Origin: Ornithinimicrobium sufpigmenti
GTDB taxonomy: Bacteria; Actinomycetota; Actinomycetes; Actinomycetales; Dermatophilaceae
Length of the DNA: 64,000 bases
Reading direction: 5' to 3'
Assembly: GCF_004322775.1 (NCBI RefSeq)
Contig: NZ_CP036403.1
Location: 3,658,001-3,722,000 of the forward strand
In this document: piece after piece, positions 1-64,000 of the stretch
Layout: each line of letters starts with the position of its first letter
How positions within the stretch are numbered: position 1 is the first letter of the stretch
Notes under the pieces: generated by a model
What the model was told of the DNA's origin: nothing
The model's input: only the letters and a program-made list of their open reading frames with translations
Databases searched by the model: none
Program-made: the position numbers and the translations under genes

Positions 1-413
1 TCCTCGGCCTGCACAACCGCGAGGCGCTGCTGCGGCTGTGCCCCACCGTCGAGATCGACGGGCAGGACCCGGAGCCGCAGCTGCACCTGGAGTTCCGCGG
101 CGGCGACATCGGCGCCAACCCGTGGCTGCTGCTCGGTGCCCTGCTGCACGCCGGGATGGAGGGCCTGCGCACCGACGCCGAGCCGGCCGAGCTGCAGGTC
201 GGCGAGGTCGACCCGAGCAGCCGCGGCGACGTCGCCGAGCTGCCCCGCACCCTCGCGGAGGCGCTGGACGCGCTCGAGCAGGACGAGGTGGTCCGGGGCT
301 GGTTCGCGCCCGAACTGGTCACGACATACCTGCGCATCAAGCGGATCGAGCTGGAGGAAGTGAGCAAGCTGAGCGAGACCGAGCAGTGTGAGTGGTATGC
401 CCGTGCCTACTGA
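1..413 (+). CDS. Glutamine synthetase family protein, C-terminal part (cut by window start)
   Basis: The reading frame is already open at base 3 and ends at TGA 411-413. The visible part holds the end of the glutamine-synthetase catalytic domain: an FRGGDIGANPW stretch, then a helical tail ending in a YLRIKRIEL segment, which is how type I and gamma-glutamylpolyamine synthetases end. The family joins the gamma-carboxyl of glutamate to ammonia or an amine using ATP. The next three genes (amidohydrolase, M20 hydrolase, aminotransferase) suggest an amine substrate rather than housekeeping glutamine synthesis; that is inference. Its end overlaps the next gene by 26 bases, so the two are probably translationally coupled. 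Confidence 0.8.
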   Translation, partial: LGLHNREALLRLCPTVEIDGQDPEPQLHLEFRGGDIGANPWLLLGALLHAGMEGLRTDAEPAELQVGEVDPSSRGDVAELPRTLAEALDALEQDEVVRGWFAPELVTTYLRIKRIELEEVSKLSETEQCEWYARAY

Positions 414-1578
414 GAACGGCTGGCTCGCCGACCTGCACCTCGTCGACCACCACTGCCACGGCGTCATCGAGGGGCCGGTGGACCGGGCCACCTTCGAGGA
501 CCTCATCACCGAGTCCGACGTGCCGGCGCCGGACGGGGCGACCTTCTTCGACACCCAGCTCGGCTTCGCGATCCGCCGCGACTGCGCGCCGGTCCTCGAC
601 CTGCCCTCCTTCGCCTCCCCCGAGGACTACCTGGCGCGGCGGGCCGAGCTGGGTGGCGAGGCCACCCGCCGCCTCCTGCGGGCCAGCGGGATCGGCGACT
701 ACGTCATCGAGACCGGCTTCAAGGCCGACCAGATCCTCACGCCCGCCCAGATGGGCGCGGCCGCGGGCGCAGGGTATGCCGAGGTGGTCCGCCTCGAGCG
801 GCTCGCCGAGCAGGTGGCCGAAGAGGTCGGCCCGGAGGACTTCCTCGCCGCCTTCCGCGACCGCCTGGACGCCGAGCTGCGCACGGCGGTGGGGGTCAAG
901 AGCATCGCGGCCTACCGGGTCGGCTTCGACATCGACCCATCCCGGCCGACCGACGACGCGGTGGCGCGCGCGGTCGGCGACTGGCAGGCCGCGCGCCAGC
1001 CCGGGCAGCCGCTGCGGCTGAGCGACCCGGTGCTGGTGCGGCTGGGCTGGTGGGAGGCGATCGACCGGGCGGTGCCGATCCAGTTCCACGTCGGCTACGG
1101 CGACCCGGACGTCGACCTGCATCGCTGCAACCCGCTGCTGCTCACCGACCTGCTCCGTCTGGCCCGCGGCAGCGGCGCGAGCATCCTGCTGCTGCACTGC
1201 TACCCCTTCCACCGCGAGGCCGGCTACCTCGCCCACGTCTTCGAGCACGTCTACTGCGACGTCGGGCTGGCCGTCACCTACACCGGCGCGCAGTCCGCCC
1301 AGGTCATCGCCGAGTCGCTGGAGCTCACGCCCTTCTTCAAGGCGATGTTCTCCTCCGACGCCTTCGGTGCAGCCGAGCTCTACTACCTCGGCGCCGAGCT
1401 GTTCCGCCGCGGCCTGCAGCGCGCCTTCACCACATGGGCCGGGCCTCAGGGCTGGCCCGAGGAGGAGCAGCAAAGGGTGGCCAGCCTCGTCGCCGGCGAG
1501 AACGCCCGCCGCGTCTACCGGCTCGACCAAGCCCCGACCACGACCTTCGGGCGACCGGGCGCACGGTTCTCACGATGA
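388..1578 (+). CDS. Amidohydrolase family protein (FluG N-terminal type)
   Basis: 396 residues from a GTG start; an ATG three codons in (397) is an equally good start. Family signs are an N-terminal VDHHCHG metal-binding motif (about residues 20-25), IQFHVGYGD in the middle, LLHCYPFHREAGY, and FSSDAF near the end, giving the His/His/His/Asp ligand pattern of amidohydrolase-2 TIM barrels. Fungal FluG is a fusion of such an amidohydrolase with a glutamine synthetase, and here the two lie side by side. A likely role is hydrolysis of a gamma-glutamyl amide or related intermediate in the cytosol; the exact substrate is not readable. The last codons lie in the first copy of a 26-bp direct repeat. 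Confidence 0.8.
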   Translation: MSGMPVPTENGWLADLHLVDHHCHGVIEGPVDRATFEDLITESDVPAPDGATFFDTQLGFAIRRDCAPVLDLPSFASPEDYLARRAELGGEATRRLLRASGIGDYVIETGFKADQILTPAQMGAAAGAGYAEVVRLERLAEQVAEEVGPEDFLAAFRDRLDAELRTAVGVKSIAAYRVGFDIDPSRPTDDAVARAVGDWQAARQPGQPLRLSDPVLVRLGWWEAIDRAVPIQFHVGYGDPDVDLHRCNPLLLTDLLRLARGSGASILLLHCYPFHREAGYLAHVFEHVYCDVGLAVTYTGAQSAQVIAESLELTPFFKAMFSSDAFGAAELYYLGAELFRRGLQRAFTTWAGPQGWPEEEQQRVASLVAGENARRVYRLDQAPTTTFGRPGARFSR

Positions 1579-1628
1579 CGATGGTTACGATTCCGTCCTC
1601 CCGGCGACCGGGCGCACGGTTCTCACGA
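1550..1628. repeat. 26-bp direct repeat pair spanning a gene junction
   Basis: The same 26 bases occur at 1550-1575 and 1603-1628, 53 bp apart. The core is GCGACCGGGCGCACGG followed by TTCTCACGA. Copy 1 encodes the last residues of the amidohydrolase; copy 2 lies just before the M20 start. A small tandem duplication or a recombination scar are both possible. Confidence 0.85.
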
Positions 1629-1642
1629 GGGCGCGCGAGCAG

Positions 1643-2845
1643 ATGACGGCCTCTTTCGCCCAGGACACTGCGCTGGACAGCCTGCGCCAGCGCTGGCTCG
1701 AGGCGGTCGCCGCGGAGCTCCCGGCCGCGCTCGAGCTGCGCCGCGAGGTGCACCGCGACCCCCGCCTGTCCGGTGCGGAGGAGCCGACGGCGCAGGCGGT
1801 CGAGCGGGCCCTCGGCATACCTCTGGAGCGAGTCGCGGAGACCGGCCGGATCGGTCGCGTCGGCCCGGCCACCGGGCCGTCCGTCCTGCTGCGGGCCGAG
1901 TTGGACGCGCTGCCCGTGCGCGAGGCGACGGGCGCGGCCTACGCCTCGACGACCGGCTCCATGCACGCCTGCGGGCACGACGTGCACCTGGCGGCCCTGG
2001 TCGCGGTGGTCCGCGCCGCCCGTGCGCTGCCGCTGCCGCTGGGCCTGGTGCCGCTGCTGCAGCCGCGCGAGGAGACCTACCCCTCCGGGGCGCAGAACGT
2101 CGTGCGCTCGCGGGCCCTGTCGCGGTATGCCGTGTCCGCCGCCGTCGGCGCGCACGTGCACCCGACCGTCCCGCCGGGGACCGTCGCCACCGGCGCCGGG
2201 GTGGTCAACGCGGCCGCGGACGAGATCGAGATCGTGCTGCGGGGCCGCGGCGGGCACGGGGCCTACCCGCACCACGCCAGCGACCCGGTCGCCGCGATCG
2301 CCCACATCGTGCTCGGCCTGCCCGAGCTGATGCGCCGCACGGTCTCCCCGATGCAACCCAGCACCCTGTCTGTCGGCCACCTGCAGGCCGGCGAGCGCAG
2401 CGCCAACGTGCTGCCCGGCGAGGCGCGGCTGCTGGCGACGCTGCGCACGACCACGCACGCCGACCGGCAGCAGTTCCAGGAGCAGGTGCGCCACTTCGTC
2501 GCCCGGCAGGCGGACTCCTACGGCCTGGAGGGCGAGGTGGTGGTCACGGCCGGGGAGCCGATGCTGTCCAACGACCCGCTGCTCGTGGGGCATATGGACG
2601 CCTGGCTGGAGCGGTGCGGCATCGAGCCGACCGAGCCGATGCGCTCCCTCGGCGCCGACGACTTCTCCTTCTTCGGCGAGGTCGTGCCGTCGGTGATGGC
2701 GTTCGTCGGCGTGCAGGTCGACGGCCACGCGCAGCCGCCGCCGCTGCACCACCCGGAGTTCCTGCCCACCGACGACGCGGTGGAGCGGGTCGCGACGGCG
2801 TTCGTCTGCGGCTACCTGGCCGCGGTGGAGAGGCAGGAGGGCTGA
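1643..2845 (+). CDS. M20 family amidohydrolase (N-acyl-amino-acid/hippurate hydrolase type)
   Basis: 400 residues starting at ATG 1643; the frame is open further upstream, but that would run through the previous gene. It shows the M20D pattern: LRREVHRDP near the N-terminus, LRAELDALPV, the metal-binding HACGHD motif at about residues 108-113, a REETYPSGAQ segment with the catalytic glutamate, GGRGGHGAYPHHASDPV in the dimerisation domain, and a C-terminal HHPEF metal ligand. These are cytosolic zinc or manganese enzymes that cleave N-acyl or gamma-type amide bonds. It shares a TGATG overlap with the aminotransferase, which supports one operon with the upstream synthetase. Confidence 0.85.
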   Translation: MTASFAQDTALDSLRQRWLEAVAAELPAALELRREVHRDPRLSGAEEPTAQAVERALGIPLERVAETGRIGRVGPATGPSVLLRAELDALPVREATGAAYASTTGSMHACGHDVHLAALVAVVRAARALPLPLGLVPLLQPREETYPSGAQNVVRSRALSRYAVSAAVGAHVHPTVPPGTVATGAGVVNAAADEIEIVLRGRGGHGAYPHHASDPVAAIAHIVLGLPELMRRTVSPMQPSTLSVGHLQAGERSANVLPGEARLLATLRTTTHADRQQFQEQVRHFVARQADSYGLEGEVVVTAGEPMLSNDPLLVGHMDAWLERCGIEPTEPMRSLGADDFSFFGEVVPSVMAFVGVQVDGHAQPPPLHHPEFLPTDDAVERVATAFVCGYLAAVERQEG

Positions 2846-4206
2846 TGACACCCGCAGCAGGGACGGGCCGGGCTACCCCCGGACGCTCCGACGAACAGTG
2901 GTATGCCGCCGACGGCCAGGTCGTCGCCGGCGTGGAGAAGCTGCGCTTCTTCCCTCAGGTGACGGCGGCCGGTCGCGGCAGCATCCTGACGACCCCCGAG
3001 GGCCGCGAGCTGCTCGACCTCAGCGCCAGCTGGACCGCGACGGGACTCGGCCACGCGCACCCGGCCGTGGTGCAGGCGGTCACCGACGCCGTGTCCACCC
3101 AGGCGACCGGGTCGATCCTGTCCGGCAGCCACCCCGAGGCGGTCCTGCTCGCCGAGGAGCTGCTCGGGCTCGTCGCGACCACCGGCACGGAGCGCCGCGT
3201 CTACCTGGGCCACGCCGGCACCGACGCCAACGACGTCGCGCTCCGCGCCGTCCGGCACGCCACCGGGAGGCCGGGGATCCTCGCCTTCGAGCGCGGCTAC
3301 CACGGCGGGCTCGGCGGCTCGATGGCCGTCTCCGGGCTGCACGTCGCGGCCGGCGCGGTGCCGGACCCCCACCTGCGGCTGGTCCCCTACCCCGACCCCT
3401 ACCGGCCGTGGACCGGCGACCCCGCCACCCTGCTCGAGCAGACCCTCGCCCGCGTCGAGGAGCACCTGGCCGGCGGAGACGTCGCGGCGGTCTTCGTCGA
3501 GCCGATCCAGTCCGACGGCGGCGTGATCGTCCCGCCGGACGGCTTCCTCGCCGGACTGCGAGAGGCGACCGCACGGCACGGCGCCCTGCTGGTGATCGAC
3601 GAGGTCAAGGTCGGGCTCGGCCGGACCGGCCACTTCCTGGCGCACCACGCCGAGGGCGTCCTGCCCGACCTGGTCACCCTGGGGAAGGTCCTCGGCTCGG
3701 GGCTCCCGCTGTCCGCCGTCGTCGGCCCTGCCGCCGCGCTGGACGAGCCGAGCGCGTCGGCGCTGATGACGACCATCGGCAACCCGGTCTCCTGCGCCGC
3801 CGGCCGCGCCGTGCTGCGCCTGCTCCGCGACGGCTCCCTCGCCAAGGCGGCCCAGGTGCGCGGAGCGCAGCTGCGGGCGGGGCTGGAGGCGTATGCCGCT
3901 TCCGACCGGCCGGGCGCTGCGCACGTCGGCGACGTGCGGGGCCGCGGGCTGGCCCTCGGCGTCGAGCTGGTCGACCCCGGCACCCGCGAGCCGGCCACCG
4001 GGCTGACCGCCCGGGCGGTCTACGCCCTCTGGCGGCTCGGCGGCATCGCCTACCCGGTGCGCGACAACGTCATCGAGATCACGCCGGCCCTGACGATCAG
4101 CGAGGCGGAGGTCGACCACGCGGTCGAGCTGTTGTCCGGAGCCATCGACGCCGCAGTGAGCGGTGAGGTGAGCGAGGAGGACGTCGCGCCGTTCAGCGGC
4201 TGGTAG
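2845..4206 (+). CDS. Class III PLP-dependent aminotransferase
   Basis: 453 residues. The ATG overlaps the M20 stop codon (TGATG), which fixes the start. Class III markers are present in order: LDLSASWTATGLGHAHP, a glycine-rich PLP phosphate site (GHAGTDANDVALRA), ERGYHGGLGGSMA, the conserved LLVIDEVKVGLGRTG segment whose Asp contacts the PLP ring nitrogen, and TLGKVLGSGLPLSAVVG with the PLP lysine at about residue 281. Family members move amino groups from omega-amino acids or diamines to a keto acid. As the last gene of the run it may deaminate the product released by the two hydrolases. Substrate unknown. Confidence 0.85.
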   Translation: MTPAAGTGRATPGRSDEQWYAADGQVVAGVEKLRFFPQVTAAGRGSILTTPEGRELLDLSASWTATGLGHAHPAVVQAVTDAVSTQATGSILSGSHPEAVLLAEELLGLVATTGTERRVYLGHAGTDANDVALRAVRHATGRPGILAFERGYHGGLGGSMAVSGLHVAAGAVPDPHLRLVPYPDPYRPWTGDPATLLEQTLARVEEHLAGGDVAAVFVEPIQSDGGVIVPPDGFLAGLREATARHGALLVIDEVKVGLGRTGHFLAHHAEGVLPDLVTLGKVLGSGLPLSAVVGPAAALDEPSASALMTTIGNPVSCAAGRAVLRLLRDGSLAKAAQVRGAQLRAGLEAYAASDRPGAAHVGDVRGRGLALGVELVDPGTREPATGLTARAVYALWRLGGIAYPVRDNVIEITPALTISEAEVDHAVELLSGAIDAAVSGEVSEEDVAPFSGW

Positions 4207-4275
4207 GCGACCCCTCGGGCCTGACGGTTGGTGCACACGCGGCCACCCACGGGTCAAGCACGGGCGGCCTACCGG

Positions 4276-5025
4276 TCATCCGGCTCCCCCGGTCGTGAGG
4301 TCGACGGCGCGGACGACCTCCGTGGCGGTCCGCCCTATGCGAGGCAGGTGCTCCTCGATCCGGCCGACGGGCCCGGCGATGGAGATCGCCGCGCTGAGTC
4401 CGCCCACGGCGAGCGGGACGGCCACCGCGGCCACGTCCGTCTGCGACTCGCCGATGTTGAACGCCAGACCGCTCTCCCGCACGGTCGCCAGCTCCACATC
4501 GACGTCGCGGAGGTCGGTCTCGGCCTCCTCCCGGAGCAGGATGCGACCGACCTCCGGCTCGGGCAGGTGCGACAGGAAGATCTTGCCCGCGCTCGTCGGC
4601 CACAGGGGCCGACGGACCCTGGTGGCTGCCTGGTAGGAGATCGCGTGCGTCGGGGTCAGACTCTCCAGGTAGACCACGTGGTCCCCCACCCGGACCGCCA
4701 GCGTGATCGTCTCGTTGAACCGGTCGAGCATCTCCTCCCGCACGGCCCGCGTCAGCTCGATCAGGGAGTTCTCCTGAGACAGCAGCATCGCGTGTGCTCC
4801 CCAGCCCAGCTGGTAGGTCTGCTTCTCGGTCCCCTCGGACACGTAGCCCGCGGCGAGCAGACCTCGCAAGAAGCCGTGAGTGCTGGACTTGGGCGCCTGC
4901 ACCGCATCGGCGATCTCCGCCAGCCGGGCCCCCTCCGGACGGGACGCCACATACTCGAGGATGCCGATCACCCGACTGACGGTGCGGTGACCTCCAGGGG
5001 CAGTGGGCTGGGGCATGGTGTTCAC
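4276..5025 (-). CDS. IclR family transcriptional regulator
   Basis: 249 residues. The N-terminal winged helix (TVSRVIGILEYVASRPEGARLAEIADAVQAPKSSTHGFLRGL, about 14-55) and the C-terminal ligand domain (PLWPTSAGKIFLSHL, later GESQTDVAAVAVPL) fit the IclR family. It is the last gene of the leftward run dctP-dctQ-dctM-CoA-transferase-cupin, so it probably responds to the substrate or CoA intermediate of that operon. It converges with the aminotransferase gene across a 69-bp gap. Its operator may be in the 9443-9536 divergent region, but this is inference. Confidence 0.85.
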   Translation of the reverse strand: MNTMPQPTAPGGHRTVSRVIGILEYVASRPEGARLAEIADAVQAPKSSTHGFLRGLLAAGYVSEGTEKQTYQLGWGAHAMLLSQENSLIELTRAVREEMLDRFNETITLAVRVGDHVVYLESLTPTHAISYQAATRVRRPLWPTSAGKIFLSHLPEPEVGRILLREEAETDLRDVDVELATVRESGLAFNIGESQTDVAAVAVPLAVGGLSAAISIAGPVGRIEEHLPRIGRTATEVVRAVDLTTGGAG

Positions 5026-5045
5026 CTCGGAGCGGGTCGGTCGGG

Positions 5046-5411
5046 TCAGGGGGTCAGGATGTCGCTCGTCTGCAACGGGGGGTGGTACACGTTGACGAGC
5101 TGCAGGTCAGTCTCCCCCAGCACGGTGACCACATGAACCTGCCCCACGGGGATGAAGACGGTGTCGCCCGGCCCCAGCTCCCGCACCTGGCCGTCCACCT
5201 CGACGCGGCAGCGGCCGGTGATGACGTGCGTCACCTGGGTGCTGACGCGGTGAAAGTGTGCCTCTGCGCAGCCGCCCGGTTGCAGCTGGCCGCGGACCAT
5301 GGACAAGGTCTCCTGGGAGGTGGCTCCGTCCAGAATCCTGCGGTTGGTCGTTCCCACGTGGGCCGGGGGCGAGTACTCCTCCAGCTGCTCCCACATCACG
5401 AACTCAGCCAT
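5046..5411 (-). CDS. Cupin domain protein
   Basis: 121 residues forming one small cupin barrel. Motif 1 reads GGCAEAHFHRVSTQVTHVITGRCRVEVDG and motif 2 reads PGDTVFIPVGQVHVV, with the histidines and glutamates that usually bind a metal. Single-domain cupins of this size act as isomerases, dioxygenases or small-molecule sensors, so the exact reaction cannot be read. Its start overlaps the end of the CoA-transferase gene by 8 bases, placing it in the TRAP operon. Confidence 0.8.
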   Translation of the reverse strand: MAEFVMWEQLEEYSPPAHVGTTNRRILDGATSQETLSMVRGQLQPGGCAEAHFHRVSTQVTHVITGRCRVEVDGQVRELGPGDTVFIPVGQVHVVTVLGETDLQLVNVYHPPLQTSDILTP

Positions 5412-6582
5412 GCTCGTTCTCCGTTCTCAACATCGTCTCGATCTCTTCGCGGTGCTCGTCCAGTCCGGGAGTCGGGGAAACCTGTTCACCAGGGGTGCCC
5501 GAGAAGCGGATGCCCGGGCTCGGCGACCAGTAGGCGCCCTCGGTCGGATGCTGCTGCAGCGTCATCGAGCCGCGCCCGCGCAGGTACGGGCTCGACGTCA
5601 GACTTTCCAGCGTGGCGACCTCCTGGCACGGGATCCGCCGTGACTCGCAGGCGGCCAGGACCTCAGCCACCGACCTACCCCGGCAGTAGTCAGCAATCAG
5701 GTCCTGGACGAGGCCGACGTTCTGGGTGCGCGCGGCCGACGTGGCACAGCGCTCGTCCGCGGCGAGCTCGGGCCGGTCGACGAGCTCGACGAAGGCCGCC
5801 CAGTCGCGGTCGGTGTAGGGCAGGACGCACACCCAGCCATCCGTGCACTCGTGCGGTCGCCGGCGGGGGTCGATGGTGCGGTGCCACCCGGCGGGACCGG
5901 CGGGTGGGTGGAAGGCGAAGTCGTTGAGCTGCTCGACGGCGTTGAAGTCGGCCAGGACGTCGAGCATCGGCACGTCCACCCACTGGCCACGCCCGTCGAC
6001 ACCACGACGGAAGAGCGCAGCGAGGAGGGAGTAGACCATCGCCATACCGGAGACCTTGTCCGCCATGATGTACGGCGCATAGGCCGGATACCCCAGCGAG
6101 AGCCGGTTGACGTCGCACAGCCCAGAGGCGGCCTGGATGGTGTCGTCGTAGGCGGGACGGTCGGCGAGGTCGGACTCCGAGCCGTAGCCCTGGGCGGTGC
6201 AGAGGATGGCCGCAGGATTCACGGCAGACACCGACTCCCAGTCCAGGCCGAAGCGTTCGCGCCGGGACGGCAGCAGGTTCGTCAGCACCACGTCCGCGAG
6301 CGCGATAAGGCGACGCAGAGTGGCCCGACCCTCCTCGGTGCGGGCGTCCACCTCGATGCTCTTCTTGCCCTCGTTGAGGATGAGCACGGTGCCGCTCATC
6401 GTCTGACCAGGAGGCACCGCCGCGCTGCGCAGCAGATCCCCGCCGGGCGGCTCCATCTTGATCACCCTCGCCCCCAGCTGGGCCAGGATGCGGCCGGCGA
6501 ACGGCGCCATCACGACGCTGGAGACCTCCAGCACCGTGACACCGTCCAGCGGCCCGGCCACTGCTGCTTGCGCGCTACTCAC
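5404..6582 (-). CDS. CaiB/BaiF family CoA-transferase
   Basis: 392 residues, the usual length for class III CoA-transferases. The N-terminus has LDGVTVLEVSSVVMAPFAGRILAQLGARVIKMEPPGGD, followed by LNEGKKSIEVDART and a VVLTNLLPSRRERFGLDW block, all typical of the CaiB fold. It moves CoA between an acyl donor and a carboxylic acid. Lying 9 bp behind the TRAP permease gene, it probably activates the imported carboxylate; the divergent enoyl-CoA hydratase could then act on the CoA ester. No alteration seen. Confidence 0.85.
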   Translation of the reverse strand: MSSAQAAVAGPLDGVTVLEVSSVVMAPFAGRILAQLGARVIKMEPPGGDLLRSAAVPPGQTMSGTVLILNEGKKSIEVDARTEEGRATLRRLIALADVVLTNLLPSRRERFGLDWESVSAVNPAAILCTAQGYGSESDLADRPAYDDTIQAASGLCDVNRLSLGYPAYAPYIMADKVSGMAMVYSLLAALFRRGVDGRGQWVDVPMLDVLADFNAVEQLNDFAFHPPAGPAGWHRTIDPRRRPHECTDGWVCVLPYTDRDWAAFVELVDRPELAADERCATSAARTQNVGLVQDLIADYCRGRSVAEVLAACESRRIPCQEVATLESLTSSPYLRGRGSMTLQQHPTEGAYWSPSPGIRFSGTPGEQVSPTPGLDEHREEIETMLRTENEHG

Positions 6583-6591
6583 TGATCCACC

Positions 6592-7875
6592 TCACATCAG
6601 CCCTGGTAGGTAGAGCACGATCCCGGGCAGGAAGAAGAGTGCGGCCGCGACCAGGAAGATCGCGATGGCGAACGGGATCGCGCCCAGGAAGACAGACTCG
6701 ACCCGGATGCCGGACGCCTTGGACACCACGAAGACGTTGAGCCCCAGCGGCGGGGTGATCAGGCCGATCTCGGCCAGCAGGATGACGATGACGCCGAACC
6801 AGATCGGGTCGTACCCGAACCCGGTCACGATGGGCAGCGTGACGGGGACGGTCAGCGCGATGATCGCCAGCTGGTCCATGAAGAAGCCGAGGACCAGGTA
6901 GCCCAGGGCGATCAACGCCACGATGACGAGGCTGGGGATCGCCAGGGACTCGGTGAACTCGACGAGCCGCGGGGTGACCTGCGTCTCGGTGATGAAGTGT
7001 CCGTAGACGTGGGCGGCCAGGACGATCGCCAGGATCATGATCGACGTCGACAGCGCCTCGACGAAGCTCTCCTTGATCCGCGCCCAGCTCGCTGTGCCCT
7101 TGAGGACCATCAGGGCGAAGGCACCGACGGCGCCCATGGCCGCAGCCTCGGTCGCGGTCGTGATGCCGAGGAAGACCAGGCCTACGACGAGGAGGAACAG
7201 GAAGGCGATCGGGCCGATCCCCACCAGGCTCCGCCCCTTCTCCTGCCAGGTGTGCGCCCGTCCGCGCGGGGCAGAGCCGGTGCGCACCTTGATCAGCAGC
7301 AGGATGGTGGCCACGAGCGCCACGGCGACGAGGGCCCCGGGGATGATGCCGGCGATCAGCGCTGCACCGACGCTGACCTCCGCGGTGATGGCGTAGAAGA
7401 CCAGCAGCACGCTGGGTGGGATCATCGCCGCGAGGGTGCCGGCGGCTGCGACGACTCCGGCGCTCAGGCTCGGGCTGTACCCCTCGCTGACCATCCGCTT
7501 GGTCGAGGTCTGCGCCAGCGCGGCCGCCGACGCCATCGAGGAGCCGGAGACGGCGGCGAACACCGCGCCAGCCCCCACCGAGGCCATCGCCGTTCCGCCG
7601 GGCGCGCGGCCGACGATCGCGGACACGGCGCCGAACAACCGGTCCAGCACTCCGCTGTGCACGACGAACTGGGCCATCAGCACGAAGAGAGGGATCGCTG
7701 CGAGCGCGTTCTTGCTGACGGCGGTCTGCGGGATGGTCTGCAGGACGCCGACGACCATCTCCGGGCCACCGAGCAGCAGGAGGCCCAGGATCCCGCTGCC
7801 CAGGATCGCGAAGACGATCGGGACCCGCAGGAGGATCAGGACGAGCAGGATCAGGGTGATGAACGCGGTGAGCAT
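6592..7875 (-). CDS. TRAP transporter large permease (DctM type)
   Basis: 427 residues from the ATG that overlaps the DctQ stop codon (TGATG); the frame stays open upstream inside dctQ but that is shadow coding. The protein is almost entirely hydrophobic, with about 12 membrane segments. It shows the DctM signatures of a small-residue-rich SGSSMASAAAL loop, an IPPSVLLVFYAITAE segment and a GLITPPLGLNVFVV segment. It forms the ion-coupled channel of a tripartite periplasmic-type carboxylate importer with the neighbouring DctQ and DctP proteins. Confidence 0.9.
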   Translation of the reverse strand: MLTAFITLILLVLILLRVPIVFAILGSGILGLLLLGGPEMVVGVLQTIPQTAVSKNALAAIPLFVLMAQFVVHSGVLDRLFGAVSAIVGRAPGGTAMASVGAGAVFAAVSGSSMASAAALAQTSTKRMVSEGYSPSLSAGVVAAAGTLAAMIPPSVLLVFYAITAEVSVGAALIAGIIPGALVAVALVATILLLIKVRTGSAPRGRAHTWQEKGRSLVGIGPIAFLFLLVVGLVFLGITTATEAAAMGAVGAFALMVLKGTASWARIKESFVEALSTSIMILAIVLAAHVYGHFITETQVTPRLVEFTESLAIPSLVIVALIALGYLVLGFFMDQLAIIALTVPVTLPIVTGFGYDPIWFGVIVILLAEIGLITPPLGLNVFVVSKASGIRVESVFLGAIPFAIAIFLVAAALFFLPGIVLYLPGLM

Positions 7876-8396
7876 CAGAGGGTCTCCTCGTCCCGGACGC
7901 GGCCGAAGATCTCGATCAGCGTGACGACCAGGGCGCCGGCCGCACCCAGGGGAAGGAAGGCCCGCCACGTCCAGCTCGGCAGACCCAGCTGGGCGGACAG
8001 GGGTGGCGGTTGGGCACCGATGCGGAACATCGCGACCGCGATCACAAGACCACTGATCAGCAGCAGCGTGTAGCAGACGACCTCGATCACCAGCGCCAGA
8101 CCACGGCTGAACCGTTGGATCCCGGCGGAGAGCCGCTCGTAGACCATCCCGGCGCTGACGTGGGCACCGACGCTGCGGGCCCACGGCAGACCCAGGAAGA
8201 CGATGCCTGGCAGGAGGACCTTCTCGATGAGGGAGAGGTTCCACCCCAGCGGCTCGCCGACGGCATAACGCGCCACCACCTCCACGACCATCACGATCGT
8301 CAGCACCGCGAGGAAGACGGAGGCGACCGTCAGGGACGCGCCGGTGATGGCCCGGTGGACGGTCGCGAAGGGACCTCTGTAGTGCGTGGTGGTCAT
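7875..8396 (-). CDS. TRAP transporter small permease (DctQ type)
   Basis: 173 residues with four hydrophobic segments (about 22-45, 53-75, 95-120, 135-160), the layout of DctQ. The VVARYAVGEPLGWN stretch after the first helix is typical of the family. It overlaps dctP by 4 bases (ATGA) and dctM by one base, so the three parts are translationally coupled. It pairs with the large permease in the membrane. Confidence 0.85.
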   Translation of the reverse strand: MTTTHYRGPFATVHRAITGASLTVASVFLAVLTIVMVVEVVARYAVGEPLGWNLSLIEKVLLPGIVFLGLPWARSVGAHVSAGMVYERLSAGIQRFSRGLALVIEVVCYTLLLISGLVIAVAMFRIGAQPPPLSAQLGLPSWTWRAFLPLGAAGALVVTLIEIFGRVRDEETL

Positions 8397-9442
8397 CGCT
8401 GCGTCCCTTCGTGCTCAGCGATGGCCGACTCGTACTGGCTGAGCACCTCGCTGCCGGGTAGTCCGATGTCGTCCAGGCTCTGCGCCCACCGCTGCGGCAC
8501 GGGTTCGGTCAGCTGCCCCCAGGCGCTGCCTGGTGAGAGGTCCACCTCGGTCATCGTCACGCCGTTGTCCTGCAGGAAGGTGCGGCCCTCCTCGTGCAGC
8601 GTGTTGAGGGCCTCGCACAGCGTCTGGTTGGCCTCGTCGGCCGCGGCCTGGACAGCTGACTGCTGCTCCGCGGTCAGCGCGTCCCAGGCCTCGTGCGACA
8701 TCACGTACGGGATGCCGACCGAGCCGAGGTTCAGACCATCGGTGCTGTAGGCCGACACCTCGTCCAGGCGGTAGGGCACGGTGCTGAGGAAGGGCATGAC
8801 GGTGCCGTCCACGGTGTTCCGGGACATCGCCTCGTAGGTGTCACCCGCCGGCATGCTGACCGCGGCCGCCCCCGTCGCGGCCATGGTGACGTCGAAGGCG
8901 CCGCCGGAGGACCGGATGATCAGGCCGGGCAGGTCCTCGGGCGTCGTCACCTGGCGACTGGCGGTGAGGATCTCGTAGTTGGGGATGATGGAGATCCACA
9001 GCGGCCGCATACCCATGGGCTCGTACTCCTCCTCGTAGAGGATCCCGCCCTCGGACAGCAGATCCATCATCGCGTTCGCGGCCACGCACGCGTCGGTGGT
9101 CATGTTGGGCAGGTCGGAGACGCTGGAGAGCGGGAACTGGTCCTCCAGGTAGGCGGCGCTGGCGGGGGCGATGGTCAGCACACCCGCACCGACGAGGGTG
9201 GCCAGATCCTGCGGGTTGCCCATCTGACCCGCCGGGAAGTAGTCCACCTGGAAGCCGGACTCCTGCGCGGCCTCGTTGAAGGTGGCGGTCCCGTACTTGC
9301 CGAAGGGGTGGGCCGGGGAGTAGCTGTCGCCGAGCCGGATGACCGGGTCCGAGGAGGAGTCGGATGCGCAGCCGGAGAACACGAGCGCCGCGAGCGCGGC
9401 GGCGGCAACGGCACTGTTGCGATGGTGGCCCATGGGCTTCAT
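8393..9442 (-). CDS. TRAP transporter substrate-binding lipoprotein (DctP type)
   Basis: 349 residues beginning with a lipoprotein signal ending in a VFSGC lipobox at about residue 25. The mature part has the DctP pattern: RLGDSYSPAHPFGKYG, later RSSGGAFDVTMAATGAAAVSMPAGDTYEAMSRNTVDGTVMP. It captures the substrate outside the membrane for the DctQM permease; such proteins usually bind organic acids. It is the first gene of the operon. A second ATG at codon 4 is also a possible start. Spacing to the divergent enoyl-CoA hydratase gene is 94 bp. Confidence 0.88.
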   Translation of the reverse strand: MKPMGHHRNSAVAAAALAALVFSGCASDSSSDPVIRLGDSYSPAHPFGKYGTATFNEAAQESGFQVDYFPAGQMGNPQDLATLVGAGVLTIAPASAAYLEDQFPLSSVSDLPNMTTDACVAANAMMDLLSEGGILYEEEYEPMGMRPLWISIIPNYEILTASRQVTTPEDLPGLIIRSSGGAFDVTMAATGAAAVSMPAGDTYEAMSRNTVDGTVMPFLSTVPYRLDEVSAYSTDGLNLGSVGIPYVMSHEAWDALTAEQQSAVQAAADEANQTLCEALNTLHEEGRTFLQDNGVTMTEVDLSPGSAWGQLTEPVPQRWAQSLDDIGLPGSEVLSQYESAIAEHEGTQR

Positions 9443-9494
9443 CTTCCGTTCGTAGTTACGGATGAGGATTCAAGATTATGAAAAACGTAGCGGT

Positions 9495-9507
9495 AGGGTC
9501 GGACCCT
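9495..9507. promoter_or_regulatory. Palindrome in divergent promoter region
   Basis: AGGGTC-G-GACCCT is a perfect 6+1+6 inverted repeat between the divergent dctP and enoyl-CoA hydratase genes, 30 bp before the hydratase ATG. It could be an operator for the IclR regulator of this operon; no experimental or family consensus supports that yet. Confidence 0.35.
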
Positions 9508-9536
9508 GTCAAGGAAGCGGCGATGGAAGGATCGAC

Positions 9537-10340
9537 ATGAGCGACACCCCCTTGCTGGTGGAGAGGGAGGGCCACGTCGAGACGTGGACCCTCAACCGAC
9601 CGGAGGAGCGCAACCCGATCTCCGACCAGCCGATGATCGAAGAGCTGGTCAGCGCGGTCGAGCGGGTGAACCGGGACAGGCACGTGCGGGCCGTGATCCT
9701 CACCGGGGCCGGGCCCGCGTTCTCGGCCGGCGGCAACGTCAAGAAGATGCGCGACCGTCAGGAGATCTTCTCCGGCCTGCCGCACCAGATGCGAGACGGT
9801 TACCGCTACGGCATCCAGCAGATCCCTCTGGCGTTCTACAACTGTGAGGTGCCGCTCGTCGCCGCGGTCAACGGCCCGGCCGTGGGAGCTGGCTGCGACC
9901 TGGCCACGTTGTGCGACCTCCGGGTGGCGGCCGACACCGCCTGGTTCGCGGAGTCCTTCGTCAAGCTCGGCATCATCCCCGGCGACGGCGGCGCCTGGCT
10001 CCTCCCGCACATCATCGGGCACGCCCGGGCGACCGAGATGGCACTCACCGGAGACCGGGTCAGCGCCGAGCAGGCTCTGGACTGGGGACTCGTCAACGCG
10101 GTCGTCCCCCCCGCGGACCTCATGGCCACCGCCCGGGAGTATGCCGAGCGGGTGGCCGTCAACCCCCCTCACGCGGTGCGCATGACGAAGAAGCTCCTGC
10201 GCGAGGCCAGGCACTCGCACCTGAGCACGATCCTGGAGATGTCCGCGGCCATGCAGCCGCTGGCGCACCATGCCCCTGACCACATGGAGGCCGTGGAGGC
10301 CTTCCTGGACCGGCGCGATCCTTCGTTCTCCGGTGACTGA
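9537..10340 (+). CDS. Enoyl-CoA hydratase/isomerase (crotonase) family protein
   Basis: 267 residues. The ATG at 9537 is preceded by GGAAGG at good distance, so the open upstream frame is not used. Crotonase signs: TLNRPEERNPIS, the first oxyanion-hole loop AFSAGGNVKKM, and NGPAVGAGCDLATLCDLRVA with the second, followed by KLGIIPGDGGAWLLPHIIG. It adds water to, or isomerises, an acyl-CoA double bond. It is divergent from the TRAP/CoA-transferase operon and probably shares its regulation, giving import, CoA activation and hydration in one unit. Confidence 0.85.
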   Translation: MSDTPLLVEREGHVETWTLNRPEERNPISDQPMIEELVSAVERVNRDRHVRAVILTGAGPAFSAGGNVKKMRDRQEIFSGLPHQMRDGYRYGIQQIPLAFYNCEVPLVAAVNGPAVGAGCDLATLCDLRVAADTAWFAESFVKLGIIPGDGGAWLLPHIIGHARATEMALTGDRVSAEQALDWGLVNAVVPPADLMATAREYAERVAVNPPHAVRMTKKLLREARHSHLSTILEMSAAMQPLAHHAPDHMEAVEAFLDRRDPSFSGD

Positions 10341-10345
10341 GCGCT

Positions 10346-10360
10346 GACCCGCCGCGGGTC
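10346..10360. terminator. Possible terminator stem after the hydratase gene
   Basis: GACCCGC-C-GCGGGTC forms a 7-bp GC-rich stem starting 5 bp after the enoyl-CoA hydratase stop. There is no T-run, so it is at best a weak or factor-helped terminator. Confidence 0.35.
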
Positions 10361-10426
10361 GCACGCGACGGCGATGGCGCAGTCCGATCGAGTTGACAGC
10401 CTCCGACAGCAGTCTGACGGTGAGGT

Positions 10427-11227
10427 ATGACCGATCCAAGCCTGGAGTTCATCGGGACGGCGACGACCATCCTCCGTCTCGGCCCGTTCACCCTGCTGAC
10501 CGACCCCAACTTCCTGCACAAGGGCCAGCGCGCCTACCTGGGCAAGGGCCTCTTCTCCAAGCGGCGCACCGAGCCCTCGCTCCAGCCCGAGCAGCTGCCG
10601 GACCTGGACGGGATCCTGTTGTCCCACCTGCACGGCGACCACTTCGACCGGGTGGCGAAGAAGAAGCTGGACCGCCGGCTGCCGATCTTCACCACCGGGC
10701 ACGCCCAGCGGCGACTGCACAAGTGGGGGTTCGAGCAGGCCACCGCGGTCCAGACCTGGACCTCTCAGACCCTGGAGCGCGACGACACCGGCCTGACCAT
10801 CACCGCCGTCCCCGGCACCCACGCGCCCAACCTCGTCAAGCCCCTCCTGCCGCCGGTCATGGGCAGCGTGCTGGAGCTCGACACCGGCTCCGGCCGCCCC
10901 TTCCGCCTCTACATCAGCGGCGACACCCTCTACCGGCCCTGGCTGCGCGAGATCACCGACCGCCTCGGCCACCTCGACGCGGCGGTCGTCCACCTGGGCG
11001 GCACCAAGATCCTGGGCAGCATCCTGGTCACCATGGACGACAACCAGGGCGCCGACCTCGTCCAGCTCCTGCAGCCGTCCCTCACCGTGCCGATCCACTA
11101 CGACGACTACACCGTCTTCCGGTCACCGCTCAGCGACTTCGAGAGGGAATGGCAGACACGGCAGATGCCTGGGCAGCTCCGTCTCGCCCATCGCGGCGAC
11201 ACCATCTCGCTCAAGGTCGACCTGTAG
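10427..11227 (+). CDS. Metallo-beta-lactamase-fold hydrolase (UlaG-like)
   Basis: 266 residues. The key motif LSHLHGDHFDR (about residues 65-75) supplies the HxHxDH zinc-binding set; further ligands are probably the His in VPGTHAPN, the Asp in YISGDTLYR and the C-terminal His in VPIHYDDY. The family includes UlaG-like lactonases and phosphodiesterases acting in the cytosol. The gene stands alone between a hydratase (same strand) and a convergent SDR, so context gives no substrate. Confidence 0.8.
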   Translation: MTDPSLEFIGTATTILRLGPFTLLTDPNFLHKGQRAYLGKGLFSKRRTEPSLQPEQLPDLDGILLSHLHGDHFDRVAKKKLDRRLPIFTTGHAQRRLHKWGFEQATAVQTWTSQTLERDDTGLTITAVPGTHAPNLVKPLLPPVMGSVLELDTGSGRPFRLYISGDTLYRPWLREITDRLGHLDAAVVHLGGTKILGSILVTMDDNQGADLVQLLQPSLTVPIHYDDYTVFRSPLSDFEREWQTRQMPGQLRLAHRGDTISLKVDL

Positions 11228-11267
11228 CCCATCGCGCAGCGGCGTTCTCCTCCGACGTACGGCGCCT

Positions 11268-11987
11268 TCACTGCTGGTGGGTATGGGCGACGTGCAGTTC
11301 TCGAACGCTGACGTGCGCCGGCAGTTCCGCGGCCCACCCGACGACGTCCGCGACGTCCTCGGGTTCGAGCACGTGCGCGCGTCTGGCCAGGTACTCACTG
11401 CGCAGTTGATCAGAGCTCGTCGAGTCCACCAGGTTGGTCCGGATCATCCCTGGCGCCACCTCCACCACGCGCACCCCCTGCGGGGCGGCTTCGAGCCGCA
11501 GCGCCGCACACAGCGAGTGGACTGCGGCCTTGCTCGCGCAGTAGGCCGCGTGATTCTCGAAGACCTGACGTGCCCCGAGCGAGGAGATCACCAGGATGGT
11601 CCCCCGCTGCCGCTGGTACATGGACGGCAGCACGAGTCTCGTCAAACCGACGACCGCGAGCAGGTTTACCTCTATGGTGGAGCGCCACTCGTCCAAGGGT
11701 TGATCAACGATGCCGCCCAGTGACATCACCCCCGCGTTGTGCACCAGCGTCTCCACCGGGCCGAAGCGCGCCGTAGCCGCCTCGAGGGCACTAGAGACCG
11801 CGTCTGTGTCCTTGATGTCCACGGCCGCGAGCTCCGCCCTCTCCAGACCAAGCGCGGCCATCGGTTCCTTGCGGCGCGACAGCAACAGGAGCGGATGTCC
11901 CGAAGCATGAAGGCGTGTGGCCACCGCCGCGCCCACCCCGGCGCTCGCGCCTGTGACGACGGCGAGGCCTCGGCTGCTTGCACTCAT
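11268..11987 (-). CDS. Short-chain dehydrogenase/reductase
   Basis: 239 residues from ATG 11987; the frame is open further upstream but would run into the VOC gene. The NAD(P) motif TGASAGVG lies at about residues 12-19, NAGVM after it, then the catalytic serine in VISSLGA and the YCASK pair. It is the last gene of the ABC-importer operon, after the VOC gene, so it probably oxidises or reduces an intermediate from the imported compound. Confidence 0.85.
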   Translation of the reverse strand: MSASSRGLAVVTGASAGVGAAVATRLHASGHPLLLLSRRKEPMAALGLERAELAAVDIKDTDAVSSALEAATARFGPVETLVHNAGVMSLGGIVDQPLDEWRSTIEVNLLAVVGLTRLVLPSMYQRQRGTILVISSLGARQVFENHAAYCASKAAVHSLCAALRLEAAPQGVRVVEVAPGMIRTNLVDSTSSDQLRSEYLARRAHVLEPEDVADVVGWAAELPAHVSVRELHVAHTHQQ

Positions 11988-11992
11988 GCTGC

Positions 11993-12523
11993 TCACTCCC
12001 ACTCCGTTGTCGGATCGACCGGTGAGTAGAGCCGGCGCGAGGTGTCCCTCTCGTAGGCCTTGCCGTGGGGGTAGCTGATCAACTCCAGGGGTTGACCCCA
12101 CGGCGTGAGGAAGAAGCAGAACTCCGCGTTGGTCCCGGTTTCCGGCCCGGGCAGCGGGAGCGAGCCGCCCAATACTTCTACGTCCTGGGCGCGTAGGTAG
12201 GCCACCGCCTTCGCCATGTCCTCGACATACAGCGCGATGTGTGCGCTTCCCCAGTCGCTGGTCTTCGGCATGCGCCGCACCTGATCAGGCGACTCGAACT
12301 GCAGCAGCTCCAGGTTGAGGTTGCGGGTACGCAGCATGCGAATCTGCACCGTGCGCGCCCGCGGGTGACGGTCGAAGTAGACCGTCTGGCTGTCACCGTC
12401 GAGGTCCTCGTAGGGCCCGTGGGCGTAGAAGTCCTCGAAGCCGAGCAGACCTGTGAAGAACTGCACCGCCTGCTCCATGTCGGGCACGGTTAACCCGATG
12501 TGATCGATTCCCCGGCTGATCAC
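11993..12523 (-). CDS. VOC family protein (glyoxalase/extradiol dioxygenase superfamily)
   Basis: 176 residues. Two beta-alpha-beta-beta-beta modules are visible, with possible metal ligands in GIDHIGLTVPD, in GSAHIALYVED and the glutamate in GQPLELISYP. The superfamily covers extradiol dioxygenases, isomerases and glyoxalases. It overlaps the ABC ATPase gene by 4 bases, so it belongs to that operon and probably acts on the imported compound or its product. Reaction not known. Confidence 0.8.
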   Translation of the reverse strand: MISRGIDHIGLTVPDMEQAVQFFTGLLGFEDFYAHGPYEDLDGDSQTVYFDRHPRARTVQIRMLRTRNLNLELLQFESPDQVRRMPKTSDWGSAHIALYVEDMAKAVAYLRAQDVEVLGGSLPLPGPETGTNAEFCFFLTPWGQPLELISYPHGKAYERDTSRRLYSPVDPTTEWE

Positions 12524-14076
12524 GAGCTCGCCCCGTCCGCACGATCCGTCGAGCCGGTGCCAGCGGAGTACGCCGCTGCGTGCACCTCGTCCAGGTGGTT
12601 GACACCACCCGGCACCTCGGCGACCAGGCTGCCGCGGCGCATCACCAGGACCCGATCAGCGCACTCCGCCACCTCCTCGGTGTCGGAAGAGACATACAGC
12701 ACCGCCAGGCCCTGGTCCACCAGGGTCCTGACCCGGTTCATCAGTGCGCGACGGGTGTTCGCATCCACCCCTTGGGTGGGGTCGTGAAGGACGAGGACCT
12801 TGGGTTGGTGCTCGAGCACCCTGGCGAAGATGACCTTCTGCTGGTTCCCGCCGCTGAGGGCCGCCATGGGCAGTTCCGGGTCGGCAGGGAGCACGTTGTA
12901 CTCGGCGCAGACCTCACGCGCCCAGGCCTTCTCACTGCCTTCCCGCAGCAGTCCGCCGCGAAGGTGCTGCCGCCGGCTGGTCGGAGAGAGGTTCTCCCGC
13001 ACCGTAGCGCTCAGCGCCATGCCCTTGCGCAGTCGGTCCGAGGGCAGGATCCCGAGACCGCTTCGCTGAGCTTCCCTGGCACCGCGCCCGGTGTAGGGCT
13101 GGGACTCCAGCCACACCTGACCGCCGGTATGAGGTGTCGCGCCGCACAGCAGGTAAGGCACGTCATCCTGTCCGGCTCCGGCGGCTCCGGTCAGGCCGAC
13201 GATCTCGCCCGCACGGACAGCGAAGGACATGTCGAAGGCTGCGCCACCCGTCAAGCCCTTAACGGTGAGAACCTCGCGCGCGGAGGCTGCCGCGCCGCCG
13301 TCATCGCGGCGCTCCAGCGCGGTCGGCTTGCGGCCGCCACCGATGATGGTGAGCAGTTTCTCCTCGGTGGTCCCCGCGACATCGACGGTGTCGACGACCT
13401 GGCCGCTCACCAGAACGGTCGCCCGGTCGGCCACCTGGGTGACCTCGGACATGTGGTGGGTCACGAGCAGTACGGCGCCGCCATGTGCTGTCACCGAGCG
13501 TGCTGCGGACAGAACCTTCTCAGCGTCGGGGCCGCGCAGCGCTGCCGTGGCCTCGTCGAGGATGAGCAGGTCCACCTCGTCCACCCCGCCAGTGGCCTTC
13601 AGGGCCCGGGCGATCGCCGTGATCGCCCGATCAGCCGGGGGAAGGTCAGCCACGATGTCGTCCAGGCCGATGTCGGCGCCGAGCTGTTCAAGGACCCTGG
13701 CCGTTGCAGCGCGCTCTTGTCCCCAGTCGATCATGCCGAGCCGGCGTCGGAAACTGCCCATGCCGCAGTTCTCCACGACGGTGGCGGGCAAGCACAGGCC
13801 AAGATCCTGGTGGACGATCCCGATGCGGGGATGGGCCTCCTGCCCAGACGCCGCGTCGACTCTCCCGGAGTCCGCCCGCTGGTAGCCGCTGATGATCTTT
13901 ACAAGCGTGGACTTGCCGGAACCGTTGTGGCCCAGTAGCGCATGCACCTCCCCTCTGCGCACCTCGAACGACACCTCACGCAGGGCGTGAGTCGCGCCGT
14001 AACGCTTGCTAACACCTCGGACCGCCAGAGTGGTCTGGCGGCCCCGCCCCACGGGGAGTGTGGTTGCTGTGCTCAC
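12520..14076 (-). CDS. Ribose-type ABC transporter ATP-binding protein (two ABC domains)
   Basis: 518 residues with two nucleotide-binding domains, as in RbsA/XylG. Domain 1 has an intact Walker A (GHNGSGKST, about residues 50-58) and Walker B (LLILDEATAAL). Domain 2 has a degenerate Walker A (TGAAGAGQDDV, where the usual lysine is missing), an LSGGNQQK signature and a VLVLHDPTQGVD Walker B. A weakened second Walker A is common in this family. It powers the permease encoded by 15353-16387; the binding protein lies between them. Confidence 0.88.
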   Translation of the reverse strand: MSTATTLPVGRGRQTTLAVRGVSKRYGATHALREVSFEVRRGEVHALLGHNGSGKSTLVKIISGYQRADSGRVDAASGQEAHPRIGIVHQDLGLCLPATVVENCGMGSFRRRLGMIDWGQERAATARVLEQLGADIGLDDIVADLPPADRAITAIARALKATGGVDEVDLLILDEATAALRGPDAEKVLSAARSVTAHGGAVLLVTHHMSEVTQVADRATVLVSGQVVDTVDVAGTTEEKLLTIIGGGRKPTALERRDDGGAAASAREVLTVKGLTGGAAFDMSFAVRAGEIVGLTGAAGAGQDDVPYLLCGATPHTGGQVWLESQPYTGRGAREAQRSGLGILPSDRLRKGMALSATVRENLSPTSRRQHLRGGLLREGSEKAWAREVCAEYNVLPADPELPMAALSGGNQQKVIFARVLEHQPKVLVLHDPTQGVDANTRRALMNRVRTLVDQGLAVLYVSSDTEEVAECADRVLVMRRGSLVAEVPGGVNHLDEVHAAAYSAGTGSTDRADGASS

Positions 14077-14095
14077 GACCGGTTCCTCCCGCTCA

Positions 14096-15310
14096 TCACT
14101 TCACACCCCACAGTTCGAGGTAGCCCTCGCGGTACCCGGTGCCGAAGTTGGCCTCGTTCGCGACCTCCTGGCTCGCTGTGCTCCCCGCCTCCAGGTCGGC
14201 GGTGGTGAGGTAGCGCGTCGGCAGGACGGGGTGTGCGGGCTCCATACCGAGCATTCCTCGCATGGCCTGGTCCACGGCCGCCCACGCGGCCCAGTCGTTG
14301 TTCTGAGCGATGTTCGCCACCGCGATGTCGCCTTCCAGCACGAGATCGAGGGCGGGGGCGGTGCCGTTGAACGAGGCCATCTGAACATCCCGGACGCCCG
14401 ACTGCCGGATGCCGCTGGAGGCGAATATCGTCATCGCGTCGTAGATGGGCAGCACGAAGTTGACGTCCGGATCGCTCCTGACGGCCGATCCCGCCTGACC
14501 CTGCAGCTCGGTGGACCAGTTCACCAGCTCGGTGTCCGTCGTGGTGTATTCACACGCTTCGCACTGATCGAGCACTTCCGTGATGCCACCGACGATCGCG
14601 GGAGCGACCGTCAGCTCGGAGGTGTTCATGATGATCACATTGGCCTCTCCCTCCGTCTCGACGATGGCTGTCGCCCCCAGGAGCCGGCCGACGTGCTCGC
14701 TGTCCGGCGCGACGTTGGCGAACATCTGGGGATCGGACCCCTGCCCGTCAACATCGGGCACCGGCGGGCTGTTGATCACGTCCACCATCGGAATGCCGGC
14801 GTCCTTCGCCTCGCCGATCTGACCGGAGATCAGGTCGACGACGAGGCCCACGCTCAGGATGGCGTCGACCTCGTTGTTGATGGCCTGGCTGAGTCCCTGG
14901 TTGACCATGCTCGGGTTGCCTTCGCCGTCGAAGGTGGTGGTCTGCAGGCCTATCTGCTCGGCGACCTCCTGGACGCTCGCGGTGACCTCAGCGATAGCCG
15001 GGACGTTCATGTCGATCGCGACGACGGCAATCGTCGCGCCCTCGAGCTCGCTCGCGTCCAAGGCCGGCCCTGGGTCGGTGAACTCCGGCTGGCTCGAGGA
15101 CTCATCGATCAACGCCTGCATGTCGGCGACCAGCTCGGAGTGATCACCTGATCCCGCGGCCTCCTGGGGCGCAGCCTCTTGGGTGCAGGAGGCAATCAGC
15201 AGGCTGGTGATCGACACCGCTGCCGCCAACGACACTGCGCGCCGCCGGGGACCGCCTCCACTGTTCAGAGCGGGGTCTGGCACTGCTGGGGTAGGGAATG
15301 TGCGGTTCAT
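14096..15310 (-). CDS. Sugar-type ABC transporter substrate-binding lipoprotein
   Basis: 404 residues. A lipoprotein signal ends in LLIASC (Cys at about 42), followed by an acidic linker and a periplasmic-binding-protein type 1 fold: IAVVAIDMNVPAIAEVTASVQEVAEQIG, then NNEVDAILSVGLVVDLISGQIGEAKDAGIPMVDV, and a hinge region near the C-terminus. This family binds sugars, polyols or related small molecules such as autoinducer-2. It sits between the permease and ATPase genes of the same importer. Confidence 0.87.
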   Translation of the reverse strand: MNRTFPTPAVPDPALNSGGGPRRRAVSLAAAVSITSLLIASCTQEAAPQEAAGSGDHSELVADMQALIDESSSQPEFTDPGPALDASELEGATIAVVAIDMNVPAIAEVTASVQEVAEQIGLQTTTFDGEGNPSMVNQGLSQAINNEVDAILSVGLVVDLISGQIGEAKDAGIPMVDVINSPPVPDVDGQGSDPQMFANVAPDSEHVGRLLGATAIVETEGEANVIIMNTSELTVAPAIVGGITEVLDQCEACEYTTTDTELVNWSTELQGQAGSAVRSDPDVNFVLPIYDAMTIFASSGIRQSGVRDVQMASFNGTAPALDLVLEGDIAVANIAQNNDWAAWAAVDQAMRGMLGMEPAHPVLPTRYLTTADLEAGSTASQEVANEANFGTGYREGYLELWGVK

Positions 15311-15352
15311 GGTCAGGTCTCCAGATGATGTGGTGTGGGGGGCAAGCAGGAG

Positions 15353-16387
15353 TCAGCGACGCTTGGCGAAGATCGTCGAGAAGGTGACAGCGAGGATGAG
15401 CACGGAGCCGTTGAACACGCTCGTCACCCAGTTAGAGAAGCCGAGGAGCTGGAAGCCGACCGTCCCGATAGCCAAGAGGTAGACGGCGAAGACGGTGCCC
15501 CAGACGTTGAACCGACCCGGGGTGAAGGCGGTCGCGCCGAGGAAGCCCGCGGCGTAGGCCGGTAGCAGGTACGGGCTGGCGATCCCCGGGCTAGCCGCAC
15601 CGACCTGCCCGAGCATCATCACGCCGGCAAGGGCCGCCAACAGGCTCGAGGTGACGAGCGCGCCGACCCGCAGGCTCGGGACCTTGATGCCAGCGAGCGC
15701 CGCGGCCGTAGGAGCCTGGCCGACGAAGTAGGTGTTCCGCCCGACGGGCGTCTTCTGCAGCACGATCCACCCGATGACAGCGATCGCCAGCATGATGAAG
15801 AAGGCCGCATCGACCCCCAGGACGCGTGTGCGGAAGACGCTCGTGAGGGAGTCCGGCACGCCACCGATCGTGGTGGAGCCAGCCACCCCCAGAGCCGCCC
15901 CCGTCACCAGGGTGCCCATGCCGAGGGTGACGATGAAGGAGTGGATGCCCACCTTCACCACAAAGAACGCAGAGGTGAGGCCGATGGCCAGCGCACTCAC
16001 GAGGACGACGGCCAGTGCCACGAGGACGGGCCATTCGTGGACCGTGGTGAGGTAGGCCATCACCGCGGCCGACATGCCCATCACCGACGCCGCGGACAGG
16101 TCGAACTCTCCGACGAGCAGGACCACTGTCACACCGAGGGCGAGGACTGCGAGCGGCGCTTGGATGCCAAGCATCGAGGTGAAGTTTGCCGCGGTGAGGA
16201 ACACGTCCGGCCGCAGCGCAGAGAAGATGCCGATCAGCACGACCATCGCGGCCAGGAGGGCGTAGCGGTCGACCACGGAACGACCAAGACGCTGCAGAAC
16301 ATTCCGCGAGCGCTGGACGGCTAAGGGCCGGGGGCGCACCTCGTCTCGTTCTGCTGGTTCTGCCTGTACGGCGGTCTCCGTCGTCAT
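15353..16387 (-). CDS. Ribose-type ABC transporter permease
   Basis: 344 residues. I chose ATG 16387 because AAGGAGG precedes it by 6 bases; an ATG 13 codons upstream lacks such a site. About ten hydrophobic segments follow a basic N-terminus, with the family stretch VLALGVTVVLLVGEFDLSAASVMGMSAAVMAYL and a later GNTYFVG-like segment (RNTYFVGQAPTAAALAGI). It is the first gene of the leftward operon permease, binding protein, ATPase, VOC, SDR. Confidence 0.88.
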   Translation of the reverse strand: MTTETAVQAEPAERDEVRPRPLAVQRSRNVLQRLGRSVVDRYALLAAMVVLIGIFSALRPDVFLTAANFTSMLGIQAPLAVLALGVTVVLLVGEFDLSAASVMGMSAAVMAYLTTVHEWPVLVALAVVLVSALAIGLTSAFFVVKVGIHSFIVTLGMGTLVTGAALGVAGSTTIGGVPDSLTSVFRTRVLGVDAAFFIMLAIAVIGWIVLQKTPVGRNTYFVGQAPTAAALAGIKVPSLRVGALVTSSLLAALAGVMMLGQVGAASPGIASPYLLPAYAAGFLGATAFTPGRFNVWGTVFAVYLLAIGTVGFQLLGFSNWVTSVFNGSVLILAVTFSTIFAKRR

Positions 16388-16432
16388 GACGGCCTCCTTG
16401 GATGAGCTTCGTTGCTTCCGTGGCATCGCGTG

Positions 16433-16480
16433 GATGCTCGCTATGTGAACACCCTGTTGACTATGTGGATACGATGCTCG
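16433..16480. promoter_or_regulatory. Paired direct repeats in the divergent ABC/Gfo promoter
   Basis: GATGCTCG occurs at 16433-16440 and 16473-16480, and CTATGTG at 16441-16447 and 16461-16467; the two CTATGTG copies are 20 bp, two helical turns, apart. A TTGACT lies between them. They stand between the divergent permease and Gfo/Idh genes and could bind the IclR regulator encoded at 17647. The rest of this 267-bp gap shows nothing else I can name. Confidence 0.4.
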
Positions 16481-16654
16481 AATTCTTGGCTTCCGTCAAG
16501 AGCTTCGCCACATCCTTCTTGCCACCGCATGCTGCGGGGGTGATCAGCAGCGTGGAGCCATCGCACCCTCGACACTTATTCATAGAGCGGCTACGGTGTT
16601 CGCAAAGAGGATGCGACGATGCCTTCCTCTATACGGCGATGGGATGTGTGACGT

Positions 16655-17650
16655 ATGCGCGTAGGACTCACCGGGGTGGGCCGGGTTGGCGAGGTCCACC
16701 TCAAGAATCTGTGCGGAAGCTCCGGAGTTTCAGAGGTGCTGGTGCATGATGCGCACCGGGCCCGGGCCGAGTCCGTGGCGGAGGAGCACGGAGCCCGCGT
16801 CGTCACCTCCTTCGACGACCTGCTCTGTAGTGTTGACGCGCTGGTGGTCGCCTCACCGACGGAGACACACGCTGACATCCTCGATCGGGCGATCGCGCGC
16901 GGCGTCCCTACGTTCTGCGAAAAGCCCGTATCGACCGAGCTCGTTGAGATCGCGGACTTGGCCGTCACGGCAGCCCAGTCTCAGACAGACGTGCAGGTGG
17001 GTTTCCACTACCGGTTCGACCCGGCGCTCCGAACTCTGGCCGCAGGTCTGTCGACGACCGACGGGCCGCACCAGGTCCGCGTGCACAGCACCACCGAGTT
17101 CGCTCCCTCCCAGGAGTACCTGGCCGGCGCCGGCGGCCTCATCCTGGACAAGCTGATCCACGAGCTCGACATGCTCCGGTGGCTGACCGGAGCAGAGGTC
17201 AGCCACGTCTCTGCGCTTGCGCTGTCCCCTGAGGCCCCAGCATCCGAGCCGATGACCGCATCGCTCACGCTGCAGCTCAACGATGGTGGGCTCGCCACCA
17301 TCTGGGGCGCGTACCGCTCCTCGGCGGGATTCGACCTGACCGTCGAGGTCGAAAACACTGGCGGCGTTCAGGTGATGGGGAGCCGCCGGCCGGCCACGGA
17401 GATGCCCACCCAGGTCGGCCCCAGCAAGATCACCGACTTCCGCGATCGCTTCGCGACGGCCTATGAGCTGGAGATGACGGCGTTCCTCGACCTGGCTCAA
17501 GGCACGGGTAAGAACCCAAGTGACCTCGACGAGGCCGTTCGAACCCACCAGCTCGTCGAGGCCGCTCGCACCGCTCTGCTGACGGGTACCGTAGTTGCCG
17601 TGGAGGACATATCCCCACGTCAGCAGAGCAAGGGAAAGACGAGAACATGA
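16655..17650 (+). CDS. Gfo/Idh/MocA family oxidoreductase
   Basis: 331 residues. The N-terminal Rossmann motif GLTGVGRVGEVH is at residues 4-15; FCEKPVS at about residue 90 carries the cofactor-contacting lysine; DKLIHELDML supplies the usual catalytic His/Asp region. The family oxidises or reduces sugars and inositols with NAD(P). It is divergent from the ABC importer and overlaps the following IclR gene by 4 bases, so the import operon and this pair look like one regulated unit for a sugar- or polyol-like compound. Confidence 0.87.
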   Translation: MRVGLTGVGRVGEVHLKNLCGSSGVSEVLVHDAHRARAESVAEEHGARVVTSFDDLLCSVDALVVASPTETHADILDRAIARGVPTFCEKPVSTELVEIADLAVTAAQSQTDVQVGFHYRFDPALRTLAAGLSTTDGPHQVRVHSTTEFAPSQEYLAGAGGLILDKLIHELDMLRWLTGAEVSHVSALALSPEAPASEPMTASLTLQLNDGGLATIWGAYRSSAGFDLTVEVENTGGVQVMGSRRPATEMPTQVGPSKITDFRDRFATAYELEMTAFLDLAQGTGKNPSDLDEAVRTHQLVEAARTALLTGTVVAVEDISPRQQSKGKTRT

Positions 17651-18468
17651 CTGGTGATGCCGCCCAGGTGACCCCCGCGCGGCGTCAGCAGGTGAAATCG
17701 CTGTCCCGTAGCACCGAGATCCTGCGCGTCCTTGCCGACCGCCCGATGCGACCTGCCGAGTTGTCCCGTGAGCTTGGCCAGCCCTGGGCGACCATCTACC
17801 GCTCGATTCGCGTGCTGGCCCAGGAGGGGGTGCTGCAGCGCGACCTCGACACGGGTGAGTACTCCATCGGACCGACACTGTGGAGCTTGGCCACCACCTA
17901 CCTGCGGGATCACGCGGTCATGCGTGTCGGGCTCGGCCATCTGGATCACGCCATCGTGCGCATACCCGGGCTCGTGAAGGTCACTGAGAGGCACGACGCC
18001 GAAGCAGTCACCCTGTTCGCCGAGCAGAATCCGCAGGCCTCGCCGGTGACGCGGATCCGGGAGCAATACCGCCTCCCCCTCCACGTTGCCTCCTTCGGAC
18101 ACCTCCTCCTCGCCTTCGCCGGCGCCGACGTCATCGAGGCCTATCTGCAGCGGCCGCTCGTGGCGTACAGCCAGCGTACGGTGACCGACCCCAGTAAGCT
18201 GGCCGCCAGGCTCCGCGAGATCAAAGACGTGGGGTACGCAGCTTCACTGGGCGAGCTGCAGCACGAGAACGGGTCGATCTCGGTCCCCATCAGAGCACGG
18301 GACGGTGAGGTGATCGCCGCGTTGACGGCCGTCCTACCGATCCCTCTGCTGAAGGACGCAGATGTATTTTCCGAGCAGCTCGACTACCTCACCGACACTG
18401 CACGCAACATCTCTGAAGCCCTGGGTTGCCTCAACTACGCCCAGTTCAGCAGCAAGCCCCCGGCATGA
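17647..18468 (+). CDS. IclR family transcriptional regulator
   Basis: 273 residues. Helix-turn-helix region SLSRSTEILRVLADRPMRPAELSRELGQPWATIYRSIRVLAQEGVL (about 19-65), then an IclR effector domain. The gene overlaps the Gfo/Idh gene (ATGA), so it is made with that enzyme and probably controls the divergent ABC operon. It converges with the ferredoxin reductase gene only 3 bases away. Confidence 0.85.
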   Translation: MTGDAAQVTPARRQQVKSLSRSTEILRVLADRPMRPAELSRELGQPWATIYRSIRVLAQEGVLQRDLDTGEYSIGPTLWSLATTYLRDHAVMRVGLGHLDHAIVRIPGLVKVTERHDAEAVTLFAEQNPQASPVTRIREQYRLPLHVASFGHLLLAFAGADVIEAYLQRPLVAYSQRTVTDPSKLAARLREIKDVGYAASLGELQHENGSISVPIRARDGEVIAALTAVLPIPLLKDADVFSEQLDYLTDTARNISEALGCLNYAQFSSKPPA

Positions 18469-18471
18469 GCC

Positions 18472-19719
18472 TCATACCTCACTGACCGCAGGGATAGGCG
18501 CACTCACAGCTGCGGCGTCGATCAGGTCAACCACCTCATGCACGGGAAGATCCGCCTCCCAGGCACGGCGCAGCTTCGGCACCAGCTGGGGCCATCCGAA
18601 GACAGCGCACGCCGTGTGCCGACCGCCGCGTGAATAGAGCACGACGTCGCGTTCGCCACCGGGGGTCTGACGGCGCAGCACCTCCATGTCGTCGTCCGCC
18701 GCGCAGTGACCCACCATTTGGATCTTCATTCCGTGCTGGTCGGACCAGAAGTACGGCGCCTTGGTGTTCGCCTGCAGGTCCTGGGGGTTCAGTATGTTGT
18801 GGGCCGCCAACTGCGCCTGCTGGAAGGCATGCGTCCAATGCTCACTACGTCGGTGGACACCGTCGCGTGCGTCAAACCACCGGGCGACGTCACCGATGGC
18901 ATAGACATCCTGCACGCCTCTCGCACGGCAGAACTCATCGGTGACCACCCCGTCATCGAGCATGATGCCCGAGGACTCGAGCCACTCGGTGTTGGGCACG
19001 CAGCCGATCCCGGCCACCACCGTGCCCGCTGCGAGCGAGCGCCCGTCGGCGAGCTGGACCACACTGGCGGCACCGACGTGCTTGATGCCCACCACGGCGG
19101 CCCCGGCGATGACCTCGACGCCGTTCTCGGCATGCAGCCGAGCGATCAACGAGCCCGCGGTCGGGCCGAGAACCCGGGAGAACGGCGCCGGGAGAGCCTC
19201 AACGATGGTGCACCGACGGCCCAGCTCCGTGGCCGACGCCGCAACCTCGGCACCGATGAAACCTCCTCCGATGACCACAAGGGGATCTTCAGAGGCGAGC
19301 AACCGCTTGCGCAGGCTCAACGCGTCATCCTGCGTGCGGATTGTCCGCACGACGGCTGGATCGGCCCGCCATGGCAGGGGGCGTGGTCGCACACCGGTGG
19401 CGATGACCAACCGGTCATAACCCAGGCGCGACCCGTCGCCCAGCTCGATTTGACGCTGGGTCACGTCCACACCACGAGCGGCAACGCCCAGGCGTAGCTC
19501 GATCCCCGCGTCCTCCAGCTCCGCCGGCTCGGCCAGACGAATCTCCTCGGCCGACCACGCCCCTGTCAGGAGCTGCTTCGACAGTGGCGGCTTGTCGTAC
19601 GGGAACTGCGCCTCGGCCCCGACCAGGACAAGCTGGCCGTCATAGCCGGCGGACCGGAGCGCCTGGGCGCACCGGACCCCTGCGACCGAGGACCCGACGA
19701 TGACCACGCACTCAGGCAT
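18472..19719 (-). CDS. Ferredoxin reductase of the ring-hydroxylating dioxygenase
   Basis: 415 residues. FAD motif VGSSVAGVRCAQALRSAGYDGQLVLVGAE at the N-terminus, PYDKPPLSKQLL next, the NAD-binding VIGGGFIGAEVA at about 150, and DVYAIGDVARW near 270: the pattern of FAD/NAD reductases such as BphA4 that pass electrons from NADH to a ferredoxin. It is the last gene of the aromatic operon whose first gene encodes a ferredoxin. It overlaps the small gene before it by 8 bases. Confidence 0.87.
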   Translation of the reverse strand: MPECVVIVGSSVAGVRCAQALRSAGYDGQLVLVGAEAQFPYDKPPLSKQLLTGAWSAEEIRLAEPAELEDAGIELRLGVAARGVDVTQRQIELGDGSRLGYDRLVIATGVRPRPLPWRADPAVVRTIRTQDDALSLRKRLLASEDPLVVIGGGFIGAEVAASATELGRRCTIVEALPAPFSRVLGPTAGSLIARLHAENGVEVIAGAAVVGIKHVGAASVVQLADGRSLAAGTVVAGIGCVPNTEWLESSGIMLDDGVVTDEFCRARGVQDVYAIGDVARWFDARDGVHRRSEHWTHAFQQAQLAAHNILNPQDLQANTKAPYFWSDQHGMKIQMVGHCAADDDMEVLRRQTPGGERDVVLYSRGGRHTACAVFGWPQLVPKLRRAWEADLPVHEVVDLIDAAAVSAPIPAVSEV

Positions 19720-19948
19720 CGTGTTCTCCGTCCAGGGCGTTGCCCGGGTCAGTCGCGAAGGCGACGACCTGGGCGAGCTGGTCCTCGGTCAGCATGGTGA
19801 GCGCTTCGAGCACCGTCGCGTCGATGCTGCCGACCGCTTCGACGCGCCCGGCGCTGATCTGCAGCCGCACGCCCCGGCCGTGCCGCACCTTGGTCAGCGT
19901 CACTGAGGCGAACTCGTTGTGGATACGCCACCGCTCCGAGTCCTCCAT
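19712..19948 (-). CDS. Small conserved protein in dioxygenase cluster
   Basis: 78 residues, acidic at the C-terminus, no cysteines, no membrane segment and no motif I can name. Its stop overlaps the reductase gene and its start touches the beta-subunit stop, so it is translated as part of the dioxygenase operon. A role in the hydroxylase system is likely from position only. Confidence 0.6.
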   Translation of the reverse strand: MEDSERWRIHNEFASVTLTKVRHGRGVRLQISAGRVEAVGSIDATVLEALTMLTEDQLAQVVAFATDPGNALDGEHDA

Positions 19949-20454
19949 CAGAAGATCGACCCGAGCTGAGAGTCGGTCGGCACCTCGGTATCGAGGTAGA
20001 CGACCCGTTCCCGCAGGAGCAACCGTTCACCCTGCCGCACGATGCGGTCGACCCGGCGCGCGGAGGCTACCGACGGAGGATCAGGCAGCCGGGACCGGCT
20101 CACCAGAACGTTGGATGAAACCGTCCACGCCCGGCCCTCCACCTCGGTCTCCACCTGGACGTTGCTGACGAAGTGCCGCACGTATGCGGAGGGCCGCTCC
20201 GCCCAGGCGAAGTCGGAGTCAATGCGATGGAACCGCATCGAGAGAAAGCTCTTCGACTCGTTGGCGTACTCAAGGACCGGGTCATGCTGCGGCTGGCTGG
20301 GCTCTTCGCGGGCCACCGGCACCGGCAGGCGGTAGACGAACTCGTCATGCAGCAGGTCAAGCCACTCGCCCTGACGGTTGCTGTCGAGCAGGTGCGACTC
20401 CTGGTAGAGGAACTGCTCGATCTCGTACTGGATCCGGATGTCTTCGTCCTTCAT
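19948..20454 (-). CDS. Aromatic-ring-hydroxylating dioxygenase beta subunit
   Basis: 168 residues, the usual length. The start ATG 20454 overlaps the alpha-subunit stop. Family signs are QYEIEQFLYQESHLLDSNRQGEWLDLLHDEFVYRLPV at the N-terminus and the SNVLVSRSR and RQGERLLLRERVVYLD segments of the SnoaL-like fold. It is the structural partner of the alpha subunit in an alpha3beta3 oxygenase. The subunit looks intact although its partner gene is broken. Confidence 0.88.
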   Translation of the reverse strand: MKDEDIRIQYEIEQFLYQESHLLDSNRQGEWLDLLHDEFVYRLPVPVAREEPSQPQHDPVLEYANESKSFLSMRFHRIDSDFAWAERPSAYVRHFVSNVQVETEVEGRAWTVSSNVLVSRSRLPDPPSVASARRVDRIVRQGERLLLRERVVYLDTEVPTDSQLGSIF

Positions 20455-21401
20455 CACGCCTCCGTTCCCATCTGCTGCAGGTAGCGCCGGACCATGTTGC
20501 GCTGGTTGGCCTCGGTCAGGTCCTGGTGGACCACGTTGCCGGGGCCCTTCCACGGCGGCACCGTAGCGGTGGCCACACCCTCGCCGAGCTCGTAGTTGAA
20601 CGGGTCGGTGCCGGCCACCTGGTCCCCGAGCGCAGCGTCGATGCGGCGGAAGTTCTCCAGGTCGTCAGCCTCGAAGTAGGAGGCCGCACCGTGCTGCCGC
20701 GTGCTGTACAGATAGGACTTGGCCTTCCACTCGTCGCTGGCGTCCTTGGGCACCAACGACCAGTACGTCACCCGGTGGTGGTGCGCGTCGATCGGGGTGA
20801 CCGAACGCAGCTGGGTGAAGGCGGTCGACCCCTTGGCGTCCTCGCCGAAGTACAGGGGGGCCGTGGTGATGAGCAGCAGGTTGGGATAGACAAGACCGTG
20901 GATCACGGACGTCCGCTGACGGAACTTGACCTGCTCCTGCTCCAGGGTCCGGCCGGCTTCCGCCAGGAGCGCCTCCTCATACCCGAACGGGATGTGCGGA
21001 GTGCCCTCGTCGACGACGTACTGGGCGCGGATCGAGTGCCCGGTCGGGACGTTCACCACGAAGCCTTCCACCGCGCCGGCCTGCTCCCCCATGACCCCGA
21101 GGTCGAACATCGTGCGGTGAGCGTTCTGCAGGTGATATCCGTCACCGGAGAAGTTCTCGGCGTGGATCTTCCAGTTGCCCCGGATGTCGACCTGGTGGGC
21201 GCCGCCGTAGACCTCCATCCCTCCGGGGAACAGCTCGAAGAAGGCCTTGAGGTACCAGGCGTAGTCACCGAGAAAGTCCATGAGCGGCGGAGCGTCCGGG
21301 TTCCACGTGGCGAACACCAATCCGTAAGCAACCTCCACGCGCGCCTGGCGCAGCCCCAGCTTCTTAGGGTCAAACTCCGGGCCGTAGAGCGCTCGCCGTC
21401 C
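20454..21401 (-). pseudogene. Ring-hydroxylating dioxygenase alpha subunit, catalytic (C-terminal) part, cut off by IS3
   Basis: About 315 codons continue the alpha subunit after the insertion: LYGPEFDPKKLGL, then LVFATWNPDAPPL and the mononuclear-iron motif HAENFSGDGYHLQNAH with its two histidines. With the N-terminal piece at 22916-23255 the restored protein would be about 427 residues, normal for alpha subunits. In the present sequence it has no own start codon near its beginning; the first in-frame GTG lies about 20 codons in. Without the Rieske domain it could not accept electrons. Confidence 0.88.
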
Positions 21402-21434
21402 CGGAAGGTGTCAAGTCGGGTGAGACAGTTTCCG

Positions 21435-22837
21435 TCAGGCGGTCTGTATGAGGGACTCCTGTGAGGGCTGGTTGATCCACGCGGCCTGGGGCAGCTTGGG
21501 CGCCTGGGGTCGGCGGTGGCCGAACCGCTCGGGGTGGGCGGCGTAGGCAGCGTCCAGGGTGGACTGGCGTTGGGCGCGGACCTGACCGACGGTGCCGTAG
21601 TGGACGCTGGCGGGAGTGTGCAGCCCGATGCCGGAGTGGCGGTGCTCGTGGTTGTAGTAGGCGAAGAACTGCTCGGCGAACGCGCCGGCGTCGGCCAGGG
21701 ACCCGAAACGTTCGGGGAAGACCGGGGCGTACTTCAACGTCTTGAACGCGGCCTCGCTGTACGGGTTGTCGTTCGAGACGTGCGGGCGGGAGTGGGACCG
21801 GGCCACGCCCAGGTCCACCAGCAGCTGCGCGACCGGTTTGGAGGTCATCGAGGTGCCCCGGTCGGCGTGCACCGCGTCCGGGACACCGTGCACGCCCATG
21901 GCCTGCTCGAGCATGTTCTTGGCGATGTCGGCGTCCTCGCGGGCCGCGATGGTCCAGGCCACGACGAACCGGGAGAAGATGTCGAGCACGACGTACAGGT
22001 CGTAGTACACGCCCCGCTCCGGTCCTCGCAGCTTCGTGATGTCCCAGCTCCAAACCTGTCCAGGGCCGGTTGCCACCAGCTCGGGCCTGGTCCTGGCTGG
22101 GTGGGTGGCCTGCCGGCGTCGTTCGCCGGCCATGTCGTGCTCGCGCAGGATGCGGTGCATCGTGGACTGCGAGCACAGGTAGGTGCCCTCGTCCAGCAGC
22201 GTGGCCCAGGCCTGGGCGACCGACTTGTCCGCGAACTCCTGGCTGGTCAGCACCGCCAGCACGTGCGCCCGTTCAGCCTCGGTGAGCTTGTTCGCCGGGG
22301 CCGGGCGCGGTGTCGTCGGGCGTGGCCGGGGCGGGTTCTTGGCCCGGTAGTGACCCGCGCGGGAGCGGCCCAGCAGGGCGCACGCAGCTGCGGTGCCGAC
22401 CTGCTCAGCCAGGTCGTCGACGGCCGGGTCGATCACCGCCGCGACCGCGGCGGCTTGTCCGCGCTCTCGGAGAGCGTCTCCAAGAGCGCGTGTGCTTTTC
22501 CCACCAGATCCAGGGCAGCTTTCGTGCGGGCGAGCTCGGCCTCGGCCTTCTCCGCCCGTGCCCGCAGCGCCTGCAGCTCCCGTTCCTGGCGGTCTCGTCG
22601 CTTGCCACCCAACCCGGCCTGCGCACCGGCCTGCGCTGCCTTGCGCCACTCGATGATGTGCGAGCTGTACAACCCTTCCCGGCGCAAGATCGCGCCCCGC
22701 TCACCACGTTCCGCGGCGTCGTACTCGGCAAGGATCGCGGCCTTGAACTCGGCGGTGAACCTCCGCCGCTTCGGCTGGTCAGCACGAGGGGACATGACCC
22801 CATCATCGGTGCCGACATCAGCAGTCGTCATCGTCAT
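21435..22837 (-). CDS. IS3-family transposase OrfAB (made by -1 frameshift)
   Basis: The OrfB part has an HTH_21-like region, then the rve/DDE integrase core: WSWDITKL (first Asp), VHADRGTSM (second Asp) and NPYSEAAFKTLK (Glu plus the usual Lys), ending in FFAYYNHEHRHSGIGLHTP. All catalytic residues are present. OrfB has no convincing start of its own; it joins OrfA at GGAAAAGC (22494-22501), where -1 slippage gives GKSTRALGDALRERG. Looks potentially active. Confidence 0.85.
22433..22837 (-). CDS. IS3-family OrfA (HTH protein)
   Basis: 134 residues. An N-terminal HTH_Tnp_1 domain (KRRRFTAEFKAAILAEYDAAERGERGAILRREGLYSSHIIEWRK) is followed by a leucine-zipper-like helix rich in Ala/Glu/Lys. 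It binds the element ends and usually limits transposition when made alone. Confidence 0.85.
   Translation of the reverse strand: MTMTTADVGTDDGVMSPRADQPKRRRFTAEFKAAILAEYDAAERGERGAILRREGLYSSHIIEWRKAAQAGAQAGLGGKRRDRQERELQALRARAEKAEAELARTKAALDLVGKAHALLETLSESADKPPRSRR
22461..22502 (-). promoter_or_regulatory. Programmed -1 frameshift signal of the IS3 element
   Basis: On the coding strand GGGAAAAGC (22494-22502) offers an A-AAA-G slip site. Starting 4 bases later, GCGCTCT (22483-22489) can pair with AGAGCGC (22461-22467). Slip site plus downstream stem is the usual IS3 arrangement for making OrfAB. Confidence 0.65.
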
Positions 22838-22915
22838 CTCAGTATTGATCCGATCTCGCCCCGTGCAGTGCGAAGGTCAACAGTGCTGGTGTCTCACCCC
22901 ATCCTGACGCACAGG

Positions 22916-23255
22916 GTCCGGGCACGCCTCGGAGCTGGCCGTCGGGGCTGAAAACCCACCCGTGGTAGCCGCACCTGAAGGTTGTGGTGTTGCCGTAGGA
23001 GAGCTTGCACAGCTCGGTGCCACGGTGGGTGCACGAGTTGAGCATGACGTGCACGTCGCCGTCCTCCGTGCGGGACATGATGACCGGGTTGGCGCCCATC
23101 CGGCGGGTGACGTAGTCACCGGCCGCCGGGATCTCGGTCTCGTGACCGACGAAGAGCCAGTTCTGGCCGAAGATCTTGTTGTACTCCTGGTGGAGCGCGT
23201 CCTCGTCCCGGTAATACGAGCGTGGGATGTTCACTGAGTCAGGCACCGTGGTCAC
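22916..23255 (-). pseudogene. Ring-hydroxylating dioxygenase alpha subunit, Rieske (N-terminal) part, cut off by IS3
   Basis: The first 113 codons of the alpha subunit, starting at ATG 23255. The Rieske [2Fe-2S] site is complete: C75-T-H77 and C95-x2-H98. After GVPG the frame runs into the insertion sequence and ends shortly after, giving about 138 residues. The start overlaps the upstream dihydrodiol dehydrogenase stop by 4 bases. The fragment alone might fold as a Rieske domain but cannot oxygenate. Confidence 0.9.
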
Positions 23256-24094
23256 GATGGGATCCCTTCATTCCTGTGTGCTTCGTGTGAGGACGACGTC
23301 GTCGTCGTCCGGACTGAGAGCCCACCGTCGGGCCTCAGTACCTCGCCCGTCATACCCCGCGCCTGAGGCGAGCTCAGGAAGAGGTACAGGTCGGCGAGTT
23401 CGTCGGCAGTCATGACGACGCCGAGCGGGTTGAAGTCAGCGATGACGCGTTCGATGTCATTGGGGTCGTCGAAGATCTCGCGGCTGGAGCCGTCCGGCAC
23501 GGTGGCTCGCAGTCGGGTGACGACGCCGCCCGGGGCTACGGCGTTAACCCGCACGCGTGGAGCCAGCTCGGCCGCCAGGTGGCGCACCACACCCAGCGCA
23601 CCATGCTTCGACGCTGAGTAGATGGCTCCGGAGCCGTTACCGGACACGACGTATGAGGCGTCGGACAGGGTGAACGTCATGCACCCGGAGCTCTCCTGGA
23701 GAGCCCCGACGGCGGCACGGGCACCCAACAGATACCCGATGACGTTCACCCCGAGCACAGCATGAGCGATCTCGGCGATCTCGGCACCGGAGGTGTCACG
23801 GAAGGAGATCCCTCCGTCGTGGATGCCGGCGTTGCCGACGAAGTGATCGAGCCGACCCGCGATGTCGAGCACGGCCTGGACCGCACGTGCGTTGTCCTCG
23901 AACGTGGTGACATCGCCGCCGACCCAGATGACGTCCGCAGGCAAGGAACCCTGCGGCGGGTCCCGGTCGAGGACGACGACGTGGTCACCGAGGCGGGCGT
24001 GGGCCCGGGCCACGGCGGCCCCAATGCCCGAGCACCCGCCGGTGACCAGCACGCCACGACCGGAAGAGTTGAGAGCTCGATCAGTACGCTTCAT
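23252..24094 (-). CDS. cis-Dihydrodiol dehydrogenase (SDR family)
   Basis: 280 residues from ATG 24094. NAD motif TGGCSGIG (about 18-25), DRDPP after the second strand for NAD binding, NAGI, a serine in TLSDASYVVSGNGSG, and the YSASK catalytic pair. The NGSGAIYSASKHG stretch resembles BphB-type cis-2,3-dihydrodiol dehydrogenases. It would turn the dioxygenase product into a catechol using NAD. It lies between the extradiol dioxygenase and hydroxylase alpha genes, which supports this role. Confidence 0.82.
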   Translation of the reverse strand: MKRTDRALNSSGRGVLVTGGCSGIGAAVARAHARLGDHVVVLDRDPPQGSLPADVIWVGGDVTTFEDNARAVQAVLDIAGRLDHFVGNAGIHDGGISFRDTSGAEIAEIAHAVLGVNVIGYLLGARAAVGALQESSGCMTFTLSDASYVVSGNGSGAIYSASKHGALGVVRHLAAELAPRVRVNAVAPGGVVTRLRATVPDGSSREIFDDPNDIERVIADFNPLGVVMTADELADLYLFLSSPQARGMTGEVLRPDGGLSVRTTTTSSSHEAHRNEGIPS

Positions 24095-24110
24095 CGAAGT
24101 GCCTCGCGCC

Positions 24111-25028
24111 TCAGAACGGAGCCCGTGTCCACAGGCCCGGGTCGGTCGGCCCGTGCATCTCCTTGAGGATGACCTCGTCGAAGGCGTTGGACGTGCCCCA
24201 CTGGTCGGTGTCCTCATCGCTGGTCGAGTAGACCCGGGGAGTCCAGCCGTGGGACTCGTCGATCTCGGCGAGCGCGGTGGTGTACTCCATGACGTAACCG
24301 GTTTGGGGATCCTGGAAGTAGGAGAAGGTGTTGTCCCCCGCGCCATGGCGACCCGGTCCCCAGAGCACCTTGTGCCCGAGTCGCATCATGGACCCCGTGG
24401 CGCGCATGAACTCATCGAGGCCGCGCACCTCGAATGAGATGTGGTTCAGGGAGGTGTTCTCCGACCGCGCAAACGCCACGATGTGGTGGATTGAGCTGGA
24501 GCGCATAAAGCAGAAGAAGTTCTCCACCCAGTCCGAGATCTTGAAGCCCAGAGCCTCTTGGTAGAAGGTGTGCGTCTTGGTCAGGTCCGGGGTGTTGAAG
24601 ACCACATGGCTAATCTTTTTCGGGCGGCGCTCGCCGGGCTCGACCTCGTAGAACGGTCGAAGCTCCAGGTCGGCTGAGATCTCAACCAGGCGACCGTCGC
24701 AGTCGAAGAACTGGAAGCCATAGCCGCCGCCACGGTCCTGACGTGGAGCGGGCTCCTGCACCATGGTCGCCAGTGGGTGCGCGGAGACCCGCTGAGCATA
24801 GGCGTCGACCTCCCCCGCGGTTTCCACCGCGAGGCTGACAAAGTCGATGCTGGAGTGCTCGGCGCGGCGCAGCCGCAGAACATAGTTTTCCGGTGAGCCT
24901 GCACCTAGGTAGAGACGGTCATCGTCACTGTCAAGCTCTTCCAGCGCCCAGTGGCGTGAGTAGAACTCCCGAGCGGCGTTGAGCTCCGGCACTGCGATTC
25001 CGACACTGCGAACGTGCGTGATAGTCAT
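24111..25028 (-). CDS. Extradiol ring-cleavage dioxygenase (VOC, two-domain type I)
   Basis: 305 residues in two repeated VOC modules, like BphC. The C-terminal module has the iron ligands H141 (KISHVVFNTPD), H196 (LNHISFEV) and E248 (GYVMEYT), so the 2-His-1-carboxylate site is complete. It should cleave the catechol made by the dehydrogenase next to the hydroxyl groups. Substrate could be mono- or polycyclic; the neighbouring hydratase-aldolase favours a fused-ring or side-chain aromatic. Confidence 0.85.
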   Translation of the reverse strand: MTITHVRSVGIAVPELNAAREFYSRHWALEELDSDDDRLYLGAGSPENYVLRLRRAEHSSIDFVSLAVETAGEVDAYAQRVSAHPLATMVQEPAPRQDRGGGYGFQFFDCDGRLVEISADLELRPFYEVEPGERRPKKISHVVFNTPDLTKTHTFYQEALGFKISDWVENFFCFMRSSSIHHIVAFARSENTSLNHISFEVRGLDEFMRATGSMMRLGHKVLWGPGRHGAGDNTFSYFQDPQTGYVMEYTTALAEIDESHGWTPRVYSTSDEDTDQWGTSNAFDEVILKEMHGPTDPGLWTRAPF

Positions 25029-25037
25029 ACATCCTCC

Positions 25038-26495
25038 TCAGACGTAGGGCGTAGCGAGGTACTTCGTCTCCATGAATTCCAGAATTCCGTCGTGCGATCC
25101 TTCGCGTCCCAGACCGCTGTGCTTCGATCCGCCGAAGGGTGCGCCCGGATCCGAAACCAGGCCGCGGTTTAGACCCACCATCCCGGCCTCCAGCCGACGG
25201 GAGACCACCAGCCCGGACGTGAGGCCTTGGGTGTAGACGTAGGCAACGAGTCCGGCGTCGGTGTTGTTGGCCCAGGCCAACGCCTCATCGACGTTGTCGA
25301 AACGGATGATGGGGGCGACCGGTCCGAAGATCTCGGTCTGGGCGATGGTGCTGTCGGGCCGGACGTTCTCGAGCACGGTGGGCGTATAGAAGAAGCCTTC
25401 GCCGTCGGGGATGGTTCCGCCGGTGCGAATCGTGGCGCCTTCTGCCACAGCCTGGTCGACCAGCTCGGCGACGCGATCGCGCTCGGTCCGGGAGACCATC
25501 GCCCCGATATCGGTGCCGTCCTTCAGCCCGGGGCCGACCTTCAGTTGCTCAACACGGCGGGTGATGCGCTCGACGAACTCGTCGGCGACGCCGCTCTGGA
25601 CGAAGATGCGGTTGGCCGCCGTGCAGGCGGACCCCCCGTTGCGGAACTTGGCCAGCATGAACCCCTCCACGGCCTCGTCCAGGTCGGCGTCGTCGAGGAC
25701 GATGAACGGGGCGTTCCCACCGAGCTCCATGGAGGGCTTGGCGACATTCCCGGCCGCCTCGCGGAGCAGGACCATGCCGACCTCGGTCGACCCGGTGAAG
25801 GACACGGCCCGCACCCGCCTGTCGGCCAGCATGGCAGCGACCGCAGGCCCTGCGGGAGAGGTCACGATGACGTTGACCACCCCGTCCGGGACGCCTGCCT
25901 CCGCGAGCAGCTCGGCGACGAACAGCGCGGCCAGGGGCGTCTCGGTCGCGGGCTTGAGGATGACCGAGCACCCGGCCGCGAGAGCTGGCGCGATCTTGCG
26001 CGTCGCCATCGCTGCGGGGAAGTTCCACGGCGTGATGAGCAGCGCGACACCGATCGGCTCGTGGGAGACCGCGATCCAGTTATGGCCCGAGGGTGAGGGG
26101 CGCAGGTCGCCCCGCACCCGCACGGCCTCCTCGGCGAACCAGCGGAAGAACTCAGCCGCGTATGCGGCCTCGCCGCGAGCGTCGGAGAGTGCCTTGCCGT
26201 TTTCCATGCTGATGAGCTCGGCGAGCTTTTCCTGGTCACGGACCATCAGGTTGTAGGCGCGGGAAAGGATCTCCGAGCGGGCCCGAGACGGCAGCGCTGC
26301 CCAGTCGCTCTGTGCCCGGGCTGCCGTGTCGACGCTGGCCCGGCACTGGTCGATCGAGGCGAGGCTGACCTCGGCGATCGGAACCTCACGGCTGGGGTCG
26401 ATCACCGCGCGGGTGCCGCCCTCTCCCTCGACGTGGGCTCCGCCGATGATCGAGTGGTGGGTCGGGGTCGATGTGGCGGTTGCCATCTGGAACAT
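25038..26495 (-). CDS. NAD(P)-dependent aldehyde dehydrogenase
   Basis: 485 residues. The start overlaps the upstream stop (TGATG) and has GAAGGTG before it; a second ATG lies three codons on. Family motifs: LITPWNFPAAMATRKIAPALAAGC, SFTGSTEVG, MELGGNAPFIVLDDADLD with the catalytic Glu, and GGSACTAANRIFVQ with the catalytic Cys. Closest in style to succinate-semialdehyde or aromatic aldehyde dehydrogenases. After a hydratase-aldolase step it would oxidise the released aldehyde. Confidence 0.87.
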   Translation of the reverse strand: MFQMATATSTPTHHSIIGGAHVEGEGGTRAVIDPSREVPIAEVSLASIDQCRASVDTAARAQSDWAALPSRARSEILSRAYNLMVRDQEKLAELISMENGKALSDARGEAAYAAEFFRWFAEEAVRVRGDLRPSPSGHNWIAVSHEPIGVALLITPWNFPAAMATRKIAPALAAGCSVILKPATETPLAALFVAELLAEAGVPDGVVNVIVTSPAGPAVAAMLADRRVRAVSFTGSTEVGMVLLREAAGNVAKPSMELGGNAPFIVLDDADLDEAVEGFMLAKFRNGGSACTAANRIFVQSGVADEFVERITRRVEQLKVGPGLKDGTDIGAMVSRTERDRVAELVDQAVAEGATIRTGGTIPDGEGFFYTPTVLENVRPDSTIAQTEIFGPVAPIIRFDNVDEALAWANNTDAGLVAYVYTQGLTSGLVVSRRLEAGMVGLNRGLVSDPGAPFGGSKHSGLGREGSHDGILEFMETKYLATPYV

Positions 26496-27487
26496 CACAG
26501 ATTCACCTTCACTGCCGAGAGCGGGTCGATCCGCCGACCGAAATCGTTCTGCTCGGCGGCTTCGATGATCGCCGCGCCCAGGATGAGATCCTGCAGGGGC
26601 GATCCGATGGACTTGTACACGGTGCGGATGCCGCGGTCCGGGGTTGTGGTCCCGAACAGTGCGTGGCCGAGCATCTCGCCGCGGTTGCGGTCTAGCCCAA
26701 GCGCGATCGCCTCCAGCGCGTCCCCGGACTCGTCGAAGACCTCGTCGGTGTCGACCACGATCCGGTCAGCCGTGGTCAGGACCCTCCCGCCCAGCTCGCG
26801 CTGGTTCGGCAACGTGGAGCCGATGGACGCGATCACGGGGACCGAAGCGACGTCGGCCTCGTCGATCACGATGCGACCGCCGGAGTTGGTAGCCGAGTAC
26901 ACGAGGTCCGCGGACTGCACCGCGCCCGCGAGGGAAGCGTGGGCGACCACGTCGAGACCCGTCCGCTCCCGGGCACTGGCGACGAATGCCGCGCGGTTCT
27001 CCGCACTGCGGCTCGTCACCGTGACCGACTCGAGCGACAGCACCTCGTGGAGCGCCTCAAGGCCGGCCAGAGCCTCTGCACCTGAGCCGACGACGGCGAG
27101 CCGTACGGGGGCCCTGGTCCCGATGATCTGCTCGACCGCCACCGCAGCCGTGGCGGCGGTCCGCAAGGTGGTGACCAGTGCGGCGTCGATGATGCCGAGG
27201 GGGCGTCCCGTGCCGACGTCGAAGAGCTTGATGCAGTAGCGCACCGACTTGTCGGCGGTGAGGTGGAACTCCTTGTAGCCGAAGACCCCGGCGGAAGGCA
27301 CGGAGGCAGCCATGAGCCGCATCCAGCCACCAGGGATCGGAAGCGTGGCGCGGCGCAGTTCGACGTCGGGCTCAATCGCGGCGAGCGCAGCGACCCGGGC
27401 TGCCTTGATCGCCAACGGCCAGGAAACGTGCTGCGCGATGTCCTCGGAGGAGATGTGGAGCGGCTGGATGTCGGTGGCGGTGATCAT
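26495..27487 (-). CDS. Ornithine cyclodeaminase / mu-crystallin family protein
   Basis: 330 residues starting at ATG 27487, which overlaps the hydratase-aldolase stop. It has GYKEFHLTADKSVRYCIKLFDVGTGRPLGIIDAALVTTLRTAATAAVAVEQI and the NAD-binding LAVVGSGAEALAGLEAL, followed by VTVTSRSAENR. Members deaminate ornithine, reduce cyclic imines or act as alanine or ketimine reductases. Such a gene is not a standard part of aromatic degradation operons, so it may point to a nitrogen-containing substrate or intermediate. Confidence 0.83.
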   Translation of the reverse strand: MITATDIQPLHISSEDIAQHVSWPLAIKAARVAALAAIEPDVELRRATLPIPGGWMRLMAASVPSAGVFGYKEFHLTADKSVRYCIKLFDVGTGRPLGIIDAALVTTLRTAATAAVAVEQIIGTRAPVRLAVVGSGAEALAGLEALHEVLSLESVTVTSRSAENRAAFVASARERTGLDVVAHASLAGAVQSADLVYSATNSGGRIVIDEADVASVPVIASIGSTLPNQRELGGRVLTTADRIVVDTDEVFDESGDALEAIALGLDRNRGEMLGHALFGTTTPDRGIRTVYKSIGSPLQDLILGAAIIEAAEQNDFGRRIDPLSAVKVNL

Positions 27488-28506
27488 CAACGGATCCGTC
27501 CCGTGAAGAAGCTGGCATCCGGCTCGTCGGTCACGTCGAGCCCGGAGGCCACGGCCGCGTTCCGCAGCTGGACCATCTGCCGGTCGTGCAGGCGGGCGTG
27601 CGGGCTGCGGACGGGGCCTCCGTTGAAGCCCTGGAGCCAGCCCTGGTATTTCCACAGCAGCCGGTGCACGAAGGACGTGCCACCGTTCGCCTCGGCCATC
27701 AGGGAGCTGGTCGCCGACCGGGCGGGGTCGATCCGCCAGTACAACTCCATGGCCTCCGCCCGGGTGGCCTCGTCATGGGCCATCCGGTGGATGCGCGGGA
27801 TGGCATCGCCGAAGTACTCGTAGTTCGAGGTGCCCATCCACGGCATCCCGTAGGCCTGGATCCACGCGGGAGCGTTCACCTCTAGGGGATCACCCACCAG
27901 GACGCGGTCGCGCAGGCGCCAGAAGACCTCGGCCAGGCCAGCGACGCCGAAGTTGCCGATCTCATTCTTGATCGCCACAACGTTGGGGACCGTGTCGACG
28001 ATCTCCTCCAGCCAGTCGGGGGCGAACCCGGACGGGTGCAGCCGCGTGAAGTTCCACAGGTTCATCGCGAAGACGATCAGCCCCATGTCGCTGGCGTCGG
28101 CGATGGCTCGCGTGTAGTCGATCACCTCGGCAGCGTCCTGGGGGTAGAACGTGATCGGGTAGGAGGGCATCACCAGGTCGACGCCCTTGCTGGCAGCCAT
28201 CTGGGTGACCGCGACGTTGTCGGCCAGCGTGCCTGCCGACGCCTGGACGATCGTGACCATGTCATCGCCCGCCTCGTCCACGGAGATCTCGACGAAACGC
28301 TCGAACTCCTCGGGGGTCGTCCCGCACTCGGCCACGATGAGGAACCCGGTGAAGCCCAGTTCCCGCTCGCGCCGGATGTCGTGCCGGATCGCCTCCTCGT
28401 TCAGCGTGGACTGGTCCAGGGTGAACGAGGGCATGACACAACCGTTCACGCCTCGTAGGTTCTCCATCGCCCAAGCGCGTGCTTCGCCGGCTGCAAACTT
28501 CGCCAT
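27487..28506 (-). CDS. Dihydrodipicolinate synthase family protein, probable hydratase-aldolase
   Basis: 339 residues from ATG 28506. TIM-barrel class I aldolase signs: NGCVMPSFTLDQSTLNEEAIRHDIRRERELGFTGFLIVAECGTT, VMPSYPITFYP with a tyrosine, and VVAIKNEIGNFG with the Schiff-base lysine. The family includes trans-o-hydroxybenzylidenepyruvate hydratase-aldolase and PhdG/PhdJ of polycyclic aromatic degradation, which split the meta-cleavage product into an aromatic aldehyde and pyruvate. The adjacent extradiol and aldehyde dehydrogenase genes fit that role. Confidence 0.82.
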   Translation of the reverse strand: MAKFAAGEARAWAMENLRGVNGCVMPSFTLDQSTLNEEAIRHDIRRERELGFTGFLIVAECGTTPEEFERFVEISVDEAGDDMVTIVQASAGTLADNVAVTQMAASKGVDLVMPSYPITFYPQDAAEVIDYTRAIADASDMGLIVFAMNLWNFTRLHPSGFAPDWLEEIVDTVPNVVAIKNEIGNFGVAGLAEVFWRLRDRVLVGDPLEVNAPAWIQAYGMPWMGTSNYEYFGDAIPRIHRMAHDEATRAEAMELYWRIDPARSATSSLMAEANGGTSFVHRLLWKYQGWLQGFNGGPVRSPHARLHDRQMVQLRNAAVASGLDVTDEPDASFFTGRIR

Positions 28507-28544
28507 CTGTGGTGTCTTTCCGTTAGGGGGATGCTGCGTGAACT

Positions 28545-28739
28545 TCAGTTGATCTCTAGGAGTGCTCGCGCGGGGCAGCTCTTCACCGCGCTGCGGGCCT
28601 CGTTGACCTGGTCCGCGGGAACGGTCCCGTCTCCGACGACCTCGGCGTAGCCGCCGGCATCCAGGACGAACAGCTCTGGTGCCTCGTCCGCGCAGTTGCC
28701 ATAGGCCTGGCACTTTGACTTCACGATCTCGACCTTCAT
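28545..28739 (-). CDS. Ferredoxin, probable [3Fe-4S] type
   Basis: 64 residues starting MKVEIV; an ATG three codons upstream is possible. Only three cysteines are placed for a cluster: C10, C16 (C-x5-C) and one in the KSCPARAL C-terminal motif, which suggests [3Fe-4S]. It is the first gene of the aromatic operon, while the matching reductase is the last. [3Fe-4S] ferredoxins serve phenanthrene-type (Phd) dioxygenases and P450s, so it probably feeds electrons to the Rieske oxygenase. Confidence 0.85.
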   Translation of the reverse strand: MKVEIVKSKCQAYGNCADEAPELFVLDAGGYAEVVGDGTVPADQVNEARSAVKSCPARALLEIN

Positions 28740-28822
28740 CCGGATCACGCCCTCTTTGCCGTGGTTACGTACGCCGTCACGCTAGGTCGATGCTCCAGCG
28801 GATGGAACGATCTCGATTTTCT

Positions 28823-28837
28823 TTCCTCTCTGCGGAA
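28823..28837. promoter_or_regulatory. Operator-like box TTCC-N7-GGAA, ferredoxin side
   Basis: TTCC TCTCTGC GGAA, about 85 bp before the ferredoxin start. The same pattern recurs at 28927-28941. Its place between the aromatic operon and its divergent IclR gene makes it a candidate IclR-family binding site. Confidence 0.45.
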
Positions 28838-28924
28838 TTCTCTTGGCCACCCACTGAGGGTTCAGGCGGCGTCAGGCGCGTCGGCGTGTTCTAAGGGGTT
28901 GTCAGTCTGACGCGTACAGGGCAC

Positions 28925-28943
28925 TATTCCGGTATGAGGAATA
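28925..28943. promoter_or_regulatory. Operator-like box TATTCC-N7-GGAATA, IclR side
   Basis: A perfect 6+7+6 inverted repeat, 56 bp before the IclR start. It contains the TTCC-N7-GGAA core also seen at 28823-28837. Candidate autoregulatory site. Confidence 0.5.
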
Positions 28944-28998
28944 TGCCGGCGGTAGGGTTCCGCCCCAGGCAAGGTGCCCAACGGGATAGGCGGAGCCA

Positions 28999-29787
28999 GT
29001 GACCGCGGAGTCAGGTCTACCCGGCCAGTCACTGACATCCGTCAGCCGGGCCCTGCGGCTGCTCCTCATGCTGCAGGCCGCGGACTCTGTCCGCGTCGTC
29101 GATGTGGCCCGCGAGCTCGGGGTGGCCGGTTCGACAGCCCACCGCCTCCTCACGTGTCTGCGCGAGGAGGGATTCCTGAGGCAGAAGACAGACTCGCGCC
29201 ACTACGTCGCCGGCCCGCAGTTGCTGGGTCTCGCGCGCCACTTCAGCGATCAGAACACCCTCGAGCACATTGCGCGGCCTCACCTGGAGCGGCTATGCAG
29301 GGACGTCAATGAGGCCGTCAACCTCCAGATCCTCGTCGGTGCCGACGTGCTGTGCATCGACTCGGTCGTTGAGGCCCGCCATGAGCTGAAGGTCCACCGC
29401 ATCACCGGCCAGCGGGCCCCCGCCATCGTCTCGGCCGCAGGCAAGGCGCTGCTCAGCCCGTTCTCACCGCACCAACTTGCCGAAATCCTTTCGACCAGTG
29501 AGGAGTGGGCCAACCGTTCGACGGCCCGCGGCCTGGCCGAGCTCAACCGTGAGTTGGCCCTCATCCGATCGCGCGGCTACGCCGTTAACATGGGTGACCG
29601 CGAGGCTGGCGTGCATGCCGTCGCGGTGCCGATCTTCGACGCCGAGCGCAACATGATCGCCGCGCTCTCCGTCGCAGCGCCCTCCGTGCGGCTCCCGGCC
29701 AATCGCGTATCCGGCCTTGTGAAACGGCTACGCAGCGCCAGCGCTGCCGTGACGGCCGACTACTGCTTCTCGCAGACGGGCGTCTGA
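28999..29787 (+). CDS. IclR family regulator of the aromatic operon
   Basis: 262 residues from GTG 28999, preceded by GGCGGAG. HTH region LTSVSRALRLLLMLQAADSVRVVDVARELGVAGSTAHRLLTCLREEGFL (about 10-58), then the effector domain (APAIVSAAGKALLSPFSPHQLAEIL, GVHAVAVPIFD). Divergent from the ferredoxin-led operon with 259 bp between, where two palindromic boxes lie. IclR proteins of aromatic pathways usually sense a substrate or pathway intermediate. Confidence 0.87.
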   Translation: MTAESGLPGQSLTSVSRALRLLLMLQAADSVRVVDVARELGVAGSTAHRLLTCLREEGFLRQKTDSRHYVAGPQLLGLARHFSDQNTLEHIARPHLERLCRDVNEAVNLQILVGADVLCIDSVVEARHELKVHRITGQRAPAIVSAAGKALLSPFSPHQLAEILSTSEEWANRSTARGLAELNRELALIRSRGYAVNMGDREAGVHAVAVPIFDAERNMIAALSVAAPSVRLPANRVSGLVKRLRSASAAVTADYCFSQTGV

Positions 29788-29822
29788 GCCTCGGTCGCGC
29801 CATACGGCACGTGCTGGGCAGG

Positions 29823-30254
29823 TCAGCCAGCCAACGGGTTCCGGACCCGAAGCTCGGGAAACCAGGAGAAGTCACGGTCTGCCGACCAGAGAGCATCGAC
29901 CCCATGACCGAGACAGATCGCGGCGATCCGGGCGTCGTGCACCTTGAGCCCGACTCCGGCCGTCTGCAGAAGCCTGCCCAGGATCGCCCCGTGGTCGGTC
30001 GTCTCCGACAGGAGCCCGAGGGTCGGGAGCGCGAGCAGGGACTCGACAGCCCTGACCGCAACGGCAGACCTGTTCGGCGGCCGGTAGATCCGCGGGTGGG
30101 TGGCTACAGCCAGGAACTTGTGCAGGCACGGCCAGGGAATCGCCCAGGTGCCGCGGCCGGCGGCCAGGCTGCGTAACACCTCGGCCGCCGGCGCATGATG
30201 AGGACTGTCGTCGCGGTGCACGTAGACCAGGATGTCCGTGTCGACCGTGATTAC
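29823..30254 (-). pseudogene. VapC-like PIN-domain toxin, start codon lost
   Basis: Closely similar to the intact copy at 36084-36518. The frame can be read from codon 30252-30254, but where the intact copy has GTG this one has GTA. The same base change turns the overlapping antitoxin stop from TGA to TAA. The next start (a GTG 12 codons in) would drop the first catalytic Asp (VDTN, here VDTD). The rest, including HDARIAA and SADRDF, is intact. Probably not made, or made inactive. Confidence 0.75.
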
Positions 30255-30395
30255 GAGGAGATCCCGTAGGACCGGGTCACCGCGTCCTCGGGAGCCAGAT
30301 TGGCGACGAGCCCATCCCCCGTCACCGTGGGGAAGTGGAAGTCGACCTTGACGGCGCTACCACGCCGCTCGACCTCGGACCGCAGGCCTGCCACC
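30251..30395 (-). pseudogene. VapB-like antitoxin, C-terminal fragment
   Basis: Encodes VAGLRSEVERRGSAVKVDFHFPTVTGDGLVANLAPEDAVTRSYGISS and stops at TAA 30251-30253. This matches the C-terminal half of the intact antitoxin at 36515-36748. The N-terminal half is missing here and found on the other strand at 30568-30621. Confidence 0.75.
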
Positions 30396-30514
30396 CGCCT
30401 CACGGCAAGACCTACCGGCCGCGCCCCTCGGCGAGCACCACCGCGGAGGTGTTGACCGAGCTCGGACTCAGCGATGACGAGGTCGACCTGCTCCGGATCG
30501 ACGGGGTGGTCTGA
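30395..30514 (+). pseudogene. CaiB-type CoA-transferase, C-terminal remnant
   Basis: About 39 codons: PPHGKTYRPRPSASTTAEVLTELGLSDDEVDLLRIDGVV then TGA. The AEVLTELGLSDDEVDLLRxxGVV ending is how CaiB/BaiF transferases finish. Nothing of the upstream gene remains; it joins directly to the antitoxin fragment, so this is a breakpoint scar. Confidence 0.5.
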
Positions 30515-30567
30515 CGCTGCCGGCCGGTGGAGTACGGGATTGCGGGAGAAGGCTTACGGTACCCCGC

Positions 30568-30621
30568 ATGAAGACGACGATCGATATCCCGGACGCCCTG
30601 GCCCAGGAGGCCAAGGCCGTA
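30568..30621 (+). pseudogene. VapB-like antitoxin, N-terminal fragment in opposite orientation
   Basis: MKTTIDIPDALAQEAKAV, the same 18 residues that begin the intact antitoxin at 36748, but on the plus strand. The upstream bases (GTACGGG, TTACGGT) also resemble the intact promoter. After codon 18 the likeness ends. Between 30622 and 30724 I see no further gene. Confidence 0.7.
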
Positions 30622-30724
30622 GTCCAGCGTTCCGCGCGACTTTATGGGAACTCGTCCGTCGTACTTCTCTAGGCGCTCCTCGAGCTCGGCCATGCTCAGT
30701 CGACGCGTCCAGTCACCACACACC

Positions 30725-30764
30725 GCGGTGCGCCCCATCGACCGACAGGTCGGCGGGGCACCGC
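30725..30764. terminator. Strong hairpin, copy 1 of a repeated terminator
   Basis: GCGGTGCGCCCC...GGGGCACCGC with an inner CGACC/GGTCG pairing. Nearly the same hairpin, with the same flanking CACCACACACC, follows the surface-protein gene (46145-46182). Here it lies at the 3' end of the protease-like gene. Confidence 0.6.
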
Positions 30765-30766
30765 CC

Positions 30767-31292
30767 TTACCTGGCGAGGAGCCACACGGCGCCGGCACGG
30801 AGGGACAGCACCACCACAACGGCAGCCACGCTCACCACCGGCGCGATCCGCCACATCGCGGTGACGTCTCCGTAGGACCGGCCCCGGCGGAGCGACAGCG
30901 CGACGTCGGAGACCAGGTAGAGCAGGAGCACCGCGGTGCTGGCCCCGACCCGCACCAAGGACAGGGTGCCCACGCCGGCGGACAGCCAGGCCAGGAGCAG
31001 CACGACGACCCTCTCCACGAGGAACCCGCCGGCCACGAACAAACCAGGCCGCAAGGGCGGAGGACCGGTGCCGGGCGAAGGTGGCGGCATACCCCGGGTC
31101 GTCCGGGGAGAGCCAGCGCTGGCCCTCGCGCAGCGCCACGTGCGGCGGCCGCTCGAGCCGGACCCGGATCGAGTCGGCCGGCACCCCGAGCAGGCGGCCG
31201 AAGAGGTAGTGCCCACCCTCGTGCACCAGGCCCGCGCCCCAGGCCGCGCCGAGGACGGCAACCACGAGCAGCCCGGCCTCCAGCATGCTCAC
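30767..31292 (-). pseudogene. HEGGH membrane metalloprotease-like gene with frameshift
   Basis: The first frame begins MSMLEAGLLVVAVLGAAWGAGLVHEGGHYLFGRLLG, a membrane segment with an HExxH zinc motif as in M50 site-2-protease relatives. Near 31040-31050 the likely coding continues in another frame (LFVAGGFLVERVVVLLLAWLSAG, then LVRVGASTAVLLLYLVSDVAL and VAAVVVVLSLRAGAVW), adding three membrane segments and ending at 30767. A one-base change or a sequencing error separates the halves. The start overlaps the SWIM gene stop. Confidence 0.6.
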
Positions 31293-32098
31293 TCTGGGCC
31301 CCCCAGCCCGTCATACCCAGGACTCAGCACCTCGACCAGCGGCCGGCCGCGCACCACCACGCCCACGTCGGGCACCTGGTCGATGAGCCGCGCCACGGCG
31401 GGCGGCGCGGACCCGGGCAGCTCGCCCTGCAGCGCGAAGAACGACCCGAGCAGGTCCTCCAGCGGCACGTCACCAGGCTCATCAGCATCATCGCCACCAG
31501 CACCAGAGCCGGAGCCAGAGTCCAGGCTCGCCAGCAGCTCCTCCCGGGTCCGGCCCCGCCACGCCAGGATCCGGAAGGGGTCCTCGTCGAAGGACTCGGC
31601 GAGCAGGTAGAACGTGGCCGCCAGGTGCTTGCACGGGACGCTCCAGTCCGGGCAGCTGCAGTCCATCGCCAGGTCGGCGGCCGACGACGGAAACAGGCTC
31701 AGCCCCGCCCGCGCAAAGACCTCCTCGACGTCCTCCGGCATCTCCCCCGCCAGCAGCCGCGCGAGGTACCACGCGTCGGCCCGCAGCTCCCGCTCCACCG
31801 CCTCCCACTCCGAAGGACCAAACGCCGCCGTCCTCACCGACACCCGATAAGGCGCCACCCGGCTCCCCTGCACCGACGCCTCCACCACACCGACGCCGAC
31901 CTCCAACGAGATCACCTGCCCCTTGCGGGCATACGTCCGGCCCCGACCCAGCCGGCCGCCGAGCCCGGGCACCCCCTCCAGCACGGCGATGAACCGCTGC
32001 CCCCACCAGGTCTGCGCGATCGCCCCCCGGGCGCTCCGAGCCCGCAGCCCGCCCTCCACCGCCCGCGGCCGCGCGGCGGGCCAGAACCGGTCACTCAC
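31289..32098 (-). CDS. SWIM zinc-finger protein
   Basis: 269 residues. The SWIM motif is CSCPDWSVPCKH (CxC...CxH) at about residue 150. The N-terminus (FWPAARPRAVEGGLRARSARGAIAQTWWGQRFIAVLE) is typical of SWIM proteins encoded beside SNF2 helicases in actinobacteria. It overlaps the helicase gene by 8 bases, so the two probably work together on DNA or chromatin-like complexes; their function is not established. Confidence 0.85.
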   Translation of the reverse strand: MSDRFWPAARPRAVEGGLRARSARGAIAQTWWGQRFIAVLEGVPGLGGRLGRGRTYARKGQVISLEVGVGVVEASVQGSRVAPYRVSVRTAAFGPSEWEAVERELRADAWYLARLLAGEMPEDVEEVFARAGLSLFPSSAADLAMDCSCPDWSVPCKHLAATFYLLAESFDEDPFRILAWRGRTREELLASLDSGSGSGAGGDDADEPGDVPLEDLLGSFFALQGELPGSAPPAVARLIDQVPDVGVVVRGRPLVEVLSPGYDGLGGPE

Positions 32099-35000
32099 CG
32101 ACGGCCCCCTCCGACAGCGTGAACAGCGAGCGCAGCTCCGTGGTCGACAGCTCGGTCAGCCAGCTCTCACCGTCGCGCACCACGAGATCAGCCAGCGCCG
32201 ACTTGTCACGCAGCATGGCGTCGATCTTCTCCTCCAGCGTCCCCGTCCCGAGGAACTTGTGCACCTGCACGTTGCGCCTCTGCCCGATCCGGAAGGCCCG
32301 GTCGGTGGCCTGGTTCTCCACCGCCGGGTTCCACCACCGGTCCAGGTGCACGACGTGGTTGGCGGCGGTGAGGTTCAGCCCCGTCCCGCCGGCCTTGAGC
32401 GAGAGCACGAACAGCGGCGGCCCGTCCCCCGCCTGGAACCGCTCGACCATCGCCTCCCGCGCCGCCCGCGAGGTGCCGCCGTGCAGCCACAGCACGTCGG
32501 TGCCGAACCGCGCGGCCAGGTGCGGCACGACCATCTGTCCGAACTCGGCATACTGCGTGAACAGCAGCACCCTGTCCCCCTCGGCGAGCACCTCCTCCAG
32601 GATCTCCTCCAGCCGCAGCACCTTGCCCGAGCGCCGCCCCAGCGGCCCGCGCTCGTGCAGCAGCTGCGCCGGGTGGTTGCACACCTGCTTGAGCTTGGTC
32701 ATCGCCGCCAGCACGTTGCCGCGCCGCTCGATCCCGTCGGACTCCTCGATGACCTCCATCATGTCGTCGACCACCGACTGGTAGAGCGCAGCCTGCTCCG
32801 GCGTGAGCCGGTAGTGCTGGGTGGTCTCGATCTTCTCGGGCAGGTCGTCGATGACGTTCGGGTCGGTCTTGACGCGGCGCAGCAGGTAGGGGCGGGTCAC
32901 CTTGCGCAGGCGGGCGGCTGCGTCGGGGTCGGCGTGCCGCTCGACGGGTATGGCGTACCGCTTGCGGAAGGTCTCCGGCGTCCCGAGCAGCCCGGGGTTG
33001 AGGAAGTGCATGATCGACCACAGCTCGCCCAACCGGTTCTCCACCGGCGTGCCGGTGAGCGCGACCCGGTGCTCGGCGTGCAGCCGCCCGACCGCCTTCG
33101 CCGTGCGCGAGTGCCGGTTCTTGATCGCCTGGGCCTCGTCGAGCACGACCCGCCGCCACGGCACCTCCCCGAGCTCGTCCAGATCACGGGTGGCGGTCGA
33201 GTATGTCGTCACCACCAGGTCGGTCTGCGCCAGCCGGTCTATCAGATCCTGGCCGCGCAGCCGGCCCTGCCCGTGGTGGGCGTAGACCCGCAGGTGGGGC
33301 GCGAACTTCGCCGCCTCCGCCTGCCAGTTGCTCACCAGTGACATCGGGCAGAGCAGCAGGGTCGGCGGCAGACCAGGTCCGGGGCCGGCGTCGGGGTACT
33401 CGCCAGGGGACCCCTCGACGGGCGCATCCCCGCCCGTGGGAGAACCGTGCGCTCGGTCGGAGAGAGCCCGTTCGGTGACCTCCAGCGAGAGCAGCTGCAG
33501 CGTCTTGCCCAGGCCCATGTCGTCGGCGAGGCAGGCGCCCAGACCTGCCCGCGAGAGGAAGCGCAGCCAGGACAAGCCGCGCTGCTGGTACGGCCTCAGG
33601 TCGGCGCGCAGCGTGCCCGGCGGTGTGACCGGCTCCAGCTGCAGGCCGGAGTCGTCGTCGAGGAGGGCACCCAGCCAGCCGTCGGCCTCCACGCCGACCA
33701 CCTCGAGCGGGGTGTCGTGGTCGTCGGGGTGGGCGGAGGCGAGGGCGAGCAGCTCTGCGGCGCTCATCCGGCCCTGGGCCTCCTCGGCGAGGAAGTCGAG
33801 CCCGAGCCGCAGCTGCTCCTGGTCGACCGCGACCCACTGCCCGCGCAGCCGCACGAGCGGTGCCTTGCTGGCGGTGAGGGCCTCGATCTCCTCCTCGGTG
33901 AGGGTGTCGTCGTCGACCGCCAGGTCCCAGCTGAAGTCGACCAGCTGGTCGCGACCGAAGAGCCCCCGCTCCCCCGGGTCGGCCTTCGTGCCGGAGGCGC
34001 GGAGCTTCAGCCCGAGCCGACGGCGACGCCTCCACCAGTCGGGCACGAGGACGCCGAAGCCGGCCTCCTCCAGCGCCGCCGCGGCCTCGGCGAGGAAGAC
34101 GTGTGCCCCGGCGGTGTCGAGCTCGAGGTACTCCGGCCGGGCCTGCCGCAGACCGGCGGCGAGCCCGGGCCAGACGCGGCTGGCGCGCCCCAGCTCGGTG
34201 AGCAGCAGCTCCTGCGGCCGGTCGACCCAGCGGCGCAGCGCCCCGGCGTCGTCCCACACCTGGCTGGCCGGGATGAGCAGGCTGGGGTCCTCGGTGGACT
34301 GCAGGAGGAACTCCACCCGCCAGGCCGGCTCGTCAGGGGTGGGCTCGCCCGGCATCGCGCCTGGCCCGTCTGGCGCCGGTCCCGGCTGCTCCCGGTATGC
34401 CGCGGCCTCGCTGAGCCGGAACGTCGCGCGGGCGGGGCCGAGCGTTCCGGTGCCGACCTCGTCCCAGGGCGCCAGCGTCTCCTCAAGCTCGTCGAGCAGG
34501 TCGACGTTGGCCACGAACCGGCCGTCGGGCCCGGTCAGCGCGGCCAGCCAGGCGTCGGCGGCCGGCTCCACCCGTGGCCTGCGGCCACGGCGCGAGGGCA
34601 GCAGCATCCCGGCCTCGGGCAGCCGCTCGCGCGCGGCGGCGTCGACGAGGAGCTGGAGGGCGCGCTCCACGAGGGTGCGGGCGGACGGCATACCGGGCTC
34701 GGCGCGGCAGACCGGCGGCGTCGCCGCGACCACCCTCTGCAGCGCCAGCACGTCCGGACCCTGCAGGGCCGGGCGCCAGGCTGCGAGCGGGCACCCCTCG
34801 GCGTCCCGGGAAACGGTCGGCAGCACCCGCCCGCGCTCGACCAGCTCCAGGGCGAACCGGGCGAGGTCGCGCAGCCAGCCCACCGACGCTCCCGTCCGTG
34901 CGTCGCCGTCCGCACCGCCGTCCGCACCGCTGTCGGCGTCCCCACCGAGCCAGGCCAGCGCGGCCGCCGCGTCCAGCCGGAGCACGGGCACGGTCCAGGT

Positions 35001-35285
35001 GAGCAGGCGCGGCTCCTCCTGGCTGACGCGCCGTGGGGACAGCCGGACCAGCTCCGGGGAGTCGAGCGGCGATCGCCGCCGCGACGGCAGCTGCAGGTCC
35101 GCAGCACCGACGGCACCCTCGCCCGCGCCCAGCCCCAGCACCTCCCGCAGCACCTCGACCTGTGCCGCGAACGGGTGCGGGCGGGCCCTCGTCAGCGCCT
35201 GGCTCGGGCTCGTCGTCGCCGCCTCGGAGTCCTCGCCCCACAGGCACAGGCGGTCACCGGACCAGAACGCGTGGACGGCCAGCAC
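32091..35285 (-). CDS. SNF2-family DEAD/DEAH-box helicase
   Basis: About 1064 residues from GTG 35285 (AAGGG upstream; the frame stays open a further 20 codons to an ATG). The N-terminal half holds the DUF3670-like region found in bacterial SNF2 proteins. The motor follows: LADDMGLGKTLQLL (motif I), VVLDEAQAIKNR (II), ALTGTPVENRLGELWSIMHFL (III), and in the second lobe LHGGTSRAAREAMVERF, LSLKAGGTGLNLTAANHVVHLDRWWNPAVE and QATDRAFRIGQ. All ATPase motifs are intact. It translocates on double-stranded DNA; paired with the SWIM protein. Confidence 0.9.
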   Translation of the reverse strand: MLAVHAFWSGDRLCLWGEDSEAATTSPSQALTRARPHPFAAQVEVLREVLGLGAGEGAVGAADLQLPSRRRSPLDSPELVRLSPRRVSQEEPRLLTWTVPVLRLDAAAALAWLGGDADSGADGGADGDARTGASVGWLRDLARFALELVERGRVLPTVSRDAEGCPLAAWRPALQGPDVLALQRVVAATPPVCRAEPGMPSARTLVERALQLLVDAAARERLPEAGMLLPSRRGRRPRVEPAADAWLAALTGPDGRFVANVDLLDELEETLAPWDEVGTGTLGPARATFRLSEAAAYREQPGPAPDGPGAMPGEPTPDEPAWRVEFLLQSTEDPSLLIPASQVWDDAGALRRWVDRPQELLLTELGRASRVWPGLAAGLRQARPEYLELDTAGAHVFLAEAAAALEEAGFGVLVPDWWRRRRRLGLKLRASGTKADPGERGLFGRDQLVDFSWDLAVDDDTLTEEEIEALTASKAPLVRLRGQWVAVDQEQLRLGLDFLAEEAQGRMSAAELLALASAHPDDHDTPLEVVGVEADGWLGALLDDDSGLQLEPVTPPGTLRADLRPYQQRGLSWLRFLSRAGLGACLADDMGLGKTLQLLSLEVTERALSDRAHGSPTGGDAPVEGSPGEYPDAGPGPGLPPTLLLCPMSLVSNWQAEAAKFAPHLRVYAHHGQGRLRGQDLIDRLAQTDLVVTTYSTATRDLDELGEVPWRRVVLDEAQAIKNRHSRTAKAVGRLHAEHRVALTGTPVENRLGELWSIMHFLNPGLLGTPETFRKRYAIPVERHADPDAAARLRKVTRPYLLRRVKTDPNVIDDLPEKIETTQHYRLTPEQAALYQSVVDDMMEVIEESDGIERRGNVLAAMTKLKQVCNHPAQLLHERGPLGRRSGKVLRLEEILEEVLAEGDRVLLFTQYAEFGQMVVPHLAARFGTDVLWLHGGTSRAAREAMVERFQAGDGPPLFVLSLKAGGTGLNLTAANHVVHLDRWWNPAVENQATDRAFRIGQRRNVQVHKFLGTGTLEEKIDAMLRDKSALADLVVRDGESWLTELSTTELRSLFTLSEGAVGE

Positions 35286-35439
35286 GGGAGCCCTTCGGGG
35301 AGACGCAGATGACGTCGCCGAGGATACGACTCTCGACACGACCACCGCCGAGCGGTCCGCGCCGCAGGGTGGCCGCGACGACCAGACCGCCGGCAGGGCG
35401 ATGAGCGTGCTGATCGCTCGCAGGTGAGCGCCTCGACCT

Positions 35440-35766
35440 TCAGCCGGTGCATCCCGCCGCGACAGTCACCGCCTCGCAGACCTGCCGCATGGCGGCGTCG
35501 CTCAGGCCTCCCCGCCGCCGCGTGAGGACGTCGACGGGGAGGTCGGTGAGGGCGTCAAGCTGCACGACGCACCGCTGGTGGACCGGCTCCTGCCCCGGCT
35601 CCAGCAGCACCTCACTCGGCAGCCGGCGGATGGCCGTGCTGCACGGCGCAACCAGTGCTCGTCGACGTCCGCGGACGGCCGCGTCTCGGCCTACCACGAC
35701 CACCGGCCTGGCACCGGCCTCGGCGAGGTCCGCCCACCACAGCTCGCCTCTCGCGGGAAGGTGCAT
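35440..35766 (-). CDS. MazF/PemK-like toxin
   Basis: 108 residues. ELWWADLAEAGARPVVVVGRDAAV at the N-terminus is the MazF/PemK opening (GEVWWADL, RPVVVV), and QRCVVQLDALTDLP matches the second conserved block. The family cuts single-stranded RNA. The start overlaps the antitoxin stop (TGATG). Confidence 0.82.
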   Translation of the reverse strand: MHLPARGELWWADLAEAGARPVVVVGRDAAVRGRRRALVAPCSTAIRRLPSEVLLEPGQEPVHQRCVVQLDALTDLPVDVLTRRRGGLSDAAMRQVCEAVTVAAGCTG

Positions 35767-36005
35767 CAGCGTCTGGCGGCCTCGTCGAGGAAGGCATCCA
35801 GGTCGCCCCAGTCATCAGGGGTGTCCTGCGGATGCTCGCGGAACGCCCGCTCGTAGGCCTGGTCGATCTCACTCTCGCGGTGCTCCCGGAGCAACGCCTT
35901 CAGGGCCGCCTCGACGACGGAGGCGTCCGTGGTGCCGGCGTGGGCGCGGCGAGCTCGAGCCATCAGGTCTGCATCCACGGTCGTGCTGATCCGGGTCTTG
36001 GGCAT
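35766..36005 (-). CDS. Antitoxin of the MazEF-like module
   Basis: 79 residues from ATG 36005. MPKTRISTTVDADLMARARRAHAGTTDASVVEAALKALLREHR has the look of a ribbon-helix-helix DNA-binding domain, followed by an acidic tail that would block the toxin (EHPQDTPDDWGDLDAFLDEA). Order antitoxin then toxin with one-base overlap is typical. Confidence 0.78.
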   Translation of the reverse strand: MPKTRISTTVDADLMARARRAHAGTTDASVVEAALKALLREHRESEIDQAYERAFREHPQDTPDDWGDLDAFLDEAARR

Positions 36006-36083
36006 GCCACGATCATGCCGTGGAAGTGCCACTGCCGCGCGGACACGGGGCCTCAAGGCTGGGTCTGGGCGACGCGGGATGGG

Positions 36084-36518
36084 TCACCCGGTCAGCGGAT
36101 TGAGGACCCGGAGCTCGGGGAACCACGAGAAGTCGCGGTCTGCCGACCACAGCGCGTCCACGCCGTGGCCGAGACAGATCGCCGCGATCCGGGCGTCGTG
36201 CACCTTGGGGCCGACCGCCCCGGGTACGTGCAGCAGCCTGGCGAGGATCGACCCGTGGTCGGTCGTCTCCGACAGCAACCTGAGGTTGGGTAGTGCGAGC
36301 AGGGACTCGACGGCCTCGACCGCGACGGCCGGCGTGGTCGGCGGCCGGTAGATCCGCGGGTGAGTGACCACAGCCAGGAACTCGTGCAGGCACGGCCAGG
36401 GGATCGCCCAGGTGCCCCGCCCGGCGGCGAGCCCCCGCAATACTTCGGATGCCCGCTCATGGTGAGGACTGTCTGCGCGGTGCGCGTAGACCAGGACGTT
36501 AGTGTCGACCGCAATCAC
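36084..36518 (-). CDS. VapC-like PIN-domain toxin
   Basis: 144 residues from GTG 36518, which overlaps the antitoxin stop (GTGA). PIN catalytic acids are all present: VDTNVLVYAHR (first Asp), a Glu in the SEVLRG helix, HDARIAA and SADRDF. These enzymes cut RNA, often tRNA. A second, damaged copy of the whole module lies at 29823-30621. Confidence 0.85.
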   Translation of the reverse strand: MIAVDTNVLVYAHRADSPHHERASEVLRGLAAGRGTWAIPWPCLHEFLAVVTHPRIYRPPTTPAVAVEAVESLLALPNLRLLSETTDHGSILARLLHVPGAVGPKVHDARIAAICLGHGVDALWSADRDFSWFPELRVLNPLTG

Positions 36519-36748
36519 GAAGGGAGCCCGTAGGACCGGTGCACCACGTCCTCGGGCACCAACTCGGCGGCCAGCCCATCCCCCGCCACCGTGGGAAAGT
36601 GGAAGTCGACCACAACGGCCGCCTCGCGCCGCTCGACCTCCGCCCGCAGGCCGGCCACGACAAGCTCCCTGAGCGTCGTGCCCGAGCCTCGAGCGACAGC
36701 CTTTGCCTCCTGCGCCAACGCATCAGGGATGTCAATCGTCGTCTTCAT
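36515..36748 (-). CDS. VapB-like antitoxin
   Basis: 77 residues. MKTTIDIPDALAQEAKAVARGSGTTLRELVVAGLRAEVERR is a ribbon-helix-helix domain; VVVDFHFPTVAGDGLAAELVPEDVV is the likely toxin-binding tail. Same order and overlap as in classic vapBC. Confidence 0.82.
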   Translation of the reverse strand: MKTTIDIPDALAQEAKAVARGSGTTLRELVVAGLRAEVERREAAVVVDFHFPTVAGDGLAAELVPEDVVHRSYGLPS

Positions 36749-36785
36749 AAGGGCAACCGTAACATGGCACCCGTACTCCCGTATC

Positions 36786-37018
36786 GACCACTGGCAGGCA
36801 CTGGTCCATGACCTCGAACCGGTCTCCATCGTTAACGGCCACTGGCCCAGGTTCGTCGCCAGCGGGCCGGACGACGTCCGCGCCACCCTGGAGCAGATGG
36901 TCGAGGAGAGCGACGCGGACGAGGTGATGGTCCAGGACTCATCACCGACCCGACCGCCCGCCGCCACTAGCACGAGCTAGCGCACGCCTTCGACCTACCC
37001 AAGAACAACCGGGTATGA
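36786..37018 (+). pseudogene. Luciferase-like (LLM) oxidoreductase, C-terminal remnant
   Basis: Reads DHWQALVHDLEPVSIVNGHWPRFVASGPDDVRATLEQMVEESDADEVMVQD, then in the next frame LITDPTARRH, a stop, and HELAHAFDLPKNNRV. The GPDDVRATLEQMVEESDADEVMV part matches the C-terminal end of flavin-dependent luciferase-like enzymes. One frameshift and one stop remain; the N-terminal part is absent. Confidence 0.5.
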
Positions 37019-37028
37019 AGCACACTGT

Positions 37029-37139
37029 GACGCCCCTCAACCGGTCACGGCGGCGAGGGGCGTCTGGACAACACCGTCACGGGGAGACGGGGCCAACCAA
37101 CAAGTAACTGTACTTGACCGTTCAACTACAGGCAGGGTG
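37029..37139. repeat. Intergenic repeat element, copy A
   Basis: About 110 bp collinear with 43000-43115: CCGGTCACGGC (37041-37051), ACCAACAAGTAAC (37096-37108) and CAGGCAGGGTG (from 37129) recur at nearly the same spacing. Copy A also forms a perfect 10-bp stem, GACGCCCCTC (37029-37038) with GAGGGGCGTC (37055-37064). The rest of this 520-bp gap holds the LLM remnant and a terminator. Confidence 0.55.
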
Positions 37140-37205
37140 GGGTTGTACCGCTCACACGAAGGCTCCCCCGTGTCGCCACTCGCGGACGGATGGGATCGGA
37201 TGGAA

Positions 37206-37246
37206 CGAAAGGCTCCCCGGAGGTGATCACCTCCGAGGAGCCTTCG
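37206..37246. terminator. Terminator of the second TRAP operon
   Basis: CGAAAGGCTCC pairs with GGAGCCTTCG around an inner palindrome CGGAGGTGATCACCTCCG, giving a long, nearly symmetric stem about 20 bp after the dctM stop. Long and GC-rich enough to end transcription in either direction. Confidence 0.75.
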
Positions 37247-37268
37247 TTCACTGCGCCGGCGTCACCGG

Positions 37269-38621
37269 CTACTGATACAACAACTCAGGCACGAAGAGCA
37301 CGATCTCGGGGAAGATCGAGAACAGCGCGATCGCCAGGCCCATGACGACGATGTAGGGCGCCGAGCCGATGAGGATCTCCTTCAGCGGGATGTGTGGCGC
37401 GATCCCCTTCAGGACGAACAGGTTCAGCCCGACCGGCGGGGTGATCAGCCCGACCTCCATGTTGATGGTCATGATGATGCCGAACCAGATCGGGTCAAAG
37501 CCCTGGCTGATGATGAGCGGCAGCAGGATCGGGGTCACCATCACGATGATCGACACCGGCGGCAGGAACATCCCCATCACCAGCAGGACCACGTTGATGA
37601 TGAGCAGCACGACCCACCGGTTCAGGTCCATGTCCGAGACCAGCGCGGCCAGGTCCTGCGGGATGCGCAGGTAGCTCATCACCGTGGCGATGACCGCGGA
37701 GAAGGCCGTGATCAGCAGGATCATCGTGCTCTGGTTCGTCGTGTCCAGCAGCACATCCATCAGGCCACGGCCCGTCAGGCCCCGGTAGATGCCCATCACC
37801 ATGATGCCGACGAGCAGCGCACCGATGGCCGCCGCCTCGCTGGGCGTGGCGATGCCGCGGTAGAGCACGACGAGGATCGCGGCGACCAGCAGGCCGAACG
37901 GGATGACCTTCAGCAGGCTGGTGAACCGCTCGTTCCACGTGTAGCGCTTCACCGCACGCTTGAACGCCTCCCCGGCTGTCCTGTCCCCGGCAGCCTTGCC
38001 GCGGCGCATGTCCAGCGTCTGGGCGATGAACACCCAGACGCAGAACATGAGGGCGAGCACGATGCCGGGCACGATGCCGGCAGCGAAGAGCTGCCCGATC
38101 GACTGCTCCGCGGCGATGCCGTAGAGGATCAGGGTGACGCTCGGGGGGATCAGGATCCCCAGCGTCCCGCCGGCCGCGATGGCGCCCGTGGAGACCCTGG
38201 CGGAGTAGCCGCGGGCCTCCATCTCCGGGATGGCGACCCGCCCCACCGCTGCAGCCGTGGCCGGGCTGGAGCCGGTGAGCGCGGCGAACATCGTCGACGC
38301 CGCCACCGAGCTCATCGCCAGACCACCACGGATCCGCGAGAGCCAGGCCTCGCCGGCCTCGAAGAGCTGCCGGCTCGCCTGGGAGCCGCCGAAGAGGTTG
38401 CCCATCAGCACGAACAGCGGGATGGCCAGCAGCCCGAAGTCGTTGACCGAGTCGAAGACCATCTTGCCGAACAGGTCGAACTGCCCCGGCCCGAGGAAGA
38501 TCAGGACGGAAGCGAGGGCGGTGATCGCCAGGGCGAAGGCGATCGGCATACCCGACAGGAACAGCAGGAGCGCGAAGCCGGCGATGATCAGCCCTTGGAC
38601 CATCGAGTCCAGGTCAGCCAT
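37269..38621 (-). CDS. TRAP transporter large permease (DctM type), second system
   Basis: 450 residues, about 12 membrane segments. Family stretches: TGSSPATAAAVGRVAIPEM, GGTLGILIPPSVTLILYGIAAEQS, and GLITPPVGLNLFVLKGIA near the C-terminus. Its ATG overlaps the dctQ stop. It would carry a carboxylate using an ion gradient. Sequence clearly differs from the first TRAP system (6592-7875), so it is not a recent duplicate. Confidence 0.9.
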   Translation of the reverse strand: MADLDSMVQGLIIAGFALLLFLSGMPIAFALAITALASVLIFLGPGQFDLFGKMVFDSVNDFGLLAIPLFVLMGNLFGGSQASRQLFEAGEAWLSRIRGGLAMSSVAASTMFAALTGSSPATAAAVGRVAIPEMEARGYSARVSTGAIAAGGTLGILIPPSVTLILYGIAAEQSIGQLFAAGIVPGIVLALMFCVWVFIAQTLDMRRGKAAGDRTAGEAFKRAVKRYTWNERFTSLLKVIPFGLLVAAILVVLYRGIATPSEAAAIGALLVGIMVMGIYRGLTGRGLMDVLLDTTNQSTMILLITAFSAVIATVMSYLRIPQDLAALVSDMDLNRWVVLLIINVVLLVMGMFLPPVSIIVMVTPILLPLIISQGFDPIWFGIIMTINMEVGLITPPVGLNLFVLKGIAPHIPLKEILIGSAPYIVVMGLAIALFSIFPEIVLFVPELLYQ

Positions 38622-39343
38622 CAGTCACTCCCTCGTTCCGGTGCCCGACCAGGTCGGGCTGGTTGTTGACCGGCCTCGGCCGCGCCGGCCTCTTTGGCCT
38701 CCGCCTGCTCGACGACCTCGATGTGCGACTGGGCGTGCGCGAGCTCGGTGGCGGCGCGCATGAGCGACACCTCGGACAGCGGGATCCGTCCGCGCAGCCC
38801 CTGGACACCCTCGATGATCATGGCGATGAGCTGCAGTGCCACCAGGAGCATGCCGATCGGCAGGATCGCGTAGGCGATGGACAGCGGTGCGCGCCAGGCG
38901 GTGGCCGAGCGGTGCCCGCCCTGCCACGCCGTGTACCACATCTGGTACGAGAGCCAGAGGACGACGAGGACGACCGCCAGGCACAACGTGAAGGTGATCA
39001 GCTTCCACACCAACCGTGCCCGCCCCTCGACCCGCTCCACCAGCAGGTCCACGCCGACGTGGGCGTGGTGCTTCAGCCCGTAGGCGGCGCCGACGAAGGT
39101 CACGAACATCATCAGGTAGATCGTGGTCTCGGTCTGCCAGATCGTGGACTCCCGCAGCACGTACCGGACGAAGACGCCGTGGGTCGTGACGAGCGTGGCC
39201 GCGATCAGCGCGACACCGCTGAGGTAGCCGGTCAGCTCGGAGAGCCAGGTGGCCCACCGGAACGTCAGCGCCTTGGTGAGCAGCGAGGGCTCGGCGCGGT
39301 CAGGAGGAGGGGCGGGTGTGCTCCCCTGTGGTTCCCGAGCCAC
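38621..39343 (-). CDS. TRAP transporter small permease (DctQ type), second system
   Basis: 240 residues: a 30-residue soluble start, four membrane segments (about 35-60, 68-90, 115-135, 150-175 by eye) and a charged tail rich in Glu and Ala (about 190-240) that is longer than usual for DctQ. FVRYVLRESTIWQTETTIYLMMFVTFVGAAYGLKHHAHVGVDLLVE is the family hallmark. It partners the large permease. Confidence 0.85.
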   Translation of the reverse strand: MAREPQGSTPAPPPDRAEPSLLTKALTFRWATWLSELTGYLSGVALIAATLVTTHGVFVRYVLRESTIWQTETTIYLMMFVTFVGAAYGLKHHAHVGVDLLVERVEGRARLVWKLITFTLCLAVVLVVLWLSYQMWYTAWQGGHRSATAWRAPLSIAYAILPIGMLLVALQLIAMIIEGVQGLRGRIPLSEVSLMRAATELAHAQSHIEVVEQAEAKEAGAAEAGQQPARPGRAPERGSD

Positions 39344-39346
39344 CGA

Positions 39347-40411
39347 TCAGTTCCCGGCCTCGAGGGCCATGTCGATCAGGTCCTGGCCACCCTCGATCGA
39401 CTCGGCGTAGTCGGCCCACTGCTTCTCGGCCAGGGTCACCCACTCCTGGTATGCCGCGTCGTCCATGGTCACGACGTTGACGCCCGCGTCGGTGAAGAGC
39501 TGCTCGACGCGTGCGTCGTCGTCGCGGGAGGCCTGGTAGGCGAACTCCTGCAGGTCCTCACCGGCCGCCACGACGGCCTCCTGCTGCTCCTCGCAGAGCG
39601 ACTCGAAGGTCTCGGTCGTGATCACCAGGGGCTCAAACATGAACCAGAAGGTGTTCTCCGTCGGGCTGGTGTAGGCCGCGACCTGCTCCTGCAGGTTGAA
39701 CGAGGCGAACGACCCGGTCGAGGTGACTGCCGCGTCGAGGACACCGGTCTGCATCGCGGTGTAGATCTCGTTCGAGGGCAGGCTGGAGATGCCGGCGCCG
39801 GCGTCGGCGAGCATGTGCTCGACGTAGGTGCCGGCCGCGCGCATCGTGGTGCCCGACGGCATGTCGTCGGGGGTCACGATGGGCTGGTCGGCCTTGGTGC
39901 CGATGCCGCCCGCGTTCCAGACCCAGGTGAGGAGCACGAGGCCGTTCTCCTCCATGTTCTCCACGACCCAGTCACCGATCTCGGCGTCCTCCCAGGCCTG
40001 CGCCTGGTCGTGGTTGCTCACCAGTCCCGGCATGAGGGTGATGCCCCACTCGGGGACCAGGCCGCTGGCGTAGTCCAGCGGGAAGACCGACATGTCGATG
40101 GAGCCGGCGAGCATCGCGTCGTACTGCTCGGTGGCCCGGGACAGGGTGCTGTTGGGGAAGATGTCGACCGAGACGGAGCCGTCGGTGGCCTCCTCGATCT
40201 TCTCCTTGAAGTCGATGGCGATCTGGGAGCGGAAGTCGCCGTCCTCCCCGGTGGGCTCGGGCCACTGGTGGGACAGGCGCAGCGTCACGTCCTCACAGCC
40301 GGCCGCCGCGCCACCGCCTGCCGTGGAGTCGTCCGAGTCCGAGCCCCCGCCGCATGCGGCGAGCACGAGGCTGGAACTGAGGGCAAGCGAGAACAGCACC
40401 TTGCGGGTCAC
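39347..40411 (-). CDS. TRAP transporter substrate-binding lipoprotein (DctP type), second system
   Basis: 354 residues from GTG 40411, preceded by AAAGGAG; the frame continues upstream but lacks a site. A lipoprotein signal ends in VLAACGGG. DctP features: TLRLSHQWPEPTGEDGDFRSQIAIDFKEKIEEATDGSVSVDIFPNSTLSRATEQYDAMLAGSIDMSVFP, then GTTMRAAGTYVEHMLADAGAGISSLPSNEIYTAMQTGVLDAAVTS. Preceded by a clear promoter and a probable FCD operator. Confidence 0.9.
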   Translation of the reverse strand: MTRKVLFSLALSSSLVLAACGGGSDSDDSTAGGGAAAGCEDVTLRLSHQWPEPTGEDGDFRSQIAIDFKEKIEEATDGSVSVDIFPNSTLSRATEQYDAMLAGSIDMSVFPLDYASGLVPEWGITLMPGLVSNHDQAQAWEDAEIGDWVVENMEENGLVLLTWVWNAGGIGTKADQPIVTPDDMPSGTTMRAAGTYVEHMLADAGAGISSLPSNEIYTAMQTGVLDAAVTSTGSFASFNLQEQVAAYTSPTENTFWFMFEPLVITTETFESLCEEQQEAVVAAGEDLQEFAYQASRDDDARVEQLFTDAGVNVVTMDDAAYQEWVTLAEKQWADYAESIEGGQDLIDMALEAGN

Positions 40412-40435
40412 GAAGGTCTCCTTTGACTGAGTAAG

Positions 40436-40489
40436 TGGCCTAGTGGCCCATCCAGGGAGGACTCTAGATGGGCATTCGTATACCGTCAA
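40436..40489 (-). promoter_or_regulatory. Sigma-70-like promoter and operator of the second TRAP operon
   Basis: On the minus strand TTGACG (40484-40489) and TAGAGT (40461-40466) are separated by 17 bp. Downstream lies TGGGCCACTAGGCCA (40436-40450), close to the TGGCCTAGCCA before the carboxyltransferase gene. Repressor binding there would block transcription. The -35 box overlaps the end of the carboxyltransferase gene. Confidence 0.6.
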
Positions 40490-42072
40490 CGACCGCCGAG
40501 GGTGCGGTAGCGGGCGCGGCGCGCGGCCAGACGCTCCCCTTCGGGCATCGCCAGCAGGTCGGCCAGGTGGCCCACGACGGCCTGCGCGACCCGCTGGCTG
40601 AAGGCCTCCGGCTCCTCCGCCGCATCGGGGTGCTCGGGCACGATCTCGTCCACCGCGCCCGTCCGGAGCAGATCGACGGCGCGGATGCGGTGCAGCTCGG
40701 CCATCTCGGCCGCCCGCTCGCCCGAGCGGTGCACGATCGCGCTGGCGCCCTCGGGCGGCAGAGGAGCGATCCAGCCGTGCTCGGCGCAGACCGTCCGGTC
40801 GGCGGGCATCAGGGCCAGGGCCCCGCCCCCGGTGCCCTCACCGAGCACGACCGAGACGACCGGCACTCGCACGGTCGCGAGGGCACCCAGGGTGCGGGCG
40901 ATCTCTCCGGCCATGCCGCCCTCCTCCCCCTCCGGGGACAGGTCGGCCCCCGGGGTGTCGATGACGGTGACGACGGGCAGGGACAGCTCCTCGGCCAGCT
41001 GGAAGCCGCGCTGCGCCACTCGCAGCGCCGCCGGACCCAGGTAGGTGTTCTGCTGCGCCTGCCGGTCCTGGCCCACGAGCACGCAGGAGACCCCGTCGAA
41101 GCGGGCCAGCCCGAAGATCACGGTGAGGTCGGACTCCCCCGACCCGGTGCCGCGCAGCGGGATGAAAGTCTCGGCCGCGTGCTCGAGCAGCTCGCGCAGC
41201 CCGGGACGGTCCGCCCGCCGGGTCGCCTCGACCGAGGACCAGGCGGAGCTCTCCTCCCCCACGTCCGGCGGTCCGACCGGTTCCCCTGTCGACCGGTGTG
41301 TCGATCGGTGTGTCGATCGGTATGCCGACCGGCCGGCGGAGCGCGCCGGCTCCTGCGGCGCGGTGAGCACGTGCAGCGCGGCGATCGCCAGTCCGCGCAG
41401 CTCCTCGAGCGGCACGACGCCGTCGAGGACACCACGGCGGGCCAGGTTCTCGGACACCTGCACACCGGGCGGGAAGGGCTCCCCGTGGATGACCTCGCGC
41501 ACGCGCGGTCCCAGGAAGCCGACGAGGGCGCCCGGCTCGGCGACCGTCAGGTGCCCCAGCGAGCCCCACGAGGCCAGCACCCCGCCCGTGGTGGGATGCC
41601 GCAGGTAGACCAGGTAGGGCAGGCCTGCCTGGCGGTGCGCCATCACCGCCTGCCCGATCTTCACCATCTGCAGGAACGCCGGCGTCCCCTCCTGCATGCG
41701 CGTGCCGCCCGAGGACGGGGAGGCCAGCAGCGGCAGGCCCTCCTCGGTGGCCCGCTCGACCGCGACGGTCAGGCGTTCGCTGGCGGCCTGCCCGATGGAG
41801 CCCGCCAGGAAGGCGAACTCCCCGGCCACGACGGCGACCCGGCGACCGTCCAGGAGTCCCTCGCCGGTCATCACCGCCTCGTCGACGCCGCTGCGCTCGC
41901 GCGCCTTCCGCAGGTCGGCGGCATACTCCTCGCCCAGGTCGGGCTGCGTCACGGGCTGGTCCCAGGACCGGAACGAGCCCGGGTCGAGCACCGTGGTGAG
42001 CACCTCCAGCGCCGGTAGGCGGGTCGGGCGCGTCGGCGTGGAACCCGGCCGGGCCTCGGTCGTCTGTGTCAT
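40486..42072 (-). CDS. Fused carboxyltransferase (AccD-AccA type)
   Basis: 528 residues from ATG 42072 (GGGAGTG upstream). The N-terminal half is the AccD (beta) fold: FLAGSIGQAASERLTVAVERATEEGLPLLASPSSGGTRMQEG; the zinc finger usual in AccD is missing. The C-terminal half is AccA-like: VVTVIDTPGADLSPEGEEGGMAGEIARTLGALATVRVPVVSVVLGEGTGGGALAL. Between them is a Ser/Thr/Arg/His linker coded by 12-bp repeats. It moves a carboxyl group between biotin and an acyl-CoA; no biotin carboxylase or carrier gene is near. Divergent from the FCD regulator. Confidence 0.83.
   Translation of the reverse strand: MTQTTEARPGSTPTRPTRLPALEVLTTVLDPGSFRSWDQPVTQPDLGEEYAADLRKARERSGVDEAVMTGEGLLDGRRVAVVAGEFAFLAGSIGQAASERLTVAVERATEEGLPLLASPSSGGTRMQEGTPAFLQMVKIGQAVMAHRQAGLPYLVYLRHPTTGGVLASWGSLGHLTVAEPGALVGFLGPRVREVIHGEPFPPGVQVSENLARRGVLDGVVPLEELRGLAIAALHVLTAPQEPARSAGRSAYRSTHRSTHRSTGEPVGPPDVGEESSAWSSVEATRRADRPGLRELLEHAAETFIPLRGTGSGESDLTVIFGLARFDGVSCVLVGQDRQAQQNTYLGPAALRVAQRGFQLAEELSLPVVTVIDTPGADLSPEGEEGGMAGEIARTLGALATVRVPVVSVVLGEGTGGGALALMPADRTVCAEHGWIAPLPPEGASAIVHRSGERAAEMAELHRIRAVDLLRTGAVDEIVPEHPDAAEEPEAFSQRVAQAVVGHLADLLAMPEGERLAARRARYRTLGGR
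41289..41333. repeat. 12-bp tandem repeats coding the carboxyltransferase linker
   Basis: About 3.5 copies of CGATCGGTGTGT-like units (CGACCGGTGTGT, CGATCGGTGTGT, CGATCGGTATGC) encode the RSTHRSTHRST linker between the two catalytic halves. Length change by slippage is plausible. Confidence 0.75.
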
Positions 42073-42093
42073 CGTCACTCCCTTGTGGACCAG

Positions 42094-42104
42094 TGGCCTA
42101 GCCA
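42094..42104. promoter_or_regulatory. FCD-type operator TGGCCTAGCCA
   Basis: An 11-bp palindrome (TGGC-CTA-GCCA) between the divergent carboxyltransferase and GntR/FCD genes. AGTGGCCTA is shared with the TRAP promoter at 40434-40442, so one regulator may control both. Confidence 0.55.
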
Positions 42105-42142
42105 ATAGGCAACTCAGACGCTTGTCAATAGAGTGTGGCGCC

Positions 42143-42904
42143 ATGAGTGCCAATGACGACACCACCCGGGTGCCGACGCCGGCCGCAGCGACGCCGCGGC
42201 CCACCCCGCTGTCCAGACCGCGCCTGTACGAGCAGATCGTCCAGGAGCTGCACCACCACATCGCCACGCACGGCCTGCAGCCCGGGGACAAGCTGCCCGC
42301 GGAGCGCGAGCTGGCCCAGGCCCTGGGCGTGAGCCGCGCCTCCCTGGCCCAGGCCCTCGTCGCCCTGGAGGTGGTGGGGGTCGTGCAGGTCCGGCACGGC
42401 GAGGGGGCGACCATCCGCCAGCTGCCGGGGGCCGGGGACACCCTGCTGCGGGCGATACGCGAGCACCAGGACGCGCTGCCGGACATCATCGACGCCCGCT
42501 CCGCGATGGAGGCCAAGCTGGCCTGGCTCGCCGCCGAACGACGCACCGAGGAGGACCTGCGGCTCATCGACGAGGCGCTCGCGCAGATGCGCAGCGAGGT
42601 GCGGGCTGGCCAGCGGGCGCTGGAGGGCGACCGTGCCTTCCACGAGGCGGTGACCCGGGCCGCGCACTCGCCGGTGCTGGCCCGGCTGATGGCGGAGATC
42701 AGCGAGCTCATCCTGGAGAGCCGCACTCAGTCGCTCTCCCAGCCCGGGCGCCCCCAGGACTCCCTGCGCATGCACGAGAAGATCACCGACGCGATCCGTC
42801 GACGGGACGCCGGGGCCGCCGCCGCGGCGATGACTGAGCACATCGCGGTGGTCTCCGACGTGGAGTTCCTCTCAGAGACCCCACTCACACAGCAAGAAGC
42901 CTGA
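42143..42904 (+). CDS. GntR/FCD family transcriptional regulator
   Basis: 253 residues from ATG 42143. N-terminal GntR wing: YEQIVQELHHHIATHGLQPGDKLPAERELAQALGVSRASLAQALVALEVVGVVQVRHGEGATI; C-terminal FCD domain of helices with DIIDARSAMEAKLAWLAA, DRAFHEAVTRAAHSPVLARLM and SLRMHEKITDAIRRRDAGAAAAAMTEHI, whose Asp/His residues bind a metal and carboxylate effectors. It probably represses its own divergent neighbour and the TRAP operon when the carboxylate is absent. Confidence 0.87.
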   Translation: MSANDDTTRVPTPAAATPRPTPLSRPRLYEQIVQELHHHIATHGLQPGDKLPAERELAQALGVSRASLAQALVALEVVGVVQVRHGEGATIRQLPGAGDTLLRAIREHQDALPDIIDARSAMEAKLAWLAAERRTEEDLRLIDEALAQMRSEVRAGQRALEGDRAFHEAVTRAAHSPVLARLMAEISELILESRTQSLSQPGRPQDSLRMHEKITDAIRRRDAGAAAAAMTEHIAVVSDVEFLSETPLTQQEA

Positions 42905-42999
42905 CCGCCCAAGTGTGGACGTGTCGTTGTCCCGTAGTTCCACTTCCGTGACGGTCCACGAGGAGTTGGCCTACCGCCGCCCCTGATCGAACGCCTGAG

Positions 43000-43118
43000 G
43001 CGCCTCCCGCCGGTCACGGCAGCGAGAGACGCCCCACGGCAGTGCCCCTCCCTAGAAGGCTACCTACCAACGAGTAACATTATTAGGCGTTCACGCGTTA
43101 GTGCAGGCGGGGTGCCTG
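43000..43118. repeat. Intergenic repeat element, copy B
   Basis: Matches copy A (37029-37139): CCGGTCACGGC (43010-43020), ACCAACGAGTAAC (43066-43078), CAGGCGGGGTG (from 43104). The perfect stem of copy A is only partly kept. It lies in the 402-bp gap between the FCD gene and the surface-protein gene; nothing else is recognisable in that gap. Confidence 0.55.
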
Positions 43119-43306
43119 CACGCTCTCGGCCAGGACCAATGACCCAGTCTCAGAACGTCCGGTGACGAGACGCCGGCAAAACCCAGCTGCCTGCCTCCAG
43201 AGGCTCGCCGAACTGGGCGTCGCGACGCACAACAGGGCGCCGAATCTGAGGGATCACCGGTTGTTAGGGTCGAGCGGCCCCTGCACATTTCCAAGGAAGG
43301 AAACCC

Positions 43307-46126
43307 ATGCGCAGCACGCAGTCACGGCTGCGGGGCCTCGCCGGCATCGTTGCCGGCACGCTGGTGGTCAGCACCCTCAGCGCGGCTCCAACCCAGGCGG
43401 ACGAACCGTCCCAACCCGCCCCCCACATCGAGCTGCAGGCTCGGTCCAACCTGCTCGTCAACGACGAAGGCTGGAACCTGCCCCCCGGCAGCTCGTTCAA
43501 CAGCATCACCACGGCGCTCAGCGACGACGCGCAGATCGCGTTCCCCGTCCAGATCGCGACCTACCCCGGCAGTCCCACGACCTCCACGGCCGCGGTCTGG
43601 CTGGGGCAGGGCGGCGAGGGTGACCTCGCGCACCGGCTCCCGGTCAACACCTCGATCAGCTCCTCGGTCCACATCAACGACGCCGGCGACGTGGCCTTCA
43701 CCGTCGGTGACGCCACCGCCAACACGCTGTGGATGTATGAGGCCGCCGACGAGGAGGCCCGGCAGATCGTCACGATGCCGGTCGTCCCGGTGAACTACTC
43801 GCTCGGCGGGATCGACGAGGAGCAGAACATCGGCTTCCAGGGTGGCTTCGCCGGCAACCGCGCCTTCGCCGCGGTGATCGACGGCCAGGGCGTGTTCTAC
43901 GCCCAGGACACCGGCCTCGACCCGGAGTCGGGGTTCAGCTACCTCTACTCCCCCACCTTCAACGACGCCCAGCAGATCGCCGGGAAGGTCAGCCTGACCG
44001 AGTCGTTCAACCACCAGGAGATCCGCCTCTTCGAGGCCGACGGCTCGTCCCAGGCCGTGCTGGCCACCGACAACGTGGACCCCGACTCCCCCTACCGGTC
44101 CTTCGACAACTCCGTCGGCCTCTCCGACGACGGCCAGGTGGCCGCGTTCGCCACGCTGCGCGAGGGCAACACCAAGGTCCTGGTCCGCACCGACGGCACC
44201 ACGGTCGAGCACGTCGCGGACGTCTCGGCCGACTCCCCGCTCGCGTCCTTCGAGTTCTTCGCCCCGGACGTCAACACCCGAGGCGAGGTGGTCTTCCGCG
44301 CCGTGGACAAGGACGGCAAGCGTGGCGTCTGGGTCGCCGACGGTGAGGACCTGCGGCCGGTCCTGGTCGAGGGTGACGTCGTCGAGACCGACCTGGGCCT
44401 GGGCCAGCTGGGGCAGCACGACAGCAGCCCGGTCTTCGGCGGCTCGCCGCAGATCAACAACCGCGGTGACGTCTCGATCACCTCGGGCGTGCACCCCGAG
44501 GGCAACAACGAGGTCGAGTGGGGCACCGGCGTGTTCATCGCGTATGCCGACACCCCGGTCGACCCTGACCCGCCCGTGGGCGTGATCGAGGTCGAGCCGA
44601 CGTCGCTGACCCACGAGGTCGAGTTCGGCGGGACCGAGTCGACCGAGGTCACCTTCAGCAACACCGGCGACGCCGACGCCGAGGTCACCCTCAGCGAGGA
44701 CGCCGACTGGCTCACGCTGGACCCGGCCTCCTTCGACATCGCCGCGGACGAGGACGTCAACGTCGCCTTCACCACCGACGCCGACGGTCTGGCGTCCGGC
44801 ACCTACACGACCGCCGTGGCCATCACCACCGACACCGGCCAGGAGCTCGACGCCATCTCGGTCACCCTGACCGTGGCCGAGGAGCCCGCACCTCCGGTGG
44901 GCGTCATCGAGGTCGACCGGACCGCGGTGACCCACGAGGTCGAATTCGGCGGCTCGGAGTCGACCGAGGTCACCTTCAGCAACACCGGTGACGCCGACGC
45001 CGAGGTCATACTCAGCGAGGACGCCGACTGGCTCACGCTGGACCCGGCCTCCTTCGACGTCGCCGCGGACGAGGGCGTCAACGTCGCCTTCACCACCGAC
45101 GCCGAAGGTCTGGCGTCCGGCACCTACTCCACCGACGTGGAGATCACCACCGACACCGGCCAGGAGCTCGACGCCATCTCGGTCACCCTGACCGTGGCCG
45201 AGGAGCCTGCTCCCCCGGTGGAGCCGATCGACGTCGACCGCTGGGAGGGCACCAACCGCTACGGCACCGCCGCCGCGGTCTCCTCGACCTACCAGGCCGG
45301 CGCGGACGTCGTCTTCCTCGCCACCGGCCTGGACTACCCGGACGCCCTGACCGGGTCCGCGCTGGCCGGGTCGCTGGACGCCCCGGTGCTGCTCACCCGC
45401 ACCGACGCGCTGCCCAACTCGACCAAGGCGGAGCTGAAGCGGCTGGCCCCCGAGCACGTCGTGGTGCTGGGTGGCGACGGCGCGGTCGAGGACGCCGTTC
45501 TCGCCGAGGCCGCAGCACTGACCGGTGCCGCGGTCGACCGGCTCTCGGGCACCAACCGCTACGGCACGGCCGCCGCGGTGGCCGCCGAGTTCGGCGCTAC
45601 CGGCGAGCGGGTGTTCGTCGCCGTCGGGCTGGACTACCCGGATGCGCTGTCCGCCGCAGCTCGCGCGGGTGCGCTGGACTCGCCCGTCCTGCTGGTGCGG
45701 CCCGACGAGATCCCGTCCGCCACGACCCACGCCCTGGACGACCTGGCACCCAGCCAGATCACCCTCCTGGGCGGCGAGGGCGTGGTGACCAAGGAGGTCA
45801 TGGACGAGCTGGCCGACTGGGCGCCGACCACCCGGGTCTCCGGCCTCAACCGGTGGATCACCTCGGCCCGCCTGTTCGCCGAGGTCGCCAGCGCGGACAC
45901 GATCTACCTGGCCTCCGGCCAGGACTGGCCGGACGCGCTGGCCGGCGGCGCCAAGGCTGCCTCGGATGACGAGCCGCTGCTGATCACCCGCGAAGACGGT
46001 CTGCCTGACGCGATCGAGGACGCCATCGTGCGCCTCTTCCCCGAGCGGGTCGTGGTGCTGGGTGGCGAGGGCGCGGTCGCGGACACCGTGATCAAGGAGC
46101 TGGAGAAGCTGCGCGGTCAGGACTGA
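43307..46126 (+). CDS. Secreted surface protein with two Ig-like repeats and three cell-wall-binding (CWB2) repeats
   Basis: 939 residues. A signal peptide (about 1-31, ending APTQA) leads to a 390-residue region of short NINNxGDVSI-like beta repeats (DDAQIAFPV, NDAGDVAFTV, NNRGDVSITSG). Two near-identical 107-residue modules follow (about 424-637), each with VEFGGxESTEVTFSNTGDADAEV as in BACON/ASPM-type domains. The C-terminus has three CWB2 repeats (GTNRYGTAAAV twice, GLNRWITSARLF, each with DYPDAL/DWPDAL and VVLGGxGAV), which hold proteins on the wall polymer. Ligand unknown. Confidence 0.85.
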   Translation: MRSTQSRLRGLAGIVAGTLVVSTLSAAPTQADEPSQPAPHIELQARSNLLVNDEGWNLPPGSSFNSITTALSDDAQIAFPVQIATYPGSPTTSTAAVWLGQGGEGDLAHRLPVNTSISSSVHINDAGDVAFTVGDATANTLWMYEAADEEARQIVTMPVVPVNYSLGGIDEEQNIGFQGGFAGNRAFAAVIDGQGVFYAQDTGLDPESGFSYLYSPTFNDAQQIAGKVSLTESFNHQEIRLFEADGSSQAVLATDNVDPDSPYRSFDNSVGLSDDGQVAAFATLREGNTKVLVRTDGTTVEHVADVSADSPLASFEFFAPDVNTRGEVVFRAVDKDGKRGVWVADGEDLRPVLVEGDVVETDLGLGQLGQHDSSPVFGGSPQINNRGDVSITSGVHPEGNNEVEWGTGVFIAYADTPVDPDPPVGVIEVEPTSLTHEVEFGGTESTEVTFSNTGDADAEVTLSEDADWLTLDPASFDIAADEDVNVAFTTDADGLASGTYTTAVAITTDTGQELDAISVTLTVAEEPAPPVGVIEVDRTAVTHEVEFGGSESTEVTFSNTGDADAEVILSEDADWLTLDPASFDVAADEGVNVAFTTDAEGLASGTYSTDVEITTDTGQELDAISVTLTVAEEPAPPVEPIDVDRWEGTNRYGTAAAVSSTYQAGADVVFLATGLDYPDALTGSALAGSLDAPVLLTRTDALPNSTKAELKRLAPEHVVVLGGDGAVEDAVLAEAAALTGAAVDRLSGTNRYGTAAAVAAEFGATGERVFVAVGLDYPDALSAAARAGALDSPVLLVRPDEIPSATTHALDDLAPSQITLLGGEGVVTKEVMDELADWAPTTRVSGLNRWITSARLFAEVASADTIYLASGQDWPDALAGGAKAASDDEPLLITREDGLPDAIEDAIVRLFPERVVVLGGEGAVADTVIKELEKLRGQD
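44576..45217. repeat. Two 321-bp tandem repeats inside the surface-protein gene
   Basis: 44576-44896 and 44897-45217 are nearly identical and exactly 321 bp (107 codons) each, so the frame is kept. High DNA identity points to a recent duplication or ongoing gene conversion. Confidence 0.85.
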
Positions 46127-46144
46127 GCAGCCCCACCACACACC

Positions 46145-46182
46145 GCGGTGCCCCGTCGACCATCCGGTCGGCGGGGCACCGC
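46145..46182. terminator. Terminator after the surface-protein gene (copy 2 of a repeated hairpin)
   Basis: GCGGTGCCCCGTCGACC (46145-46161) pairs with GGTCGGCGGGGCACCGC (46166-46182) with one mismatch and a 4-base loop, 18 bp after the stop codon. Same hairpin family as 30725-30764. Confidence 0.8.
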
Positions 46183-46357
46183 TGTCTGCGCCTCATGAAC
46201 CGGGCTGCGGGCGAGAACTTAGACGTGCCTGAAGTCCCTTCTGACCGCTATAGCCATCGCTGAGGAGGAGCCCCACACTGATATCCACGGGCGGGTAAGC
46301 GTCCCGTGTGGTCCTACAGCTCGGCTGCCGTGAGGCTGAGATGAAAGGGGCGTTCTG

Positions 46358-46990
46358 ATGAGCATTCGGTCCATGGGGATGCGGTCCGCGGTCAGGCTGG
46401 CGCAGACCACTGGCGCGGCCCCGCCAGGGAATGCCATGGGGACCGTGGTCCTCGCTCCCGCTGCTGCGGGCGCCATGGCAGGGCAGGGCGGCCCGGGAGC
46501 ACCCCCACCACAAGCCGCGCCCGCGCCGTCACCACCGATCCCGTCACCGCCGGCTTCGCCACCTCAGGGACCTGCCAATCCGGTAGGCCGGTTCACCGAC
46601 AGCGTCACCGCGTGGATTCCCACCGAGACAATCGCTCTCTTTGTCGCCTTCTCAGGCTTCTTCGCAGTGTTCGAGAACTCGTCGCAAGAGTTCGCGCTCG
46701 GGGTCGTGGCCGCAGGGCTCACGGCGGTGTTCGCTGCCCTCTCCAGTCTTAATGCGCAAACTGCGAACACGCTGCTTGGCCCGGACGGCCGGACGCGGAC
46801 GGCGGTGACCACCGCCGGCCTAGCCGTTCTCGCTTTCGTCGCCTGGTGGGGCGCCCTCCCTGGTTCCTTCGCCACCGACGAACTTGAGCTGGCCCCCTTC
46901 TGGCCCTCGCTCTTCGTGGCGGTGGTCTCGCTCTGTCTGCCACTCGTCGCCCGCGCCCTCAAGGTCGAACCGGTGCCCCGCCCGGTATGA
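46358..46990 (+). CDS. Membrane protein of unknown function
   Basis: 210 residues: an N-terminal low-complexity part rich in Pro, Ala and Gly (about 20-75), then four hydrophobic segments (IALFVAFSGFFAVF, FALGVVAAGLTAVFAAL, VTTAGLAVLAFVAWWGAL, WPSLFVAVVSLCLPLVA). TDSVTAWIPTETIALFVAF just before the first helix may be a family mark, but I do not recognise the family. It stands alone. Confidence 0.6.
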   Translation: MSIRSMGMRSAVRLAQTTGAAPPGNAMGTVVLAPAAAGAMAGQGGPGAPPPQAAPAPSPPIPSPPASPPQGPANPVGRFTDSVTAWIPTETIALFVAFSGFFAVFENSSQEFALGVVAAGLTAVFAALSSLNAQTANTLLGPDGRTRTAVTTAGLAVLAFVAWWGALPGSFATDELELAPFWPSLFVAVVSLCLPLVARALKVEPVPRPV

Positions 46991-47112
46991 CCCGGCTGCG
47001 GACCTGCGGACCCCTTGCCCCCCATTGGGCGGCGGTCGCCCGAAGGTCCGTCGCACCGCGGGCCAGCTGCTGAGGTGGCTGGCCCGCGGTGTGGATGACG
47101 GCCCGGGCCGAC

Positions 47113-47871
47113 TCAGTACTTGCCGCTGAGCAGCTCGCCCGCGTCGGGAACGAGCGTGTCGAGATCGAGCGCTTTCAGCATCTGGTACACGGTCGCGGTG
47201 GCAGCGGACACGACCGGCTTGCCGATCTCGTCCTGCACGATCTGGATCGCTTCCAGTGAAGGCATCTGGACGCAGGCCGACAGCACGAGCACGTCGGCGT
47301 CTGAATGGTCGACCTGTCGGGCAAGCTCAACGAGCGCCAGCGGGTCCCGGGCACCGACCTCGAGGTTGTCGGCGATCTCCAGAGCGAGTGAGTCCGTCAC
47401 CTGGATTCCTTCGTTCTCGATGTAGGCCACCACCTTGTCCGTCAGCGGCTGCATGTATGGAGCGATGACGGCGACCTTGGCCGCCCCCATGGTGTGCAGA
47501 GAATCGATCAGAGCACCCGCACTCGAGATGATGGGCGCCGGTGATCCATTCTCAGCGGCTACCTCGCCCAACCTGTCCTGCGACTTGCAGTGGTAGCCGA
47601 ACTCGCGCGCCATGATGGCGACCAGACACGCATAGCCGATGACATCCACCTCAGCATCGGAGAGCTCCGCCGCGCATCGATCGGAGTCGTTGTCCATGGA
47701 CAGCAGCTGCTCGGGAGTGACCTCCTTCATGCGCATCCGCGCCGAGTGGAACGTGAACCGCTCAGGGGCGACCGTTTGACGACGATTGAACATCGCCGGT
47801 ATCTCGGTTTCCATCGTGACATTCGAGCTGGGCACGATCTGCCCGATGCGGAACGTGGTTTTCGCTGACAT
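47113..47871 (-). CDS. Maleate cis-trans isomerase / Asp-Glu racemase family protein
   Basis: 252 residues. The N-terminal GQIVPSSNVTMETEIPAM is characteristic of maleate isomerase (MaiA/NicE) and arylmalonate decarboxylase relatives; two cysteines at the expected places, C82 (GYACLVAIM) and C200 (LSACVQMPS), would be the catalytic pair. MaiA turns maleate into fumarate at the end of nicotinate-type pathways. It is last in the run nitrilase, MFS, isomerase. Confidence 0.82.
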   Translation of the reverse strand: MSAKTTFRIGQIVPSSNVTMETEIPAMFNRRQTVAPERFTFHSARMRMKEVTPEQLLSMDNDSDRCAAELSDAEVDVIGYACLVAIMAREFGYHCKSQDRLGEVAAENGSPAPIISSAGALIDSLHTMGAAKVAVIAPYMQPLTDKVVAYIENEGIQVTDSLALEIADNLEVGARDPLALVELARQVDHSDADVLVLSACVQMPSLEAIQIVQDEIGKPVVSAATATVYQMLKALDLDTLVPDAGELLSGKY

Positions 47872-47920
47872 GTTGAGCTCCTTCTAGGTAGGGGCGCACC
47901 GTTCGGCAGCCGAACCCCGA

Positions 47921-49315
47921 TCAGATGTGTTCCAGGTCTACGTGCCGGACGTCCTTGGCGATGTAACCGCCGATGATGAGGCAGATGGCCCCCAAGCTGC
48001 CGATGACGATCGGCGTGTAGTCGTAGTCCATCACATTGCCCAGCCACACCATGTAGTAGCCGTAGAGGGCCGGGATGATGCTGGGCAGGCTGTAGGCCAC
48101 GCCGTATCCGGACGCACGCACGTTGGTGGGGAACAGCTCCATCAGGAACGCGGTGATCATCGCCCAGATGAGCAGTCCAGGGATCAGACCGATGACCGCT
48201 AGGACGACGAACATGTTGGTCTCGACGAAACGCACGGCCAGAGCCATGCCGACGGAACCGAACAGGAGGATCAGCACGCCGATGGCCATGATCACCTGAC
48301 GCCTGCCGAACCGTTGCCCGGCCGCACCGACAAGGGGGAAGAGGAGCGCGCCGCTCAGCGCCGCGACGAGGATGACCGTGTTGATGGTCCCGTCGCTCAC
48401 CTCGAGCCTCCGGAAGTGACCTGCGAACATCCCGACCGAGCCATTGAGCGTGAGCCAGGCCCCGGTGCCCACCACGAAGGCCACACCGAAGGACTTGATG
48501 TTCGACCCCGAGAACAGGATCTTGAGCGGGTTTCCGCCGCTGTTCTTGGGCATCTTCGTCCAGATCTCGGACTCGGGGACGGCCAAGAGGTAGTAGAAGA
48601 AGAGCGACGTGCAGAGGACGAAACCGATAAAGAACGGGATGCGCCAACCCCAGACGGCATACGCGGATGCTGCATCTCCGACCGGGAAGAACCGCATCGT
48701 GATGATGGTGACGACCGTGATGGTCGCGAGGGCCAGCGGATACCCGGTGTTGATGAGCGAGCCAGCGACCCCTCGCCGTTCCTTCCGGGTGTACTCCATC
48801 GCGAGCGGGTTGGCTGCCGTGTACTCGCCTCCCAGGAAGATTCCGTCGAACAGCCGAAGCACCAGGAGCGCCACCAGTGCCCAGATACCGAGGGTGGTGT
48901 AGCCCGGTAGGAAGGTCATCAGGCCTGTCGCGACCGACGAGCCACCAGCCGCGATGAGCGTCGTCTTGCGACGCCCCAGGGTGTCGCCAAGCGGACCGAA
49001 GATCAAGGAGCCCAATGGACGGCCCACGATGGAGGCGACATAGATCAGCGTGAGGAAGACTGCGGCGTCTACACCGCTCGTCTCAGGAGGCATGAAGTAC
49101 ACCATGGCCGGCGCCAGGACGATCACCGGGAGGTAGATGTCGTACATGTCCACCCAGAACCCGAACATGGCGGCGCCCAGGGCACGCCGACCCTTGGTAC
49201 GGAACTCTGGCGTGTCCCGATCCACGACCTCAGGCGGTCCGCCGACCGGCGCCTGCGCAGTCAGGTCGACCGACCCTGCCGCTCCGCCCTCGGGCTTAGT
49301 GGTTCCGCTGGTCAT
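47921..49315 (-). CDS. MFS transporter (metabolite:H+ symporter type)
   Basis: 464 residues with about 12 membrane segments. The loop 2-3 motif GRPLGSLIFGPLGDTLGRRKT and the LFDGIFLGGEYTAANPLAMEY segment are typical of sugar-porter/aromatic-acid/organic-acid symporters (ShiA/ProP-like). It overlaps the nitrilase gene by 4 bases (ATGA), so it probably imports the nitrilase substrate or the acid derived from it. Confidence 0.87.
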   Translation of the reverse strand: MTSGTTKPEGGAAGSVDLTAQAPVGGPPEVVDRDTPEFRTKGRRALGAAMFGFWVDMYDIYLPVIVLAPAMVYFMPPETSGVDAAVFLTLIYVASIVGRPLGSLIFGPLGDTLGRRKTTLIAAGGSSVATGLMTFLPGYTTLGIWALVALLVLRLFDGIFLGGEYTAANPLAMEYTRKERRGVAGSLINTGYPLALATITVVTIITMRFFPVGDAASAYAVWGWRIPFFIGFVLCTSLFFYYLLAVPESEIWTKMPKNSGGNPLKILFSGSNIKSFGVAFVVGTGAWLTLNGSVGMFAGHFRRLEVSDGTINTVILVAALSGALLFPLVGAAGQRFGRRQVIMAIGVLILLFGSVGMALAVRFVETNMFVVLAVIGLIPGLLIWAMITAFLMELFPTNVRASGYGVAYSLPSIIPALYGYYMVWLGNVMDYDYTPIVIGSLGAICLIIGGYIAKDVRHVDLEHI

Positions 49316-50364
49316 TGCGCCATCTCCTCTTCGGCAGCGGATCGGCGGGGGGCCGAGGAGAACTCGGTGAACCTGCTGCCCGTGCTGCCCTGCACACGGA
49401 TAGGAGTGTGCCGCGTCTTGTTCACCTCGAAAGAGAACACGTCCATCCGGTTGTAGGTGCCGACGATGTCCTGCGCCTGCTTGGGGATGATGCGGTCTTC
49501 GAGGTCGATGTCGGCATAGAGGATGCCCTCGTCCCCGACCAGCGGCCCGGCGAGGTACTGCCCCACAGGGCCGAGGATCATGGAGGCCGTGGGCTTGGCC
49601 CTCATCAGGCCAGCGATCTCCTCGTTGTCGCCGGCGACCGCCGCGACGGCGTCGTCTCCGAGGGCGGTGGCCGCGACGATGTTGAAGACCTTCCCCTCGA
49701 AGCTGTGGGCGGCACTGCGTAGCCGGATGGCCTCGGCGAGGTCATAGTCGGCGCGGTTGTCAGACCGGTCGAACGGCCAGGCGGGGGGGTAGGTGGAGAT
49801 GTGCACCTCCTCGCCCTGGGCGAGCAGGGCGTACCGCGCCAGGGTGTTGGTGTTCTCCCCGCACAGCAGGACGCCGACGTTGGCCCCTGACGTGTGGACC
49901 GGGTGGAGGTCGTAACCGTCGCCGTGGGACCACGCGAGGCGCTCGCACCAGGTCGCGACCAGCTTGCGGCGGTGGTTGAGGAGCCGCCCGTCCGGGCCGA
50001 AGATCAGGTTGGCGTTCCAGACCGTCCCGACGCTGACGTCGCTCACCTCGTTGATCCCGACCGACAGGGTGACGTTGCTCTCGCGGGCGATGGATCCCAG
50101 CTCATCGACCTCGGGCCCGGGCACCGTGATCGACGAGCGCACCAGCTGCACCTGGAAGTCGTGCTGGTCAACCGGGGGCAGGACGTTGGTCCATACCGGG
50201 AAGCCGGAGAGAAAGGACTCGCCGAAGGCCACGATGGTGGCACCTTCCTGAGCGGCCTCGCGCACGAGGTTTCGAAGCTTCTCCATGGTCGCCGGGGTGT
50301 CGAGGAAGACGGGTGACGCCTGCACGGCTGCGACTCGCAGCTGTGGTGTGGACGCGGTGTTCAT
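49312..50364 (-). CDS. Nitrilase family carbon-nitrogen hydrolase
   Basis: 350 residues from ATG 50364 with AAAGGAA before it. The Glu-Lys-Cys triad is E49 (VAFGESFLSGFPVW), K134 (NHRRKLVATWCERLAWSHGDG) and C168 (VGVLLCGENTN). The FLSGFPVW and CGENTN stretches are those of true nitrilases, which turn nitriles into carboxylic acids plus ammonia, rather than amidases. First gene of the operon with the MFS and isomerase genes; the divergent regulator at 50752 may control it. Confidence 0.86.
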   Translation of the reverse strand: MNTASTPQLRVAAVQASPVFLDTPATMEKLRNLVREAAQEGATIVAFGESFLSGFPVWTNVLPPVDQHDFQVQLVRSSITVPGPEVDELGSIARESNVTLSVGINEVSDVSVGTVWNANLIFGPDGRLLNHRRKLVATWCERLAWSHGDGYDLHPVHTSGANVGVLLCGENTNTLARYALLAQGEEVHISTYPPAWPFDRSDNRADYDLAEAIRLRSAAHSFEGKVFNIVAATALGDDAVAAVAGDNEEIAGLMRAKPTASMILGPVGQYLAGPLVGDEGILYADIDLEDRIIPKQAQDIVGTYNRMDVFSFEVNKTRHTPIRVQGSTGSRFTEFSSAPRRSAAEEEMAQ

Positions 50365-50574
50365 GAGAGTTCCTTTGCTATCGGGGCACTGGCCCATGGT
50401 GTGGCCGTCGTTGCAGAATCTGGCTCGGACGGGTTCTTCGCGTGTGCTCTGTGTTGGGAGCGTGCATCAGGGGGGGCGGTTCGTCGGTGCCGCCTGTGGA
50501 CGCTGCTCGTCTTCGACGAGCTCCAGCAGGCTCGGGCGGTCCACTGCATACGACGGTGTCCGGAAGACCACCTC

Positions 50575-50605
50575 GCGGCCTGCTCCAGCCAGTCGAGCAG
50601 GCCGC
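50575..50605. promoter_or_regulatory. Perfect 11-bp inverted repeat in the nitrilase/regulator gap
   Basis: GCGGCCTGCTC (50575-50585) and GAGCAGGCCGC (50595-50605) with 9 bp between. It lies in the 387-bp gap between the divergent nitrilase and regulator genes. Operator or hairpin; the rest of the gap shows a G-run at 50466-50474 but no gene I can support. Confidence 0.45.
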
Positions 50606-50751
50606 CTCGAGCCAGTCAAGGGTCACCGTGTTGTCGAAACCGGTCGACACGGCCGTCCGCGGGGCGACCAGGATCTAGGCTGGGTCACAGAAGACCCGGC
50701 TCGTGCACCCGTAAGATCGAGGATGCTGTCACCAAATGCGGGAGGCCCGTC

Positions 50752-51507
50752 TTGTCAACTGGCTCAGACAATTTCCTCTGGCGCGACCTCGTGGATGAGG
50801 GACTGGACGTGAAGGAGGCTCGGCTGTATCTCACCTTGCTCCAGGGCGGAGGCATGCCGGTGTCGACTGCAGCTGAACGGGCCTTCGTGAGTCGGACCAG
50901 TGCCTATGACATCGTCAAGAGGCTGGTGCGCAGAGGCCTGGTACAGGTCGTGGAGGACTCGGAAGATCACCGGACAGTGCTGCAGGCGAACGACCCGGGC
51001 GTGCTGCTGCAGCAACTGGCAGTGCAGCAGGAGCGGGTAGAGGCGATGATCCCCCGTCTACGCGCGGTTCGGCCGAAGGGTGCACTGCCGCGGGTCCGCT
51101 ACCTGGAGGGTGCTGCGGGGATCAGGAGTGCACTCTTTGAGTCACTCAGCTGGCCATCTCCCCTCTACGGCATCCTGTCCATGTCAGACCTGATGGCCGT
51201 CCCCGGTGCGGGCGCCATGGCGGACTACATCCAAGGACGCCGCGACCGGGACCTGGAACTGCATGTCGTGCGTTCGGCAGAGAAGGAGTCCGGCCTGCAG
51301 TGGCCCACCGCTGACGCCGATCTGCGGGTTGTCCGTCTGGCACCCGAGCCCTACGTCTTCTCCATGACGACGTTGATCGGCGAGCACGCCGTCGCGACGC
51401 TGTCGTCGCGTCAGGAGAATTTCGCCATGGTCATCGAAAGCGAGGAGTACGCGGAGCAGCAGCGTTACCTTTTCGAGGTCCTGTGGGACTCCAGCGACCC
51501 CGTGTGA
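50752..51507 (+). CDS. TrmB-like HTH transcriptional regulator
   Basis: 251 residues from TTG 50752, with GGGAGG 8 bases before it. LVDEGLDVKEARLYLTLLQGGGMPVSTAAERAFVSRTSAYDIVKRLVRRGLVQVVEDSEDHRTVLQANDP is the TrmB-type winged helix, followed by a coiled segment and an effector domain. It is divergent from the nitrilase operon and probably regulates it. Its last 43 bases overlap the end of the convergent epimerase gene. Confidence 0.75.
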   Translation: MSTGSDNFLWRDLVDEGLDVKEARLYLTLLQGGGMPVSTAAERAFVSRTSAYDIVKRLVRRGLVQVVEDSEDHRTVLQANDPGVLLQQLAVQQERVEAMIPRLRAVRPKGALPRVRYLEGAAGIRSALFESLSWPSPLYGILSMSDLMAVPGAGAMADYIQGRRDRDLELHVVRSAEKESGLQWPTADADLRVVRLAPEPYVFSMTTLIGEHAVATLSSRQENFAMVIESEEYAEQQRYLFEVLWDSSDPV

Positions 51508-52412
51508 GACGACCCTAGTGATGTTCGCCCCAGCTCGGCCCATCGTCCCGCGCAGTAGGGAGCCCGCCACCCCACCGCCGTGAGCCAGCTGGGCGCCTGC
51601 TCCTGGCCGACCAGCACCATCTCCAGGCGGCGAGCGTGGCCCTGCAGCCCTGGGCGAGCTCGGCCGGCGAGGAATGCCGCGCTGATCGCTGCGGAGGCCA
51701 GCGTCTGCGGGACCCGACGGGGAGGACGTCCGCCCAACAGGTGCAGCAGGCTGCTCACCGTCAGCCCCTCCGAGGGGTGGTGGACGATGCGCGGCAACTC
51801 CTCCTCGGTCGTCGCCAGGAACGCGATGGCATCCGCGACGTTCTCGATCAGCGCCTGGGGCGAGTTCTGGTCGCCGGGGCTGGCGACCGTGGCCCACCGC
51901 CCCCTGGCCAGTCTGACCAGCTTCTGGGTGACCGCCCTGTCAGGTCCATGCACGCCGGGCGGCCGATAGATGCATGCCGTCGACGAGTGAGCCAGGACGG
52001 CCCGCTCTCCGGCAGCCTTGCTCGCCGAGTAGGGGGAGAACGGTGCATATTCGGCGCTCGAGTCCAGGGCGGGCCGCCTCCCCTGCACCGCTGCCGAGCT
52101 CATGTGGACCAGCCGGACCCCCAGCCGAGCTGTCACCTGTGCCAGCAGACCGGGCAACCGGTGGTTCGCCCACTCCATGTCCTGGCTCGAGCCTACGGCG
52201 TCGGCAACGCCAGCAGCGTTCACGACGACGTCGCACTCGGAGAGCATGTCGAACAGGTAAGCCTCGTAAGGGTCAAGTTTAAGTGAGGCGACACTGTGAG
52301 CCATTCTTGGCGCCCGGACGGGCTTGACGACGACACTTGTTTGTCGTAGCCACTTCGTGACGTGTCCGCCGACAAAGCCGCTAGCCCCCAGGACCGCGGC
52401 TGTCCTAGCCAT
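51465..52412 (-). CDS. NAD-dependent epimerase/dehydratase family protein
   Basis: 315 residues from ATG 52412. NAD motif GASGFVGGHV at residues 9-18, NAAGVAD, a serine in VHMSSAAVQGRRP, and the YSASK pair (about residue 140) of extended SDRs, with IYRPPGVHGP after it. Probably modifies a nucleotide sugar. It is followed upstream by the C5-epimerase gene on the same strand, so both may serve glycan synthesis. Confidence 0.8.
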   Translation of the reverse strand: MARTAAVLGASGFVGGHVTKWLRQTSVVVKPVRAPRMAHSVASLKLDPYEAYLFDMLSECDVVVNAAGVADAVGSSQDMEWANHRLPGLLAQVTARLGVRLVHMSSAAVQGRRPALDSSAEYAPFSPYSASKAAGERAVLAHSSTACIYRPPGVHGPDRAVTQKLVRLARGRWATVASPGDQNSPQALIENVADAIAFLATTEEELPRIVHHPSEGLTVSSLLHLLGGRPPRRVPQTLASAAISAAFLAGRARPGLQGHARRLEMVLVGQEQAPSWLTAVGWRAPYCAGRWAELGRTSLGSSHTGSLESHRTSKR

Positions 52413-52526
52413 GGTGGTTGACCCTTCGGAGTGAAGGGGCCGCCCTTCGATCAACGTGATGCCGTTGTCGCACGTAGCCAGTGTAGGTACGACTGTTCAG
52501 GGTATTCCTCGCTGACCCGGGCGCAG

Positions 52527-53849
52527 TCATGCGCTCGACTGAACGCGAGAAGCCCTGTAGCGATCGAGAACGATGTCAGCGCCTGCCAAGGCAGGCACGT
52601 CAGGCCACCTAGCCGGGTACTGCGCCCACCGGTCACGGTAGTAGGCGAGCATTGAATCACCAGTTCGTTCCGCCAGAGTGGTGAGCGTGTCTATGTGGAT
52701 GAAATGGTACGAGTTGTACTGTCGCCCACCAATCGCCTTGGTCCAACTCGTCGGGTAAGCGACCAGCTCTGCCCGTGCCCACGGAATCGAGATGTCCAGG
52801 GTGTTCGGACCTCGATGTACGACGACCTCGGCCACGGTGGAGTAGGAGTCGGTGCGGACCCAACTGGATAAGGGATCGTACGACCCCTCACCCACCTGCA
52901 CCGTCACCATCCCTTCCTCAGCCGAAGTGAGATCAAGTGCCAGACGGTTCGGCTCTGGCCACGTCACACGGCACAGCAAGATCTCCATAACGGCTTCGCG
53001 GCCTCCCACAACGCCGTCCGCACCCAAACCGGACACGAATCGGTTGGTCCACTTGCCACTCCCAGCACCCAGCGGGAAATCGCCTTCACCGGGAATGATC
53101 ACCTTTGCGGAGTTGACCGCTGTCCGCGGACTGGTGAATCCAAGTTTCACTCGGACAGCGCCGGTCAGTCGATACCGAGAGTTCGCCAGCTCGGGAACGT
53201 CATAAAGCGGCAGTACGTCCCGAATTCCCCGAATACTTTGCTCAAAAATGGTGCGCGCGTGCTGGCTGTCCGTGGTCTCAGCGTATTCGTGCAGCAACGT
53301 CGTCGCGGTCGTCCACCCATTCAGCGTGTAGTCGGGCACTTGGTGGCTGTACTCTTCGATCAACAGTCCGCCACTAGGCGTGTGACGCGCAATTCCCCCA
53401 TCTTCAGCTGGTACTTCAAAACTGGAGAGAATCGCCTCGGCTGCGTTGGAGTATCTCGAAGAGGGGGAAACTTTTCCAAGAACTCCGAAGGTACTCAAGT
53501 ACCGTGCCTGAGTGAGGCCGCTGTAGAACACACTGGGCAAAGAGCTCAGTCCAGCGCCCGGCTGATAGTAAAACACTAGCGCGCCGCGATGTTCCTCCAT
53601 CCGGTCGATTGCTGCGTTGGCTACACGCTTGGCGGCCTCGAGGAACACCTCATCCTTGTGTTTGCGGTACTGAGAGATGTAGTCATTGATGACGTAAGTG
53701 CCATAAATCGGGTGCGCATGAAGACCGTACTTGGATCGCCGCCCAGGGTACCCGTCCTCGAGGAACTCGATGCGGTAGTAATCCCAAATTTGCTTGCGAC
53801 TCACGGACAGAGACGGCAGATTCACGGCGGCCTCGTTGGTCACAGTCAT
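52527..53849 (-). CDS. D-glucuronyl C5-epimerase-like protein
   Basis: 440 residues, no signal peptide. KYGLHAHPIYGTYVINDYISQYRKHKDEVFLEAAKRVANAAIDRMEEHRGALVFYYQPGAG and the ALSSLPSVFYSGLTQARYLS region, then GGLLIEEYSHQVPDYTLNGW, match the C-terminal domain of glucuronyl C5-epimerases, which invert uronic acids in polymers. Base composition is clearly lower in GC than the neighbours, suggesting transfer. Sits next to an epimerase and near the polysaccharide operon. Confidence 0.78.
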   Translation of the reverse strand: MTVTNEAAVNLPSLSVSRKQIWDYYRIEFLEDGYPGRRSKYGLHAHPIYGTYVINDYISQYRKHKDEVFLEAAKRVANAAIDRMEEHRGALVFYYQPGAGLSSLPSVFYSGLTQARYLSTFGVLGKVSPSSRYSNAAEAILSSFEVPAEDGGIARHTPSGGLLIEEYSHQVPDYTLNGWTTATTLLHEYAETTDSQHARTIFEQSIRGIRDVLPLYDVPELANSRYRLTGAVRVKLGFTSPRTAVNSAKVIIPGEGDFPLGAGSGKWTNRFVSGLGADGVVGGREAVMEILLCRVTWPEPNRLALDLTSAEEGMVTVQVGEGSYDPLSSWVRTDSYSTVAEVVVHRGPNTLDISIPWARAELVAYPTSWTKAIGGRQYNSYHFIHIDTLTTLAERTGDSMLAYYRDRWAQYPARWPDVPALAGADIVLDRYRASRVQSSA

Positions 53850-54042
53850 GCCTCGACCATACCGAGCCTAATGAACGGGTTGCGTACTCGACACCCATGG
53901 GCCATGCCGCTCAACACGAGATTCGTTCCCGTCTGGGTGAAGCCGACGCCGCCCAGAGGGTCACCGCCTTCAGCCACCTACAGCGGGATCGATCCCCGAC
54001 ACCTATCGGCGGCCTTGCACGGCGCAACGGCGACCGCAACGA
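53850..54042. other. Junction region without a recognisable gene
   Basis: About 190 bp between the C5-epimerase start and the thiamine-binding protein stop. No ABC permease start (expected after a thiB-like gene) can be read on either strand. The change in base composition lies close to here. Confidence 0.4.
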
Positions 54043-55209
54043 TCAGCCCGCCGAGATATCCGCCCACTCGCGCAGCCAGGTCTCGCGCTCGGCCTCGATC
54101 TGCTGGGGGTGCACGACGATCGGGTCGTCGGCGACGGCGGCCCACTGCGCCCACAGGTCGGGCAGGACGACCTGGTCGTTGACCGGGTACATGTACATGG
54201 CGTCCGGGATCGCGGCCTGCACCGGCTCCGAGAGCAGCCAGTCGACGACTTGCCGTGCACCCTCGGGGTTGTCGGCGCCGGCGAGCACGCCGGCGTACTC
54301 CACCTGCCGGAAGCAGGTGTCCAGCAGCGCGCTGGTGGACGGCTGCCAGCCGCCCTCGGGGATGGTGGACGGAGGGCTGGAGGCGTAGGACAGCACGATC
54401 GGCCGGTCGCCCCCACCGCCGCCGGCGGTGAAGTCGACGGTGTAGGCGTCGGTCCAGCCGCTGGTGACCTTCGCGCCGTTGGCCATCAGCTCCTCCCAGT
54501 AGGTCTGCCACTCGCCGGGCCCGAACTCGCCGATGGTGGCGAGCAGGAAGGACATCCCTGGGCTGGAGGTGGTGGCGCCGGGGGTGACGAAGAGGTTCTC
54601 GTACTCCGGCTCGACCAGGTCGGCCAGGGTCTGCGGCGGGGCGATGCCTTGGTTGGCGAACCACACGTTGTCGATGTTCACGCAGACGTCGCCGTAGTCG
54701 ACCGGTGTCAGGTATGCCGCGCTCGGCCCCTCCAGGTCGTGCTCGGCCACCGCCTCGGGCAGGCCCTCGGGCGTGTAGCCCTCCAGCGCGTCGGACTCGA
54801 TGACGCGGGCGGCGAAGGTGTTGTCGATGCCGAAGACGACATCGGCCACGGGGCTGCCGGCGGTGAGCACCACCTGGTTGGCCATGGCCCCCGCGTCGCC
54901 CGCGCTCTGGATCTGCAGGTCGAGACCGGTCTCGGCCTCGAAGGCGGCGACCAGCTCGTCGGGCAGGTAGAACGAGTCGTGGGCGATGAGCGTCACCGTG
55001 CCGGGGCCGTTCGGGGTCCCCTCCTCCGTCGCGGCGTCGGTGGACGTCCCGTCATCGGCAGAAGCCTCACCCGTGTCGACCGGCGGCGGCGCGGGCGCGG
55101 GCGCGGTGGTGGGCTCCGCGGCCTCGTCCTCACCCCCTGCAACGGTGCAGGCCGAGGTGGTGGTCAGGGTCAGGGCGGCCACAAGGGCCAGGGCACGGGT
55201 ATGCCGCAT
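54043..55209 (-). CDS. thiB: Thiamine ABC transporter substrate-binding lipoprotein
   Basis: 388 residues from ATG 55209. The signal ends in TTTSAC (lipid-bound Cys at about 22), followed by a long Pro/Ala/Thr-rich linker. The mature domain has TVTLIAHDSFYLPDELVAAFEAETGLDLQIQSAGDAGAMANQVVLTAGSPVADVVFGIDNTFAARVIESD and later TPVDYGDVCVNIDNVWFANQGIAPPQTLADLVEPEYENLFVTPG, the ThiB pattern. A TPP riboswitch precedes it, supporting thiamine binding. No permease or ATPase gene follows. Confidence 0.85.
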   Translation of the reverse strand: MRHTRALALVAALTLTTTSACTVAGGEDEAAEPTTAPAPAPPPVDTGEASADDGTSTDAATEEGTPNGPGTVTLIAHDSFYLPDELVAAFEAETGLDLQIQSAGDAGAMANQVVLTAGSPVADVVFGIDNTFAARVIESDALEGYTPEGLPEAVAEHDLEGPSAAYLTPVDYGDVCVNIDNVWFANQGIAPPQTLADLVEPEYENLFVTPGATTSSPGMSFLLATIGEFGPGEWQTYWEELMANGAKVTSGWTDAYTVDFTAGGGGGDRPIVLSYASSPPSTIPEGGWQPSTSALLDTCFRQVEYAGVLAGADNPEGARQVVDWLLSEPVQAAIPDAMYMYPVNDQVVLPDLWAQWAAVADDPIVVHPQQIEAERETWLREWADISAG

Positions 55210-55228
55210 GCGTCTCTCTCCTTCGACT

Positions 55229-55312
55229 TCCTTCGCCGGTGCTAGCCGGGGCAGGTTCAAGGGTCTGCGGCCTGCTGCCGCACTCTCAGCGCCGGTGGCG
55301 CTCCCCTGTCGG
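55229..55312 (-). promoter_or_regulatory. TPP riboswitch (THI element)
   Basis: On the minus strand, in order: GGGGAGCGCC, the CTGAGAGTGCGG core, CGCAGACCCTTGAACCTG, and a CCGGCTAGCACCGGCG arm ending in GAAGGAAG. CTGAGA and ACCCTTGAACCTG are the pyrimidine- and pyrophosphate-sensing strands of TPP riboswitches. The element ends about 20 bp before the thiB-like start, so TPP probably blocks translation or stops transcription. Confidence 0.9.
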
Positions 55313-55356
55313 TTCCGTCCGACGACACTAACACCCCTGTGGCAGGATCAGGACCC

Positions 55357-55632
55357 ATGAACATCACGGCCAAAGTCGTCACCGCCGGAGCAGCCCTCCT
55401 CGCCAGCATGGTCGCCAAGAAGGCCACCGACGGCACGTGGTCGTTCGTCACCGGCAAGGACGTGCCGGAGAACCCGGACGACCCAGAGATCGACATCAAG
55501 GAAGCGGTCATCTTCGCCGTCCTGTCTGGCGCCCTCGTGGCGCTGGCCCGCATGCTGGCCAACCGTCAGGCCACCAAGGTGTTGTCCAAGAGCCAGGGCA
55601 AGAGCCGCGCGCAGGTGGCTGACGAAGCCTGA
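55357..55632 (+). CDS. DUF4235 family small membrane protein
   Basis: 91 residues from ATG 55357. NITAKVVTAGAALLASMVAKKATDGTWSFVTGKDVPENPDDPEIDIKEAVIFAVLSGALVALARMLANRQATK: two hydrophobic segments around a conserved polar loop, as in the actinobacterial DUF4235 family. Function unknown. It stands between the riboswitch region and the polysaccharide operon. Confidence 0.75.
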   Translation: MNITAKVVTAGAALLASMVAKKATDGTWSFVTGKDVPENPDDPEIDIKEAVIFAVLSGALVALARMLANRQATKVLSKSQGKSRAQVADEA

Positions 55633-55654
55633 GCGTCAGTGGCGGGATCCATCC

Positions 55655-55716
55655 CAACTGTGTCCTGTGACGGAAGTCTGAGAAGATTTACTACTGTCCC
55701 GTCACTGACACAGTTG
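55655..55716. promoter_or_regulatory. Long interrupted inverted repeat before the polysaccharide operon
   Basis: CAACTGTGTCCTGTGACGG (55655-55673) pairs with CCGTCACTGACACAGTTG (55699-55716) with one small mismatch; 25 AT-richer bases lie between. It ends 12 bp before the CapD-like start and could be an operator, an attenuator hairpin or a terminator for the DUF4235 gene. Confidence 0.6.
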
Positions 55717-55728
55717 TGAGGCTCGTGC

Positions 55729-57603
55729 ATGGCATCGTCACGCCGACTCCCGGAGCCGCTGAAGCGTGTCCTTTGGATGGTTGGCGACGGCTTGGTCTGG
55801 GTTTGCGCCGTCCTGGTGACGACGTGGATGCGCTTCGAGTACAACCACGAGCGTGCATTCGTCGTCGATAGCTGGATCGTCGCGGGCACCGCTGGGGGGA
55901 TTCAGATTCTCGTCGGCATGGTGCTGGGGCCCTACCTGGTCAAGCACGCCCGGGGGTCGTTCGAGGAGGTCCTCGCCCTCGTCCGGGCTGCGGCGATCAC
56001 GGCCGTCAGCCTCGCGGTGTGGACGCTCTGGCTCCAGCCCTACGTCGTGCCCCGTTCGGTGCCCGCCTCAGCCGGCATCATCGCGCTGATGATCATGCTC
56101 GCCCTGCGGTTCGTCGTGCGCTCCTACCGGGCTCGCAAGGCCGTGCGCCGCAATGTGGAGAACAACGTCATCATCTACGGCGCCGGGGTGCTGGGGCGCC
56201 GCCTCGTCTCCAACATGGTGGCAGACGTCGAGTCGGACTTCCGCCCGGTCGCCCTCATCGACGACGACCGCAGCAAGCGGAAGCTGAAGATCGACGGTGT
56301 GCGGGTGCGTGGTGGCCGTGAGCAGATCACCCGGATCGCCCAGCGCTACGAGGCCACCCACCTGGTCGTGGCGATCCCCCAGGCGAGCGCCGAGCTCATG
56401 CGCGAGATCAACGAGCTGGCGGAGGAGAACGACCTGGTCGTCAAGGTGCTGCCGACCGTGGACCGGTTGCTGCACGCCGACCCCCAGGTCTCGGATCTTC
56501 GGGACATCGACCTGGAGGACCTGCTGGGCCGCCGGGCAACGCAGCTGGACCAGATCGCCATCGCGGAACAGATCACCGGCAAGGTGGTCCTCGTGACCGG
56601 GGCCGGTGGGTCGATCGGTTCGGAGCTGTGCCGCCAGATCCACCGCTTCCGGCCCGCCCGGCTGGTGATGCTGGACCGGGACGAGTCGGGACTGCACGGC
56701 ACCGAGCTATCGATCAAGGGCCGCAGCCTGATGACCGACGGTGACCTGGTGCTGGCAGACATCACCGATGTGGATCAGCTAGACGAGGTCTTCACGCTGC
56801 ACCGTCCCGACGTCGTGTTCCACGCCGCCGCACTGAAGCACCTACCCCTTCTGGAGACCCACCCCCGGCAGGCCTGGCAGGTCAACGTGCTGGGCACCCT
56901 CAACGTGCTGCGGGCCGCCGCCCGCAGCGGCGTCGGCACCTTCGTCAACATCAGCAGCGACAAGGCCGCCCGGCCGGTGGCGGTGCTGGGCTACACCAAA
57001 CGCCTGGCAGAGCGCCTCACCGCATACTTCGCCTTCACCCAGCCGGGGCGCTACGTCTCGGTGCGGTTCGGCAACGTGCTCGGTTCCCGCGGGTCGGTGG
57101 TGCCGACCTTCACCGAGCAGATCCGCCGCGGGGGTCCGGTGACCCTGACCCACGAGGACGTCGAGCGCTACTTTATGCTCATCCCCGAGGCGTGCGAGCT
57201 GGTCATGCAGGCCTCGGCAATGGGTTCCGACGGCGACGTACTCGTGCTGGACATGGGCTCGCCGGTGCGGATCGAGGAGCTCGCCCGCACCCTGATCCGC
57301 CTCTCGGGCCGCACCGACATCCGGATCGAGCGCACCGGCCTGAGGCGGGCCGAGAAGCTCACCGAGGACCTCTTCGGTATGGACGACCCGCGACCCACCG
57401 ACCACGAGCTGGTCCGCTCGGTGCAGGTGCCACCCCTCGCCCCGCAAGTGCTCCCGACCGCGTTCGCCGACGCCCGCGAGCTCGTGGGTTGGATGCGTGC
57501 CCGTGCCGACGAGGTGGTGGGGATCGCCCCGCACCGGGAGCAGCAGCCCATCTTCGGCCGTAAGCGCAGGGACGGCGGCGAAAGCACGCTCACCGGAGCA
57601 TGA
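55729..57603 (+). CDS. CapD/WbpM-like nucleoside-diphosphate-sugar epimerase/dehydratase
   Basis: 624 residues. Four N-terminal membrane segments (within about 15-125), a CoA-binding-like Rossmann domain (NNVIIYGAGVLGRRLVSNM), then the SDR catalytic domain: VLVTGAGGSIGSELCRQIHRF, HAAALKHLPLLE, NISSDKAARPVAVLGYTKRLAER and FGNVLGSRGSVVPTF. This is the polysaccharide-biosynthesis 4,6-dehydratase family acting on UDP-GlcNAc-type sugars at the membrane. First gene of a rightward operon; ATGA overlap with the next gene. Confidence 0.87.
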   Translation: MASSRRLPEPLKRVLWMVGDGLVWVCAVLVTTWMRFEYNHERAFVVDSWIVAGTAGGIQILVGMVLGPYLVKHARGSFEEVLALVRAAAITAVSLAVWTLWLQPYVVPRSVPASAGIIALMIMLALRFVVRSYRARKAVRRNVENNVIIYGAGVLGRRLVSNMVADVESDFRPVALIDDDRSKRKLKIDGVRVRGGREQITRIAQRYEATHLVVAIPQASAELMREINELAEENDLVVKVLPTVDRLLHADPQVSDLRDIDLEDLLGRRATQLDQIAIAEQITGKVVLVTGAGGSIGSELCRQIHRFRPARLVMLDRDESGLHGTELSIKGRSLMTDGDLVLADITDVDQLDEVFTLHRPDVVFHAAALKHLPLLETHPRQAWQVNVLGTLNVLRAAARSGVGTFVNISSDKAARPVAVLGYTKRLAERLTAYFAFTQPGRYVSVRFGNVLGSRGSVVPTFTEQIRRGGPVTLTHEDVERYFMLIPEACELVMQASAMGSDGDVLVLDMGSPVRIEELARTLIRLSGRTDIRIERTGLRRAEKLTEDLFGMDDPRPTDHELVRSVQVPPLAPQVLPTAFADARELVGWMRARADEVVGIAPHREQQPIFGRKRRDGGESTLTGA

Positions 57604-58487
57604 TCGACCTGGCTCAGGTGCTCCTGCTGGGGGTGGGCGCCCTGCTGCTGACCACTGTGCTCGCACCCCTCACGATGACGCTGCTGCACCGCTGGCAGGT
57701 GATCGACCATCCCAGCCATCGCTCCTCACACGTGCAGCCCACTTTGCGCGGCGGAGGTCTGGCCGTTCTGGGGGGCGTTCTGGGATGCAGCACAGCGGCC
57801 CACTCCCTTGGTGCCGAAATGCCGTTGGTCGCCCTCGTCGGCGTGCTCGCGCTGACCATGCTGGGGCTGGCCGCCGACACCACCGACATCGGGCCCTTGG
57901 TCCGGTTCGTAGCGCAGGCTTTTGCCGGCGCGGCTCTAGGGTCGCTCATCGGTGACTACCGGACTGCCCTGCTCGGCGCGATCGCAATGCCAGTGCTGGT
58001 CAACGCGGTCAACTTCATGGACGGCATCAACGGCATCACCGCCCTGACGATGAGCGCCTGGGCCGTCATCGTCCTCTTTGCAGGCAGCACCAGCGCCGCG
58101 GTCATCCTGGCGGCGCTCACCCTTGGCGGCGCTCTCGGGTTTCTTCCCTGGAACCTGCCACGTGCCCGGATGTTTTTGGGTGACAGCGGCAGCTACCTCT
58201 TCGGTGGGTTTGTGACGCTCGCCCTGATGCACGAGCAGGCCGGGGGCGGCTATCCGCTCGTGGTCATTGCGGCCATGGTCCCGTATCTCTTCGACACCGG
58301 TCTGACGCTGGTTCGGCGGGCGGCGCGAGGCGAACGCCTCACCGAGGCCCATCGGGAGCATTTCTATCAGAGGCTCTCGCGCCGTCCTGGCTGGGGACAT
58401 ATCCCAGTTGCCGCGCTGTTCGCCGTGCTGGCTCTGTCGGTGGGTGCGTCCGCCGCGTTCCTCGTCGGGCAGAATGGTGTGTTGTGA
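57600..58487 (+). CDS. WecA/MraY-type polyprenyl-phosphate sugar-1-phosphate transferase
   Basis: 295 residues with about ten membrane segments. Family motifs: HRSSHVQPTLRGGG near the start, a LGLAADTTD block in place of the usual DD motif, NAVNFMDGINGITAL and RARMFLGDSGSYLFGG, then AHREHFYQRL, the HxHxxQ-like end motif. It starts lipid-linked glycan assembly by moving a sugar phosphate to undecaprenyl phosphate. It overlaps genes on both sides. Confidence 0.87.
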   Translation: MIDLAQVLLLGVGALLLTTVLAPLTMTLLHRWQVIDHPSHRSSHVQPTLRGGGLAVLGGVLGCSTAAHSLGAEMPLVALVGVLALTMLGLAADTTDIGPLVRFVAQAFAGAALGSLIGDYRTALLGAIAMPVLVNAVNFMDGINGITALTMSAWAVIVLFAGSTSAAVILAALTLGGALGFLPWNLPRARMFLGDSGSYLFGGFVTLALMHEQAGGGYPLVVIAAMVPYLFDTGLTLVRRAARGERLTEAHREHFYQRLSRRPGWGHIPVAALFAVLALSVGASAAFLVGQNGVL

Positions 58488-59779
58488 AGGGTTCCCGGGC
58501 GAAGACGACAGGGCTTGGCCTGGTGCTCATCGTCGCCAACGTGCTGCTGGTGACGGTCGTCGCGATCGGCATCTCCGAGCGGGGTTTCTCCGGGTGGTGG
58601 GACACCCTGCGCGGCGAGTGGGAGGACCCGCTCGACTCTCTGCAGGTTGACGACCCGTTCGCCGTGGAGGAGCCCGCTGACGACCCGGTCGTGACGACGG
58701 CACCCGCACCGACCGTTCCACCGGACGACGCCGGCGTCACCACGGCGCCCCCGACCCAGGAGCCGACCGAGGACCCGGATCCCCCGACGGTCATGGAGCG
58801 CTACGAGGACGGTGAGGACCTCACCGTCCTGGTCCTCGGGGACCAGACCGGCACCGACCCCAACGACTGGGTCGGCGCGTGGTCGCGCATGCTGGCCACC
58901 GACCGGCTCGTGGAGCTGCACTCCCCCACCGCCGCAGACCCCACCCAGTACAACCCGCCGGTCGAGCTGGGCGCGGGCGAGTCCCGCATCGCCCTCTACA
59001 ACGCCAGCCTGGTCGGCGGGACCCCGGGCTACGCCGCCGAGCGCCTACCGCTCCTCGCCCCCGAGGAGCCGGATCTGGTGCTCCTCAACTTCGGCCGTTC
59101 AAGCAGCCCGGACGAGCTCACCGGCGAGCTGGACTCCCTGTGGGACTCCCTGGGCGAGCAGTTCCCCGACGCCGAGGCCTGGGTGGTCGTCGCTCCGCAG
59201 CGCACCGACGGCGTCGAGCCGACGGTGCAGACCACCCGTGAGTGGGCCGAGGACGCCGAGGCTCCGATCGTCGACGTTGCCCAGGTCTTCGATGACGAAG
59301 GCCTCACCTGGACCACCGTCTCCACCCGCGACCCGCTCAGCGTGAACATCTTCGGCGGCGAGCGCTGGGCCCAGGTCGTCCACGAGTCGGTCCTGGGCGA
59401 CATCCCGCAGGCACCGGTGGCCCCGCAGGCCTCCCCTGAGCAGCCGACCGACGCGGCGCAGCCCGAACCGCAGCTGCCCCCGGTCGAGCCCGAGCTCCCT
59501 CCCGTGGACCCGGGCCCTCCGCCGTACCAGCCCCCCAACCCTCCGCCGTACGAACCTCCCCCGTACCAGCCACCGCCCTACCAACCGCCGCCGGCCCCTA
59601 CGCCCACCCCCACGCCGGACCCGCCCGACCCCACTGATCCTGCCGATCCGACCGAGCCGACAGATCCGACCGAGCCGACCGAGCCCGAACCAACTGACCC
59701 CGAACCGACCGACGAAGCCCCGCCGTCGGCACGTCCGACGGAGCCCAGTGTGGGGCCGGGCACCACAAGGTCGCGCTGA
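58484..59779 (+). CDS. SGNH-like extracellular protein with proline-rich tail
   Basis: 431 residues. One N-terminal membrane segment (about 9-28), an acidic Thr/Pro linker, an SGNH-hydrolase-like domain (about 105-310), and a Pro/Tyr then Pro/Thr/Glu/Asp-rich tail (about 315-431). The domain has LTVLVLGDQTG where active members have GDS, so the nucleophile serine is absent, and I see no C-terminal DxxH pair. It may bind rather than cleave glycan. Sits inside the polysaccharide operon. Confidence 0.72.
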   Translation: MKGSRAKTTGLGLVLIVANVLLVTVVAIGISERGFSGWWDTLRGEWEDPLDSLQVDDPFAVEEPADDPVVTTAPAPTVPPDDAGVTTAPPTQEPTEDPDPPTVMERYEDGEDLTVLVLGDQTGTDPNDWVGAWSRMLATDRLVELHSPTAADPTQYNPPVELGAGESRIALYNASLVGGTPGYAAERLPLLAPEEPDLVLLNFGRSSSPDELTGELDSLWDSLGEQFPDAEAWVVVAPQRTDGVEPTVQTTREWAEDAEAPIVDVAQVFDDEGLTWTTVSTRDPLSVNIFGGERWAQVVHESVLGDIPQAPVAPQASPEQPTDAAQPEPQLPPVEPELPPVDPGPPPYQPPNPPPYEPPPYQPPPYQPPPAPTPTPTPDPPDPTDPADPTEPTDPTEPTEPEPTDPEPTDEAPPSARPTEPSVGPGTTRSR

Positions 59780-59785
59780 GGCCGC

Positions 59786-62764
59786 ATGCGCATCCTGCTG
59801 CTCACCCACCACTACGCCCCAGAGGTCGGCGCTCCGCAGCTGCGCTGGTCCGCGCTCGTGCGGGAGTTCCGCGCTCACGGCCACGAAGTGGACGTGCTGG
59901 CACCGCCGCCGCACTACCCCCTTGGCCAGCTGCTCCCCGGAGCACCGGCCGAGGTCACCAGGGTGGGCAGCGCCGCGCCGGGTGAGCACGGGGAAAGGGT
60001 GCACCGGGTGCTGTGGTGCCCCTCGTCCACGTCCACCCTGTCCACCCTGGTGGACCAGGTGCTCGCCGCGGGCCACAGCGTGCTGATCGCCTGGCGGCTG
60101 CGCCGACAGATCGCGCCTGACGTGGTGGTCGCCACTGCCCCGGCGCTGCCAAGCCTGGCAGCCGGCTGGGCAGTGGCGAGGCTGCTGGGGAGACCGCTGG
60201 TTCTGGAGATGCGCGATGCCTGGCCAGAGCTGGTCACGGACACCCTTCCGAGAGCCCCCTCACCACGGCAGAGGATCCGCGGGTATGCCGTGCAGCTGGC
60301 CGCAGCAGGGGTCAAGACGCTGCAGGCACGGGCGGACCTGGTAATCAGCACCACGGCACGCTTCGCCGAGGTGCTCCAGAGACGGGGCGTCCGGAGCGTC
60401 GCCGTCGTCCGCAACGCCTATCATCCTCTCCCCGGGCTCGAGGCGATCCGACCGGGTAGCCGGTCTGCCGCCGATGTCCTGCAGATCGTCTACGTGGGGA
60501 CCGTGGGCCGCGCCCAGGACCTCGAGACCGCCGTCCGTGCCGTGGCGCGCGTCACCGCCGACGGGACCCGTGCCCGACTGCGCATCGTCGGCACCGGCGC
60601 CAGGATGGCGTCGGTGGTATCGGTGGCACGAGAACTCAGCGTCCCGGTCGAGTTCGTCGGGCCGGTCCCACGCGAGCAGGTCGCCGAGCACTATCGCTGG
60701 GCCGACACCCTGCTGGTCAGCCTGCGCAACTGGCCCGGGTTGGCCTGGGCCGTGCCCTCCAAGCTGTATGAGGCGCTGGCTCTGGGGATGCACGTGTCGG
60801 GCGTGGCCACGGGCGAGACCGAGGAGATCATCGCGGACACCGGGGCCGGCTTCACCGTCCCGCCGGGTGATGACCGAGCGCTGGCCGAGCAGTGGCGGCT
60901 CCTGGCGGAGCACCGGCACGAGCCGCACCGAGAAGGGATGCAGGCCTGGGCGCGAGAGCACGCGCACGAGGCCGGGACGGCGGCTGCATACCTCGAGAAT
61001 CTGACGCAGGTGGTCGCCCGGCACGACGAGGCGCCACCGCGCGGGCTGCGGCTGCTGGCCCAGCAGGCCCGACACCTGACGACCGCCGGAGGGACCGTCG
61101 CATCGATGGCTCGCGACGACCTTGCCTGGCTGACGGTGCAGGCGGGGCGCCGGCTACCGACGGGAGTGCGCTCCCGGCTCGGGCGCTGGGCCACGCGCCG
61201 GCCCACGGGGGTGCTCGGGGTGTGGGGCGAGCTGCTGCTGGACCGCCCGGAGCAGGCGCGACAGCGGCTTGCGGGCCTGGGGACGCAGGGTGCCCTTGCC
61301 GGGACGCTGGCGGTGCACGCGGGGACAGCCCCGGCGGCGAGCGCGCCGGACGCCCATCGGGCCCGGTGGGCGTGGCTGGTCGGCGACCTCGACCAGGCCG
61401 ACCGACTGGCCCGGCAAGGCAACCTCTCCCAGCGGCTGCGCGGCAAGGTCTTGGGCGACATCGAGGCACTGTCCGGTGGGCCGAGGCCACTGCCGGGTGC
61501 ACGCCGCTCGTGGGAGCCCGGTCCCGAACCGCGAGTGCTGCATGTCCTGACCAACTCCCTGCCGCACACCAGGTCCGGCTACACCCTGCGCACCCACGCC
61601 ATCCTGACCGCGCAGCGGGACGCCGGGATAGCGGTGACGGCGATGACCCGACCGGCTTACCCCGTCTCGATCGGGAAGGTCCTCGCTGGCAGCGTGGACG
61701 TCGTCGACGGCATCTCCTACCACCGGTGCGTGCCCCCAGCCCTGCCCCCTGGCGAGGCGCAACGGGTCGACGTCTGGGCCCAGCACCTGGTGAAGCTGGC
61801 GGAGCGGCACCGGGCCACGCACCTGCACTCGACGACGCACTACCCCAATGCCCTGGCCGCCCAGGCCGCCGCCCGGGCGCTCGGCCTGCCGTGGGTGCAC
61901 GAGGTCCGCGGCCAGCTGGAGCGCACCTGGGCCTCGGGGCGGGCTCGCAACGGGGTCCCCGACCCGCTGCGCTCCCAGCGCTACCTGGCGTGGCGGGAGC
62001 GCGAGGCCGAGCTCGCCGCCCAGGCCGACCATGTCGTCACCCTGTCCGAGACCATGAAGGCCGACCTGGCCGCCCGTGGCGTCGACCCCGAGCGGATCAC
62101 CGTGGTGGCCAACGGCATCGAGTCGGCCCTGCTCGAGCGCGACGTCGAACCTGCTGCTGCTCGGCGGGCCCTGGGGCTGCCCACGGAGGGCCTCTGGGTG
62201 GGCGCCGTGACCTCGGTCGTCCACTACGAGGGCATGGAGGACCTCGTGGACGCAGTGGCCATCGCTCGCGACCGCGGCCTCGACGTGCGAGCCGCCATCG
62301 TCGGTGACGGCCTGGCCTGGCCCGCCCTGCATCGCCGAGTCGCTGACCTCGGTCTCCACGACGTCGTCCACCTGCCCGGCCGGCTGCCCCGCCCCCAGGC
62401 CCTGGCCTGGCTGGACGCTCTCGACGTGGTCGCCATCCCCCGTCGAGACTTCGAGGTCACCCGCCTGGTGCCGCCGCTGAAGCTGGCTGAGTCCATGGGT
62501 GCGGGGAAGCCGATCATCGCCTCGGACCTGCCGGTGCTGGCCGAGGTCGTCTCCGAGGGGTGCGGAGTCCTCTCGCCGACGGAGGACCCCGGAGCGTTGG
62601 CTGACGCCCTCGTCCTGATGAGTGATCCGGAGCGGCGGACTCATGCAGCGAGCGGCGCCCGTGAGGCCGCCCGCGCACTGACCTGGGCCGCTCAAGCGCG
62701 CTCGTATGCCGAGGTGTATGACCGCACAGCCGTCGCCGAGGGCTCGGCGTCAGGTCGCCGGTAA
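59786..62764 (+). CDS. Double-domain GT4 glycosyltransferase
   Basis: 992 residues. The first GT4 unit (about 1-410) starts MRILLLTHHYAPEVGAPQLRWSALVREFRAHGHEVDVL and has KLYEALALGMHVSGVATGETEEIIADTGAGFTVPPGD. A 170-residue link follows. The second unit (about 585-985) begins PRVLHVLTNSLPHTRSGYTLRTHAI and has ITVVANGIE, PPLKLAESMGAGKPIIASDLPVLAEVVSEGCG. Both keep the GT-B donor-site glutamates. It could add two sugars in turn to the lipid-linked glycan. Most relatives are single-domain proteins. Confidence 0.83.
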   Translation: MRILLLTHHYAPEVGAPQLRWSALVREFRAHGHEVDVLAPPPHYPLGQLLPGAPAEVTRVGSAAPGEHGERVHRVLWCPSSTSTLSTLVDQVLAAGHSVLIAWRLRRQIAPDVVVATAPALPSLAAGWAVARLLGRPLVLEMRDAWPELVTDTLPRAPSPRQRIRGYAVQLAAAGVKTLQARADLVISTTARFAEVLQRRGVRSVAVVRNAYHPLPGLEAIRPGSRSAADVLQIVYVGTVGRAQDLETAVRAVARVTADGTRARLRIVGTGARMASVVSVARELSVPVEFVGPVPREQVAEHYRWADTLLVSLRNWPGLAWAVPSKLYEALALGMHVSGVATGETEEIIADTGAGFTVPPGDDRALAEQWRLLAEHRHEPHREGMQAWAREHAHEAGTAAAYLENLTQVVARHDEAPPRGLRLLAQQARHLTTAGGTVASMARDDLAWLTVQAGRRLPTGVRSRLGRWATRRPTGVLGVWGELLLDRPEQARQRLAGLGTQGALAGTLAVHAGTAPAASAPDAHRARWAWLVGDLDQADRLARQGNLSQRLRGKVLGDIEALSGGPRPLPGARRSWEPGPEPRVLHVLTNSLPHTRSGYTLRTHAILTAQRDAGIAVTAMTRPAYPVSIGKVLAGSVDVVDGISYHRCVPPALPPGEAQRVDVWAQHLVKLAERHRATHLHSTTHYPNALAAQAAARALGLPWVHEVRGQLERTWASGRARNGVPDPLRSQRYLAWREREAELAAQADHVVTLSETMKADLAARGVDPERITVVANGIESALLERDVEPAAARRALGLPTEGLWVGAVTSVVHYEGMEDLVDAVAIARDRGLDVRAAIVGDGLAWPALHRRVADLGLHDVVHLPGRLPRPQALAWLDALDVVAIPRRDFEVTRLVPPLKLAESMGAGKPIIASDLPVLAEVVSEGCGVLSPTEDPGALADALVLMSDPERRTHAASGAREAARALTWAAQARSYAEVYDRTAVAEGSASGRR

Positions 62765-62928
62765 CACCTCCCTGGTCAGAAGGAGAGCGAGACCGTCCGA
62801 CCGGCCTGCGCGGACTCCAGCCTGAGTTGGGTCACAAGTCGCTGATTCTTCGGGGCGCGGGGCTGTGACCTGCGGTGATGTAGTGGCTTGGTGCGTCGTT
62901 TAGGCACTAACCGGGGCCCTAGGATCGG

Positions 62929-64000
62929 GTGATGGCGTGGATTCGGCGGGTGCGGACGGCCTCGGGTGCGACCGCGGTGCAGATCGCCGAGTCCGTGGGC
63001 GGGCGGCGGCGCATCGTGCGGCACGTGGGGTCGGCGCACGATGAGACCGAGCTCGGGCTGCTGATGGATCGGGCGCGCAAGCTGCTCGAGGACGACGCCC
63101 AGGGGCAGCTGGACCTGGGACTGTCGCTGCCGGTGACCAGGGCGGCCATGGTGCCGGCCCCGACCCAGACGCTGTTCGACGAGCCAGCCACCGTCCCGGC
63201 ACGGCGCCCGGTGGTGGCCGCGCCGCAGGTGCTGCGCACGTCTTCGGCGGTGCTGTATGACGCCCTGGCCGGGGTGTACACCGACCTGGGCCTCGACGCC
63301 CTGGAGGATGAGGTGTTCCGCGACCTGGTCATCGCCCGGGTGGTGGAGCCGACCAGCCTGCTGGACGTCGACCGGGTGCTGGCCGACCTGGGCCGGACCT
63401 CGGCGAGCCTGTCGACCCGCAAACGCACGCTGGGCCGTTGCCAGGACGGGCCTACCGTGACCAGATCGCCGAGCTCTGCTTCCAGCACGCCCGGGCCAGC
63501 GGAGACGTGTCGCTGTGTCTGTACGACGTGACCACGCTGCACTTCGAAGCCGCCGAGGAAGACGCCTTGCGCAAGGTCGGCTACTCCAAGGAGCGTCGGG
63601 TCGACCCATAGATCATCGTCGGCCTGCTGGTCGACCGACACGGCTTCCCTCTGGAGATCGGCTGCTGGGAGGGCAACAAGGCCGAGACCCACACCATCGT
63701 GCCGATCATCGAGGCGTTCGCCGCGCGGCACGGCATCACCGACCTGGTCGTTGTCGCGGATGCCGGGATGCTGTCCGCGGCCAACCTGAGAGCCCTGGAC
63801 GAGGCCGGGCACACCTTCATCGTCGGGTCCAAGACCGCCAAGGCCCCGATCGACCTGATCTCTCACTTCCGCTGGCACGGGGATGCGTTCACCGATGGCC
63901 AGATCATCGACACCGTGACCCCCAAGGTCGGCAAGAACACCGACAACGACCCCGCCCTGCGTCGCGAGCCGGCCTGGGACCCCGAGCAGCACCCCAGCTC
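62929..64000 (+). pseudogene. IS1634/IS1549-type transposase, frameshifted and cut by window end
   Basis: Starts AWIRRVRTASGATAVQIAESVGGRRRIVRHVGSAHDETELGLL, the IS1634-family opening. At about 63446 one base is missing (frame moves from GRCQDG to AYRDQIAELCF), and at 63609-63611 a TAG replaces a probable CAG before IIVGLLVDRHGFPLEIGCWEGNKAETHT. Later VVVADAGMLSAANL carries a catalytic Asp. The 3' part is outside the window. Two lesions make it dead. Confidence 0.78.

Follow-up and report, generated by a model that had tools for sequence, protein, structure and literature searches.

The ring-hydroxylating dioxygenase alpha gene of Ornithinimicrobium sufpigmenti is split by an IS3-type element, and this is very probably a simple and recent insertional inactivation of the only alpha gene found in the genome, leaving a plain loss-of-function allele with no sign of decay so far. 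An apparently complete element landed between codons 112 and 113 and duplicated 3 bp of its target, an event of an ordinary kind. The gene lies on the reverse strand of the window, the stretch of 64,000 nucleotides of contig NZ_CP036403.1 (positions 3,658,001 to 3,722,000) that was analysed and to which all coordinates refer. As a clean and well-bounded example of the loss of a catabolic trait through one transposition it also carries a caution, since intact-looking neighbouring genes can mislead the prediction of aromatic degradation.

The interrupted alpha gene

The Rieske part and the catalytic part of the gene lie on either side of the element, and the features of the interrupted locus are as follows.

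20454-21401, reverse strand: catalytic (C-terminal) half of alpha, covering codons 113-427 plus the stop codon (PF00848, E=8.8e-14)
21399-21401: left copy of the target-site duplication TCC (direct repeat)
21402-22916, reverse strand: IS3-type insertion sequence, 1,515 bp, in the same orientation as alpha (flank comparison of the four genome copies)
21435-22496, reverse strand: orfB portion of the transposase fusion (rve; PF00665, E=1.9e-21 on 21435-22649)
22433-22837, reverse strand: orfA of the element, 134 aa (HTH_Tnp_1; PF01527, E=8.7e-6)
22496-22502, reverse strand: slippery heptamer GGGAAAA, split by the orfA frame as G GGA AAA, where a -1 shift would enter orfB (frame reading)
22917-22919: right copy of the target-site duplication TCC (direct repeat)
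22920-23255, reverse strand: Rieske (N-terminal) half of alpha, covering codons 1-112 (PF00355, E=1.3e-17 on 22922-23255)

The preliminary description had read the two pieces as halves of one alpha gene, and the domain matches bear this out, with the Rieske and catalytic domains on the outside and the HTH_Tnp_1 and rve domains between them. The Rieske part is 67-76% and the catalytic part 69-72% identical to the homologues encoded at three loci from Nocardioides and relatives (L014-L016). The Rieske motif CxH...CxxH is present as C75-T-H77 and C95-G-Y-H98 and is invariant across 15 aligned rows, as are D199, H202, H207, D358 and D359 of the catalytic domain, which we take to be iron ligands. 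The reading frame breaks between codons 112 and 113 and alpha is not encoded in one continuous open reading frame; judged by its sequence, the interrupted gene is a broken member of the ring-hydroxylating dioxygenases and not a working one. The whole genome contains a single match to PF00848 (Ring_hydroxyl_A), the interrupted alpha itself, and therefore no paralogue stands in for it. A second, compensating alpha gene was also sought directly, and at E<=1e-40 the genome returned the two halves and nothing else.

Removal of the element together with one TCC restores a frame of 427 codons and a stop with no internal stop codon, just as the preliminary description had predicted. The alignment that was used to judge the join took in 14 of the 155 homologous proteins found, and the join region is free of gaps in all 14, reading GVPGRR in 12 of them and GVPGKR and GMPGRR in the other two. 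The best homologue (P0001), which is known as a protein only, is 94% identical to the restored alpha. Three of 19 genome loci with alpha homologues were inspected as DNA (70-73% identity, the remaining 16 being at <=40%), namely L014-L016, and all three are intact and read GVPGRR at the join position. The expectation that uninterrupted homologues would carry the predicted join was thus confirmed in both proteins and DNA, and a differing sequence at the join, which would have counted against it, was not encountered.

Decay of alpha since the insertion was considered and rejected, as the restored protein has one substitution at columns that are invariant in the other 14 rows, which lies inside the range of 0-7 seen when each of those rows is treated alike (0 and 2 in the two nearest).

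In the proposed course of events the N-terminal product would be a 138-aa protein that contains the Rieske sequence and terminates within the element; the catalytic half would at best yield an N-truncated piece lacking the Rieske part. From these two predicted products the loss of the oxygenase follows as the expected outcome, and the enzyme is very likely inactivated. Polarity may in addition reduce the expression of the beta subunit and the reductase.

The inserted element

The element encodes a fused orfA-orfB transposase of 467 aa that would be produced via a -1 shift at the GGGAAAA heptamer. The two frames overlap in a -1 relation with the slippery site in the overlap, and the catalytic triad, whose residues were chosen by motif, consists of D266, D326 and E362 with the spacing D-59-D-35-E, which places the 35 residues between D and E that are expected of an IS3 transposase. 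The element thus looks like a complete member of the IS3 type. A similar inverted stretch (ending in GGGTGAGACA) occurs near both ends and starts several bases inside, and the terminal bases, 5'-CGG at one end and 5'-CCC at the other, do not pair as an inverted repeat. The tips CGGAA... and ...CAGGG are identical in 13 of 13 copies, yet they are not inverted repeats of one another.

Four full-length copies of the element are present in the genome, the other three of which differ from the copy in the alpha gene by 0, 1 and 1 base in 1,515. All four have a perfect 3-bp repeat on their flanks (TCC, TCC, CAC and GCG). For this base composition a single 3-mer match has a chance of 0.023, and no alternative placement of the two ends, each moved separately by as much as 3 bp, yields repeats at all four. 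Target-site duplications in the IS3 family range from about 3 to 5 bp, and the 3 bp seen at 4/4 of the own copies agree with this. The preliminary description had placed GTCC on both sides of the element, and these letters do stand at 21398-21401 and 22916-22919. A 4-bp duplication was nevertheless rejected, because the fourth base is mismatched in two of the three other own copies, which makes G22916 the last base of the element and TCC the duplication. The correction does not affect the product of excision, given that removal of 1,515 + 3 bp or of 1,514 + 4 bp leaves an identical sequence.

Elsewhere in the genus, full-length relatives of the element at 87-90% identity are present in 4 of 30 genomes and a partial copy at 74% in a fifth; the relatives at 87-90% have ends identical to those of the own copy. 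Across 13 copies (four own, seven from other genomes of the genus and two from Microbacterium plasmids, the relatives being 87-90% identical) the 3-bp repeat is present in nine and absent in four, a count that omits L005, a relative of 58 bp, and the partial relative L039 at 74%. The two plasmids were taken from 101 plasmid records with similarity to the element, and the 3-bp repeat is absent at both. On the Microbacterium sediminis plasmid NZ_CP038257.1 (L007) an 89% identical copy lies directly before genes annotated as Rieske-domain and dioxygenase beta genes, and the copy on the M. paraoxydans plasmid (L006) shares its left flank with this copy and has a different right flank. These flanks may reflect recombination at the element.

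The near identity of the copies (99.9-100%) and the undecayed alpha gene fit a recent insertion, with the qualification that the identity of the copies bears on when the element spread and does not by itself date this insertion, and that decay is judged from one allele. On these grounds the earlier suggestion that the loss is recent finds support. A candidate second strain with the same insertion was discarded; the catalytic fragment itself (P0023) is recorded on two contigs, but so is the neighbouring helicase P0121, and the two records probably represent one genome twice. The nearest named relative of this helicase comes from Ornithinimicrobium avium, with 65% identity.

The surrounding gene cluster

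The alpha gene is embedded in a set of putative catabolic genes, the main members of which are listed below with identities to the homologues at L014-L016.

17647-18468, forward strand: IclR-type regulator (PF01614, PF09339; 64-66% to L014/L016)
18472-19719, reverse strand: ferredoxin reductase, intact (PF07992, PF14759; 59-61% to L014/L016)
19712-19948, reverse strand: conserved 78-aa protein between beta and reductase (27 homologues besides its own entry)
19948-20457, reverse strand: dioxygenase beta subunit, intact, GTG at 20457 and ATG at 20454 (PF00866; 65-67% to L014-L016)
23252-24094, reverse strand: SDR dihydrodiol dehydrogenase-like protein, intact (PF13561; 50% to L014/L016)
24111-25028, reverse strand: extradiol dioxygenase-like VOC protein, intact (PF00903; 47% over residues 2-304 to L016)
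25038-26498, reverse strand: aldehyde dehydrogenase, intact (PF00171; 60-61% to L014/L016)
26495-27487, reverse strand: ornithine cyclodeaminase-family protein, intact, first ATG at 27487 (PF02423, searched on 26495-27493; 45-46% to L014/L016)
27487-28506, reverse strand: DHDPS-family (hydratase-aldolase-like) protein, intact, ATG at 28506 (PF00701, searched on 27487-28500; 68% to L014/L016)
28999-29787, forward strand: second IclR-type regulator (PF01614; 60% to L014/L016)

In a comparison of 16 neighbouring genes with the L014-L016 clusters, 13 align over almost their whole length at about 45-77% identity, and no extra frameshift was found in these 13. They comprise the genes for the beta subunit, the 78-aa protein, the reductase, two IclR regulators, the SDR, VOC, aldehyde dehydrogenase, ornithine cyclodeaminase-family and DHDPS-family proteins and three ABC-transporter genes, the VOC comparison resting on L016 as L014 ends inside the VOC gene. 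Three genes have no usable homologue in L014-L016, those at 11268-12041 (a partial match at 30%), 11993-12523 and 16655-17650 (both without a match), and are free of internal stops. The statement in the preliminary description that all other genes of the operon look intact is therefore substantiated for 13 genes, and for the other three it extends as far as the lack of internal stops.

The matches of the cluster enzymes to NCBIfam models all fall below the curated cut-offs, among the matches listed, and their nearest enzyme types are the Hca-, naphthalene-, biphenyl- and phthalate-type systems. None of 30 further genomes from the genus (one genome per species) gave an orthologue of alpha at E<=1e-60, and a broader search of 146 genomes including its own found matches in four others at 31-38% identity. 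The lack of an orthologue in the genus, taken together with the relatives in Nocardioides, suggests lateral acquisition, and this is probably a rare catabolic cluster that was acquired in this way.

Between 18472 and 28506 a ferredoxin reductase is present and no ferredoxin gene was recognised. The genome has five matches to PF00355, the best of which (L043) lies between open reading frames that look suf-type and were named by eye.

The 78-aa protein has no match in Pfam or NCBIfam and contains no cysteine. Its HNEFA...GRG.RL core is invariant in 25 aligned rows, made up of the protein itself and 24 of 28 listed relatives (a list that includes its own entry). At least nine relatives are encoded on contigs equal in length to those of alpha homologues, and the gene occupies the same place in the L014 and L016 clusters. 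The protein may be an accessory factor, so far unnamed, of this type of dioxygenase; its structure model is of low confidence (mean pLDDT 66.8).

Alternative explanations

The preliminary description had gone further and proposed that precise excision could switch the pathway back on. Such a reversible switch, in which the transposase and a host factor resembling IEE would excise the element precisely at a useful rate and restored cells would be selected on an aromatic substrate, is very improbable. Exact restorability holds for every insertion that duplicates its target, so that the in-frame restoration at alpha is to be expected and is no evidence of an adapted switch; it is a by-product of the insertion mechanism. 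IEE combines Prim-Pol and helicase parts, whereas the sole match to the Prim-Pol profile PF09250 in the genome is a 319-aa open reading frame without a fused helicase, a weak test given that the profile is a surrogate. Copy-out paste-in transposition leaves the donor copy in place. This term is applied to the pathway of the IS3-family member IS911 in excerpts of PMC9330008, in which IEE is described as acting in a transposase-dependent manner and as also causing larger deletions.

The precedent for a switch comes from the IEE-mediated excision of IS600, likewise of the IS3 family, from lacZ, which restores lactose use (PMC9397093, in excerpt); E. coli is also cited as a precedent in an excerpt of PMC8944449, and the frame and the target duplication at alpha would permit the same outcome. 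According to the excerpted text of PMC9397093, IEE promotes the excision of IS3-family members, IEE homologues occur across a broad range of species, and the excised subclones proliferate on lactose. Precise or simple excision is rare, however, and even with IEE the loss of IS600 from lacZ is described there as low-frequency, though selectable. Among the titles and abstract openings of the papers listed no IS-split dioxygenase and no precise excision in a catabolic gene were found, and a literature search for the biochemistry of IEE found nothing relevant among the papers listed. No excised allele, revertant or phase variation was observed for alpha, although in principle an infrequent precise deletion could bring about reversion. 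A form of bet-hedging, in which precise excision would be frequent enough to measure and some of the cells would regain the laterally acquired pathway when substrate is present, is more improbable still than the switch. If excision in culture proved true, it would extend the few known gene recoveries from IS3-family insertions to an actinomycete.

An assembly error, with the element misplaced here or carried by only part of the culture, has a slightly poorer claim than the switch. Four 1.5-kb copies that are 0-2 bases apart from each other can mislead short-read assembly, but the genome is in one contig of 4.17 Mb with a completeness of 99.98, and the 3-bp duplication at the site would be the trace of a transposition and not the product of a misjoin. 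Least plausible, on a par with bet-hedging, is that the split enzyme still works or that a promoter within the element drives expression of the catalytic part for another partner; the motif residues are kept in both pieces, but the break parts the Rieske from the catalytic region, the genome holds no further PF00848 protein to pair with, and a simple scan of 21300-23400 revealed no promoter-like or terminator-like site (by a sigma-70 consensus, which may not suit an actinomycete).

Comparison with known systems

Recent insertional inactivation of alpha, the preferred reading, involves an element that resembles the IS3 family in having orfA and orfB joined by a -1 slippery heptamer, HTH_Tnp_1 and rve domains with the D-35-E spacing and a 3-bp duplication. 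IS3-type elements usually have TG...CA tips and imperfect inverted-repeat termini. The TG...CA tips are absent from this element, and its non-inverted tips are unusual for the family.

A close parallel is IS600 in lacZ of E. coli O121:H19, where an IS3-family element likewise sits in a 3-nt target in a catabolic gene that is restored on clean removal (PMC9397093, in excerpt). That system has a demonstrated excision, a demonstrated enhancer gene and a demonstrated outgrowth, whereas the alpha insertion is known from sequence alone.

The naphthalene-, biphenyl- and phthalate-type dioxygenases (PDB 2b1x, 1eg9, 1uli and 9jp5) have the same combination of a Rieske and Ring_hydroxyl_A alpha subunit with a beta subunit; unlike in these systems, alpha is interrupted here and the cluster has no recognised ferredoxin gene of its own. 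A separate disruption of the same type of gene by a transposase gene has apparently occurred in Streptomyces sp. NPDC056291, whose alpha (P0116) is 66% identical over 44% of the query and continues as an integrase core (PF13683) from about residue 190. The clusters of Nocardioides sp. LHD-245 (L014) and of a Nocardioides MAG (L016) contain homologues of the same alpha, beta, 78-aa, reductase, IclR, SDR, DHDPS, ornithine cyclodeaminase and aldehyde dehydrogenase genes, but differ in that the blocks of genes are arranged in another order, the identities are about 45-77% and the alpha gene is whole.
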